The notes under the pieces were generated by a model, which saw only the letters and a program-made list of their open reading frames with translations, was not told where the DNA came from and searched no databases. Positions 1-64,000 of a stretch of 64,000 nucleotides of DNA are shown here, piece after piece. The stretch's first letter is position 1. Every line of letters starts with the position of its first letter. The DNA comes from Hyalella azteca (Eukaryota > Arthropoda > Malacostraca > Amphipoda > Hyalellidae), in contig NW_025932718.1 of the NCBI RefSeq assembly GCF_000764305.2, positions 1 through 64,000 of the forward strand, written 5' to 3'. Position numbers and translations under genes: made by a program.

Positions 1-3000
1 AACTGGGCATTTGTTCAGTAAAGCTTGGATTGCCCAAGTTTATTCGATCCTTGATCCCACAACACTGCTGAATCCTATCTAAATAATGTCTCCTCATTTC
101 TTACTTCACTTTGAACATGCAATTGTTGCTCATGAATGAGATGCATATGACTCTTGGGTCAATGTATGCTGCGTTGACGGCATTTATAGTTCTCTGTTAG
201 CTGCTACAATTATGTAGCAATCGCATCGTTCTCTGCGTGTAGTAGCTACGTATTTATGCTGGTATGATAATCAGTTGTCGTCTGTATCCACAGCTGCGAA
301 CATGCTTGCTTCTATTCCATGGGCCTCTTCATACTGCCGATGAAGAGACGCGTGTCTAATCATGGCCATGTGGTTCTATTTTAATTTCTGAGTGACACGT
401 GAAAATTAATTACTATAACATGGGAAAATAATGAAATTACAGACTCTTCGCGGTTCTTGTTGTTCATTGTTTTAATTAAATTAGGTTCTTGTGATCTCTA
501 TCAGCGCTCTCTCTCGCTCTTGAAAATTCTCATTTCAAAGCCGCTCGTGCTCATAATTGTTCGTTCAAAGGGCAGGAAGTTGTTGTTATGAGGAAATATT
601 ACTTACAAATCCGAACATTAATAGAAAATTTTGCCGGAATTCATTCTATTTTCATCTATAGCCAAGTCAACGTTAACTCATGTGGGTATCAATTTGAGGT
701 ATCACAAGAATAAGTCCGTCGTCAAGTCCTATTTGGCATAGTTAAATATTGCGACCAATGTCCGTAGATTATTTTTGTCTTCTGAAACATTGATTGTTAT
801 TCCCTTTCTATATAATTTTTTTATAATAATCATCTCAGAACAAGAACATTTTTTATTAACTTTGAAGGTATTATATTATCGTTTCTTCACTACTTAGGCT
901 TGTGCAATCAAAACCCAAGACTGCATTGAATGTCGCTCGCCGCTCTATATTGACTTTAAAATGCTTCCGATAAATTCCTTCCAACTTGAACCGTATAACT
1001 CCTTAGACTCTTCAGGTGCCTCCTTCGAAGATTATAACTTTGCCAGTTTTTTCCCGCCTTGCCATCGTCATTGGAATCTTGGCGAATTCTTTTCCGCTTA
1101 ACTTCTCAAACGTTCCGAAAATTCTTTTCGAGACGCTTCCTTTCATCTAGAAATTTACCTGTAAAAAATCTTCTCGTGTGTCATCTTAATGCCCCGTAGA
1201 ATGATTTAGTTTCGATATGAATGCTTCCTGGTAGCGAGTCACGTCTTCAATTTATCCAAGGCAACCGAACTTGCATCTCAACTTAAAGATGAGAACGAGA
1301 TTATACATTTTCCGATCGTTATCGCTGATTTTCATACGCCAAGTCTAGTTGATTGCAGAAATTCAATCTCGAAATTCGTTTAATTTTGTTGATCAGATAT
1401 TTCAGAAGTTTCAAGTACCCATTTATTGACAATTTTATAAGGGTCTCGGGCGGAATTTTCTCTCTATTAACATTTTTATACTCCTACCTGTATAAGTCTG
1501 CCAATTTTCGCCGGTAAATGTTCTGGTAATGTTCTTGTACCATTTTATAACTATTTTGGTTGAAGCTTCGTCTTTCAAACGTATTTCTGTTCGTTTCAGG
1601 TACGCTTGTTAGAATTTTCAGTGAATGGACCTAACTATAGAGTGAGTAGAAATGGTGTTTTCATCACCTATATACAGGCGGTCGTAACTCTGAAGTCTGC
1701 AGCATTTATAACTCCCCGGAAGTGTACATAATTCGACTTTGATGGCAAACAAAAAGTAAGGTTTTATCAGGCTTTGTCGTTTGGGATTATAACGTTCATG
1801 CCAAATTTAATGTACAACAACTAATCAACGATTCCTATTTCTATACAATAATTACGTAATCAACCCTAAGATATTCAGTCTGTGCGTAGCCTAGTTTATA
1901 TGCCCGGTATGTTGTGTCGTATACCTAATGTGAGCACCGCGCTGTCTATCTTCATGTAGCCTAGTGTATATGCCCAGTATGATGTGTCGTATACCTAATG
2001 CGAGCACTGCGCTATCTTCATGTATCTGTAAGTAAGGGATCAATATCGAGTGCTTCGAGCCCTACTTATGCTGCCTCTCAACGACCATCTCCTGGTCTTT
2101 ATACTCGCCATTCCATTTTTATTAGATGCGATCAAGTTTTTATTTCTCTATTTACGGCACATCAGGCGTAATGAGGATGCTCATGGAAGCCAAGGTGCCC
2201 GCGTATCATCATATCTTCCTGATGAGTCTATGAAGTCGTCTTTTGATGCACGTGACTGTGATGACCTGCCTCTAACTCCTTCATTCCTAATTGTACTCAT
2301 GAATTCCTATTCATGAGATTATTACACTTCTGTTCCATTTTCTTGGTGTTAAAAAATCTTTTCATATTGTTTGGTAATTTTCTTCCCGTGCAATTCAATT
2401 TTTCTTTCAAACTCTTTGTGTTCAAACTCTTCTTGTATTGTTCTGTCTCTTAACATTTAATTCTGAAAGATAAAATTCTTTCCACTCCCCTGGCTCGTTT
2501 CGAATCGTGAGGCTCAGTCCCTTGCATTGATTTTTGCATGCAAGGGCCTTTAGTGTCTGATATTCGCTCGTCATTTCTTTTATGGAAGGCAAGAATTCAT
2601 GTTTGAGAACTCATGACTCAGAACAGTTAGATTTTATTCGTGGTTTATTTGACGCGCTGTCAGCAGATCCCTTGCGGCTTGATGCATGCTCAGTCCACCG
2701 CCTGGACTTTGCTTTAAAATCTGAGTTTACTTCTGCAAAAAAATTTTTTTAATTATCTTTCGAAGGTGGTCATTATCAGGCGGAACTACACGAAGCCAGT
2801 GAGCACGTTATTCTCTGCTGCCTGAATAGTATTGAATGTTCTACATATATCATTAGTTTGTTCTATACCATTTAAATCATGTTTTATAAATAATTAATTA
2901 TTTATATGACTATTTATGCATTGATTTTTTGCAATATTAAGTCAAAATGCGTTGCCCAACAATTATTACCATTGGCACGCTTCGCCGTAGGTACGCATTG

Positions 3001-3609
3001 AGTTCGCTTTATTTTAGCAATCTGGACAAATTACAGCTACGCATTGTCCAATTATTCTTTATTACCTCAGGTCTTAGACAGCTGGCAAGCCTTAAACTAA
3101 AACTAGCCACGGTACCAAGGATTTAAGCGGTGACCAAAATGATGGCGAAAGCATAGCGTTGCTATATTTTGGGCCTATCTTGGTGCTTCCAATTACCTTC
3201 CTGTCTGGCCATTAGCTGCACCTCTCAGCTCGCTCTAATTGCCTATGCTAGGCTGGCTGAACGATCATTATATATAACAGCTTCTGTTTCTCTCCCGTGA
3301 ATTAAGTTCCATTTCGTATGCAAAGCGTTTGGATCTCAGCTGCCTTTGCGCTGTTGTCTCCACTCCAACTTGATGGATAGCACAGGGAAATGAATTGTGT
3401 GTCACGAATCATGGCAGCAATTTGCCTATCCGACTAAAAATTCTTAATTTTATCAGAATTTGTCTAGACTTGCATCTAATGCACGTCGTGGACCCTTAGT
3501 CACTTGGTCGCTGTGATCTATAAATGTCTTCCATATTTTATTGTAGTTACCCTTTGTGGACCTAAAAAATTTCCGAGAGGACCTCTCAAGTCGCGCCCTG
3601 CACGACATA
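1..3609. other. Upstream non-coding region, no gene recognised
   Basis: AT-rich sequence 5' of the channel gene. Open frames here are short, lack recognisable domains and have no exon-like splice context. The only structures I can point to are a 70-bp tandem duplication (listed separately) and scattered homopolymer runs. It may contain distal promoter or 5' untranslated exons of the channel gene, but nothing in the sequence proves it. Confidence 0.5.
1887..2024. repeat. 70-bp direct tandem duplication (2 copies)
   Basis: The stretch beginning TAGCCTAGTTTATATGCCC recurs 70 bp later (TAGCCTAGTGTATATGCCC) and the similarity continues through GTGTCGTATACCTAATG and CTTCATGTA. A few substitutions and a small deletion separate the copies. 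It is a simple local duplication with no coding content recognised. Confidence 0.85.
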
Positions 3610-4017
3610 CAGTGGGGGGAAATAAATATTCGTACACTTGAAAAATCGTATTTTAATGTATGTAAGTACACAAACTTAACAGGAAAAGTGATTTAAATTA
3701 TGTATAGAGACGCATAGTATTCAAAAATACTATCAAAAGAAATTAAATCTCAATGCAACAAAAAACAATGCAACATGTTCACTTTTCGGGGTGAAAAAAG
3801 TATTCGTACAAAACAATAAATCCGCATTATTTGAATTTAATACTTGGTTGAATACCCTTTATTCAGCTCAACAGACACCAGTCTATTTCTATACGTCTCG
3901 ACCAATGATTTGCAGATGCTGACTGGTATTTTATACCATTCTTCTTGGCACACCACCTTAAGATTCTCAATGTTTGATGGGGACCTTTTCTTAATTTGAA
4001 TCTTCAAATACCGCCAC
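3610..4017. repeat. Left inverted arm of the Tc1-like element
   Basis: Pairs in inverse orientation with 4829-5238. The outer ~40 bp are perfectly complementary. The inner part (about 3837-4017) is the C-terminal coding region of the transposase on the minus strand. Confidence 0.93.
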
Positions 4018-4850
4018 AAATTTTCAATCGGATTTAAGTCCGGCGACTGGCTTGGCCATTCCATAACGTGTACATTTCTATCAGCGAACTATTTCTTTGT
4101 GGATCTTGCAGTATGCTTAGGATCGTTATCCTGCTGGAAAATCCAATCACCAGGTAGCTCTAGTTTCTCAACAGAAGTCGTCAAATTATTTTCCAGGATG
4201 CTCTGGTAGTTTGCAGCATTCATCCCACCATCTATAAGTGATATTTTACCAACACCTTTTGCGGAGAAACAGCCCCAGATCATGATGTTGCCACCACCAA
4301 ACTTCCCTCACTCACTCACTCACTCACTTACACCAAACTCACTGTCTTTCCTCCACACATGGTGACGATAATTTCGACCGAAAAGCTCAATTTTTGTTTC
4401 GTCCGTCCCAAGAACCTTTTCCCAAAAAGCATAGTCTTTGTCCTTATGCTCCTTGACGAATTTCAGCCTGGCATCTCGATGTCGTTTCATTAGGAGTGGG
4501 ATCTTTCTTGGGGTGCGTGATTTTAATTCGTTTCTGTGAAGTTCATTGCTTATCGTTCGTTTGGTTACTTGAATTCCTGAGGCACTCAGGTGACTTTGCA
4601 ACTCTCCTCGAGTTATCTGTGGATTTTCTTGGATTTTTCGTCCCAATAATCTAGCAGATCGTGCAGAAATCTTCCTAGGAGCACCTGATCGTCTTTGGTT
4701 TTCAACGCTGTCACGGGTCTTGAAGCGTCCAATGAACGAAGCAACTGTACTAAAAGGAACATTCAAGTGGCTAGCAATCTTCCTATAACTTTCTCCTTCC
4801 TTCCAACGCGATAGAATTAGTTGTTTGTGTGGCGGTATATGAAGATTCAA
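3837..4850 (-). pseudogene. Tc1-like transposase pseudogene
   Basis: Read on the minus strand, three blocks make up a Tc1 transposase. The first block (4850-4320) has the paired helix-turn-helix DNA-binding region (RKIASHLNVPFSTVASFIGR, GAPRKISARSARLLG) and the first catalytic Asp in TDETKIELFG. The second block (4283-4089) has [10 protein letters not shown] and the second Asp in [10 protein letters not shown]. The third block (down to 3837) has the catalytic Glu in PDLNPIENLW. Counting from the second Asp to the Glu gives 34 intervening residues, the Tc1 DD34E signature. Breaks: no ATG at the 5' end, because the inverted duplication has overwritten it; a (GAGT)n tract around 4308-4328 that shifts frame and adds a stop; and an in-frame TAG at 4089-4091 between the second and third catalytic residues. 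Confidence 0.93.
4308..4328. repeat. (CTCA)n tetranucleotide microsatellite inside the transposase
   Basis: About five CTCA units interrupt the minus-strand reading frame between the ...KDSEFG and [10 protein letters not shown] segments, introducing a stop and frame change. Replication slippage is the likely origin. Confidence 0.85.
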
Positions 4851-5238
4851 ATTAAGAAAAGGTCCCCAACAAACATTGAGAATCTTAAAAGGTGGTGTGC
4901 CAAGAAGAATGGTATAAAATACCAGTCAGCATCTGCAAATCATTGGTCGAGACGTATAGAAATAGACTGGTGTCTGTTGAGCTGAATAAAGGGTATTCAA
5001 CCAAGTATTAAATTAAAATAATGCGGATTTATTGTTTTGTACGAATACTTTTTTCACCCCGAAAAGTGAAGATGTTGCATTGTTTTTTGTTGCATTGAGA
5101 TTTAATTTCTTTTGATAGTATTTTGGAATACTATGCGTCTCTATACATAATTTAAATCACTTTTCCTGTTAAGTTTGTGTACTTACATACATTAAAATAC
5201 GATTTTTCAAGTGTACGAATATTTATTTCCCCCCACTG
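4829..5238. repeat. Right inverted arm of the Tc1-like element
   Basis: Inverted copy of 3610-4017. It ends inward at GTGGCGGTAT, inside the transposase N-terminal region, where the copy replaces the expected start of the gene. Confidence 0.93.
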
Positions 5239-5240
5239 TA

Positions 5241-8016
5241 TGTGCCCCCTCGGTCGTAAATTTGCAAGGCTTCTAACCTGCCTAAATTTGCGACCTCGCA
5301 TCGAAATAATTATGTTCAAACGACTGAACGACCTACAATGTTCAAAACATCGGGCCAAGAAATCAAGCTAAATTTGATGCACGAAGTTTTACTGCTGACC
5401 ACGCAAAAAAAAATAATTACGGTGATCGCTCAAGATTCGAAGTTATTCTAGTAATCGATACCGAGAACGAAAATGGGATCAGACTAACGTTTCATGATAT
5501 CCACTAACAGGTCTATTTTCAAATGAGCAGGAGTATTGAAATCCTCTACAAACGAGTCTCTTATAAACCGGTTTAATTTTTTTGTTATGTTACGCAGTTG
5601 TTCCCACTGCACTCGACTCAGAAATTCTCTTAATCTCTTTCATACTTAGTTTGCGTTAAGCAGAATCCTGAAATTCGTTAAATTTACATCTTCGTATTCA
5701 TAGCGTCTTAGAAACTATAGTTATCTTCATCTAAAATGATTGCGTTAATGTCTTTTACGTCTCTTCAATTGATGCGAGTGATTTTTACAATTGATGAAAC
5801 TTCCGAAAATGTCTCCGGAAATGTGCTATTTATTTTTTATGCAGAAGAAAATGATAGAATAAGGACGGTGAGCGGAAACTCTGATTTCCTGCAGCACGAA
5901 TGGCTACTTCATTAAGAGTCCTTCTTGACATCCTCCTTTCATACTAGACAAAATAAGCTAACATGGAGATCCAGAATTTGAATTCAAGTGCTGTACTGGG
6001 AGAATTTAGTGCTTTGATTTCGTATCGTGAATTTGGGTGCAGAATTTCGCAATTTTGCTCCTGGTGCTCGGGAAACAATATTTAAGAATAGTTCATTAAA
6101 ATTAATAGCTTGTTTACAAGTGATTGAATGTCTCCTTGACGCACACAAGTTTCTTGCGTTCAATTACCAACAGATATATATATCTGTTGCCTTTTTTATG
6201 TAGTCTCATTTAATTTTTTACCTGCTCAAATGATGTCGAAAGAAGCCAAATAGTCCACATAGACTGACTGTTTACCGTCGGAACTTCGAATGCATTCCTC
6301 AGCAATTATTTTTATTTCTCAGAGGCAGAACAGGTCAAGTTTTTCGCTTGCAAATTAGATGGTAATTTCACAGAGTTCTTATAACAGCTGCGTCACCAGC
6401 GCGTATCACAGCTTGGAGATTCTCATCCACCAAATGAGTTTGCTTCGATTACGTCTACCACAGTCAGGACTCAAATTAACGATGAGATGACAAATTTCCC
6501 CCGAAGTCATTCTTGACTTGAGACCGGGACATGAATTTCAATCATAAAATCTCTCTAATATAATTAACTTCTCTAATTTGATTTTTGCTTGCGAGCAAAA
6601 TATTCGCGTTAGTAACTTATAACAAGTAACCTCCCGGATCCGTTTCCAATTACTTTGAATTAAATTAGAAAAATCGCTTCGGCATTTTTCGTTAGAAATT
6701 CGTATCCCAATAATCCCATTCATAATTATTTATAAGCTAATTTATAGCTAATCATTGATATAATATACATTATTCTTCTTGTATGATATTATTTTTTTAA
6801 GGAACAAAACTTCATATTACTGTTACAATTTTGCTCAATTTATAAAAAATGCAGTTCGCTCGAATGTACCATTTCTTCAGGCATTGTATTGCACGGCTGC
6901 AATCACGCAAATTGAATGAATCTTGAACATAGCCTCAGCCGTGTGTTTACGTCAACCTGTCACAACTGTTGGGCATGTCCATCGCACCGACGAGCTCTGA
7001 CATGACGGTTGCCCTGCCAATGATTTTTTGTGATGTGTAACTTCTCGTGCGCCATTGATTCTAGGTTGCTTTAGTCCGCAGTCGAGACGTCAGTGTGCGG
7101 GACTGCTCTCGCGCACCGTTGATAAATAATTTCAAAATTTAAAGGTACCTTATGGGTAATGCCAATATTAACAACTCGCATCTAAGGTAATTTTAACGAC
7201 CGAGGATTGGATAGAATCAGTACTAGTGTATTTGTGGGTGTGGTGAATTTCTCCTCACGCTCTTTTGTCCCGTCAGGGTGAGGAAAACGGGTGGGTACTT
7301 TCTCATTTAAATGCGCTTATTTGCAGAGCTGCAGCCTTGCTACTTTTTTCACGTTAGTGTTGGGAGGCGGTTGGTTAGGCAGCACATGGGTGTAGAGCTG
7401 CAGTGTGGTGGTGGCGACTGTGCCAGAGACAACCTTCTTTCTCTTCTAAACTTAGCCGCGTTTAGAGGCCAAATCGTGTGCTCTGATCTGTGCTCTCATA
7501 ATGATGTGCTCAAAATATACCTAATTGCGTACAAAGACCCTTTGGACAAAGCGTTACTTGTATTTACTACCAGAAACTAAAAAAAAATGGTTCCTTTTAT
7601 GTAGCAATTGTCTTTATCATTTGCACGGTTTGGCATCTCATAAAGCGTTTGATACCTTCAGCAAGAATTAGTAACAGTGCATTATATATATGAATATGTT
7701 CCTTTGGCATCACGCATGTCGTGAATCTGTCAATCCCTCGACTTGACATCCCTGCATGAAAGATTGAAATTACTTGCAAGTTATAAATGGACTCGTAACA
7801 AATTACCCCTGCACGTATAGCTGTGTCGATCTCATTAGTGTTTGATGCAATAAATTTTCCGCAGTGTAAAGAATTATATGATATTTTTGTGTCTTATCTT
7901 AATTGTTGCAAATTTATCGTAGTTTCTCGCATCACTCCTACTTCATTGTCGTGAATTCAAGCCGATGTTTGACTCGTGTATCGCTGATTTGAACTATCAA
8001 TTTATTATTGTTAAAA
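5241..8016. other. 5' flank / possible promoter and 5' UTR of the SK channel gene
   Basis: No protein gene recognised. Positions about 7070-7570 are richer in G+C than the surroundings and could contain the promoter or an untranslated leader exon, but no TATA box or initiator can be assigned with confidence. An in-frame TGA at 7990-7992 closes the channel frame upstream of its ATG. A 22-bp perfect palindrome lies at 6168-6189. Confidence 0.4.
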
Positions 8017-9156
8017 ATGGAGAACACTATTAATCTGAATCATTCAGACGAAAATATCGATGATGATGATGATACAAGCATATCGAGAGTTCCTTCCACG
8101 ACTTCGCCGTCTTTCGACTTCCCCTCATCATCGTCCTCTCCGTCTCGGAGAATCTTAAATAAGCGTCGCAACAGCGCACAGGGACCCGTAAGTAGTAGTT
8201 TTGACGAACAGGAAGAGATCGATCACGAGGAAAGTCTCAGACGTTTGCACTTTGCCACTGGGAACCAGAACTCTGGTGAATCTTGCAGCCAAGATGATGG
8301 TAATCTTGGCGAAGCTGTGCTCATTAATGAGGATAAAATTTACGATGGAACATCAAGAAGCTGCATTCACGATTCCGCTGCTAACGAGCGTCAAGACAGC
8401 AGCCGGCATATCTTCAGCAACGGCTCCAAGATTGACGTTGATTTCGAGATGGGCATCAGGCCAGTCTCTCTCCCTCTCGAGCCTTTAGTGTTGCCTACCC
8501 GCCTTCAGAAAGCCACGTCCGCACACTCGTTACTGCAGCCCCACTCTAATTGTTCTCATGCAGCGCTGCAACATGTATCTTCATCAGACGCCGCCAGACG
8601 ATCTTCTCCCCATCTGAACTCTTTGTCAAGTGATGGTCCCTGCCACCGTGTAGTACCTAGCAACAGAGGTTATTACGAAGTGGACCCTCCTGTACGAAGA
8701 ACTCAAAGGTTGAGCAGCAAAAGCTTTGGCAGTAGCGGCAGCCACCAGGTATCTTCACGTGAAATCCTTCAACGTAGGACGAACAGAAGCCAGTCGACGT
8801 TGCTGCCAGAAATACCTCACACTGGATTCGTTCGTCAGATATCCCCATACTTTAGTCACATGCTGATGGACAGGGAAACACCTGCGCTCTCTAACCGCCG
8901 TTCGAGCGTCAGTTGCAGTTTCAACAGCCCCAGTAGCCGCAAGCTCTCGGCATTTTCTGCGCACAGCAACGGGTCGCTTGCTCCAGACGCCAGCTTCGTC
9001 GCCCCACAAGAAAACGAGTCTCGCTGTCATTGTCAATGCCACTGCCATGGCCCGAGCTTCGCCTCCCCTCGTGAGTTCTCTAATAGAGACAGAGAAGGCA
9101 AGACCATCAGTGATATTGCTTCCTCAGTCTTCGCCGAAATATCTTCAACAAGCGTG
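8017..9156 (+). CDS. SK: SK channel exon 1: start codon and 380-residue low-complexity N terminus
   Basis: First coding exon. The ATG at 8017 is the first after an in-frame TGA (7990-7992) and has a strong context (AAAAATGG). The exon ends AGCGTG|gtaagt at phase 0. The encoded cytoplasmic tail is rich in Ser, Arg and His. It has an acidic start (DDDDD near residue 19), a poly-Ser stretch, many RRSS/RRNS-type basic-Ser motifs that look like kinase sites, and a Cys/His cluster RCHCQCHCHG at residues 336-345. No folded domain is recognised. Long, variable N termini are known for SK subunits in animals; assignment rests on the open frame, the consensus donor and in-phase joining to exon 2 rather than on sequence conservation. 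Other first exons within the 20-kb intron are possible; internal Met394 in exon 2 could start a short isoform. Confidence 0.85.
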
Positions 9157-9243
9157 GTAAGTTAGGAGAGTGTTTGCAAAGCAACCACCTGGAGAAATTT
9201 GTATTTGTAAACATTTAACTTAAATTAAATCTATAATGACTCT

Positions 9244-9488
9244 TTAACCCTCTACCGCCTGACATGAGTAATCGGAGCAATATTGTCACTAGCCTACTTC
9301 CCAAAAAGGCTACGTTATAATGAGCTCAAAATGACTTGCACTGATGCTTGCCGCCACGTACGACAACTTTAATTAATATGTTCTCTGTTGCGTACAAACG
9401 TCCTCAGGTTGATACACTCGATAGTTTACGTATAATTCAAGTTGAAAGTTATGTTCCCGGAGAGTGACATACGGCGGTAGAGGGTTAA
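9244..9488. mobile_element. piggyBac-type MITE, 237 bp, with TTAA target duplication
   Basis: TTAA (9244-9247) is followed by CCCTCTACCGCC, and the inverse GGCGGTAGAGGG (9473-9484) is followed by TTAA (9485-9488). A perfect 12-bp terminal inverted repeat that begins CCC and is bounded by TTAA is the signature of piggyBac superfamily elements. The interior has no coding potential, so it would need a transposase supplied in trans. It sits 88 bp after the donor of SK exon 1. Confidence 0.88.
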
Positions 9489-9839
9489 TAGTTTTCTTTA
9501 ACTCGGATACCTGCACACAGTGCACAGCCTTACTCATACATATGACTTTGGTTTCCCAAAATTTCTCGTACTATCAGTATTCTACATCCTATCAATAAAA
9601 CCCTGTCCCCTTATTTTTACCCCAATAGCTTTCAGTTTCTCCTTATGTTGCACCCTTTTCCAAATCTCAATTCTTCCTTTGCTTCCTCCTCACATTTACC
9701 CGCATTGAATAATTCTGATGCGTCTGTAACTCGATCCCAAATTGAGAGCTGACAGCAAGGGGCCTATAAGGCGAGTCGCTCCGGGCCTGCCTGAAGTGCT
9801 CTTATCGACTGGCCCTTACTGGAAGTGAGGGCGCTCGCA

Positions 9840-10262
9840 CATTAGGGCAGCCATGTCGGTGTGGGTGGCGTGTGGGCTGCACACTTACCCTTTGGATATA
9901 TTACTATTTTACTGCGTATAAGTGCTCGCCCATTAGTCAGGTATGTCGGTGAGGGTGGCGTGCGGGTTGCACACTTACCCTTTGGATATATTACTATTTT
10001 ACTGCGTATAAGTGCTCGCCCATTAGTCAGGTATGTCGGTGAGGACACTTTCCCTTTGGATATATTACTATTTTACTGCGTATAAGTGCTCGCCCATTAG
10101 TCAGGTATGTCGGCGAGGGTGGCGTGCGGGTTGCACACTTACCGTTGGGATGTATTACTGTTTCAATGCGCATAATTGCTCAAACATTGGACAGGTATGT
10201 CGGTGCTGGTGGCGTGTGAGTTGTGCACTTACCGCTTGGATGTATTACCGTTTATGTGAGTG
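9840..10262. repeat. 90-bp minisatellite, about 4.7 units
   Basis: The mark ATGTCGGTG recurs at 9853, 9943, 10033, 10107 and 10197, giving spacings of 90, 90, 74 and 90. The third unit has lost 16 bp. Units include GCACACTTACCCTTTGGATA and GCGTATAAGTGCTCGCCCAT. Because 90 is divisible by three, the array reads as open frame on both strands; this is a repeat artefact, not evidence of a protein. Confidence 0.93.
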
Positions 10263-13216
10263 AGGACGCTGGGAAGTTACTAAAACGTTGTTCGGAATGA
10301 TGCCAATGAAGCTTCCCAAATTTTTCTGTGCAATGCAATGTTAGAATAAAATATTTCGAATGTACATTTCGACATCGCATTTTTTAGTTTACATACACCG
10401 AGTCGGCCTGAACAAGGAAGCCGAAATGACCCAAAGTCACTTCGGCAATGAAAAGAAAATATATAAGACAATAATTTGAGCAGAGCTGAAGACAATCGAC
10501 TGATAACGATAAATGGTGATCGCAGAATGTGGTGTGCACCAAATGTGATTTTTCTAAGCTAGTGAAGAACAGAAACGCCATGAAAATTTTTTGGGGACTT
10601 ACTTTATTTTTAACTAGTATTGGTTTTTTATCCTTTCTAAATATCAGCGGTCAAAGCGACGCGAATAATAATTTTTATCAGAAGCATAATAATCAACAAT
10701 ACAAATCGATGTTTATGTTCATCAAATCTTTTACTGCAAATCGTTCATTCCCAATTTCTCACGATCGGTTCCGCTGACCGCTGCAACGAACCAGTAAGAT
10801 TCCCGGAGATTATTTCCCCCTAATCACTCGAGATCAGGATATAATGACCACTAATACTGAAGTCTGTTCACCTCCACCAAGAAGGTCGTCGTCCGTACCT
10901 GTCTTGCAGAGTCGGAGGTAATCTTTGGAAAGCCCGCGGGATTTTTGAGATCTGGAAGATAGTTTTGTTCTGATCTTTCCGAGAATCTTATTCGGTCTTC
11001 ACAACGTATTCTTTGTTCTTGAAGACCGCCAATACTACCTTACATTCTTTTTCTTTGACGCGCAAATATGCATGATAATTGAATGACCAGGATAGTAGTT
11101 ATTTTATTCCCTTGAATCGCTGGCCAATCGCTTCAAAATTTGGTTCTTAACACGTATTTTCGTAGTTAAACTGTTGTGCAATTTAAAGGCAATTCGATGG
11201 CTTTAGTGGTGTGAATACAATAGCGTCATGTCCCTGGTGTGTGGTAGCGTCATGTCCCCCAATATTCTCGTGTCCCCATGTCCCAGCCATGTCCATGTAT
11301 AACCCCGTAAATGGAACTGTTGATTTAATTATTACCTCTGTTTGTGTCCTACCATTCCATTTGTTATTGATCCTCCAGTTGTTCATTAAATTATCGACCG
11401 CACTACCAAATTCGCTCATTTTGTGCTTTGCCCTGGAGATAAAAACTAGCAGAATGTTCTTGCGTGCACAAGCACTTGTTTGTCGGTCTGTGCTCGGACA
11501 TAACACGATGATTGGCACCAAATTATACCACTTCAAATATCTCTGATTCTCTATCGTTAATCCAACAACGATTTGTGCAAAATATTATTCTACAACATCA
11601 AAATGTTGTTGTGCAATTGTCAATTTACAGTACTGCACCTTATACTCAAGAGCTGAATAATTCTTAAAATAGAATAACTATAATTTCATTCAAAACAAAG
11701 ATGCCACTCCCGTTTGTTATGTGGATATCTGCGGCAACATTTACGCAAAACCTCCCTGTTGGTGCGCATCCTCCATATGAGAACAGGAAGTAATCTGCAA
11801 TGCGTGCACTACGTGCGTAACGTGGCTGAGTTATTCCCTTTAAAGTCGCTATCGGAAATCTATTATTCATTTTGACTTGGCTAGCGCAAAGTTCCCGAGC
11901 TAACTAATGTATCGGGGGCGCAAGGCGACTTGCTGCCTTTATGAGCAAATATCTTCACTAATGGCTCTGATGTGTCTAAATTCGGGATTCTGGTTTACCA
12001 CATTGGAGGGGACACTCGTTAAATTTTTATTTATTTTGCGAGCTTCCGTGATGCAAGCCGCTTGAATGTCATGAATTCCATGCTCTATATTCCGATCAAA
12101 CATCATTTGATTGTTACCATAGAGCTTTGTAGAAACTTCTTATTCTTTTATCCTGAAATTTCAATCATTTAACCACAATAAAGTAGATCAAATAGCTTGT
12201 TCCTTATCTCATTCTTATCAAATTTTCTTCGAAGTTATTTTTTATCTCATTACGAGCCGTAGTGATGTTTGCAGATTATTTAGTTAATATTTATGTTTAG
12301 TAAATCATTTAGCTTAATTTTACCACACACTTGTTCTTCATGCTGGTGTTCCCACATCGCCCGATTTAGTCTTTCATGATCGAAATAGAACCTTTTTTGT
12401 TTTGTTTGTAGAATAGTGAAAAATTCGCGCTGACGCTTCTCTTCGATCATCAAACCGGCCTAAGTACCACCATAACACCAAACACGCATGTCCGTTGCAC
12501 AGTATACGTTGTACGCTGATCAAATCTCCGAGACACACTTTCCGGAAAATATGATTACACCTTTTTACAGGACCTTAATTTTCCTGTCAGAAAATTGGCC
12601 TCGTGCTTACAAAGCGCAGCCGTGCTTGTGTACAGAGCAAGAACTTCAATGGACTACGTTTACTCAGACCATCGGCCGTCACTTTGTCGCCCCTTTCGAC
12701 ACATTATCTCATGACACTGTAGGCACTAAAAGGAAAAACTTGAGATACGGGCTGCGTTGCTGGTCCTTTATCTAGGTAATCTATTTTGTGTAGCATCTGA
12801 CGTACGGTCGCCTGGAGTCATGCTATTAATATTTTTTTTACCGAGGGTATACATGCGTTTAACAGCTTTCATTTTGCTCCCTGAACACTTTACTAGCGGT
12901 CCAGCGCTTGTGATAAAAATCCCGAATGGGGTTTAAAAGATCCCGGCCGTAGCTTAGCTGTGTTATGAAGAACTCCCCTTGCTGCCTAAATTGGAAAAAG
13001 TTTTGTTTACTTCCTGCAGATTTTCGCGTTTTTCGGGATTTCCGCAGCCTAACACATGCAAATATGCTCATAGAAATTTCATCATTTGCATTTTTTAGGC
13101 ATGAATCTGTATAGCTATGCGCCTTCTTGGCATCCACTGAACCCTCCCATGCCATCTGATGCGCCAGTCGTAAGTCTAAGATTAATTTTAGTTGCCCCTG
13201 AGGAGAGCTTGATGTT

Positions 13217-13246
13217 CTTGCCGTATAATTACAATTATGCGGCAAG
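13217..13246. repeat. Tight inverted repeat (14-bp arms, 2-nt spacer)
   Basis: CTTGCCGTATAATT, then AC, then AATTATGCGGCAAG. The arms are complementary except for one T/G position that would be a wobble pair in RNA. No function assigned. Confidence 0.85.
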
Positions 13247-15756
13247 CCTTTGCACCGACGGTGCGCTATGCATGACACATCGGTACATATAACAAATTCG
13301 CTTGTGCATCACAAGAGACTTGCTCTTAAATATTATTTTAGTGTGCTGGAGGCTTGTAACATGACTTATAATGGGTGCGATAATTACGAATATAAATACA
13401 ATACAAAATTTCAATTCGCCCACCAGATCAGATATAAGTAAATTATGTGATCTAATTCCCTAATCCTCACGTTGTTTTCGATCTGCTCGCGTATTGTAAC
13501 ACGAGTCATTACAATTTAAACAATGCCTTCTTATTGTTTTTACAGCCATCCGCGTTAGCTCGCTCTGCCCTTGTGCTGTCTTAATCTGTATTGATGTTTT
13601 TAGCAGCATTAACTACTATAATAAGCGGACGTGAATAGAAATTTGGCGTTCTTAATCCAGTACAAGGAAGTGCGACCAATTCTAAGATCATTTTCAAAAC
13701 TTTGAGTATTCAAGGAGTAAATCGCGGTTTAAGAATTTACAAATATGGTCCCTACGTTATGCGATCAAATAGCTATATTATTAATATATATACATTTAAA
13801 TATGGAGAGAAAGTAACTAAGTTCAATTTAGTTCAATGCTATTAGTTAATTATTGTATGTTATTGTTAATTATTGAAACTATATTGAAATTTCTGTCTGA
13901 CCTAAAACTTTTTCTTTAAATGATTATATTTCAAATTTTGAGGATATTAGCTATAGGGTAGTGATGAAGGTCATGAAGTCTCATGGAATGATGGCCAAAA
14001 GATTTGTAACAGGCAGATTGGCTTAATAACGCAACCTCCAACACAAACCGAGGAACGTGGTCGGCCTTTCGGCAAGATTTCAAGCGACCTTCTATGTATA
14101 TTCTATGATAATTTTTTGGCTGAAGGGGGTGGTTAAGGTTGAGCGATCATCGGCTTTAGAGAGACATGATAATGTCTCTTGGATTCAGGAAAAGAAACAT
14201 TCCATCGACCACCGATCTTTAAATTAATGTTTAAAGAGTGACTGTAATTTATATTAAGGTAATTATTCACCATCTAACTCCATATAATCGATTTTCGCCA
14301 TTAAATTGTATAAGCGCTGCAACATAAATCCGTTTGCTTTTGCCAGATCCTTTTTGTAATCATCGTCTTACATCGATTCGGCAAGAGTAGTTAGATGCTA
14401 ATGTGCTGATAATATATTACATGAAATACTATTGTTTGCTGAGGAATGAGGGAGTGCAATACCAAGATAATCTTCTACCTAACATTTTCCTTCAACATTT
14501 TATGATGTTCGAACACGAGCGTTTTTCATGTTACTGAAATATATAAATATATCAATATATATAAATATCTTATAGAATCAGACAAAATATTCAGATCATT
14601 TACTGAAATGTCAGGTTAAAATATTGTTTTATTTTTAGTAATAATTCTTGCTCATGCATCTGGATTTATGTTGTGATGTTGCGTTTCAAATCATCCAAGC
14701 TGGAGGGCAATTCATTCCAGCGTCGAGCAAGCAAATAAACCTGATCAAATTGGTGAAGTTTATTGCTCTAGCAGCCAGACTCTGGATTTATGTTCATTTC
14801 GACAAGTCATGAAGCTTACGAGCCTTTTTAATGAGGCATTCAGGCTGCACTCGATTTCAACTTTAATGTTTTGTTCCTAATTTCTTTTAGAATATTCATA
14901 GAGTTTACGTACCTCTTTTTAGAGTGGAGAAGCATTTGTGTTTTATTTCCAGGAGAAATTAGCAATCATGCTGGAGATGATGTTTTATTGCTTGACATTA
15001 CGAGCTGCTATATTTGCTCACTGAACTAATGCTCTTTTCGAATCTCAATGGATAATAACATATTGTTAGAGAACGGCTTTTTGACACTCTTTACAAAATT
15101 TAAATCTGAGGTGAATTCTGTGTTTAGACATTTCCATTCTCATTCCTGATAATATTGATAAATTTTATACGTTTTGCGCTAGTTCTAAGCAATGTTCTAG
15201 GCTCGGCATTCAATAGGAACGATCATCGTTATCAAGGCTTGGAGATGAAGTTCCTTTTTGTTAGAGTTTATAGCAATCTCAATCTAATGTTGCTGTTATT
15301 GTCATGCCAGCGATGCGCTTGATTTTGCAGGAGTGAAGCGTATGTATGTGTGCCACGTATCGCCAAGAGAAAGAATAAAATCGTGCATATTTGCGAAGTA
15401 AGGCGGCTTCATGTGTTGTCATAATATTTATAGTTGATCGAGAGAAATGGGCCTTTCAGTCTACCTGATATGACGGCAAATGTTCATATAGGCAGCTCAG
15501 AGCAAAGCTGAAAAATTTTTCAGCTATAAACAGTATACAGTAATTTAGTCTTTCGGGCATTCTGAGTGGCTATGTGAAGTACAAGATTGAAAGAGATTAT
15601 TTGACTTTCTTAATCCATGCATCAAACACAATTGTATTATCTTGGTCTTGGAAAAATACGCTTTCTTCCTGATTCTTCGAAGATACAAAATTATGAATGT
15701 TTCCTTTGTACTCGAAACAATCGAACGGTTGCGTCATATTAACTGATATTTATATT

Positions 15757-15799
15757 AGTTAATATGATAAATAATAAGATATTATTTATCATATTAACT
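15757..15799. repeat. AT-rich perfect inverted repeat (19-bp arms, 5-nt loop)
   Basis: AGTTAATATGATAAATAAT, AAGAT, then the exact inverse ending ATTAACT. A further copy of CATATTAACTGATA lies just upstream at about 15735-15748, so the same 10-mer occurs three times. Such sequences can extrude as cruciforms or be remnants of a small element. Confidence 0.88.
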
Positions 15800-16887
15800 G
15801 ATAAATCTGATTTTGATATGAAGATCATTTCCTTCCAAATAAGACGCTTGTTAACAGGATAAATGCAATCGCTCCTATGAAAATAAATTCGAATTTTATC
15901 AGTCAATTCGTGAAGAACCTGCGGCTGTTTCAGGCGCATCAATCTGCGATGATTACCTTGCCTGTCAATTGATACAATCAAGGCCACTGCGTTTGATGGT
16001 CTTCAAATTTGGCGGTACATCAAAGATGAGAAATTCACATGGACTGTGTCAGACCTTGAGAAGAATGCCTGGTTATCATCAAAGGAAAGTCAAGAACTGG
16101 TCGGGCAATACGCGTGGAAGTTATTAGTCTGAAATTGTTAAGAAACTATTATTGCACATCAGCGAAACGCCTACTTGAAACTTGTGCCTTGAACTACAAC
16201 TTCTGCATTGGTGATGCTTGACGTTCAAGGTTTCGCCAATTCTGAACGTTATTGGTTAACTTTATCTAGGTTATGTGATTTATGGCTAACCATTAACCAA
16301 CAGTTACATTTTTCATTTGACTAAGTTCTTTCAATTTTAATTACTTGTTATCGCAATTTTTTAGAGTTGAAACTTGGTTTCGTTAAAACTAGTATTTATT
16401 TTCTATTTTATATATATTTTTATCTATTTACTACTCCTCAGAATTCCTTATTAACTGCTTTCAGAGCTAATTCAACGAAAATTGTGTAATTTGAAGAATT
16501 CTTAATTATATGAAGTAGACTCAAGCTTCAGCTAGGAAGATATCTCTGACCTAGAGTGAAAATTAACCGGCAAGTTGAATTATTCAGTTTGCATTGATAA
16601 ATAATTATTATGAAATAAATATGAATACAATTCTACAATGTCTAACAAGTAATTATTCTTTACCAGCAAGTTGGAATGCCTATATCTTCATATATTTATC
16701 CTATTATTAATTATTCATGATTTTCAATTGGAGGAAGATCTCAAATAACCTGCGTACTGCAGCTGGCTAGTAAAACTTTGCGATTGAAACTCTACGAAGA
16801 GGAAGGAATTGGTAGAAAAACCTCGCATAGAAGAGGTTGTCTGTACTGTACGTAGGCGGCCATAGAGTTGCATGGAACAGGGAAGAG

Positions 16888-17040
16888 TAAAAAATATAAC
16901 TTAGTACTCACTGCAGTAAGTGACAGATAGCTGATTTTCTCGCCGACGAAAACATGAAGTCACGGACGGACAGACAGACGGACGGACATGACGAGTACAA
17001 GAGGGCATTTTTTCCATAAATGAGAAAATGCGCTAAAAAT
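16888..17040 (+). repeat. Dispersed ~150-bp family, copy 1
   Basis: Shares with 43228-43384 and 59671-59804 the order: TATAACT, AGTACTCACTGCAGT, GACGAAAACnTnAAGTC, CGGACGGACATGACGAG, GGCATTTTT and TGAGAAAATGCGCTAAAA. This copy has the longest run of CGGA/CAGA units. No coding content. Confidence 0.88.
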
Positions 17041-17204
17041 CATTACAATATAACAAACTAACCCCGCAGCCAGATAATGCTAGCGCTGTGGTCGGGCTTT
17101 CAGAGGAACGCTGCTGCATGGGAACGCGAGACCAAGTTCAACTTTTGATGAGCAAAGTCGTTCCATTAGAATGAATATAATTATTATCCAAATTTCGAAT
17201 CACA

Positions 17205-17316
17205 TCAGTTGCTGATGTTATTCATCAGTTACTGATGTTATTCATTAGTTGCTGATGTTATTCATCAGCTGCTGATTTTATTCATCAGCAGCTGATGTTA
17301 TTCATCAGCTGCTGAT
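17205..17316. repeat. 20-bp tandem repeat, about 5.6 units
   Basis: Unit CAGTTGCTGATGTTATTCAT repeats in exact 20-bp register with a few substitutions. The ATCAGCTGCTGAT and ATCAGCAGCTGAT parts are nearly self-complementary, so the array can fold on itself. Confidence 0.92.
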
Positions 17317-20300
17317 ATCTCTGACGTCGTCTTCTATTTACAAGTACGTCGTTTCGAGAGAATGGGTCTGCATTACATAGAAGGAAGCACGCATTATCAG
17401 CGTTCCTCTTTAGAGTCGTTGCTCTCGTTCACAAAAGGAATTTCACTGCATTAAATTTTTTAGAATTGATTTTTTACACTGTCGAAGTCAATAATTATGT
17501 TAGAGTATTAATGTGAACAGGTCAATGAGATCCCACTTTCCTGTGATTAGTGCGAAAAAATTGAATTTGATTTATACTTATTTTGTCTATATTAATTATT
17601 TTATTTTTTACCTACCTTTCTTATCAACCTTGACAGTAGAATTGATATCTGAATTCTGTACTAAAATATAATTTCGTGTGTTCATAAGAATAATTTGTAT
17701 ATGTTCAGAATAATTTGTACACTTTCGTATGTTCATCGTCTGTTTCCTGATTAATGTTAGATCGTATTATTGTCCTTGGCATTGAGACCAATTATAATGT
17801 GTTTACGTTTAATCTAAGAAAACCCAAATGCTCAGCCTCATACGATGAAACGACAACAAATTATGTAGATTTTTAAATCAACAATTAGGGAATTCTTGAC
17901 CCATATTTTTATCAAAATGACTTTTCATAACATTATTTAGTCTATCGGGTTCAATTCTATCATAATAAGGTCGTCTTTGTCCATATCAAGTCTGGTCGAG
18001 TATTAAATTTAATTTTGCATAAGCCCTCTTCAATTTATTCAGCACTTATTGAAGTAATGTGCCACCGGTTTAGCATCGGGCGCTTATAGCCTCGACTTCC
18101 ATTAGACGCATCACTTCTGGCGACCACATTGAAATGGATGCTCGCGAGGCTTGTGGACGTTCATTGGCCCTAATACATGGCGGGATGTTGTGGAGCCATT
18201 CCGCTCTTTTATTTTTTATTATAATGTTGCTCATTTTTCGAGGCAAGGAGCCGTTTCTCTATAAGATTATTTCCTTTCCAATGAATTTATTTATTTTTTC
18301 AGGGCTCTTTCATGATATATTCTATATATATTCTATATTTATATATATTTCATATTTTTTATTCATTTTCCGAGTTACTTTCATCAATGAAAAATTTAAA
18401 CTGATAAAATAAACTGAAGGGACTGATTATGAGAAACAATGCTGCGGCTATTTGTCTTTTAATTTGTCATTTATCTGTCCTAAAATGTAACTCAAATTGT
18501 ATTCCCATCAACTGCAGCCGGAAAGATCGAGTACTATTTCCCCATCACGACACAATTTCCATGCATTTAGATTTAACACCTGTGCACAATGGATGCATTT
18601 AATTAGCAGTCAACAGCTTTGTCATTCATGATATTGGGAATCATTCACTGATAGTAATGAAAAAATTCACCTCCCTGCTCCCGGGTCCCTACATATCGTT
18701 GAAAAATTGGTTTCATGATTCCGCTGCATAATTATTACTAATTCAGCTGTATAAGTAAATGTAATAATATGCGTTTAAAATTTTCTTTTTAAAGACAACT
18801 CTTCTAAAGAATCCAGTGTCTCCGATGTTACACATGTACGATGAATTTTTAATTTTATTTTCAAATATTGAAAAAATAATTTTTCATTTTTTTAATATAT
18901 AAAAAATTTAAATTTTCAAAATGATTTATTCTGACAATTGATTCATGCATTGTATCCAACTTTACGCAAGTGTGCAACATTTCAGATAGATTGGACAGGT
19001 AGAAGTATGTTAAATATCGATTATAAGATTTGTAGCAAACAAAGAACAAGAAGTGAAGTTAAAGAGAAGTGTTGAAGTAGAGGTAAATAATGGTCAGAAG
19101 GGCTCACTATGTGAATATCAGACTTAGAAGCATTTATTGCGAGTTCAAACTCAACTTATTTCAACTCTGACCGCCTTTAAATCTCTTGAATTAATGGCTA
19201 TATTGGATATGGTATTGGCTGCCAATAGTTACTGTCTAGGATTCGATTATTTATGATACAAGTTTATTTTACGTATACAATTCTTCGTGTCCCCAATAGA
19301 ACTGGTACTTGAAAATTATGATTTATTATCATTTCTATTTCTATCAATCCATCATTATGTTCACACGATGCCTTATCAATGCGAGATTTTTTGTTTCTTA
19401 ATAATAGATGCATTAAAAATCCGGCGATGTCGTGGTATTGGTGAAACTTCTTCGTCAGCTGTTACAGGAAGAAATGCACTAAAATCCACGTTCGTACTCA
19501 AAGGTTGCTTCGCGTATTCATACCTTTGTAATAGGCGATACCTTTTTGATTTGTGTACGCATTCATACGTCCAGTTAAGCATATTCAAGTGTGTTATAAA
19601 ATATTTTGTATGGATTGTAGCCAATACACGAAAATTATAATAAGCATGTTATTGAGAAAATTTTTTACTTTATTTGAAACTATTGCAAGGAAAAACTATG
19701 TGAGGTCCAAATTTAACGGAAATTTGTACTATTCAGCGCTACTCTTCTGCTTTCATTATTTGCTTTCCGTTTATTAATAAACACTCCTTCATTTTCATTT
19801 TGGATTCTGTTGAACGCGCTATTGGAACAATTTGCAATCTCACAGAAGGGCGAAATAAATAAGAAGGATTGCAGTCCTTTGGCTGCAGGGTTTTTTCCTC
19901 CTACTCATTCAATCCCTATCCATTTATTCGTTAATATTTTACGAAGGAAACATCTAAACAATTGCCATTTCAACTACGCTAAATAAATTCATTCCCGTCA
20001 TTAATTATTTCTACATGATTATAGTAGGACCTTTTACTAATAATTAAACTTCGTTTGTAATTTAAGACGTTTTTCTCAAGTCCCATTCACACCTACCGTG
20101 CGTTCCTTGCAAACAAAGTTTCCATTCTATTGCGAACAAGTTCGGTGAGAGCACTTACCCCGCCCTCTCGTGACAGGGCTTGCGAACGCTGTTCTCGAAC
20201 GTTGCCAACCGACCGGCTACTGGTGGGAACCTTGCGAATGCTCCTGAGTTACGCGTTCAGTATGAACGTCATATATTAAAGAGAACTCGAGCAACTATTG

Positions 20301-20699
20301 TTAAATGGATGAAACTTTGTTATTCCAACTTGAGAATCAGACAATTATTTGAATACTTCACACGGCGAAACTTCATCGGTCAGCCTTCTGAAATTGCATT
20401 TAAATTTCCCGGAATCTCGCGGTTTGACTGATAAAGTTTTGATAACGCCGGCGTGTTGCTGGGAACTTCGTCGAATGCTCGCTAACAACTGCTCGTAGAA
20501 GTTCTCAGGCTGTGTGCCTGGGACTCCCTCGCGCTTGTTTAGGAATGCTTTGTAACCTTTTAAACGATCGCAAGTCAGCCAGCGTACATACGCTTTATTA
20601 AAGATTTTTCCATAATTTTTCCTTTAATAGTCGTTGAATAAAATTCAATTTCAACGACATTTTCTCTCAATGACAACCCTCATAAGTCAAGTTGTTAAA

Positions 20700-21165
20700 T
20701 ACACGATGAGAACCGCATTTATCCACAACCTAATGAGAGCCAAGGTTATTTTTTATTCTCTTGAAATTCTCACGGCATTCGCAATAAAACCCACCTTTAC
20801 CTACAATCTAATCATAGCCAAGGTTATTTCTGTTTTTATCTGTGGTTGATTCAGTCCGTGGTTTATAAAAAGCGCCTTTCCCTACAACCTAGTACGAGGC
20901 ATGACTGTTTCTAGTATCGGTTGCAGTTAAATTTGTACGTGGTTCATAAAAACACTTTTACCTGCAATCTAATCCAAGCATAGATATTTTTTCTTCTATT
21001 TGTGGGTAACATAACCAATCCGCCATACAAGTAGCTTCTATATGCAGCCTAATCATAGTCGACCAAGGTTATTTTCTCGTTTATATGCAGTTATATTACT
21101 TCACACGCCAGAAATCGTCTTTCCCACTCCCAAATCATGGCCAAGGTTATTTTTTGTTCATATCG
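20700..21165. repeat. Degenerate ~80-bp tandem array, about 6 units
   Basis: The motif AATCATAGCCAAGGTTATTT or decayed forms of it occur around 20741, 20819, 20900, 20979, 21064 and 21143, at intervals of 78-85 bp, often preceded by CTACAATCTA. It is an old satellite-like array. Confidence 0.75.
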
Positions 21166-24100
21166 CCATCTCAATATTTTGTGTTGGCTGCCACGTTGTG
21201 GCTCATCCGGCGCGACAGCCGCGGCGCTGCATGCGTTGGGGCGATGCCAGCACTCACATGATCTATAGCTGAGCTTACCGTCCCTGCCTTACGCTTCACC
21301 CACCTTTATATCCGTATGGCATTCATCAGTGTAATTTTTTATTATATGATCACTTTGTGTCCTCTATAATGACGTATACGAGCACATTTGGCTTCAATTT
21401 TTACGGTTTAAAATTTTTTCGCGGATATTCTAAAAGCCGCCGCAAGTCGTAAATAGCTCTCGCATGTTCTGATCGGTGGTAGTATTAGATGGTCATTTAA
21501 AAAAAAATGATCACTCTTTGTATCATCTGTAATGATGTATACGCATATTTTGCTTCGATATTCTGAGTTCGAAATTTCGAATGTCACGAAGCCGTCATAA
21601 AAACGGTGTTGCATTGTACTCAGCAGTTGATATATGAATTAATTGATCTCTGTCGGAGACTTGAAAACATTACTATTCTCTTCCTATCGTGAATATCCCT
21701 TTTGTCTCGTCTAATCCTATTTTGGAGGCATTCTATTCTGATGGCATGTTTTTGAAATCACTTCTCTATTTCTTTAGTTCTGGTGACATGAATATGCCAT
21801 TGTGATTAATACAACGTCCACTTTCTGCCTCTCACCATTTCTGGATTTGCACAATAATATTTCACATTTTCGCCTCGTGTCTCTTCCCTGAATTTTTGTC
21901 ACTTAAGAGAATATAACTCCGCTCACGTAGACTAAAGCATTGAAGGATTTTTTTGGTGCCGCCTTTACACGCCCGTTGTTGAACTTATAAATCTTAACGT
22001 CGCGTCTATTATTGATCCACTCGTCTTGCCATTTGCCGGAACTTTTACACCTTTTACACCTTTTACTCCACTCTTGTCTGCATCTGCAGTGTTCCGGGAG
22101 AGTCACTTTGATAAAATTTGTACGACACTAATTGAGCCATATCACAGTCACACCAAAATTAGCGAATTCTTTTAAGTATCTTCGTGGCGTGCTTTATAGT
22201 TATTTATAAACTATTTATAAAAATAACCCACTTTTCATGACGATAATCATATTGGTAAGGCTGCTTGTATGTATGTATGGCATCCGCAGGGCAGTTCTTG
22301 TCAATCTGACGTGAGTTTCGCTCACGCACACATGATCAATTATCTCTTCGTCTAATGCCAAGACTTTTTAGCTTGAAGAGAAAATGTCTCACTCCCTGGG
22401 AGCAGCAGACTGGCTGCACCTGCCCTGAGTAAAACGCCTCATATCCCATGTTGACTTGCTGCACTCTACATATAAACTTGCGCTGTATCTTATTTACGGT
22501 GTAGACAAGTGACGGTAATTAGCAAATCAACTTCGTTGCAGTACTCCGCGATGCAGATAATTCTTTGTCGCACAGCCCGCCTAATGAGAGGAGCCATGAA
22601 GAGAGAGCTAATGTGGTAAACAAGCTGTTCAATTAGCACGTAACCCTCACTGGTGGCGGTCGTGATGGAAAACTTATCGGTAAAATGGCCTCCGTTCTCA
22701 TTATCTCACTACTAATTGGGTGCTTTTCTTGTTCGGTTGACTTTTGTTAATTTGTTAAATTAGAATGCCCGTTGTTTGAAACTCTCGCTGTCGTTGTGCG
22801 GAACAATGTTTTCATACGAATTCTATGGCGTTGTACGATGTCGGGGTAAAGCTGCGCTCAACTGTATCTTTGCCCGTCGTATTTTTAAGTTATTGCTCGT
22901 AAACGCTGGCCGGTAACTCGACTCCCTTGCTACTGAGCCTCATTTTGTTTTCATTTTAACTCCTAACTCACATCCCCACGCGCGCGTCTCGAGCACGGTT
23001 GTTAAACTTTGTGCCTTTACGCTCGTGCGAGTGTTTTTAGGAGCCTCCAGATAAGCTAAGACGCACCGAAGGTCGAACTCCGTCTGAAGAATGACGACGA
23101 CCTGTGTTTTGTGGTCTGAACTTGCCGGGTCAAAACTGCCTAGCTTTCTCGCTGACCCTAACATTGTCCTAATGGGCGTGCATTCAAGAAGGTCAAATTT
23201 TTTCATCAAATAAGTGCGAGTTTTTTCCCTTCCACCTCATTTCCAGATATTCCTTCGCCAAATGGTGTAAAGATGGAGCGTTAACTTAACTTTCCTTCTT
23301 GTGAAGTTAAAATTCCGAAGGCTGGAAACTTTCAGTGGTAGATAAATCAGTGAATTATATTTTTTATTTCGCGCATTTATTAATATCTGTGGAAACAAAT
23401 TTGCAACGCTTGACTGACATTGTTTATTACTCATATGCGCCGACAGCAACGTTCAACATGAAAGGTCAAATTCGCTGACATAAATTTGAAGGTACAATTT
23501 ATTTACAACTGTTGTGACTTGTATATTCAACCACTGGCATAATTCGTTTCGGAACATCGCTCATAATTGACCCAAACTACGTGCATCTCAACGGGGTCGG
23601 TGAGACGGGATGTTTTTGGTGCCGGAATGGAGCCCGTCTTCTCTGCCATGCAAATTGCTCCATGAAGGCCATAATTCAGGCTCGGAAATAGAGACATTGC
23701 GGATGCTGCAGCAACAATATATTATGACCAAGCTGTGCTACAGCAACTGCCTCTAGGAACTGTTGTGTGCTGTTATTATGTGTTATAATCTTTTCATTAC
23801 AACATAAATACTGTTGTTCCCTTGAATGTGTGTTTTAAATTTCGTGTACTGGACGCAAATATCACTGTTTGCATTCATCAAGAAACACGCGTTTAGGTGT
23901 TCGTCTGAAATATGTACTATAACATCGTCATTATGCACGTATAAACTTCCATCTAATAAATATAGACTTGTTCAGAGCCACAATACGTTCATAGTTTATC
24001 AATAACCCCGAACTATGAGCTTAAAACGAGAATTTCATGATGAATAACATGCAGAATGGTGAGTGAAAGTTATAGAAGCTCACATGAATGACCGCAAAAA

Positions 24101-27100
24101 ATTCAGCGGCGAATTTCCCGCCTTTACAGAACCTAATTTCCGGTGTCTCTAGCGACGACACGGTTCTGAGCTGTGCAATTTCTGATGCCACTCGCCATAC
24201 TCGCCCCAAGCCTAACACAACACTTAAATATGATAAACGATGTTTTATTTTTTTCCTGCCTTTGGTTTTGTAATGGGTGATTGTGCAAGTAACCCGTGTA
24301 TTATCAATTATATATATTTCCCAGTTAGTGTGTTGGAAGCCAGCTGCGCCTGTAACAATATTGGCGTTAGAAATGTTCGTAATTATTTACTATATTCTGT
24401 TTTAAGAATTAAGTTTTTGATCCAGGTTATATCCCGACACGATAAGAATTGTGGATACGTGCTCATATATCCCGATACTGAAGGCGCCAGGCTACAATAG
24501 CACAAAATTAAAATGACCTGTTAGATGTGAAATAGAGTTATTTTTAAATGTATTTTACAGGTATTTTTTAAGTTTTATTATTAACAAGATAACGGGATTC
24601 TAGGTACCGAAATTCGTGATAACGGGATTCTAAAATTTCACTTATTTTTAACCTCGGGTTATTTTTAACCGGTTCACCTGCTATAGGTCAGATTTTGAAC
24701 AGAACTATTTGAATGTTTGAACTAACAGAACTCAGCTATGTGAACGTGCAAATATGATTTCTATTTACAAAAAAATGTCATCTATCCCATATTTTGACAT
24801 TTAATGCCGTCGATCAGAATAAACTTCACCAGCCGTATAAATCCTTATTACACTCGCAGCGTTTGTCGTAAATTTGAGTTATGTAACCGTTACCGCTTAG
24901 ATTGTGATTTGCAGCCATTTTTATCCGTTACTCGAAATGGCGCAATGAGCTCGCGATCGCATCGCCTAAACCTTTCTCTTCTTTAGCCGTCAAATCGGGC
25001 GGATGATTTTACGTTCAGGAGCTTCCTACGCATCTGTGGAGACCTTATAGATTTTCTCTTCTGTTTCGGTAACTTTCTTTATTTTTTGTGCTATTTTACT
25101 GAAGTAGAAGTCTTTTATTCCTGGAATACAGCTGCTGTCGTATTTTTAATCAATTTGTGCTTCTCGTTCTGTAATCGAAATATAAGATTGTACGAATGTT
25201 ATTTTCGTTTGAAAATCTCATTTGACATGTTGGAAACAAACGCGTTTCATCGCTACGGCGTTCATGGATTCAATATATAGAGCATGAAAGTGGGCGATTT
25301 TATTTTCCTGTTTGTTTTGCGATTCCGTTTTTTATAAATATTTTGAGTAAGAAATCGGGATCGTGTCGAGAAGGATATTGAAAATATTGCCACTTGCGAA
25401 TGACTGAAGTACAATTAAGCAATAAGTGACAGTGCATAACATTATTTATACGTCATGATACGAGAATATTTCCTGAGCTTGGGCACATCGTTTTGATTAC
25501 TTCTACATACATTGTAAACTGAACTTTTTAATTAGTCCTACATTGTAAACTTAACTTTCCGCAACGTGTAGCCTAAATCACGGGTTTTGGTTCAGCAGGT
25601 TCGCGGTGTTCAGTTGATCTTGGTAAAGATGGACTTTCCGATCAGAATGACGCTAATTTTGAGCTACTTTCACAGCTCAGCTCTAATCGGTTTAACTTTC
25701 ATTTAATTTCTGGATGATCACGGTGGATCTCATCCGCTAGTTGGGATCGTGAATCTTCTCGATGATATTGGAGTGAATTTCTGCCGTTGATTGAACTCAA
25801 CCTTCAAATAGAAGCCATTACGAAGATAATGCACTGATCATTCTAATACAACTCGATGTCAATCACGTTGCCTATTGTATTTTGGAACGATTTACGTCCT
25901 AAAGAACAGCGAACCTTTCTATATCTCTGTAGCTGTGTCATTCAGTTTAAGTATAGAAATGGAGACAGAAGTACGATAAAGCTTCGCCTCATCATCGCTG
26001 AATGTGACTGTTGAAACACAAATTACGAAGCAGGACTTGAAGCCCTGTCATTCATCACGATGGAAATTTCTCTCGCAATTTAGTTTTTATTCAGTCAAAC
26101 AACTGAAGAATGTCACGCGCGTCGCACAAATGTGCCATGAAAAATGACTTTCAATTTCTCCACTCAAAATTGGATTCCCGCTTCATTCCAGGGAAGTTTT
26201 TTGCGGACGATCCAGCAGGCATACCAAGTATTCTGTACAAGTTCGTTTGCTGAAGCAGACAGACTAGCATATTTCACTTGATTACATTTGCGTGGGCAGG
26301 CATGTTTTTGCTGTCTAGTATATATTTCTGAATGATTGGTTTAGGCCAAAAAGGTTCAAATTAATTAGAAGTTTAAAATTGATTTAGGAAAGAATTAAAC
26401 ATTTTCATTAATTTTTTCGCACTGAAATTCATTTTGAAACATTTCTATTTTATTCTTAGATGAAAAGTACCTTATTTTTCCTCATTTATTTCTGGTCCGT
26501 GTTTCCAGAGAAAATGCCTGGCTGGGAAAGTTTTCTAGTTTGGCCACATTTTGTGGGAGCGACGCCGATATTGCTTGTCTGGTACGCACTCATATTGTCA
26601 GAAGCAATGTTGCCAGCTATTCAGTCTGCGTGTTCTTGACTGATGGATTTCTATAGTCAATATCAACGGGGATTAAAGTGAAGGCTGCTTACTTTGCAGC
26701 CTCATGTGGCTTGCATGAAGTTTCTATACAAAGACACTAGCTTATAAATGACATGAATTGAAAAAATTTCTACTGAACTATTTTGACTTGGAAAGTTTAC
26801 TAAATTGCGCTCATTATTTAGTTGCCTTATACCATATACCAAAGTGCTGTATCCTGTCCCTAAAGAAGATTGTAGTTATTTTATCGCTGAATTTTATTGC
26901 TACCGAGTGCATGGTGAAATATTTTCACTGTTATATTTTGACTGTTATGTTTTCATGTTTGCGAAATATTTAATCGCCACTGACGTGGGTCCAATTTCTG
27001 TTCTTGTTGTCCTAGTCTATTTTGGTCGCATCTCTTTCAGTTGCCCTAAGAATACATTGTTGGAAGATCGTTCAAGCGCTCCCGGCCTCATCACTTGTTT

Positions 27101-29085
27101 TTCGGACAAGTTGAAAAATCCTAGGATCTTTTTTGAACGCAGTAAATGTATTCTTGTTTAGCAGATTTTGCGTTGTTAAGAAGGTTATGTTGCATGCCGG
27201 CTAATTTTTTTAGTTGACGGCTAGTTTGTATACGAATGGTTCGTTAGCCTAACTTTGACTTCATCGAGTATCTTAAAAATATATATCCTGCTGATTTCTT
27301 TTAAGTTGCTTCGTTTATGTCAAGTAGGAATGCTCTTCACAGTTTGGCAGTGATTCCTCATGGACATTTCTTTAATGTTATCAGAATTAAGCAGCACAGC
27401 CAATAATATGTCAGTGATGTAAGTTTGGTCTGAATGGTTATATTCTCGAGAAAAAAAAAACATTTGTATACTTTGCAGAAAATTTCCACCCGCTAACATG
27501 GAAAATTTCCACGTTATTTTAGCATAATTATAATTTTCGTCCACAATTTCTCGTTGCTCATTCATACATTGTCCTGCTTGTGGTGAATCTTCTGCAGGAA
27601 TGCCGTGCACTAAGTAATAATTTATTCAATTTTGTTTGATATTCCCCCAGCTTGTTAAGCCAACACAGCTGCTGCCTTGCACCCCGATGACTTCTAATCG
27701 CGCGAGCCTCGGTCTCTGCGAGCATTACACGCTACAACTTTATTTCCAAACTTCCATTAAATTCCAAAATGTTCCACAATCTTTAAACTGTTAAGCTTGG
27801 GAAAGGCTGATGCTTTTATTTCAAATTTGAGAAAATAGTAACTTCCTGCAACGCGTTTCCAAAGTTCGACTGACTATAACGGGAGATTATTTTTTACAGT
27901 CACTGATTAAAATATTGGCGAGGCAAAAATCAGAGCAAATTCCAGTTAACGAATGACAACTCTGATCAGAGGAACAAGTTTCAAATGCAAATATTCATTT
28001 GTCAGTGTCCTGTACACATCAGATTTTTGTGGTGCCGGTGTTGTAAAACTTACTATATATAGACGGCCTTCATTTCATGTTTTGTTCTCTTCTTAGTGAT
28101 TTCAAAGAGGGTGATTGTGAATGCGGCTTTGGAAATGTCATGCATTCCCTGAGTTAATGCACAGGATGAATTAAGTTAACTGCTTTTTCTGTCTCTCAAT
28201 TAAAGTTGTAACAAGGCTTATTGCAATAGCCGGTTGTGATTCATTGCATGATTATTCTCCCCGGGCATTAACTGAATCGGTCGCGTGCGCTGAATGAAGA
28301 TCGACCTTTCCATGCACTCTGGCACGAACTGTACTATCACTGCCAACTTACAGTAGGATCGATAGCTCCTCTTCATTTATTAAAGCCATATCAATGTTTA
28401 GTATGCTGGCAGCAAAATTAGTTCAAGTATTCAAGCGGCTGACGCGCTACAGCTTAACGAGTCTACATGATACTATGATTGTACACAGTAATTTGGTACA
28501 CTTCATGTAACTATTGTTTCTAGTGTTGAAAAGACATTTTTATCGTTGAACATGTATTGTATAAATTCATGCAAAATTATTCGGTAATATTTGAAGTGTG
28601 TCAAAACTAAATGTGAAATATTCAGTGGAGTAGTGTGAATTGTTAAAACTAAATGACACATGTTTAACTTTAATTACTCCTGAATAATATTTCAAAAGTC
28701 TTTAACCTCTCATTGGACTTTATTTTAATTTTTTAATTCTTATATAATTTTTTCGGTTTATATTGTCGTCTATTCATGTATAAATTTTATTTTAAAATAT
28801 TAAACAACATTATTTTATGGTTTCCTATCCCTGCAAAATTCTGACTATTTTTCTTCTTCTCTTGCAGATTCTGGCTACATTTCAATTATTTTACTTATCT
28901 TCATGCAGAAAAACTATATCAAGTTCTAGATGCAGGTATCGTTTCTTTGTTCAACGCTGTAACATTAAACTAAATGTAAATTCCATCAGGGTATTTTTAA
29001 ATGATCTGTGCGTAATGTTACTTTCAAATCACATAAGTTTCTAATAATTGAACATAACATCTTTGTTATTTTCTTGTCTCTGTAG

Positions 29086-29436
29086 TTGCGGAAGCCAGTG
29101 TCAACGCTCTCGATCCCGGGTGCGATGAAAGGCGCTGGCGCGGGTGGCACAGGCGCCCAGCCTAGCACCTTCGGTGAAGAGGAGGCCGGTATAGCACTCG
29201 TAGGCGTCCACTCCGAGTATCCACGCTACGGCGACGACAAAGGCAGCAGCGCACAGAAAAGTCCGCCCAGTTATCTCTCCCGAACCAAACCCAACGTCGG
29301 CTACAGATTAGGCAGACGGAAAGCTTTGTTCGAGAAAAGAAAAAGGATATCGGACTACGCGCTAGTCATGAGCTTACTTGGCATCATCGGCATGATCATC
29401 GAGAATGAGCTCTCTTCCTTCAATGTTTATGTTAAG
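29086..29436 (+). CDS. SK: SK channel exon 2: linker and transmembrane segment S1
   Basis: Phase-0 exon of 117 codons between ...tctgtag and gtgagc. It encodes residues 381-497: a Gly/Ala-rich linker, then the conserved block TKPNVGYRLGRRKALFEKRK found just before S1 in SK channels. S1 itself is ISDYALVMSLLGIIGMIIEN (about 468-487), followed by the S1-S2 loop. Met394 (ATG at 29125) is a plausible start for a short isoform if a promoter lies in intron 1. The RKALFEKRKR stretch is part of the basic cytoplasmic face. The family match is strong; the exact limits are supported by both splice consensus and phase. Confidence 0.95.
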
Positions 29437-30041
29437 GTGAGCTCACTAAGATGTTCGGTATGTTTCTTATGATTTGCAGATAATAAAAGGTTCGAGTGTA
29501 TTATTAACTTGATTCCAGGCGATGTCGCCTGCACTTATTAGTTCCAATATTGCAATTCCCTGCCAGACGACTTCTCTGCAATAGTGACGCGACAATTGAA
29601 AATCGTTAAACGATGTTTCCCATCGAACCATTTATTTTCAATTAGTTCTGAATGCTTTAAATTCAGTATTTGAATTGTATCTTTATACTAGAAGCTTCAT
29701 CGGTAGTTCAGATATCAGGAAATTTTACTATGCATTATTCCTGTCCACTCTTTATAGTCCGTGACGTAACAGCAACGAATTCATCTTAGAAGAAAAGTTT
29801 AATTATCTACTGAAAATGACTTGCGAAAGTTATTTAATATGTAGAATATACTGCAATGGCTCATTGTTGATTTGGGACGCCTACCGTTGGAATTTATTTT
29901 ATTTCTTTGATCATTAATCACCGCATCTATAATTTCTAGACGAATATTACATTCCCGCTGCAGGCCGCGAAGGTGTCCTTATTTTTCTGTATGGCCTAAT
30001 TTCCTATACTACTTATCGAATAGAAATTCAAACATGCCAAT

Positions 30042-31250
30042 GATCAGATCAGATCCAATGGATCAGAGATTTTCTAGTAGGTAGACGACAACGTGTCAGT
30101 ATTAACGGAACCGTGTCAGACTGGGCATCAGTGCGCAGTGGCGTGCCACAAGGAAGCGTTCTGGGGCCTATTTTGTTCGTTGCTTTTATAAATGATCTGC
30201 CAGAAGTAGTGTCCAGCGTGTGCTCCATGTATGCCGACGACACAAAAGTTTATTATTCAGTGAAGGATGCGTCAAATAAAGCGCAATTACAAGATGATCT
30301 TGACAGTTTAGTTAACTGGGCTGATACGTGGCAGCTACGGTTTAATGCTGACAAGTGTATAGTACTTCACCTCGGGAAGAACAATGAACAGCAAGATTAC
30401 AGTATGAGAAGACATGGTTGCAACGAAAGAGTAATGATTGAAAAGTCTAGTGTGGAAAAAGATCTCGGAGTTTATGTCGACAAGGAGCTGAAATTTTCTA
30501 AGCATGTTGAAACGCAAGCTAACACATCCAACAAACTTCTTGGACTAATCAGACGCTCATACGAGTTCCTAGATGCAGAAACGATGAAGCAGTTGTTTGT
30601 TGCCGTCGTGCGCCCGAGCCTAGAGTTTGGAAACGTTGTGTGGTCACCGAGATTTGAAAAGGACAGAAATTTAATAGAGAATGTTCAAAGACGTGCAACA
30701 AGGATAATTCCAGGCTTGAAGGGCAAGTCCTATGAAGAAAGATTGAAGATTATGAAGCTTCCAAGCCTCAGTTATCGACGTATGCGTGGGGACCTCATTG
30801 AAGTATACAAGTATACTCATGGTCTATACAAGGTCCCTGAAGGGTTACTAGAATTTGAAACAAGAACCAACACCAGGGGCCACGGCTATAAGCTAAAAAA
30901 ACTGCGCTGCAACTTCTCCACGCGACAAAATTTCCTCTCGCTTCGAATCACCGACATGTGGAACAGCCTCCCCGATGACATCGTTGGCGCTCCAAGTATG
31001 AACGCGTTCAAGAACAGATTAGATAAAGCTATGGAAAAATATATGTTCAGATTTGAAATGCCTAGCTCCTTATCGAACCCGGTGGAAGTCTAGTAGCTAC
31101 TTCAAACTATCGTCAGTCATAGAAAGATCCGGTCAAATGACACGATTTTAGATCTTCTATGAACAAGGCATGAAAAGGAAAAGAATCGGCGACAGGCCAC
31201 AACAGGCCTACACTTCAGCGCCGACATCACTATGTTATGTTATGTTATGC
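30042..31250 (+). mobile_element. 5'-truncated non-LTR retrotransposon
   Basis: Contains the 3' part of a reverse transcriptase gene, a short 3' untranslated tail and a terminal (TATGT)n repeat at about 31231-31249, the kind of short 3' repeat seen in several LINE clades. The 5' break falls at about 30042, just inside the fingers/palm region of the polymerase, consistent with target-primed reverse transcription that stopped early. The protein style (VPQGSVLGPILF, YADD) resembles CR1/Jockey-like elements; the clade is uncertain. Confidence 0.9.
30053..31093 (+). pseudogene. Reverse transcriptase C-terminal fragment of the non-LTR element
   Basis: An uninterrupted frame begins after a TGA near 30039 with WIRDFLVGRRQRVSINGTVS. 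It continues through the motif SGVPQGSVLGPILFVAFIND and the catalytic MYADDTKVYY (the YADD box holds two of the three metal-binding Asp). The thumb and C-terminal domain follow (ADKCIVLHLGK, DLGVYVDKELKFSKHV, LEFGNVVWSP, VQRRATRIIPGL, SLRITDMWNSLP). The frame ends with TAG at 31091. The endonuclease, the earlier palm Asp motif and the start codon are missing, so it is a dead fragment, although the remaining reading frame is intact, implying a fairly recent insertion. Confidence 0.93.
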
Positions 31251-34200
31251 CTCTTCTGTAGGGTCACTTCCAGAAATGAAACACTCTAGCGCGCATTTTT
31301 TGTTATCCGCGATTCTCTAGAAAATTCTCTATAAGGGCGTTTTGTGCCCTTATATCGGCGAATTATCGCCAATATTTTATTGCCGTTTTGTTTGGTGTGC
31401 AAGCAATTCGGGATAATTTCAGTTGGCCACTTCATATAAGAGCTTCTATTGATCTTATGATTAATACACCTCAGCGTCTGTGAGTTGGTACCGTTTCTTA
31501 CTTCGAATCAAATTTTCCGAATTACAGTCGAACTATTCGTAATTTGTTTATAAACATTGGCTAGTAAAGATGCGATCGCCTTTTATTGTCTTGCTCTATG
31601 CGCACCATTGTAAATTTAATCATATTAACCGTGCATGGAGTTTTTTTCCCAGATGCTGCTCGAGTTGAGATCACATACTGTTCATAGCAGGTGGCTCTGT
31701 AACCATGAGAACCACTCTATTTTGTTTATTATTTAAAACACTAGATTTTGGTACAACTAAGGGAACAGTGAATCCAACTTTCTTTTATCCCCGTGGTTTT
31801 GTCTGTCATTTGCGGCACTTGAGTATTAATTATTATCCTTATGTACTATTTATTTTATTTTATACCAAATGTCACTTCATCCCGTGCACTCAGTTAATTC
31901 TACACCCTCTTGCTTCTTTATCGTACGTTTACGATCAATCAATGAAGCAACGTGGATGTCAAAGTTTCCTTAAGGTTCATTTCAAGGTGTTTGTTGACAT
32001 CATAATGTTGACCGAGGACGGTCTTAGCTTCCTCAAATTATTGGCCAATATGTATACAGCCGCTGGCCCAAATATATGAGCCAACAAGCTTCCCTTACAC
32101 ATCACCTTATCCGAGGTAAGCCCTCGCCCCCACGGATATCCCGTTAGAGAATTCTCTCGTTTATAACAACCTAATTCGAGCACTCATTTTCAACAATTGC
32201 ACTTGTGATGTTACTGACCGAAGTCAGAGTTCAGCATGAACCTTTTTGTTTCGTTTGACTATATCCTAAAAAATGTGGAACTTCTGAAGTTATTAGATTA
32301 GTTTTAGAGTCGGTGATTTTGAACATGGCATAGTTCCTGCAAATACTCTGGTGTCATTTATGTGCGTTAGGTGCAATTACCGTAAAGCCCTTTACGTGGC
32401 GCGTGATTACTTAAAAATTCTTTGCGAAGACTTCTATATCCGAAACGATTTGCTTTCGGCTAGAACGACAAGACTGTTCAGAAACAAAACATCGGATTGC
32501 CAAGTTAGGTGCTGTTCCGAAAAAGCGAGTGCTTTCAGTATACCGACCAAATTAGATGCGGACCCTTATAATAACAGCATTGTATTTGTACACATCTCAC
32601 ACCCGGCGAGTTCATCGTGAGCTTAAATGGCACACATCGTGGCCAATGTGTTCAAATGACAAAAAATTTGGATTTTTAGGACGTTTATAGAGACAATATC
32701 CCTTGGGCACATCTTTAGCAACCATGTTCTCAGTTAATTAATTTTTCATGCATTTTTAATGCTAATTTTTTACTCTCAGGCCTTTAGCGCTCACTACTTC
32801 ACAGTAGAAAATAAGACAATAATTTACAATGCTTCAATTTCACTTCATTCCAGATTCGTGTAAAGATTAGCACTAACTTCTGTATACTTGGAAGTTAGGT
32901 TTTGCTGAGTTTGGCCGTAGTGGCTTTGTTCTGTTTGTGTAAATTTCCTTCCCGGAATACTCGACCAGAAGAGAGTTGCTGCAACTTTTGTAGAAATAGT
33001 TTTGGCTGGCCTTGGCTAGGCCACCCTAACTGTAAAAAATTCTTCGAATCAACTTTCCCAAATCTAAACGTAATGTGGTGTTTGTTTAAAAATTTCATTC
33101 GTGACACATATAATTCCACTAAATTACTTTTCACTGGTCATATTTTCTCAAGATTCACGGTAAGGAATATAAACAGAAGTGATGGCCGAAATGCAGCTAC
33201 GAACGTCGTAGGCGAGCCGAGTAAGCTGTACAGATGCAGCGATATGTCAGCAAGCTGTTCAGTCTGCCTCATTAGCAGCCATGGTTTTGCAAGAAAATAA
33301 ATTCTCGGATCCTCAGCTTAAAGCTCTGCAAATCTTCCTTTATTTTTCTAATATTATTCGAATTCAAATTCTTGGAATTTCAGGAACATATTTTTACTCC
33401 TGAAGAATTGCAGTGGGTCGAGCTCGAGCTAGATGAATGTGATCAATTTGAGGGCGCTTTTATTCGAAACAATCTTTAATTTCCGCTGTAACCCTCATAT
33501 TTCTTGTGCCTATATATGGTCACTTTTTCGGCTTTTATTGCTGCAAACCCTTTTTATCAGTTGAATTGTTTTTTTTCTTTACATTTTACAATTTTCATGA
33601 TTAATCGGATCCAATTTCAGTCCAGATTTTTTTTGTGACGCAAATATGGATTGCCTTGGTTCCACTAGTCTTACTTTTTGCGAGTTGATACTCAGAGCAG
33701 AGTATTTAATGGTTGACCCAGCTTTAAACTAAGCGAAACTCTACGTTTGTAGTCTTCATCACAGCAAGTACGTGTATCAGGGAAATGGAGACTTTAGATC
33801 GTGTTTCCTGAGAAGCAACGCTTGTCTCGTGGACCCTTTTGGCCAATGCAACTGGAGTAGCGACGCATCTCGTGTAGATCTCTTGACGGAACGTCACCGG
33901 AGATGCAAAGCGCTGTACCACCTGAGACGAGAAGCGAGGTTACTGCTTGACGTAACTTTGCGGGAAGATATCAGTCGAGATTTTCCTAAACGAGATGGCA
34001 AGTTGCACTCGTTGCATTTAATAGTATTTAAAATATGTGATAATAAAATTTAGACATAAGGTTACTACCATAACCGCTGAACGAGAAAAAAAAATATTTG
34101 AACAGGAAATAAAGTAACCTAAACTGTAAAAAAGGCTTTTAAACGAGAAGCAAGACTGAACGAGAAGCACGGCTGCCTAAACGAGAACTAGAGAGAACTA

Positions 34201-37200
34201 AACTATAAACTTGACTGTAAACAAGAAGAAATGTAGCACTCCCGATATTTTACAAAATGTTTCCCGAGAAGCCATGCACAAACGTTACTCTGGGTTCAAT
34301 AGGAAGAAGTGTGAGCGTGGGAAGAGGGCACTCGAGCTCAGCTGGAGGCGTTTCCCTTACACACCCTCTCGCTCAGCCCTCGCAGCTACAGCTCTTAGAA
34401 ATGCTCCCTTCTGCTCCTATTTTTTCAACACCATTCTAGCTGGGTGAACTTGACCGAAGATCTGATCGAAATTTTCTCTCGAGGTGTGCGCAAGGAATGT
34501 TATCGTTGCGGTCATCATTGATGGCTCCTCGGTTATAGGTAACTAGAAGAGCGCCTTAGCTTTTAACACACAATCGCACCTTTTTTACTTTGTTGGGAAC
34601 TCTTTCCCGACCCAACGGAAACGTCGGTAACATAAATATCCCGTTGACGGGAAACGTGGTCTATATGTGTTAGTAAGTTTTTCTCTCTGTATGTCCTTTG
34701 ATTAGTTAGTCAAAACTTAAAATATTGCTCGTTCGTATCTTGTTATCTCAAAGGCTGGTTTTTCATTTTTAACTAGTATGAAGATCCATTTTTCAAGCAT
34801 AATTGTGAATTTCTCTGCTTTAATTTCAGCAATTAATTTAATTATTATCATAAATACATAAATAAAAATTTCACACTGGCCACATTACCTATATTTAAGA
34901 GCAGTGAAATTTGCTTGGCGTGAAATTTTAATTGCTATATTTTCCAACACTTCTCATTTACAACGCATAGCAATGTTGATACCCGTTGCCAACATCAATT
35001 TTCTGCTGTGCCCACTGACGCTTGCTGTCTTGTTCAACAAAAACAATTGTTTTTCAGATGATTCAATATACCTGATTTTGAAGCTCCACATTTCTCCATT
35101 ATACTTCTATACTCTATAATAAATATTACTATCCGACTGTTACTTACAATAGTTAGGAAATGTTATCGGAACATTAACGGTCGACCATCTCGCATTTCTT
35201 GGACATGAAGACTCCGATTCTGATTTGCTGCAATGCAGCTCGAGCGACCTTCAGAACTGAATAGTAAGTGACAGGTGTCACTGCAACGCGACGTGGCTTC
35301 TCATCACTTCCGTCCTCATTTTTTCCTTGGGATTCTGTTCTCTGTTTCAGCCACATGTTTTAAAGGATAAATCTAGGCGTGTGATGCGCCTCGGATGTAA
35401 ACACGATTCGGTAGTTTAATGTGTTATATAACACGAGTGTAGCGCGAGTATTTATTGCGTGAAAAACACTCGACGACACTGCTCAGCATGAGAACTTACA
35501 TGTTTTGCTTAACGGTGTTGACTGGGCAATAATAAATCGAAAATAAAAGGAAGCTACGAAGTGCGTTATGGAATTAAACAGAAATTCTAGTTGATCATAT
35601 ATTAGCTTTGTGTATTTATTATTCGAAATCGTCCCAATGCGCGTGCGGTTTAACTAATCGGCTAGAGTGTCTCGCCAAAATTAGAGAACAGGTTCCCCGA
35701 GCAATATTGGTTGGCGCGCTCCAGAGAACAAAAATCAAGCTTAACAAATGGAGCTAACAGATGGTTTCTATTTAGCCTGCAAGGATCTAGATACGTTTTT
35801 AAAACTGGCGGACGTGATGAAAATTGAGGCTGGATTCTCAGTGAGACATTATTTTATCTCTCAACTCACATAAAATGGTTTTCTTTAGAACTGAAATGAA
35901 ATTTGAAATATTTCTGGTGCCAACGTGAAAGATTCTTGGCAAACTATATGACTCCACCAGGCGATATTTCTTGAAAATTATATATTACAATGAAAAGTTG
36001 CTACAATATTTCATCAAGTTTATATCTCTATAAACGTTAAGATCCCCGCTTCTGCGCGGCCACTTTATATTATAATCCTTTATTAATTATTATTAATTTT
36101 AATTATAATAATCCTTTATCTTGTTCGACTCGATACCGGTGTTTTTTTTTTAATAAATCTCTTGCGAGAAATCGAGGCATTTGTTAGCGAGCAATATTCG
36201 GTCTGAAGTTCCGGCTCTGGTGAGTTTTTTTTTTAGATTAATCAGTGTTGAGTTTAATCAGAAAATAGAGCATTCGCATGCGCCCGCATACGAATCGAGT
36301 TCTTTGAAGCGGAATCTTTAGTGAGTTTTCGACTGCATCTAAACCGCATTGCGTCCGACATCCTTTGCAGCCCCAATCATAATCATGCTTGTCCGTTCTC
36401 AGCATTTGCCTCTCAAGTTGCTTTGGAAAAATCGACGCACGCTCAAAAATTTTAGAGGCGTTTTCAAGAAGCGAAGTAAGCGCCAATGGACCGAACCAAA
36501 GTATGTAGTGTTGTCGTCTCTAATCCAATTCGCTGCTCAAATTTCGATTACAGTTGACCAGGATTTTTCATGTAGCTGATAAATATTCAATTTCCTGTGG
36601 ACGCTGCGTATTTCTCACTTTATTACTTACATTTTTTTCGTCTAACTTTTCACAGATCTGCCCCGTAAAATTTTTTCCAACATATTCCGTTCATCGTGCT
36701 AAGTGCAAATTGTCTGCCTTTATGGCATGGCAATGCTTCGAAGTGTTAATGAATACCAAGAAATCTCATTTAAACAAAATTTATCAAACCTCTTTGCACG
36801 TATTCATGAAATACTCGAAAAATTCAAGTCACGAGTCGATTTTTTTACGATGAGAAGGAAGCTAAAACTGACACACAAAATTTGAAAAACTGCAATTTTT
36901 TAATGTATGGAGTAACAGTTTGCGGCTTATAGGTTATGCACTCACTGGTTCCACCCTAAGTAATTTTTTATAGTTGGTCATAAGTGCCTCAACGGCACCC
37001 GGGAAGCGGCCTGTGAAGCAAGCATAGGGGCAGCGCGATATGCACTTCAGGCCCCATGGGTCGTATGGACTGACCGACGAGCTTTCCATTTTTAGACTAA
37101 AAGTACGTGAACAGCGGCATGAGAGCTTAGAGCTCCGCTGTGCTAAAGATCTTTGCTGGCCGTTATGCTAATAAGCTGCGTGCGCCTGCTGCCTCCTCTG

Positions 37201-40200
37201 CTGCTATCAACATTCGAGAAATCTCGTTTTTTTTCCTTCGTTGCTAACTAAAAAATGAGTTGCTGAAACTCGGAAACGGTTTCGCATCTTGTCTTCGCCG
37301 CAAGCGGGCGTTATAAGTTTTCAAACTAGATATTGTGGCAACGACTTACGCTCGAGATGCCATGTTTCTCGGTTAATGCGACGTTAAGAAAGATTTTATC
37401 AAATCCCCTGGAACATTACCAAGCGTTTTGTCGGAAAATTACAACTTGTGAAGCTTAGCAATGGAAATATAGAGCAGCGCCGTGTTAGAGCGTAGTTGGC
37501 GCTGCTAACGTATAGAGCCTTGATTTTCGTTCGTATTCTGGCAACACAATTCTAACTTTTTATGGTCACATTTTATTTTCAGGCTGATCTCGGCATATTG
37601 GAACTCGAGCAGACGCTTTATTGCTAGTGTCGTCGTACAACCTGTTCGCTTTATTGTTGTATCAAATACTCCTTTGGCCTAGTAAAAATAGCCATTGTGT
37701 CGCATTGTGCTGCAGAATATTGATAGATATTCGACGGAATTTTTTTAGTTACTCTGATACACATTATTCAGTAAATGTGTCAAAAGAGTGTTCCAATTGA
37801 TTTTTAAAATAATATCATTCGGAACGAATTTAATATATAATAATAATATCATTCGGGACTGAAGTCACAAAATAGTAAAGCAGAAGTTGCAACCCTTTTC
37901 TTGCAGAACTATTTGTTCTTCAGTGCCTTCTCTTCTGAGCTGGCACGTCCGAGTTTGAATTGATTTCCCCCGCCCCATGTATCGGTAGCCAGGGAACGGA
38001 CCCAAGAAACAAACGAGCGATCACACTCACCCTTTAGCTTCACCGTGGGCTCGGCCCGGGCGTGAAGAGCAATGAATTGCGATCCAATATATGGCACGAC
38101 AGGCCGCGCATCCTAAAAAAATCGCTTCAAAGCCTCGTTCCTGTTAGATTGTCTCTAAAATTTGTCACCTTTATTTTCCCCGAGAACTGTAACGAACTAT
38201 GAGACGTGTCACTAATAATTCATTGGTAGGTATATTTTGCATGATTTGTTCAATTTTGCATCACTCAGCTCTTCCAGCGTTTCTTAAAAAGATTTTGATT
38301 GAAGCTCCCACACATCGGAAGAAATCCAATATGTGGGGAAATCGCGGATTTATTGCAGAAAGTTTGTTTTCTACGCCTCAATGCAATTTCCTCCTTGCAA
38401 TGCTGCGAAGAGAAATTGCTACAATTGGAGGAATTGTTTGGCTCATTATTTCAAACCAACTCCTGAATTCTAGTATATATGCTCAATATCTATGTACCTA
38501 TATCTGATTTATGTATCAACGAAGGAAACATCTTTACATTTAAAATTTTAACTATTGGCAAACCCCGCAGCCAACTTAATATACTAACAACAATTGATAA
38601 TAAAGGCGAAGTATCATTTTTCACTCTCGCGTGCAAATCGAATCATATTTGAGAAATTATATATGACTCTGCGTGCTCCTTCTCCAGTAATGCCTGTGGG
38701 TCCTACTTACAACTGAGGATGTGCGCTGCCTCGGTGTTAGATTTATTGATGTTCTTTTCGTGGATCTCAAGGCTGCACAAACTCAGGTGTTGTGAATGAA
38801 GTTTCTTATTTGATCGATTAAATAATTTCTTCGAGAAGCAAATGCTAAGTTAAAGGTAACTGGTTGATGCACTAAAATAGCCATCATTCAGAAAACGAGG
38901 GCGTACCGATTACGTCAAATTTTTCATCCATTGCCTATTCATTGAATTTTTAGAATACCTGTTCTATTTCAATATGAATGATTTTTTATTTTTATGCAGT
39001 AGTTCTTCGGAGTTTTTTCTTTAAATGGTTTAGATGTGTTAAATAAACTGTTTAAAATTATTCTTGAAATTTAAGCTAAGAAGTATTAGAAAAGTGGTCC
39101 AAGGCTATGAAAAATATATTGTTCTCTCTTCTGAATGACTGCTCTGTCCTTCCTCCTCCAAAATGAACAACAAGAAAGTCTCTTCGAAGTTTGTATTTTC
39201 AAGTTTGAAGGAAATAACTTTTTCACTGATATTTCCTATGTTTTTTTAATCGTGGAATTTTAATTCAAATGTGCACGTATCATTTGGTCATCCTCGCGTC
39301 CTGTCTCGATATTTTTCAACTGTAAAACATAACTTTTTTCCTGACTGAACGCAGCAGCAGCAGCAGCAAACCAATGTCTAACTTTACTCGTCGTACAGAA
39401 TCGAATAAGAGGTCGCTTAGTGGATGCTTTGTCTCTTTTTTTCTCTCTACGTAAGAGCGTTGTCAAGGAGGGACTTCCGTGAAAATACGGCCTCAAGCGG
39501 CCGGTTTTGTCCCATCTTGAACGACGGTCGATGAATTCTCCAGAACATGGATCGACGGGCAATCGGTCATCATTAATCTAAGAACATCAAAAGATCGCTC
39601 GTGTACAAATTGGTCGATGTTCATCAGTCAAGAGAGGAAGGTTCAGAGCCTCTGATGTGTTTGTTGTTACTGGCTCGAGCTCCTCTTGTTGCTCCAATCT
39701 AGATCGGGGAAACTCGCAAAGAGGATCTTTCTTTCCCTCAAAAACATAAAAAAATTCCTGCTTGCCTTAAAACTTTGCTCCTCGGTTGAAGTGTCACAAA
39801 GGAGGACCTTGTCATGAACAACGAAGAATTATTGAAATACTTTGAGAGTCGCATACATCCAACGAAAAATTGTGCCCTTGTTTTTAGATGGGCACCTGTC
39901 ACAAAGATAATGAATCGCGTGCTAGCTTGGCTCGTGCTTTCCTCTTATCTGACAATCTGACGTTCAAACAAGGAGTAATCTGAATATAAGAAAATATTAT
40001 TTAGATCTGTTTATGCTTATCTTAAGATCTTCGCCAGATCTACTATTAAATTTTTTTTATAATTAAAATAAACCATTGTTTTCATTACGTCTTTAAAATA
40101 CTTTATCTTTCGTGCCACAAGCAACAGGAAGCTGCTCTCTTTGCTCTATGTCGTCAGACAGCGCTGCTTTAACGCATCACATATGAATCACTCTTCAAGA

Positions 40201-40553
40201 AATGGAATAATTTGAATAGTTTCTAGTCTGTCCGTTGCTATGCACATGTAATTTAATGTACCATTAACCGAATACTTGGGCAAAGGCAGCAATGAAATAA
40301 TCTCAAAGTGTTAAAATTTCTTATAATCTAATCAAAAAATAATTATTATAATTTAATCAAATAATGTCCTTGAGATTATAAGCTTAGGAAATAATGTCCC
40401 CGATTATTTTATTACGTACAAAAATATTTAGAATTATAGAGATAAGTTTGCTCTTTTATCCCTTTAGGCAAGGGATAAAAATCATACCAGTGCCCATACT
40501 TAACTCCCGCTTTCAATTTCTTCCCATTGTAACTAATGCTTGTTGTTTTTCAG

Positions 40554-40649
40554 ACTTCGTTTCCCTCCCACGCGATCAAGGCCCTCATCAGTGTCTCGAC
40601 CGTCATCCTCTTAGGTCTCATATGTGCCTATCATGCCTTAGAAGTTCAG
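40554..40649 (+). CDS. SK: SK channel exon 3: transmembrane segment S2
   Basis: Thirty-two codons, phase 0 on both sides, between tttttcag and gtaaga. It encodes residues 498-529, with S2 as AIKALISVSTVILLGLICAY ending HALEVQ, a block strongly conserved in SK channels. It is too short and lacks a start codon, so it does not appear as an open frame of its own. It was found by reading the + strand for the S2 signature, and joins in phase to exon 2 (ends ...VYVK) and exon 4 (begins LFMIDN). Confidence 0.96.
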
Positions 40650-41760
40650 GTAAGACTTTCCTTTTTAATGTGATCGCGAGTTTATTTATGGTCGAGGTTT
40701 ATTATATTCGCTTCAAACCTGCTAACCAATTATCTAGAATGTTTCTATAATTTTTATTAAGATGTTTGGAAAAATATATTTTGTGGGAGATTATATTTAA
40801 AAATGATGTTTTATTTCAAAATGATCTCCTGAGCTTCCTTAAGGAAAATGTGTTACAACGAATCGGCTGGAATTATTTCGTTTGACAAATATCGAGTTTT
40901 CTTCGCGATTATTTCGGTATTTATAATGTTGGCGTGTGTACTATCGCTCAGTTATACTAAACTACAAAAATAAAGTTATGACTTTCTCAAAAAGTTACCT
41001 TCTTTAAGTTTCAATAAAAGCCATGACATTTATTTCAATGCGCTTTTCCTGGGCTGAAGTAGACGTTATTTTTTCCACCGGAGCCTGCGCATTATCCAGC
41101 TCAGTGCTTCGCCCATTGTCTGTTTAGTTGCAGTCTTCCTCCGGCTCGGGCGCGTTTCCGGCGCGCAAAAAGCATCGTTTCCTGACCCCAAAAAACACGC
41201 CCGTAGAGGGAAAATTTCAGCAAGCGATAGTATGTGCGCTCCATGAGTTGCTCAAGTGGCGGTTGGCAGTAACTCGTATCGCAATGGCGGTTGTACCTGT
41301 AGACGGCCGCGTCTCACGATTATTATTCTCTTTATTTTTACCTTTATAGCGTTGAAACCTGAACAACTCTTTGCTCATTTTCAAGGCTTAGTCAGAATTG
41401 AAGAAATTTTTTCGCGTTTAGATGCGTCAGTTTTTTTAAATGCAAATGAGACGAATGCCCTGAGCTTGCAGGTTTGCTGGGTTTCAAATTATTTCGTGTA
41501 TAAAAAAAACGTACAATTTTCGCTGTTGTCTCTTGGATAAATTATAAACTCTGCCGTAATAATTTTCACTGGCATTAAGAAATTTAGCCGTGAAGTATTG
41601 TTGGTGTTGTTATTCAACGATTTCTTTTTAAATTCTATTATAAATATGGATCACGATCAGAAATTATTTAAATAGCTGGGTAAATAATTCTAGTTTGATA
41701 GACAAAATAGAAGTTGTTACATGGATGTAATATAATAGGATTTTTTATGAAATCTCCCAG
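40650..41760 (+). other. SK intron 3
   Basis: Begins gtaaga and ends aatctcccag. A G+C-rich patch at about 41060-41330 stands out from AT-rich surroundings and includes a 73-codon open frame, but no domain is recognised and it has no paired splice sites that would insert it in phase. Confidence 0.6.
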
Positions 41761-41885
41761 CTGTTTATGATCGACAATTGCGCTGACGACTGGCGGATAG
41801 CCATGACGTGGCAGCGACTGTCACAGATCTCCACAGAGTTGATCATTTGCGCTGTGCATCCGATTCCTGGAAACTATTCCTTCAG
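41761..41885 (+). CDS. SK: SK channel exon 4: S2-S3 loop and transmembrane segment S3
   Basis: 125 nt between ctcccag and gtaaaa, ending two bases into a codon. It encodes [20 protein letters not shown] and continues through S3 to [12 protein letters not shown], residues 530-571. The [11 protein letters not shown] and HPIPGNY blocks are diagnostic of SK channels. The interrupted Arg codon (AG|A) is completed by exon 5. Confidence 0.96.
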
Positions 41886-43026
41886 GTAAAATATTGTCTT
41901 TTTTAAAGTAATTAATGCATCTCACAATTAATAATAACTGTTTTTACTTCGTTTAAAGGTAGGTTGCGCTGTTGATTCGTAATTGTTTTGTTTTCATCTG
42001 ATGTTATAACTTACACATCGGAAGAAATTTCTGCATAGGAGAGTATTGATTTCTCTTTAGACATGAGCTATAAATTCGAATAATTTTGATTCATAGTTTA
42101 ATGTGAATTTTTTTCGATCAATATTGTTTGAGAATTTTAAAATATTTGTTGAAAACACGAACAGAAATTAAGGTGCAAACTGGATTTTTGTATTCAACTT
42201 AATTATTGAGACATCCTGATTAAAATCTATTATTATTTATAGATAAATTTTCACCCTCATTTGTTCTATTATTTCTCACTAATCCTGTCCATATCGAGTA
42301 TTCAAACTAACTGATATTTTTAACCAATCATTTATTTTTTTCACGTGTTTCATAACTACAGTATTTCCCAGTCAAATCACAGTTTCTTTTTACATTAATT
42401 ATCATCATGTCAAACTCTGCTGTTGGCTGAAATTATCCCTTCAGCAAGCAAGTTGCTATAAATAGTCACTCAAAATCTCCTTCTAAGACTACCCACAACA
42501 GCCCGCAGTTTGGGTTCTCTGCTGCGTTATCATGTCTCTACCAATCACTTATTATCAGCACATAGCTTCATCGCCAACCATACTATAGAAATAAAATATG
42601 AGCATTTAAATTAAATTTTTGAACCGGAATGCGAAATTTACACTCTTTCCGCATTTTCTAAAAAGATAGAAATAACAATTTCTATTCAATTAATTACATT
42701 AATTTCATGAAATAGTTGTAAATTGAAGTTGGATAGTTACCCTTCACATTTGCATGTTTGAATTTAAATTAGTTAAATTTTTAATAGCGTAGTGACCGTA
42801 TTTACTGAATTATTCAACTGCGATTTACTCCTTACAAATGCCGAATTAAAAAAATTCATATGATTAAATATGTTTTAGAATTCTTCGTACTTTCTTGTAA
42901 TGGATTTAGAAATTCGAATTTTTCAATATTCCAATACTTGCCCACGAAAGGTTATCCTTTCTGAAAAGAGCGGACATAACCGTAAAAATGTTACTGTGCG
43001 CGGTTGACGGATAAATTGTATTGCAG
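41886..43026 (+). other. SK intron 4
   Basis: Begins gtaaaa and ends tattgcag. AT-rich with no recognisable exon or repeat element. Confidence 0.7.
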
Positions 43027-43156
43027 ATGGATCACAAAACTACCGAACAAAGGCGGCTCGATCGGTGACAATATCGTCTCAATGGACGTGATCTTGTCGT
43101 TACCCATGTTCCTGAGACTCTACCTCATCTGCAGAGTCATGTTATTACACTCAAAG
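43027..43156 (+). CDS. SK: SK channel exon 5: S3-S4 loop and S4
   Basis: 130 nt, starting with the last base of an Arg codon and ending at phase 0 before gtgggt. It encodes WITKLPNKGGSIGDNIVSMD followed by S4, VILSLPMFLRLYLICRVMLL, residues 571-614. S4 has only a few Arg residues (LRLYLICRV), in keeping with a Ca2+-gated rather than voltage-gated channel. The ends match splice consensus and the phase matches exons 4 and 6. Confidence 0.96.
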
Positions 43157-43499
43157 GTGGGTCGAGTCCCATATATTCTGAACATGAAAAAAGTGTTTGA
43201 TAAATTTTATAACATTGGGACCAATGACAAAAAATACATAATTCAGTACTCACTGCAGTGAGTACGTGGCAGAGAGCGCATTTTCTCAAAATCGACGAAA
43301 ACGTGAAGTCGCGGACAAACGGACGGACGGACATGACGAGCACAATAGGACATTTTTTCTATAAATGAGAAAATGCGCTAAAAAGGATTTAAATATTTTA
43401 CTAGTTTTCAGGAGTTTACTTATTATAAATTGGATATCGATTTATAAGTTATCTCATAATTTGTTCTTCATCTCCCTATAATCGTTGATTGCCTCGTAG
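43157..43499 (+). other. SK intron 5, containing dispersed repeat copy 2
   Basis: 343 bp from gtgggt to cctcgtag. Nearly half is a copy of the dispersed family (43228-43384), which begins only about 70 bp after the donor site. Confidence 0.85.
43228..43384 (+). repeat. Dispersed ~150-bp family, copy 2 (with perfect inverted ends)
   Basis: The best preserved copy. It has a 20-bp perfect palindrome GTACTCACTGCAGTGAGTAC at 43246-43265 and a 14-bp perfect inverted pair, AGCGCATTTTCTCA (43275-43288) and TGAGAAAATGCGCT (43366-43379), bounding a core with CGGACGGACGGACATGACGA. This layout suggests a small non-autonomous DNA element, but no clear target duplication is visible. Confidence 0.88.
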
Positions 43500-43666
43500 C
43501 TGTTCACTGATGCGTCGTCACGCAGCATCGGTGCACTAAACCGCATCAACTTCAACACGCGTTTTGTGCTCAAGACGCTCATGACGATCTGCCCCGGCAC
43601 TGTCTTGCTTGTGTTTATGGTCTCTCTGTGGATGATTGCTTCGTGGACGCTGCGCCAGTGCGAGAG
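43500..43666 (+). CDS. SK: SK channel exon 6: S4-S5 linker and S5
   Basis: 167 nt between cctcgtag and gtatgg, ending two bases into a codon. It encodes [20 protein letters not shown], then S5 ([20 protein letters not shown]) and [11 protein letters not shown], residues 615-670. The S4-S5 linker contacts the calmodulin N-lobe in solved SK channel structures, so [15 protein letters not shown] is the mechanical coupling point. Splicing is possible to either exon 7A or 7B, since both start with G to complete the Arg codon. Confidence 0.97.
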
Positions 43667-46600
43667 GTATGGACTTGAATTCTACCTCTCATGTCTTATC
43701 CGCTTTAGATTTTCTTCAGTAAATGAGATCATCTTTTTTTCCAAACAAAATTATAATTTTTTTTAGAATTTGCTTCAATTTTTAAATTGATTTGTGTTTT
43801 TTGACAAGTCATCTCGGTTAATACGTTTCAAAGTTGTCTTGAAGAGACCTGATCGTTCTCAGTGCTACGTTGTTGTATTACTTTCAACTTGCTGAAGAAT
43901 GTCACATCTAATTTTCCTTTGCTTATTTTTCAGCCATATCGTTTTCCTTGATTTAGCTCGTTTATTCTGAGATATTTCAAAATAAAGCGTTTTATAATCA
44001 TACTTAACGCAATTATAAAAGTATACGGCATTCTTGCGCTGGCACATTAATTCGATTTTTATCAATTTATTCATTTTATTATTTTAAATTGGTTTTTATA
44101 CACAAACGATTTTGGTTTGCTGGATTGATTGTATTTAAGGAATCGAGTTACTCGATTTTGTGTACTTTTATAATTTAATGAAGCTCTGTGTACTGTATAT
44201 CTTTTTGAAAGCTGCTGTTTCACACATTTAAAGGCTAAATCTGTGAATAACATTGCTGAATAAATTTGTGGTCATATTTGAATATACTTGAACCATATTG
44301 AAATTAAGACTCATGCATTTTGAAATGAAATCATAAAATTTATTGCATAATTTTTTATTGTGTAATTACCGCTTCATTTACAAGTGTTTAACGCAGGCAT
44401 GTTAGTCATAGTGTGTATGTGTGTGTGTATAATTTCGTTCAGTTTTCATAATGGATTAACATTATTATTATCCAGACAAATTGTCGCTTTGAGTTCATTT
44501 CTGTAAAATATCTTTTAATAGTCGGTGTCCGGTTACCGTTTTTTGGCCAATTGTTACACCTAGAAGCGTTTTGTTTGTATGATTCCTCACCATAGATAAC
44601 GTGGTAGTTAATGCCACTCAGTGTACTAGTGATATTTACTTGGTTACTTACCACTATTCTTATTATTCTTAGTGATAGTAGTGAAATGCTTCTTCAATTA
44701 ATTTGTTCGTCGGTGAATATTTCCTATTCATCAAAATTCAATTTTTTAACAGACAATATAATGTTGAAGAGAGAAGGTTATAGCATTAGTAATTGTACTT
44801 GGTTTCTATTAAGTTATTCTTACCATGCCTACGGCTGCTGCCTTGGTCTCACCACATCAATAGGCCGACGTAAATCATTCGTGAGCGACCGCCCTCCCGC
44901 CTCTGCTTTGCTCATGACGTCTAGGGGCTGTACTGTCAAAACTAGCTTAAGTAAACGTAGCGGCTTATTTCTCGTCTGTGATTGGTGGGCTTACCTAGAA
45001 CAGCCGTCATTTATTGGTTAAAAGAATTACGAACTCGTAAGTATTTGTGATAGTTCAGCCCCTGTTGAACTCAGTCACGGTCGCAACTTGAATCATTCGA
45101 TCACTCCTTGCCATTCATGAGCCTTTTTCCATGGTTGACGACAAGGTGCTGGTGCAGCTTAGGGTTTAGAGGAAATGCTTCCATTTTAGGTGCCGTATAA
45201 AAATGGGTTGTCATTCCTTCGATACAATTTCAAAGGCACTTCGGAGAATTTCCATTAGTGACTACAAAAACTTGCCATCGTCTGCTTTTTGGTGTTCAAT
45301 TTTTTTGTTTGTAATTGTGATTTTGCTGGATTGACAGCTTTCAAAGGCGGAATATTTATTGTCTACACTGATAAATTACCATGAACATTGTATGTTCCTT
45401 TCAGCTTCATCATCTCATTTTTCGAAATTCGTCTTGAATTGCTCATAGCCGAGTACATTGTTGCCAACATGAGCTGTCTCATTAAAACTTTCATCAAATG
45501 AACTTCTCAGTCGGAAGAATTTTGGTAAGATTTACACAACATATAAACTCGTTACTCTTCCTATTAATTTTGGGACATTATTAATCTGTTTGCTTCGTCG
45601 TTTTACACATTCTCGAGCTTTGTCGTCGTATTTATTTATATTAATTTTTAATTTTTGCGTCGACGCTTTGATCTTTTTCGGACAGTTGCTCTTTACTTCA
45701 AAAATTATTCCGTCTTTAGGAACAATATTATCGCTATTACTTCGATTTTAACTTAATGATTTGGATCTGCACCCGATTGTTACGTTTACGTGGAAGAATT
45801 CTTTATGCTCGGAATGTTATGTTAGAAGGAATTGATTTCTGTTGCTTCTTTACTATTTCTGATCATATCCGTACAAAGGGACCAGAATTAGAGTTCCTTG
45901 AAGAGCAAATTTCAGATGTCGAAAGAACATAAGTAACTTTTTTCAGTTTGAGCATAGTCAGTATATAATTTTTGAGTAACAAGAGATGTAAATTTATATG
46001 AAACACTTGTTTCTTCTCAAACTACCCGTTCTGTGTTCTAGTCAATTACAGATGTAAGCGCCAATGTCGTCCGCTTTATAAGATTTGGCGCGGCATCAAA
46101 AGAAGAGAAGCAGTTTCTGTTCTTCACGTTTTGTGGTTTTTCGAATTATTCTTCATTAAAAACAAAAGACAGTTATTGCTTTTCCGCTAAAAATTTTATA
46201 TTTACTGGTTTGTTGAGCGTTGCCTCTGATGAATAAACTTACATGTACGTTTCTTTAGATAATCATTTTCGACCGAATAGTAATAACTTGATAACCTCCT
46301 GTTCAAATATCGATGAACTGCTTCAAATACTTCGACACAGCATCGCTTGATGGAATTCTCTTAGAATAATGATGAACGGTCTTCTATATTCTCCGACATA
46401 GTATCGCCTGAAACTGAAGCTATTTAAGTGCTCATAATTTTCCCACTTTTGAAGTTGTGAGTGTGGTGGTCACCTTGAGTACATGAGCGCGCAACGCTCG
46501 TGTCCTGAGCAGCGTGTCAGGTGGGAGTGGCGGTCACGCTCTTTTTTTCTTGAATTTTTGAAAAGATGGCTTGAAATAAATAAAACATGAACCGCTTGAA

Positions 46601-47512
46601 TATAAAGTGTATGAAAACTTGATGAAATTCCTATGATTTCCTTAATAATTCGAAACTCTGTAGCTTCATAAACTCGATGCACTCAGTCATATTTCAATAG
46701 TCTTCATAAAGCTTATTTAAAAAGCAAATGAATTAGTGTGAAAACCCCAGGCCCATATTTGTTTGTGGTGGAATATGAAGGAGCCAAACTATATCGCTAA
46801 TATAGTACAGCTATGACCCATAAATAAATAAGCCACTGCGGCGTGGCGAGAAACATGTCTGTATCTCCTGCTATCATTCCTAAAAAGTCCTTCGTTCTTT
46901 CCTTGGCGTTTATCTCCGTATTTGTGTAGTCATTGGTTCTAGCTTGCTTACTGTGGATAAACATTTAGTATATCCCTGTTATCCTCTTCCTAGCCCTAGT
47001 TCTACCCATTTATCCTCCCATCCAAGTTATCCCTCTTCGGTGTCTGCATCATTTCCACGTCTTCCTTTTGATGTTCTAGGAGGAATCTGAAGAAGCGCGT
47101 CTCGCTCGCGCTCCTCTTGCCGTTCACTATCACTTAATATCATTTCAATGCCGCCCCACAATCTTATATGAACGGCCACGTTATTTTCTTTAAACCTTAG
47201 CACAGTTCTGCCTTATTTACGCGAATAAAATCGCTTATATTAAAGCACAGTTTATGTGCAATGTTCGCATAGTAAGTCGCTGTACAAATAAACAAGTTAA
47301 AAGTAAACAATCTTAGCGCTGCTTCAGACTCCTTGTATGTTTGTCACACTGACTTGTTTTCGCTGCAAAGCAGCAATTCCAGAGATTGGTCATGATAATA
47401 CCTTCTGCAGAGAACCTTTGTTCGGTGTATTTCTTATATTAGCTGCATTTGGCTGGTTAATCCACTGTCTCATCTTTGACTAAAATCGTCCAACATGGTT
47501 GATCTCCTTTAG
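43667..47512 (+). other. SK intron 6 (3.8 kb, upstream of the alternative pore exons)
   Basis: Begins gtatgg and ends gatctcctttag. Contains a (GT)n run near 44408-44428 and a G+C-richer stretch at about 44820-45010 with two ATTGG motifs (CCAAT box on the other strand). No further pore-like exon was found. Control elements for the 7A/7B choice could lie here, but none is identified. Confidence 0.6.
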
Positions 47513-47648
47513 GTATCACGATGAAGATCATGATAACCTCCTTAACGCTATGTGGCTCATCGCTGTCACTATATTATGCGTTGGTTACGGTGATATTGTA
47601 CCAAACACGTACTGTGGCCGGAGCCTGGCAGTGGTCTGTGGCATCATG
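47513..47648 (+). CDS. SK: SK channel exon 7A: alternative pore loop, filter CVGYGD
   Basis: 136 nt between gatctcctttag and gtaagt, the same length and phase as exon 7B. It encodes (R)YHDEDHDNLLNAMWLIAVTI, then [16 protein letters not shown] and the start of S6, SLAVVCGIM. It covers the turret, pore helix, potassium selectivity filter and outer S6 (residues 670-715). It differs from 7B at 13 of 46 residues; the filter and [10 protein letters not shown] are unchanged, but Cys replaces Ser just before VGYGD, and Val-Cys replaces Thr-Thr in S6. Splice sites are intact and many differences from 7B are silent third-base changes, so it appears to be under selection and functional, not a decayed copy. 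Confidence 0.94.
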
Positions 47649-47914
47649 GTAAGTTTAATTCAATTGAAACAAAAGCATTATTAGCATCAATAAATATTTT
47701 AAAAAGCTCAATTAGGTTCATAGCGCGCTGTAGAACGCAGGTATCCTTCTAGAGCCGTACTATTCTCGAATTATTTTGATAATACATGTTTTTTTATTAT
47801 TTTTCTGTGCGTGTGTGTATGTCGCGTTACGTAGCGTTCGTTGTTCCGTGATCGATTATGAGTAACGCGTGGTGCCTGTGTAAGTGTTTTCTTGTCTGTG
47901 TCGCTCTTCTACAG
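47649..47914 (+). other. 266-bp spacer intron between pore exons 7A and 7B
   Basis: Begins gtaagt, ends tcttctacag. Holds two candidate RNA stems next to the 7B acceptor (listed separately) and a GTAAGTG donor-like sequence at 47880-47886 in the loop of the larger one. It is long enough to be spliced as an intron, so steric exclusion does not by itself prevent joining of 7A to 7B. Confidence 0.85.
47823..47869 (+). promoter_or_regulatory. Candidate 8-bp RNA stem upstream of the 7B hairpin
   Basis: CGCGTTAC (47823-47830) is perfectly complementary to GTAACGCG (47862-47869). Its 3' arm overlaps the 5' arm of the acceptor-occluding stem by two bases, so the two stems either abut with loss of two pairs or compete. 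Confidence 0.5.
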
Positions 47915-47922
47915 GCACCACG
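47868..47922 (+). promoter_or_regulatory. Candidate RNA hairpin enclosing the exon 7B 3' splice site
   Basis: CGTGGTGCCTGT (47868-47879) is perfectly complementary to ACAGGCACCACG (47911-47922), which spans the last four intron bases (ACAG) and the first eight exon bases of 7B. The loop is 31 nt and contains the pyrimidine tract of the acceptor. A stem of this kind would hide the AG from the splicing machinery until it is opened, a known principle of structure-controlled exon choice. The pairing is seen directly; the regulatory role is inferred. Confidence 0.7.
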
Positions 47923-48050
47923 ACGACGACCATAACAATTTTTTAAACTCCATGTGGCTTATAGCAATCACGTTCTTATCTGTTGGATACGGGGACATTG
48001 TCCCTAATACGTACTGTGGCAGAGGTATAGCGGTCACTACAGGTCTCATG
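47915..48050 (+). CDS. SK: SK channel exon 7B: alternative pore loop, filter SVGYGD
   Basis: 136 nt between ctcttctacag and gtaagt. It encodes (R)[20 protein letters not shown], then [16 protein letters not shown] and GIAVTTGLM. The Ser before the filter and the Thr before Gly-Leu-Met are the usual SK residues, so this is the form I would expect to be canonical. It is spliced from exon 6 and to exon 8 in the same phases as 7A. If 7A and 7B were both included, the frame would shift at the start of 7B and meet TAA after six codons, giving a transcript open to nonsense-mediated decay. The two are therefore best read as mutually exclusive. Confidence 0.96.
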
Positions 48051-49938
48051 GTAAGTTCCCTGCTCGTTGTTTCGTGCGTTCTTTCTTTGCTCGTCTGCAA
48101 CTTTTTGCCCAATGAATGACACTCTTGCTCAACGCTTAATTAATAACTTAATCGCTTCATAACACCTAACATTTATTGCACCATTGCTGACTTTCTTCAT
48201 TGCTTCCTCTATTTTCTCAGAGTTTCCATTGATCGGTACACTTTGTGCCCAAAATAACTAAAATGATCTTGATAAATTTCTATACCAACTTATTGGGTCA
48301 GTAGTTTTCAATAATTTAAAGTTGAAAAAAAAATTATACTTTGCGGTTGACAGATCAGATTCAAGCAAATGTGCAGTCCATATTGTAATCAATAATCATG
48401 CCCTCTCAGACTCTACACACTCCATTGCTGGAATAAAGAATATTAATAATATTGGACGAGTTTTCCCTTTCTGGCCTTCAAAATTGTATATTACCAGCCT
48501 TCTTTGAATCAATACTTCTAATGCCCAGATGAAGTTATTTGTAGATAACCCAATTTAATTACTTAGTTTCGTCCTATATTTCGGAGCATCCAGTGCTTTA
48601 GATTTCATCCAAGTCGAATCACTCTAACTTGGAATTATCTTAGTCCAAATGAAAAAGTGATATTAGTTCTCGTGTACGTGTTGCAAATGTTTGATGATAG
48701 TTTGTATATAAATTGATCGCAGCGACTAAAATTGATACAAACAACGAGTCAGGGGAGTAGTTGATAATGTAGAAGCATTCTTTAGTAGTTTATCCTTATT
48801 TATTGGTTTATCTTATTGCATTCAATTGGGAGTGAAGAACATGGCATGTGGAAAATGCATGATAAATATGAGTGGAAAAATCGAGTGCATTTCTTTTTTT
48901 CCTGTGGAATTAGCTTCTCCTGCCTATATACGTTCTAATGGCTGATATCATTGTTATGACCTCACCAAGACTTACCTTTACACTCACACGGAAATCACCG
49001 TTACCGCTTGCTTCAATTACGCGTGATCGTGCAACATTTGGCAATGCAAGTCATTTAAAATTCTCGTCAACAAAAGAATGAACTAAGTTTTAATATTTCC
49101 AATCTATGTGGAATTTGATAATAACTTATTGAATAAATAGGTGAGAGGTTATTTTTCGATTGATTGCATCAAAATTTAATTTTATCATTTTTTTGGATAT
49201 TTGCCTTCATTAATAAATGTAGATCCAATGCAATCATGACTGATCTCAGGTTTTCAAGAGTGATTCAAATTCTCATGGATCGTGGACTTTTTAAACCTTC
49301 AAAAACTAGACTAAATATCACAAAACCTTCTATTCATTAATACAGATGCTACTTTAGTTACCACGGAACGCATTGACGATACGAAAATAATTTAATTGAA
49401 TATCCTATATGCCGTTTTATTAGTCGTTTGTTATATGATATGTATAGTGAAGATACTTATGGCAATTCGAAGCTCTCAAATCATATAATTTGCATTCAAT
49501 AAAAAACCTTGAATTGCGGTGTTGCTGGACGGTTGTTACGTTTCTGATTATATTTAGTCATCTAAGCCAGGTGACCAATAACAATTAACATTCTTTTCTA
49601 ATTCCGAGTTAGATTGTTTGTAGTTTCGAGCATTTGTACACCATGTACAGTGTCCTACTTCCGTATAACTTGTTGAACAATAACTTGTTACTAATAATTT
49701 TATTATTTAATAATGTTATACGATAATGATGCTCGTCAACATTCTGAACATTTTTCTTTGTGATATTGCCCGACGTTGATGCTCTAGCGCCCTTGACGAA
49801 ATTTAAATAGTGTGAACAATGGCATATCCAATCAAATGAGTATAATATTTCATCTGGTATGTTGATGTCACATAGTAGAATATGTTTGTAAATTGAATTG
49901 AAGAACTTGATTGTGGACGTCGATGATGTGCTCGGCAG
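48051..49938 (+). other. SK intron 7
   Basis: Begins gtaagt and ends gatgtgctcggcag. AT-rich; no additional exon, repeat or mobile element recognised. Confidence 0.65.
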
Positions 49939-50049
49939 GGCGCGGGGTGCACGGCATTGCTGGTTGCTGTCGTGTCCAGAAAAATGGAACTTTCTAGAGC
50001 CGAGAAACACGTGCATAACTTCATGATGGACACTCAGCTCACTAAAAGG
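49939..50049 (+). CDS. SK: SK channel exon 8: inner S6 and start of the calmodulin-binding domain
   Basis: Thirty-seven codons, phase 0 on both sides, between ctcggcag and gtgagg. It encodes [20 protein letters not shown], then [17 protein letters not shown], residues 716-752. The first part completes S6 and lines the inner gate; the second begins the helix that carries constitutively bound calmodulin. Sequence agreement with the SK family is near complete here. Since this exon is constant, inner-gate residues such as the Ala of GAGC do not vary between the 7A and 7B forms. Confidence 0.97.
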
Positions 50050-50509
50050 GTGAGGCGTCGCAGTGCTAAGCTAGATTTTTTATATCGTGTGGTTGTTATA
50101 TCTTCCATGATCGTTTTAGTTTAAGATCCTACCGGTCGTTTTATAACTGATTTGTTGTGTGACATAAAACTTAGTTGTTGTATCACTGAGTTTTTGCATC
50201 CTCGTTACCATCACGATATAGTTGATCAGAAAGATGAAAATTTACAACTGCCTTAAATCTCTAGTCGGTATAGACAATTTTTATGAAAAACTGTTGTTAC
50301 TCACGGCAGTTGGAATGGTCAGTGCATCGAGTATGTATGGGGAATTAGATTGAACTTATCTATACCATCTTTGAAACCCAAAACTGCTAGAATCTTCATC
50401 CAGGCATTTTTCATTCAAAATATATTACTTGCGCTCTCCATATGCATGCATCATGTAGTATGAACTTGAATATACAATACAACATATTTCTTTTATCTCT
50501 AATGTGCAG
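50050..50509 (+). other. SK intron 8
   Basis: Begins gtgagg and ends taatgtgcag. No repeat or exon recognised. Confidence 0.7.
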
Positions 50510-50637
50510 CTCAAAAACTCGGCAGCGAACGTGTTGAGGGAAACTTGGCTCATCTACAAGCACACAAAGTTGGTTAAGAAGATCAACCACAGCAGAGTGC
50601 GAACCCATCAGCGCAAGTTTCTTCTCGCCATCTACGC
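50510..50637 (+). CDS. SK: SK channel exon 9: calmodulin-binding domain core
   Basis: 128 nt between atgtgcag and gtgagt, ending two bases into an Ala codon. It encodes [20 protein letters not shown], then [22 protein letters not shown], residues 753-795. This is the basic, Trp-containing segment that binds Ca2+-free calmodulin and the neighbouring dimer contact. The donor used is the first of eight GTGAGT-like sites made by a 25-bp minisatellite; only this one keeps the frame to exon 10. Read-through into the repeat gives Tyr-Ala-stop, truncating the protein inside the calmodulin-binding domain. Confidence 0.97.
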
Positions 50638-50832
50638 GTGAGTAACGGCCACTCGTGTACGCGTGAGTAACGGCCACTCATGTACGCGTGAGTAACGGCC
50701 ACTCGTGTACGCGTGAGTAACGGCCACTCGTGTACGCGTGAGTAACGGCCACTCGTGTACGTGTGATTAACGGCCACTCGTATACGCGTGAGTAACGGCC
50801 ACTCGTGTACGCGTGAGTAACGGCCACTCGTA
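50633..50832 (+). repeat. 25-bp minisatellite, 8 units, overlapping and copying the exon 9 donor site
   Basis: Unit TACGCGTGAGTAACGGCCACTCGTG. Donor-like GTGAGT occurs at 50638 (the real site), 50663, 50688, 50713, 50738, 50788 and 50813; the copy at 50763 reads GTGATT. The first unit includes the last five exon bases (TACGC). The unit length is not a multiple of three. Within each unit, CGTGAGT can pair with ACTCGTG using two G-U pairs, so single units may fold over the site. Confidence 0.96.
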
Positions 50833-51066
50833 TTTCTCCAAGAAACGAATGTTTCGTCGGTTGCAAGTCGTTCAGGAAGTTAACTTATATAATGAACGAA
50901 GTATCGATTTTCACATGTCATTCATCATCATCACTACTTACATTCAAGATCAAATTCAGACGTTACCGAACATTCCGTAACCTTAACAGCTTTCGACAAT
51001 CAAACACGCTATTAAAGATGTGATGTGAATTGCAACTTTTATGTAATAAGTTCTCCTCTTCTGCAG

Positions 51067-51136
51067 ATTGCGTAAAGTCAAGATGGACCAGAGGAAACTG
51101 TTGGACAATGCCAGCACCATCACCGACATGGCAAAG
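51067..51136 (+). CDS. SK: SK channel exon 10: end of the calmodulin-binding domain
   Basis: Seventy nt between cttctgcag and gtgagc. It starts with the last base of the Ala codon and ends at phase 0. It encodes LRKVKMDQRKLLDNASTITD followed by MAK, residues 796-818. LRKVKMDQRKL is the conserved helix in which Ca2+-loaded calmodulin N-lobe contacts are made. It joins in phase to the coiled coil in the last exon. Confidence 0.96.
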
Positions 51137-51559
51137 GTGAGCCCTGCTTAAAAATGGTATGCAAAATCACAAACGCGTTGTCGATGGAAATAGATAACGT
51201 TAATTCATATTTAAGATTGATTTCGAAGCTTTCACGAACTCCGATTTTTATTGTTCGAAAATTTTCACATATTTACGTCAAATTTTAAATCTGCAGCGTT
51301 CCAACTGAGTGCTAACTTGATTTTCTTTAGTGGGACTATCATGGTAAAATATTTTAAAAATATTTTTCGATAAAACTTTCATTCGTAATGTTCCACCACC
51401 GTATTCCGTCAGTAATTTCTTGTTTTGTGGAAGGGATAAATTTTACTCGCCCAAATTAATCTAAATTTTTACCTCTATGTAAAAGTAATTTGTTATCAAT
51501 AATCAAAGTCTGGCGTGGAACTTAAAACCTCTCCGCTAATATCACTAACTATTTTTCAG

Positions 51560-52213
51560 ATGCAAAATAACATGTACGAGTTGGTGTCTGATATGAGCGG
51601 CCGTCAGGGTGTACTGGAGGACAGAATAGCCACGGTGGAGGACAGGTTATCTCAACTGCAGGACAGTGTAGACAGTTTACCTGACATCCTCAGCCGCTGC
51701 TTGCAAGAATCGCTTGAACAAAAGCGGCCCCAGAACACCCTTCATCCTGACATGGCTGTACGGCAAACCACTCACGGTTCCACCCAACACACGCACACTC
51801 TAACGCCGTATAGTCACCCGTTAACACCACACACACACTCACTGTCTCCCACCCCACTCATACCTCACCCTCTAACTCCTCCTCGTACCACTCAGCATTG
51901 GTCGCAACAGCTACAACAACAACAGCAACAACAACAGCAACAACAACAACCTACTTCAATTCCCCCTCCTGTATATCCTAGAGCGAGCCTCAGTAACGCC
52001 TCTAGTTCCTTCGTAGGCTCTACAGCCTCCTCTACCCTTACTTCGGCGCCTCCTGCAGCTGTGAGCTCGGCTAGTAATAGTAGTAGTAGTGCTGGTGCTA
52101 CCACACAGTTAGTTGGTGCTGGTGCTACCACACAGTTAGTTGGTGCCCCTGTGGTGACATCAACCAGTAAACCTCCCTCACTACCAGCCAGAAGTACTAG
52201 CAGTGATACTTGA
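51560..52213 (+). CDS. SK: SK channel exon 11: coiled coil and Gln/Ser/Thr-rich C terminus
   Basis: Last coding exon, from atttttcag to TGA (52211-52213), 217 codons, residues 819-1035. It opens with the coiled coil that closes the SK calmodulin domain (MYELVSDMSGRQGVLEDRIA, then TVEDRLSQLQDSVDSLPDIL). It continues with a low-complexity tail: a His/Thr/Pro-rich part (TQHTHTLTPYSHPLTPHTHS), a 12-Gln tract (937-948), a poly-Ser stretch and a 27-bp tandem duplication encoding AGATTQLVG twice (52091-52144). The tail is not conserved in the family as I know it; the Gln tract is coded mainly by CAA with CAG interruptions. No PDZ-type end is obvious. Confidence 0.95.
   Translation: MQNNMYELVSDMSGRQGVLEDRIATVEDRLSQLQDSVDSLPDILSRCLQESLEQKRPQNTLHPDMAVRQTTHGSTQHTHTLTPYSHPLTPHTHSLSPTPLIPHPLTPPRTTQHWSQQLQQQQQQQQQQQQPTSIPPPVYPRASLSNASSSFVGSTASSTLTSAPPAAVSSASNSSSSAGATTQLVGAGATTQLVGAPVVTSTSKPPSLPARSTSSDT
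52091..52144 (+). repeat. 27-bp perfect tandem duplication in the SK C-terminal exon
   Basis: GCTGGTGCTACCACACAGTT plus AGTTGGT occurs twice with no differences, duplicating nine residues in frame. The perfect identity implies a recent event. Confidence 0.95.
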
Positions 52214-52317
52214 GAGAAGTAGAACGATAATAGTTTCCTATTGGATTAGTTCATCTCAGATTTGTTCGATCGTGCTTATGTTTAAATAATTAAGATTTTA
52301 TTAATACTATATTCATA

Positions 52318-52343
52318 AATAAATCTTTACTTTACACAATAAA
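52318..52343 (+). terminator. Polyadenylation signals of the SK gene
   Basis: AATAAA at 52318-52323 and again at 52338-52343, about 105-130 bp after the stop codon. They would give a short 3' UTR; longer forms are possible. Confidence 0.6.
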
Positions 52344-55300
52344 TGAAAATAATTATAATAGACGCTTAGAATGTTACTTAGCTTTTAAAATATCGTATAC
52401 TCGCTTAATATTCTCACAAGAGACTACAGATTTCAACACGTAATTCATAAAGGGGCTGAATGAAGGACAGCCTTTATCAGAAAGCCTGGCGACCGCTGCG
52501 CTCTCTTCTCAACCGTCCGGTGTCGCTTGCACTTCGCGCTCGCTCCTCATTCTAGAAAACGTGTCGCTCATACTTGGAATAAAATTTATTAGATAAGTGG
52601 GAAATAATGCAGATGGATTAGTAAAAATTATTGTAGATGGATTAGTATAAATATTATATTCAAGAGTTTTCTAAATAGTCACTAAAGCATACGAATACGT
52701 ACAGATTGATTATCTATAACGTGTCATCACTAATGGGTTATCCCTCTAAATTTCCAATAACTACTTAAGGAAATAAGCTCAAGTCTGTGAAGGAAATGAA
52801 TAACAATATAGAGTGCCGGCACCTGAAGAAACCGTTGTAATTAGTATTTTTTCGTATCAATTTAATAAACTAAATCTACCTGGTCTCGGTATTTAGGAGA
52901 GAAGTGGTTGTTGAATCGAAGCAACTCTTCCCGATTCCAAAGTATTCAAAATTCTGAAAGTTGGCTGGTAGGCTATTTACCTGCGCCAGCCTCTACTGAG
53001 GAAGTTCATCGTCTTCTTGAGAAAGGTTGATTATCTTTAATAGGATTGCTAGAAATATGCTGGTGCAGTTAAATTGTAAAATTGGTTGAAATGCTATGCT
53101 CGGAATCGCTGACAGTAATGGGGCTCTCAATATTTTCGCGCGTATAAAGTTTAAATCGTTAAAGAAACTAATTAATTTGAACAATCGTATCTGGTCTTCG
53201 AATATCCTTGCCACCTCTGGTCAAGCATCTCGTAAATTCATCCACCATAATACACATCAGTTTATTCCTAACGTTCAATTATTCACAATTGTTAGTTAGA
53301 ATTTTAAATTGTTGATACGTGAGCTCGAAGTGAATAATTTGTAGAATAGTAACAGCCTATTAAATCCTGGACCAATTCTAAAGGCCAACTGTAGAATAAT
53401 GACTGCCTTGCTTATAGTTAAAGCTTTTAAATTCTACACTTTTCGCTTAGCAGGTAGATAGCGTTGAATTACTTATCAACGTCTGAGAAATGGGGTCAGG
53501 CAGAACATTTTCGGCATCGAGATCAATGAAGAAGTCGATTTTTGAACACCAAGGCTTCGAAATTACGGACAACGTATAACTGATCAAAATGTTCACGACC
53601 GGGACGCAATTTTTTCGGCCAATTATTTATTGAGAGGCATAATTACAATTATTAGTTTCAGTAGAACTTTTGCCAAGAATAATTGCAAAAATATCCGCAT
53701 TTGGTTCTTGAAGATTCCAGCAGAGTTAGTGTCATTGTAATTAAACGATGAATTGACAATTTGCCCTATGGTAATGTTGTGTTCACTCAATTCGCGCTAT
53801 GGACAATTCTGATTATTTGAATCTGCTAACTCGCAGTCATCGTATCGAAATCTTCGTTTAGATGTTCCAATAGCTGATTATTTACCAAGGAAAGGACAAG
53901 TTCACTTGCGAAATTTTTCAATCATAGATCTGAATAGATTCGAAGGGACCATCTGCCTTCTATGTCATCAATGGGCTTCAGTAAAACTGCAAGTGATGCG
54001 CTAGAATAAAGATATGACGACATGTGTTGGTGTCTTGGAAGTGTAACATGAACATAACGAAGTGAAAGCATAATAGAAACATATACTTATCACGAGTTTA
54101 ATTAGCATGAGTTCTGTTATAGGCACTGTTAGTTATCACTCTTAATATAAGGAAGTTATTTAGCTATGGTGAATTGATCGTTGCGTTGCCCGTGGCTCCG
54201 TTCCGGAGCAGCCTAGTCGTGTAGCGTTTCATTTATTGTTCTATGTATTCTTAACAAACTTCAATGTAGCAAAGAATAAGGTGAAGTCGACACGTAAAGT
54301 CAGTCTTATGATTATACAATGTGACGTATATATTTTTATCTGCATGATGCTCAGGAAAAAACACTAGATTATAAATTAAACAAATTTCTATGTTCTATTT
54401 GGCTAATAATATCCTAAAAAACAAGTAACAGATATGGTGATTTCAAATGGGAATATAAAATTGAATATAATTAAAATCTATGCCCCTTTAAAATATTGAA
54501 AACGTCGTGGGCATCTTGTTTTAAACTTCTTTGACAATAATTATAATGGAAATGTATTTTGTTCATTTAACGTGAGGAACAGAGCAGAGCGTGCGCGTTT
54601 ACTTTTTACCAAAAGCGCAACTATCAGCAGTTAGTATTATTCGAGACTCTAAGAGCTATACAAGAAATGTTAAAACTCGTGCAGGACGCTGAATGAAATG
54701 AGTTTTATCATTTCACGTCCAATCTAAATCAAAACACTTCAGCCGCGTAATAAATGGCTGGACTGACAATGCAATGTGAATGCTAGTGAGTCTGACATTA
54801 CCGTTTCAAAAATTGACAACGCGCGCAAATGCATCGACTTAGCTCTCAAAATTGCAACTACGCTTATCCGATGTTCTATGCTACTCGTGTGAAATTGTTA
54901 TATACTATATTGTAGATAGCTAACAATTGTGAACATCATTCGCTAGTTATTTTGATAGTTGGTGATCGACTTCACGAGCTTTGATTGCAAGCTTATGTCG
55001 GGTTATCGCTTAAGAACGGTTACTTACTTAACACATATCTTGTTGAAGCTCCCATTATTTAATTTCTTTAATGCAAAAAAGTTACGTGATGAACGAAATT
55101 ATTATTTTTTTCTTAGATTGCTGCCAGTTTTCGAAATCTTTGAGAAGTACGTTACTATTCACATGAAATGAGAACAACAAGGAATTATGCAGTAAATCTA
55201 CATTTAGGTGCTTCTCCAAAAATGTACAATTCAGAGAGAAAAATGAACAATTACTATACTTTAATTGTGTAATTCTTAAGGCTTTTCCAATGTTTAAAAA

Positions 55301-58300
55301 ACCTATGAACAGCAGGAATATTTAAATTAAACTAGGTAAAGCGCTAGGACTATAGCTGTGTGATGTTTGTTACATTGTTGATTGCTAGTTTTGTAAAATG
55401 CATATATACTTAAATCTATTTATATAAATGAAACACAATTATAATGACATGAAATTAGGCACCTATGGTAGAGTATTTTCTTTGCCATTTCATCTTTTTC
55501 ACCGACTTTTTCTGACTGCTAAACGGCTGAGGAATATAGTATCCGTCTTATAATTAAAATTAACATCTTGCCTCGACCAGCGTTAGCTATCATAATTTTC
55601 CTCATTATTAAATTCATTTTGACTATGTAGGATTTTGTGCTGCATTTTCACTTTATTCGGTATTAAAGTTTATACATTTTATTCACTCGTAAAAATGTAA
55701 ACGGTTTACTGGACCACTAAATTGAATGACGAGCTAATGCATCATCTCAAAAAGATTATAAATTCGCATGTATTCTTTAAAATTTCAGAACTTTTCATAT
55801 CAACTTCAATACAGTAGAAGGTAATAATTCATTTGAAATAATTAGAGCAATATTGTATTTTAGATTTTATGTTTGCCGTTTCATTTCTCTTCGATTTCTG
55901 TAATATTAGCAAACAAAAAGTTTACTAACAACAGCAACAATGTCAATATTCTTCAAGTAACTTCCTATATTAATACTTAAGAGGTAGCTCTCTCGTTTTT
56001 CAAGCTTTTTAGTACCAAATTGAGGAACCTAATTTACCATCTATTACAAATTAATTAAACCAAAAGGGATTCAGAACAACCCCGACCGTTTTTAAAATAA
56101 TTAGCAATTATTTCAGGTATCGTTTCTATAAGCGATCTGTTATTACTACTCAAGATTTATAATCAAACCTTATTAATATATTTCCACAAATTTTTAATTG
56201 ATAAATCTTCAGTGGTGCAATGCGCTCGTAGTTCCGGTACAAAAAATTGATTGTCTGATGGAATCAATGCGAAAACAAAGGTAGTATCCAAATTCATATC
56301 ATATCGATCGTAAAAAACATTTGACTTCTGTATGTTTTCTGTATAAAAGAAAACCAGCATGTAAAACGTTACTCGTAGTAATTCTGCCGATATTCGGTGC
56401 ACTAGTTCGACTGGCAGTGTTGTTATGAAAAGAGTGGAAGTTATTTGACTGGCTCTTATACTGATAATATTACGTTAATTATTACTGAGAATATTATGTT
56501 AATTAAAGCACGTGCAAAGTATTTTCCTAGCACCAATATTGTTAAAACGATTGTAGGTTAGGCCACATCAAGCTCCGCTTCAACTCTGCAACTCATTACT
56601 ACACACTGAATGCATTTCTTCTACCAAGACAGAAATTCCGTTCGCACACACGGACAACAGGAATCACTTTCATGCTCGTCTTCAAACTTGAGTCAGTTGT
56701 TATAAATTACATTTAGCTCGGTTATTATTTTCTGCAGAAATTGGTGGAATTATTGGCATTCTTACCGAGGGCTTTCACTTACTAACAATAATGCATTATA
56801 AAAACAATTTTTAAAAGAGCTTTAGAAATTTGATTGCATTCTATTCTCTACTAAGACAGCCAGCATGTTGCGGCCATTATCGTTTCCTCTTATTTCTCGC
56901 GGCATTCAAGTGTCATATTGGACACATTGCAGGTGACGCAGAGATATTCGGAATACATTATCTTTGTTTTGTATCGAACTTACCACCATCCTTAGTAGTG
57001 CGGCGACATTCAAGTTCAGGTGACCAAAATACGGAATCTTCCCTCCTCCTAAGGATGCCGTAACGAATATTTCTTAAGTTAATCTATCGCGTACTGTCGA
57101 TTAGAAGAAAAATTGCAATTTCCTGGTTCATGTCCTATCAACATTTTATTTTATGAACTATTTTTATCTGATCGGTGCGAGTAAAATTTATATGTACACA
57201 TTATACAGTCTCAGGCTTTGGTGGAAAGCAGACTTATTTTTAATAAATTCTTAAATTATCTATCATTTCTGATCCAATCAGCTGAGTGCAATAGCAAAGT
57301 TAGATGGATACCATCATCATACCATTGATATGTAAAAGAATATGAATCTGTGGAGCAACTAAACGAAAATTCTCTCACTTACATCCGGCCTAATGACGTA
57401 CGCATTATAGGAAGCCAGGATACCGTCAGCAGCACAAGTCTTCAGACTTCCAGCACCGACAGCATCTCTCTTACCACTACGTTACATGCCCCATGTTCAT
57501 GTATGACATTTTTATAATTAAAATTTGAAATACCTGCTTCGATAACCGTGTTTTTATTTTTCTATTACCCAAACTATATTTTTCAATTTCAGTAGGGAAA
57601 ATGTAGAAAGAAGGAACGTACCGTTCAAAATTCTCAACATTTCGAGCTTACCCTGTATTATGTATATAGGCCAAAGCAGGAGTTTATGCGTATACCTACA
57701 ACTTTTTTATAAATTCGATAAGAGACACCGTCATACAACAAGACTACGATACGTTTGATCACGAATTACGGACGAGTGAATATAAATAAAATAAGTAACC
57801 CAAAACCACATGTATTTCCATAATCCCAAATACCATTTATATACCAACTCTTCGTAAACGAGCTGCGCTTAACATAAAAATGTTAACAGTAAAGAGAGAC
57901 CGGAACTACCTCACACTAAAAGAAATATAGCAAAGCATTTTACGTCAACATCAAGAAAAAAACGAAATAACAATATAAAAACACACGAGCGAAATAACTT
58001 GATACAAAAACACTGAAGCGGAAAACAGTTCAAGTTGAACAAGATAAGGAATCAGTCATTATTATTAACCACTAAAACATAAACTACGCGCTTTAACATA
58101 ATATATTCCGAACATGATCTTTATTATATGTGTCTTATGGCAGCAGTCGGTGGTGAACTTATGACAAGCACACAATTATTATGTGTACTTATTACAAGCA
58201 CACCATTACTTTTAGCTTCTTTCAGCCATAGCCCAACACATTTTTGTAACGCGCCAATAATCATTTGATGTATATAAATCTGGTAAAAAAAATTTAAAAT

Positions 58301-58948
58301 TGCAAAATTTGATCTAAGCAACATCGAAAAAAAAGAGTAATCTTAAATTACATAGTAATTTAATTAGTTGGGCGTGGTTTCACTATACTAAAAATTTTTT
58401 CACTTTACCCCATTTTCTATGGGTAACTAATAGGCTTCATATGTATAATTAGTAATTAGAGCACAATGCATGCAATGTTGTATGGCACTAAATAGACAAA
58501 ATTTTAAATTTGAACTAATTTTCAAGAGAGTTAGTTAGTTTAGTGGCCAAATGTTTACTAGCGCTTCAGCTATTTAGCTATCTCGCACCGAAAGTCAAGA
58601 TGAACATCACCATAGAGATGGAAAGTCTCAATTATTCATCACCCACAAGGAGCGGAAGGTCTCAGATGTCCAGCCCGCTGAAGCTGGCTCGAAGGAAGCA
58701 GCGTTAGCATCTCAAAGAGACGAAGTGACAAGGAGGGACAGGTGAAAATCAACAGAAACGAAGACACTCGAACAAGAGTTCGCTTACACGGGACGTCGGC
58801 CGCCCGCACGAGAGAGACAGAGAAGGGGAATGTAAGGAATCCTACCTACATAATAACTTAACCCCACAACTGAGACCTGCAGTCAGACACCGCGAGCTCA
58901 GCGGTGGGGTGCTCAGGAACAATCCCCCTAGGAACGCGAAATCCCATA

Positions 58949-58984
58949 GGACTTCTGACGCGCACAGACACCCGTCAGAAGTCC
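58949..58984. repeat. Perfect 12-bp inverted repeat with 12-nt loop
   Basis: GGACTTCTGACG, loop CGCACAGACACC, then CGTCAGAAGTCC. It lies in an unusually G+C-rich patch of the intergenic region. No run of T follows, so it is not a simple terminator-like signal, and its role is unknown. Confidence 0.9.
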
Positions 58985-59670
58985 CCCCTGAGGGAAATTT
59001 TCAAGCGAAAAAAAAGCGAAATGTAAGTTTCTCTTTGATAAAAACATTGAAAATTTATCAACCAACAGCAAAAATTAGCAAGAAATGCCTAATATTACTA
59101 ACTTTTTCAAAAGTAAGGCAATTACTGAACTAATTATACAAAAAAAGCGACTTGTCAGCTAAGATAAAACTAAAGTATTAAATCTTTTAGTACGTTGTGG
59201 ACCCAATACTAAACCTGTACTCCTGTGAACGTAACAGACATCAAAGCATAAATCCCGGAACGTAATTGTTTAATCACAAACTAAAGTCATTAAGCACCAA
59301 ACAAGACATGTAAATGGCATTTCTATCGTAATAAGCCTTTTTTCAACAATCCCAAACAAAAATTCTCGGCTATAACAAATTAGGACGTCGTAATAACAAG
59401 AAGATATTCCCAATTGATTCCTGAACATTTTCTACGAAAGAGGTGAAAGTTTCACCGCATGTCTGATTATATATATAGTCTATATAGACTGGTGAGCAAC
59501 TCCATTGAAATGAAAAACTGTGCTGTGGAAAGCTAAGGTTGGATCATGTCGAAATGGCCGCTTGACTGAAGGGTTCAAAAATGATGAAAACTTGGTAACT
59601 TCTTAGTAGGAAGATAGAAATGTGTAAACTATACTATAGAAATTTAGTTGAAGGCCGCTTCGCAACAATA

Positions 59671-59804
59671 GAAAAATATAACTCAGTACTCACTGCAGTG
59701 AGTGACAGAGCGATTTTCTAGTCGACGAAAACGTTAAGTCGCTGTCAGACGGACATGACGAGCACAATAGGGCATTTTTCCATAAATGAGAAAATGCGCT
59801 AAAA
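59671..59804 (+). repeat. Dispersed ~150-bp family, copy 3
   Basis: Matches copies 1 and 2 along its length, including the 16-bp palindrome ACTCACTGCAGTGAGT (59688-59703), CGGACATGACGAGCACAATA and the end TGAGAAAATGCGCTAAAA. The CGGA-repeat part is shorter than in the other copies. Confidence 0.9.
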
Positions 59805-60030
59805 TGAATTAAAATTAATCAACAACAGTCCATCCCAGTTTTTATCAAAAATAAACGAGGTAAGTCATGAATATTGTTCTTCTAAAGGTAAAATGCAGTT
59901 ATATTTGCCACGTTAGACTTGTAGCTTACGACCGCGGAAATGCAGTCGATCTCAAGATGGGGTCAAAAATATCCGAAATAACTTCATGTCAAGAGACACG
60001 ATCACAATTACGAAAACCTAAAAATGTTAC

Positions 60031-60040
60031 TTTATTTATT
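60031..60040 (-). terminator. Possible polyadenylation signals of the dehydrogenase gene
   Basis: TTTATTTATT on the + strand is two overlapping AATAAA signals on the minus strand, about 670 bp after the stop codon. It is the nearest such signal I noticed; use is unproven. Confidence 0.35.
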
Positions 60041-60703
60041 TCTTAAGTAATGCGGCACAAAATTCACACATATTCAAGTCATAAAACTAAATAACCTGTG
60101 TGATAATTACAACTTAAAGCAGACGTTATTGAGCCAAAAGTACAACTCGAACGATTTTGGAGAAATATCAACTTAGTTTGACGAACATAAATATTAATAT
60201 ATGAGAGCATCAACACCATTACAACAGTAGTCTTAAGCAAACACAGAAACCAACCCGAATTAAAGATAACTATGGTTGCTCATAACACTCAATGGCTTAC
60301 TAAGTTCTTTGAGCCAGATCTCGTGAAAGTATAAATTTGTGACTTTATCCGTCTTTCTATTCTGAGAATTGTAGAAAAATATGTCACTGGTCCCGGCATT
60401 GAAAAGAATTTTATAATAAATTATAAGATTCCAGAAGAATTCCAGAGAGAAATAACAGCCCTCGAAGTGTTGGTCAACTCTACCTCAACTCTAAAAAAGA
60501 TGTAACAAAAATGGTACAAGATACGTATGAAAATATAAATTAAAGAAACAAACAACAAACTCCTCCACACACCAGGGTCGGCTGATTTTTATCTAATCAA
60601 ATCTACCAGAAGCCACCCGAATATTATTTCTTTTGTAGCCCACAAGACATCTGCAGGCAGCAGAGGACGGCAAGCGCAGTCTCCCAGCAAGTCTGCGGAG
60701 CGT

Positions 60704-60820
60704 CTAGTTTTGTTTAGCTTCTCGCTCGCGGCGCTTGAGGACCTTGCTTCTGATGCCCTGCAGCTCCTTGGTCACCATCAGCTGGATGAACGCCGTGGGC
60801 AGACGCTCCACCAGGTACAC
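60704..60820 (-). CDS. HSD17B12: HSD17B12-like dehydrogenase, last exon (C terminus)
   Basis: 117 nt on the minus strand, phase 0 after an acceptor reading cacacggcag, ending with TAG (60706-60704). It encodes VYLVERLPTAFIQLMVTKEL, then QGIRSKVLKRREREAKQN. The hydrophobic stretch (VYLVERLPTAFIQLMV) fits the membrane-associated C-terminal part of microsomal HSD17B12/HSD17B3 enzymes, and the basic tail resembles their lysine-rich ER-retention end, though the last four residues (AKQN) lack the second Lys of a standard KKXX signal. Immediately upstream of its acceptor lies a 26-bp minisatellite, so the intron end is made largely of repeat. The frame stays open from the repeat into this exon. Confidence 0.85.
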   Translation of the reverse strand: MYLVERLPTAFIQLMVTKELQGIRSKVLKRREREAKQN

Positions 60821-60823
60821 CTG

Positions 60824-61017
60824 CCGTGTGAAACATTGCATAAACTTATGTGTGTGAAACATTGCATATGTGTGTGAAGCAGCACAGAAACTTGTGTGTG
60901 TGAAGCAGTACAGAAACTTGTGTGTGTGAAGCAGCACAGAAACTTGTGTGTGTGAAGCAGTACAGAAACTTGTGTGTGTGAAGCAGTACAGAAACTTGCG
61001 TGTGTGTAGCATGATAG
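60824..61017 (-). repeat. 26-bp minisatellite next to the last-exon acceptor, about 7 units
   Basis: On the + strand the unit is GTGTGTGAAGCAGTACAGAAACTT with length variation in the GT part; CAGAAAC recurs every 26 bp. On the minus strand each unit is pyrimidine-rich (CTGCTTCACACACACAAGTT), and the array forms the end of the last intron of the dehydrogenase gene. All three minus-strand frames are free of stops across it. Confidence 0.93.
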
Positions 61018-61405
61018 AAACATGGGGTACGCCACAAGGAATGACAGGCACTTGGTGTTAGCCCCACAACCTACAACACTGCTATAGGTCATCGAATTCC
61101 AATACTTGCACCTCAGATAGCATACATCAAAAATAAACATACACCAACTATGATACTATTTAAATAGTAGATACTTTAACCTAATTTAAAATTATCAAAT
61201 TCATCATTGAAGCTTCCTAACACTGTATAATACTACCAATATTAAAAGGTCTTCTAATAGCAAACGGTTAATAATAGCTTCGATGCCATAATTATTTTCT
61301 TCAAAGACATTAAAACGAAATATAGACATAAACACTATGTTCATATCCTAAGAACCTCATACTGCGGTGAGTGAAGCAAGTTATTAATTAAATAGCGAAG
61401 CTTAC
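61018..61405 (-). other. Rest of the last dehydrogenase intron
   Basis: The intron runs on the minus strand from gtaagc at 61405 to the acceptor at 60821. This 5' part has no recognisable feature. Confidence 0.7.
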
Positions 61406-61495
61406 GATGATTTTGTGGACTGCATAGCCAGCCGTGCGGGACTCGACGCCCAAGGTGCCGATCGCTTGCTTCACGTAATTTTCCGGCGTCGGTAC
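61406..61495 (-). CDS. HSD17B12: HSD17B12-like dehydrogenase, penultimate exon
   Basis: Thirty codons, phase 0 on both sides, between gaatgagtgaag and gtaagc on the minus strand. It encodes VPTPENYVKQAIGTLGVESR, then TAGYAVHKII. The pattern P-x-P-E-x-[YF]-V-x-x-A-[IV]-x-T-[LV]-G-x-x-S-R-T-x-G-Y is characteristic of HSD17B12, HSD17B3 and HSDL1 enzymes, where it follows the substrate-binding loop. It is too short for an open-frame list and was found by protein similarity. Confidence 0.9.
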
Positions 61496-62010
61496 CTTCA
61501 CTCATTCAAGCAAACAAATGGGTCATGATAAGTATAAATGTGCAACTGTAAACTCCGGCAAATTTACTGATATGAGTCAAAATAATATTCTAGAGATTAC
61601 AAAATTGTGTGCATTTTATTAAGTATTAAAGTACTTTACCAAACTTAGATAGATCACATAAATATTTCTCACCATGACTGTATTGTTTTGCTAAAATAAA
61701 CTTGTGACTTCATTGACAAAAACTAGCAATTATTTGATAGTAACTGGATAAATTACACAATGTTTCCAATAAGATTATTATTGTGAAGCCAAAAATAAGC
61801 ACCTCGACTCATCTACCTCCCCGTAAAGTCTTACTGATATTTTATCTTTTGCCACCAAATATCAAGGCACAGTTTGTATTCCCTAATGTGTAAAATTAAG
61901 CACAAAATTGAACTAAATTAATTGAATACAATGCATGGAAGTTTCAATAATAATGAAATATAATGGTTAAACATGAATAATCACGTCTCAAGCGTGTCAG
62001 TATTCTGCAC
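61496..62010 (-). other. Dehydrogenase intron
   Basis: Minus-strand intron from gtgcag to gagtgaag. AT-rich, nothing recognised. Confidence 0.7.
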
Positions 62011-62136
62011 CTGGAAGTTAGGACGGTTTATTTTTGACAGCTTGGAGACCACAAAGCCTGGCAGGAGACACTGCACCGTCACGCCTGCGTCACGAACCTC
62101 CCGCTCTAGCCCCGCGCTGAAGCTCTCAACGAACGT
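62011..62136 (-). CDS. HSD17B12: HSD17B12-like dehydrogenase exon with post-catalytic helix and P-G-F loop
   Basis: 126 nt, phase 0 on both sides, between tattttctgcag and gtgcag on the minus strand. It encodes TFVESFSAGLEREVRDAGVT, then VQCLLPGFVVSKLSKINRPNFQ. The first part is the helix that follows the YxxxK site in short-chain dehydrogenases. LLPGFVVSKL corresponds to the V-x-P-x-x-V-x-T-x-[LM] block that contacts the nicotinamide of NADPH; here Ser stands at the usual Thr position. Its phases fit the exons on either side. Confidence 0.9.
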
Positions 62137-63195
62137 CTGCAGAAAATAACTTGCTTATTTCCTGCCATTTAAAAGAACTGTTGTTGTACTGAAGTCAAAT
62201 TTTCTTTTGTTTACTACACTTTAGATTAGTATTAGAATCTTTCTAAATAATTTTCATAAAAAAGGAATTGCATTTTACATTGATACTAATTACATTACAT
62301 TAAGTAAGAAGTGCCATATTGTGTGGCTAATCGTCTTGCCGGACAATCGTGATTGGTCATGCGAGCCGACGGGAGCTTCTAGGTGGGTAACGTGGCTGGC
62401 GCTAACAGATTTTCGTCAAGACTTAATAATAACTTCAACTTGAAGATGTTGCCAACAGCCAAAAAAACTTTTAAACCTCTGATAATAGTATTACTTTATT
62501 ATTAAATTATGAATTTAAATGTGTATAAAGCAAAATTATTGTTTGTAGGCGAGGCACAGCTTTTGACGATACGTTAATTATTCCTCGGGTGTCATAAATA
62601 GTGGTGATTGGGAGTACAAAAGTTTTTGGGTCAAATTCATACAGCCAGATGCTGGTAAGACACCACCATAGTTGTGAAAATATCAACAAGCCTAACTGAC
62701 TCATGGAGCATTTGGTTAAACCGGGCGTATGTGCAAGTATCTACTATGGCTCGTGCTCACTAAAAATTATAAGTATCTGCCACGAAACAGAACTTGTGTG
62801 CCCTTTTATGAAGACTACTGTGCACTACTAGATCATCAAAATTCAATAAAAATTAACTCCGTGTTCATTTCATCCCAACCAGCAAGAAGAAGTTTAGAGC
62901 TCGACCAAATCCTCACGTTTTACCCCTTGTGTTCAAATCAACACGAAAAAACTCTGCAAAGTCGGAGCAATGCCTTAATTATTTATGCAACATGGCGGTT
63001 ATTAGGTCTTACGCTCAAAAAATAACTGAGAGCTTTCCTTTAAACGTTCAAATGTGACGTTTAAAGCAGTACAGAAAGCATGGGAAATAAAGACAGCTAA
63101 TACTCGGGATAGTTGTAGCTCATGCCAACATTGACTGAACAAAATGTATGTAAGATTTGATAGCAAGTCAAGAGACAAAAGCTCGTATTAATTAC
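62137..63195 (-). other. Dehydrogenase intron with a partial exon copy
   Basis: Minus-strand intron from gtaatt at 63195 to ttttctgcag. It contains a 34-bp remnant of the upstream NNVGMSY exon at 63100-63133 (listed separately). A moderately G+C-rich patch near 62330-62400 has no recognised function. Confidence 0.7.
63100..63133 (-). pseudogene. Remnant copy of the dehydrogenase NVGMSY exon in an intron
   Basis: Matches 63837-63870 at 32 of 34 bases. On the minus strand it would read NVGMSYNYPEY against NVGMSYDYPEY in the real exon; one change is silent (CCC for CCT), the other is Asp to Asn. It lies downstream of the next exon, out of order and out of usable splice context, so it is a leftover of a local duplication, not an exon in use. 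Confidence 0.85.
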
Positions 63196-63358
63196 CTTAG
63201 AAGCAGAGTAGACGGTGAGGAGAGGAGCTGCCACAGCGGCAGACAGAGAAGAGACGTTAACAATGGCGCCTCTCTTCCTCTCCACCATCCCCGGCAGGAC
63301 GATGAGGGTCATACGAACCACTGACATCACGTTGATGTTCACCAGGGATGTCATGTAG
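63196..63358 (-). CDS. HSD17B12: HSD17B12-like dehydrogenase catalytic exon (Ser and YSASK)
   Basis: 163 nt on the minus strand between gttattcgtag and gtaatt. It starts with the last base of an Asn codon and ends at phase 0. It encodes YMTSLVNINVMSVVRMTLIV, LPGMVERKRGAIVNVSSLSA and AVAAPLLTVYSASK. It carries three parts of the short-chain dehydrogenase catalytic tetrad: Asn in VNINV, Ser in NVSSLSA, and Tyr and Lys in YSASK. LPGMVERKRGAIVNVSS closely resembles HSD17B12 and HSDL1. Because the Tyr is present (HSDL1 typically has Phe there), an active reductase is expected: reduction of 3-ketoacyl-CoA in fatty-acid elongation, or of 17-ketosteroids, in the ER membrane. Confidence 0.93.
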
Positions 63359-63810
63359 CTACGAATAACAACCGTCATCAGGTATTGTCTTCAATAACAA
63401 GCATTCAGATTTCAGTCGTAGATTGTTAAAACCCTAGAACTAATTATGACATTAGGAGTCTTGGCAGTTACCATGAATTCAGCAATAAATGAAAATAACA
63501 CAAGAGAGAACATAACATATCGTACATTTTATAACACATGATCACAAAATTATCACTAAATTACAAAGAAACATAACACTTGTAGTTTCACTTCTATCAA
63601 GCAAAGGGAGACAATATTGCTCACCCAAGAATATTTAAAGACTTTATTATCGTACACAAAAAAATCATTTTAATGTTTCACAAATAATAAATATCCATGA
63701 TTTCATCTCAAATGAAACCATGTTTTATTCCTTCAATGAGTTGATACGTAGAGAAGTAGATCACATAAGTTAAACTATTGAGTTATAATAGAGTGGCCCC
63801 CCCCACTCAC
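63359..63810 (-). other. Dehydrogenase intron with a G-run next to the donor
   Basis: Minus-strand intron from gtgagtgggggggg to ttcgtag. Eight G residues (C8 at 63797-63804 on the + strand) follow the donor almost directly; intronic G-runs often help define donors. Otherwise AT-rich. Confidence 0.7.
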
Positions 63811-64000
63811 TTGGCTGCATCAGGCACTTTAACAAGATACTCAGGATAGTCGTAGCTCATGCCAACATTGTTGACCAGAACACCGATGTCCAAGCCTCTG
63901 AGTTCCCTAGCAATGTCATCATAGATGTCCAAGCGAGTGTAGTCAGCAGCTATTATCTTTGTCTCCACAGGGTATGAAGATTCTGGGAAATTCCAATTTT
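63811..64000 (-). CDS. HSD17B12: HSD17B12-like dehydrogenase exon with NNVGMSY, cut by the window edge
   Basis: Minus-strand exon running off the right end of the window; its donor is GCCAA|gtgagt. It encodes SSYPVETKIIAADYTRLDIY, DDIARELRGLDIGVLVNNVG and MSYDYPEYLVKVPDAA before the split Asn codon. IAADYT is the beta-strand with the cofactor-binding Asp, and LVNNVGMSYDYPEY is the NNAG-type motif in the form specific to HSD17B12, HSD17B3 and HSDL1. The Rossmann TGxxxGIG motif and the N-terminal membrane segment must lie in exons beyond the window. Assignment to the group is firm; the choice of HSD17B12 within it is less so. Confidence 0.88.

Follow-up and report, generated by a model that had tools for sequence, protein, structure and literature searches.

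Introduction

Few parts of K+ channels are as conserved as the selectivity filter, whose first residue is usually a threonine or a serine. Kim et al. (1997, J Neurosci 17:8213) are said to have described alternative pore exons in Shaker, in a gene that we take to be that of the lobster Panulirus.

Homologous tandem exons that are used exclusively of each other are known from further ion channel genes, among them cacophony, Ca-alpha1T and KCNMA1/slowpoke. Some of these are conserved in arthropods, and 154 genes of D. melanogaster contain such exons (PMC9741552, in the part of the text available). The terms 'KCNN', 'SK channel' and 'small conductance' do not occur in the main text of that study, and SK may be listed in its supplementary table S4. 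The words 'isoform', 'splice' and 'exon' are absent from the main text of two papers on insect SK (PMC3324495, PMC6771844), and the literature that we searched, mostly outside subscription journals, did not yield a description of an arthropod SK pore-exon pair by title or abstract.

Here we analyze an SK gene in a 64-kb stretch of the Hyalella azteca genome (hereafter the window). The original prediction, made from the DNA itself, was that two exons for the SK pore and filter are mutually exclusive. From the anatomy of the exons, their reading frames and the conservation of the pair in relatives, this is the best-supported reading: we put the probability that one SK gene carries a tandem-duplicated pore exon, of which each mRNA receives a single copy, at roughly 85%.

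Results

The forward strand of the window carries an SK potassium-channel gene that spans 23 kb (29086–52213) and has 11 recognised exons if 7A and 7B are counted apart (Table 1). We located the exons by tblastn with an SK bait and delimited them by splice sites and open frame; from exon 7 on, their numbering follows the original prediction. Exons 5' of the first recognised one were not located. The protein joined with 7A matches the Pfam families SK_channel (PF03530), Ion_trans_2 (PF07885) and CaMBD (PF02888) above cut-off; judged by these domains, the product is an SK (KCNN, KCa2) channel, predicted to carry a calcium-gated K+ current via calmodulin. For both 7A and 7B the top PDB matches are SK2 structures, 7A being the less SK2-like copy (52 versus 62 bits).

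Table 1. Exons of the SK gene and hairpin at the 7B acceptor, with positions in the window.
Feature	Length (nt)	Position	Strand	Basis
First recognised exon, N-terminal part and S1		29086..29436	+	tblastn with SK bait, splice sites, open frame
S2 exon	96	40554..40649	+	tblastn with SK bait, splice sites
S2-S3 exon	125	41761..41885	+	tblastn with SK bait, splice sites
S3-S4 exon	130	43027..43156	+	tblastn with SK bait, splice sites
S4-S5 exon (exon 6), 3' end CGAGAG (phase 2)	167	43500..43666	+	tblastn, splice sites
Exon 7A, A-type pore, filter CVGYGD, outer S6 VVCGIM	136	47513..47648	+	splice sites, frame, A side of exon tree
Hairpin around the 7B 3' splice site, loop with pyrimidine tract, perfect 12-bp stem with an extension		47868..47922	+	folding
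Exon 7B, B-type pore, filter SVGYGD, outer S6 VTTGLM	136	47915..48050	+	splice sites, frame, B side of exon tree
Exon 8, remainder of S6 and next segment	111	49939..50049	+	tblastn, frame
Exon 9, part of calmodulin-binding domain	128	50510..50637	+	tblastn, splice sites, Pfam CaMBD
Exon 10	70	51067..51136	+	tblastn, splice sites
Exon 11, C-terminal part, poly-Gln tail and stop	654	51560..52213	+	tblastn, frame

A search of the 519-Mb genome (4890 contigs) with the SK protein did not find a second SK gene: 11 of the 13 matches lie inside the window and the other two are weak, with 29% and 36% identity. In a tree of 34 SK proteins without their pores, which is midpoint-rooted only, the window protein adjoins that of the isopod Armadillidium (100/93) within a set of five malacostracan rows (99/96).

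The window also contains fragments of a Tc1/mariner-like transposase (4320–4850, reverse strand) and, within an SK intron, of a reverse transcriptase (30113–31093, forward strand). The donor of exon 9 (TACGC/GTGAGT) opens a tandem array of eight 25-nt copies (50633–50831). By reading, the exact donor is repeated in seven of the eight, and a later donor of the array, if used, would run straight into a TGA.

Exons 7A and 7B encode the turret, pore helix, filter and outer S6 and together span exactly the predicted interval, 47513–48050. They are adjacent and homologous, with equal length and phase; each is preceded by an AG acceptor and ends in ATG/gtaagt, and the G that starts either of them completes the arginine codon begun in exon 6 (CGAGAG/G). 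Their products agree in 32 of the 45 residues with complete codons, or 33 of 46 with the shared arginine, the 13 differences being conservative in many cases. The prediction was accurate on the length, the shared arginine codon, the 3' ends and the 33 identical residues. One pore exon finds the other in the window by tblastn with an E-value of 2.5e-22; a third copy was not seen in these searches of the 64 kb, where the next best match had an E-value of 0.06 or worse.

As both copies have 136 nt, which is not a multiple of three, full channels can come only from mRNAs with a single pore exon; inclusion of both or of neither is expected to shift the frame and stop translation early. We translated all four splice choices. 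With 7A alone or 7B alone, the frame stays open to the normal stop, yielding 655 residues counted from the first recognised exon. Joint inclusion is unproductive, with a stop at residue 342, six residues into 7B as foreseen, and so is joint skipping, a case absent from the original prediction, with a stop at residue 319. By this arithmetic the double and empty forms should be removed, presumably by nonsense-mediated decay of their mRNAs.

At the nucleotide level, 7A and 7B are identical in 90 of 135 positions. The 45 differences are distributed 13/3/29 over codon positions 1/2/3, different codons are used for 18 of the 32 identical residues, and dN is 0.19 (NG86). When 45 random changes were placed in 7A, 17.7 residues were kept on average and 26 at most in 5000 trials, in contrast to the 32 observed, and a stop was gained in 71% of the trials. 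Since 32 of 45 residues were kept despite 45 changes, more than in the random trials, we conclude from these comparisons that both reading frames are maintained by selection, as the predominance of silent differences had originally suggested.

To place the two exons among their relatives, we collected the best 120 of 663, 646 and 583 matches from protein searches with the pore segments of 7A, of 7B and of an insect A type, respectively, together 226 different proteins. The sample is uneven, being rich in flies and moths, and the database is clustered at 90% identity, which can hide one isoform behind the other, so that absence of A in the listed matches is not evidence. We therefore make no use of the lack of A-type matches in beetles, most Hymenoptera, chelicerates and myriapods among the matches listed. 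The isoforms of relatives are mostly automatic predictions, and their names are those of cluster representatives.

Sorting by motif yielded 83 A and 167 B segments among the matches listed and left one unsorted, Homarus copy 1, whose end had been misread. A single branch in a tree of 61 chosen segments separates 24 A rows from 37 B rows; its support is moderate (84/91; 84% of 200 bootstrap trees) on 45 columns. Exon 7B is on the B side and 7A on the A side, where it groups with Pollicipes, Homarus copy 1 and the decapod-like sequence P0020 (98/92). Homarus copy 1 and Frankliniella copy 1, both missed by the motif rule, were assigned to A by their position; under our first labelling, with Frankliniella copy 1 in B by the motif rule, the A/B split needed two changes. 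Rows of molluscs, bats and chelicerates fall among B, and A therefore appears to be the derived copy.

The order of the two types is constant: wherever an arthropod gene model contains both, A is upstream of B, in 14 of 14 species (Timema, Gryllus, Diaphorina, Cloeon, Homarus, Colias, Spodoptera, Choristoneura, Danaus, Brenthis, Papilio, Frankliniella, Folsomia and Anopheles). Given this order and the separation of the types in the tree, the pore exon was most likely duplicated before insects, Collembola and crustaceans diverged. The question whether arthropods have the pair, raised with the original prediction, is thereby answered in part, namely for insects and crustaceans and by way of database isoforms. 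Among viral contigs, three stretches fit a search pattern and none encodes a relative.

Of seven species for which separate A and B proteins were compared, five (Ischnura, Cloeon, Folsomia, Bradysia, Aphis) have an A/B pair that agrees in every residue outside the pore, for example in 624/624, 840/840 and 873/873. The other two fail this strict test and were retained in the count as failures: over the whole length, Chironomus has 525 of 717 identical residues and Rhodnius 419 of 637, the latter with 422 of 430 over its last 430 residues, pore included. The A-type protein P0020 (610 aa; 16 members on 13 contigs), which groups with the decapods Penaeus and Macrobrachium in the pore-less tree (100/98), is found on contigs of at most 3.5 kb. 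These are too short for a 23-kb gene, and the sequences therefore most likely derive from spliced transcripts. From such transcript-like contigs and from the identity of the relatives' A and B proteins elsewhere, we infer that both exons are used in H. azteca as well.

Of the 226 proteins, 23 (22 from arthropods, one from a bat) contain two or three pore copies, mostly separated by additional residues, and we read these as gene-model errors. SK2 of Myotis brandtii (P0019) has two near-identical pore segments in a row, probably through a model or assembly error. The gene models of Timema (P0001) and Gryllus (P0002) hold three copies (A, B-like, B), which suggests a third pore exon in stick insects and crickets. 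A further variant concerns the region past the pore exon, where the usual sequence is replaced by GNG(S/T)MALVVAVL... in proteins of Penaeus (P0038), Macrobrachium (P0088), Folsomia (P0121) and Allacma (P0045); Folsomia P0017 has the usual form and the same sequence downstream. In these relatives S6 and the gate region thus appear to be encoded by a further alternative exon. A second copy of exon 8, as in Penaeus and Collembola, was not seen in the 64-kb window.

Besides differences in the turret, 7A and 7B show a key one, missed in the original prediction, at the innermost site of the filter: the first residue of the filter signature is serine in 7B and cysteine in 7A. Among the matches listed, 74 of 83 A segments have cysteine here and no B segment does; serine occupies the position in all 167 B segments and in nine A segments, the latter presumably all from Hemiptera. 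Frankliniella copy 1, assigned to A by position, has serine as well. An A exon can thus persist without the cysteine. The B segments listed have GFG in 97 and GYG in 70 of 167 cases, so that in many insects A and B also differ by tyrosine and phenylalanine in the filter.

Filters of K+ channels follow the motif (T/S)XG(Y/F)G, the first hydroxyl of which helps to bind K+ (PMC12677897, available text). The SVGYG of 7B fits this motif, whereas the CVGYG of 7A departs from it at the first residue. In the human SK2 numbering of that source, Tyr335 and His336 align to the start of the pore exon, Trp350 to the pore helix, and Tyr361 and Asp363 to positions in and after the filter. By counting, the filter starts with Ser358, which we take to be equivalent to S359 of rat SK2 and T75 of KcsA. 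In KcsA, as far as the accessible text of PMC11251424 goes, T75C removes ion site S4 and lowers the occupancy of S2, and changes at this residue cut conductance 3- to 17-fold, these being data for KcsA, not SK. In rat SK2, S359A reduces block by divalent ions (PMC12733198, in its accessible part).

Given the cysteine of A and the effects of these two mutations, we expect conduction and rectification to differ between A and B channels. By analogy, loss of the hydroxyl in A should weaken ion site S4; unit conductance and rectification would change with it, as would the block exerted by Ba2+ and by internal divalent ions, while B channels would be close to ordinary SK. Sensitivity to toxins or drugs could differ as well, through changes in the turret and outer S6. 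We thus infer that the swap would affect permeation or drug sensitivity.

The choice between 7A and 7B is probably regulated. As mechanisms of exclusion, steric hindrance and mixed U2/U12 splice sites are not supported, the former because 7A and 7B are separated by an intron of 266 nt, the latter because all three introns around the pair have GT-AG ends. It has been suggested that decay of mRNAs with two exons may contribute to exclusive splicing (PMC6071210, in the text at hand).

A test for docking-site/selector pairing, made on this one sequence, showed a hairpin at the 7B acceptor only, which might act by burying this acceptor. Its stem pairs 47868–47879 with 47911–47922. The stretch 47860–47930, picked after the hairpin had been seen, folds with −29.1 kcal/mol (z −3.38), and one of 200 shuffles was as stable. 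A stem of more than 8 bp is absent at the nine other acceptors tested, and stems of at least 12 bp occur at 11 of 3000 random AG sites, which gives a chance of about 4% for one in ten acceptors. We consider the hairpin a candidate splicing regulator, seen in a single sequence. The branch-point motif YTRAY was not found within 120 nt of the 7B acceptor, where weaker motifs are present. At the end of the 5' hairpin arm lies a donor-like GTAAGT (47880–47885), which could act as a decoy.

Discussion

The close spacing of the two copies, with an intron of 266 nt between them, would fit a recent, lineage-private duplication or an assembly artefact. The copies differ too much for this, with 45 of 135 nt changed; insects, Collembola and other crustaceans have both types; and 7A and 7B each group with their own type in the exon tree. 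We give this explanation practically no weight. That 7A could be a decaying duplicate, a dead exon no longer spliced in, might be read from its lower similarity to SK2, but its splice sites, frame and filter are intact and its residues were spared beyond random expectation. Decay of 7A in close relatives had been named as an observation that would speak against the pair, and the closest listed A-type relative, a decapod-like sequence, is 89% identical to 7A. A dead exon therefore appears very improbable.

Harder to dismiss is the explanation that both exons are used and are near-equivalent for conduction, so that the swap serves mainly regulation, for instance by tissue-specific expression or by frame-shift decay that tunes the amount of channel. 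The serine of hemipteran A exons and the conservative nature of many of the 13 residue differences would agree with this, and since an open frame requires exactly one of the two exons, the pair might work as an on/off switch. Against near-equivalence, the two types have stayed distinct at the same positions (the filter cysteine, the outer-S6 cysteine, GFG in many insect B exons) over the insect-crustacean divergence, and mutation at the filter site alters divalent block in rat SK2 and conductance in KcsA, according to the accessible text of the studies cited above. On balance we regard near-equivalent exons as unlikely.

We tentatively propose instead, at somewhat less than even odds, an ancient splice switch in the filter of insect and crustacean SK channels. 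With cysteine at the S4 site in A and serine in B (with GFG in many insects), it would provide two classes of subunits that differ in conductance or rectification and that, singly or mixed in tetramers, might tune the afterhyperpolarisation. As the same pair is found in insects and in other crustaceans, the switch looks old and is probably functional.

A filter residue has apparently been swapped by splicing since before the divergence of insects and crustaceans, a natural experiment on the role of ion site S4, in a gene that is apparently single-copy here. The SK gene of Drosophila is also called single, and a dominant-negative dSK subunit has been made by mutating 'GYG' (PMC3324495, available part). 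The function of A and B should be easy to test in this fly. The B protein of Bactrocera (P0109) carries GFG; if the fly B exon does so too, the dominant-negative mutant would be an A form, and the pair may bear on earlier work on fly dSK.

By comparison of sequences, the SK pore pair is a conserved, probably mutually exclusive exon pair that is already present in automatic annotation. Orthologous SK genes of insects and crustaceans have database isoforms with the same A and B pore exons (Ischnura X1/X4/X6 versus X2/X5; Drosophila yakuba X21), under names from automatic annotation; a functional description of them was not found in our literature searches. The filter signature of 7A begins with cysteine, as does that of KcsA T75C (PMC11251424, available part), which is a bacterial laboratory mutant, whereas 7A is a natural exon. 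With cacophony, Ca-alpha1T and slowpoke, the SK pair shares the arrangement as homologous tandem exons, of which each SK mRNA probably uses one.

Shaker, which we know by the title of the study alone, is likewise a K+ channel with an alternatively spliced pore-forming region, but it is voltage-gated and belongs to another family. Because of this precedent, splicing in the pore is less of a surprise than the original prediction held. Pore splicing was thus already known and ion channels commonly have exclusive tandem exons; the apparent swap of a filter residue in SK is an unusual twist on them.
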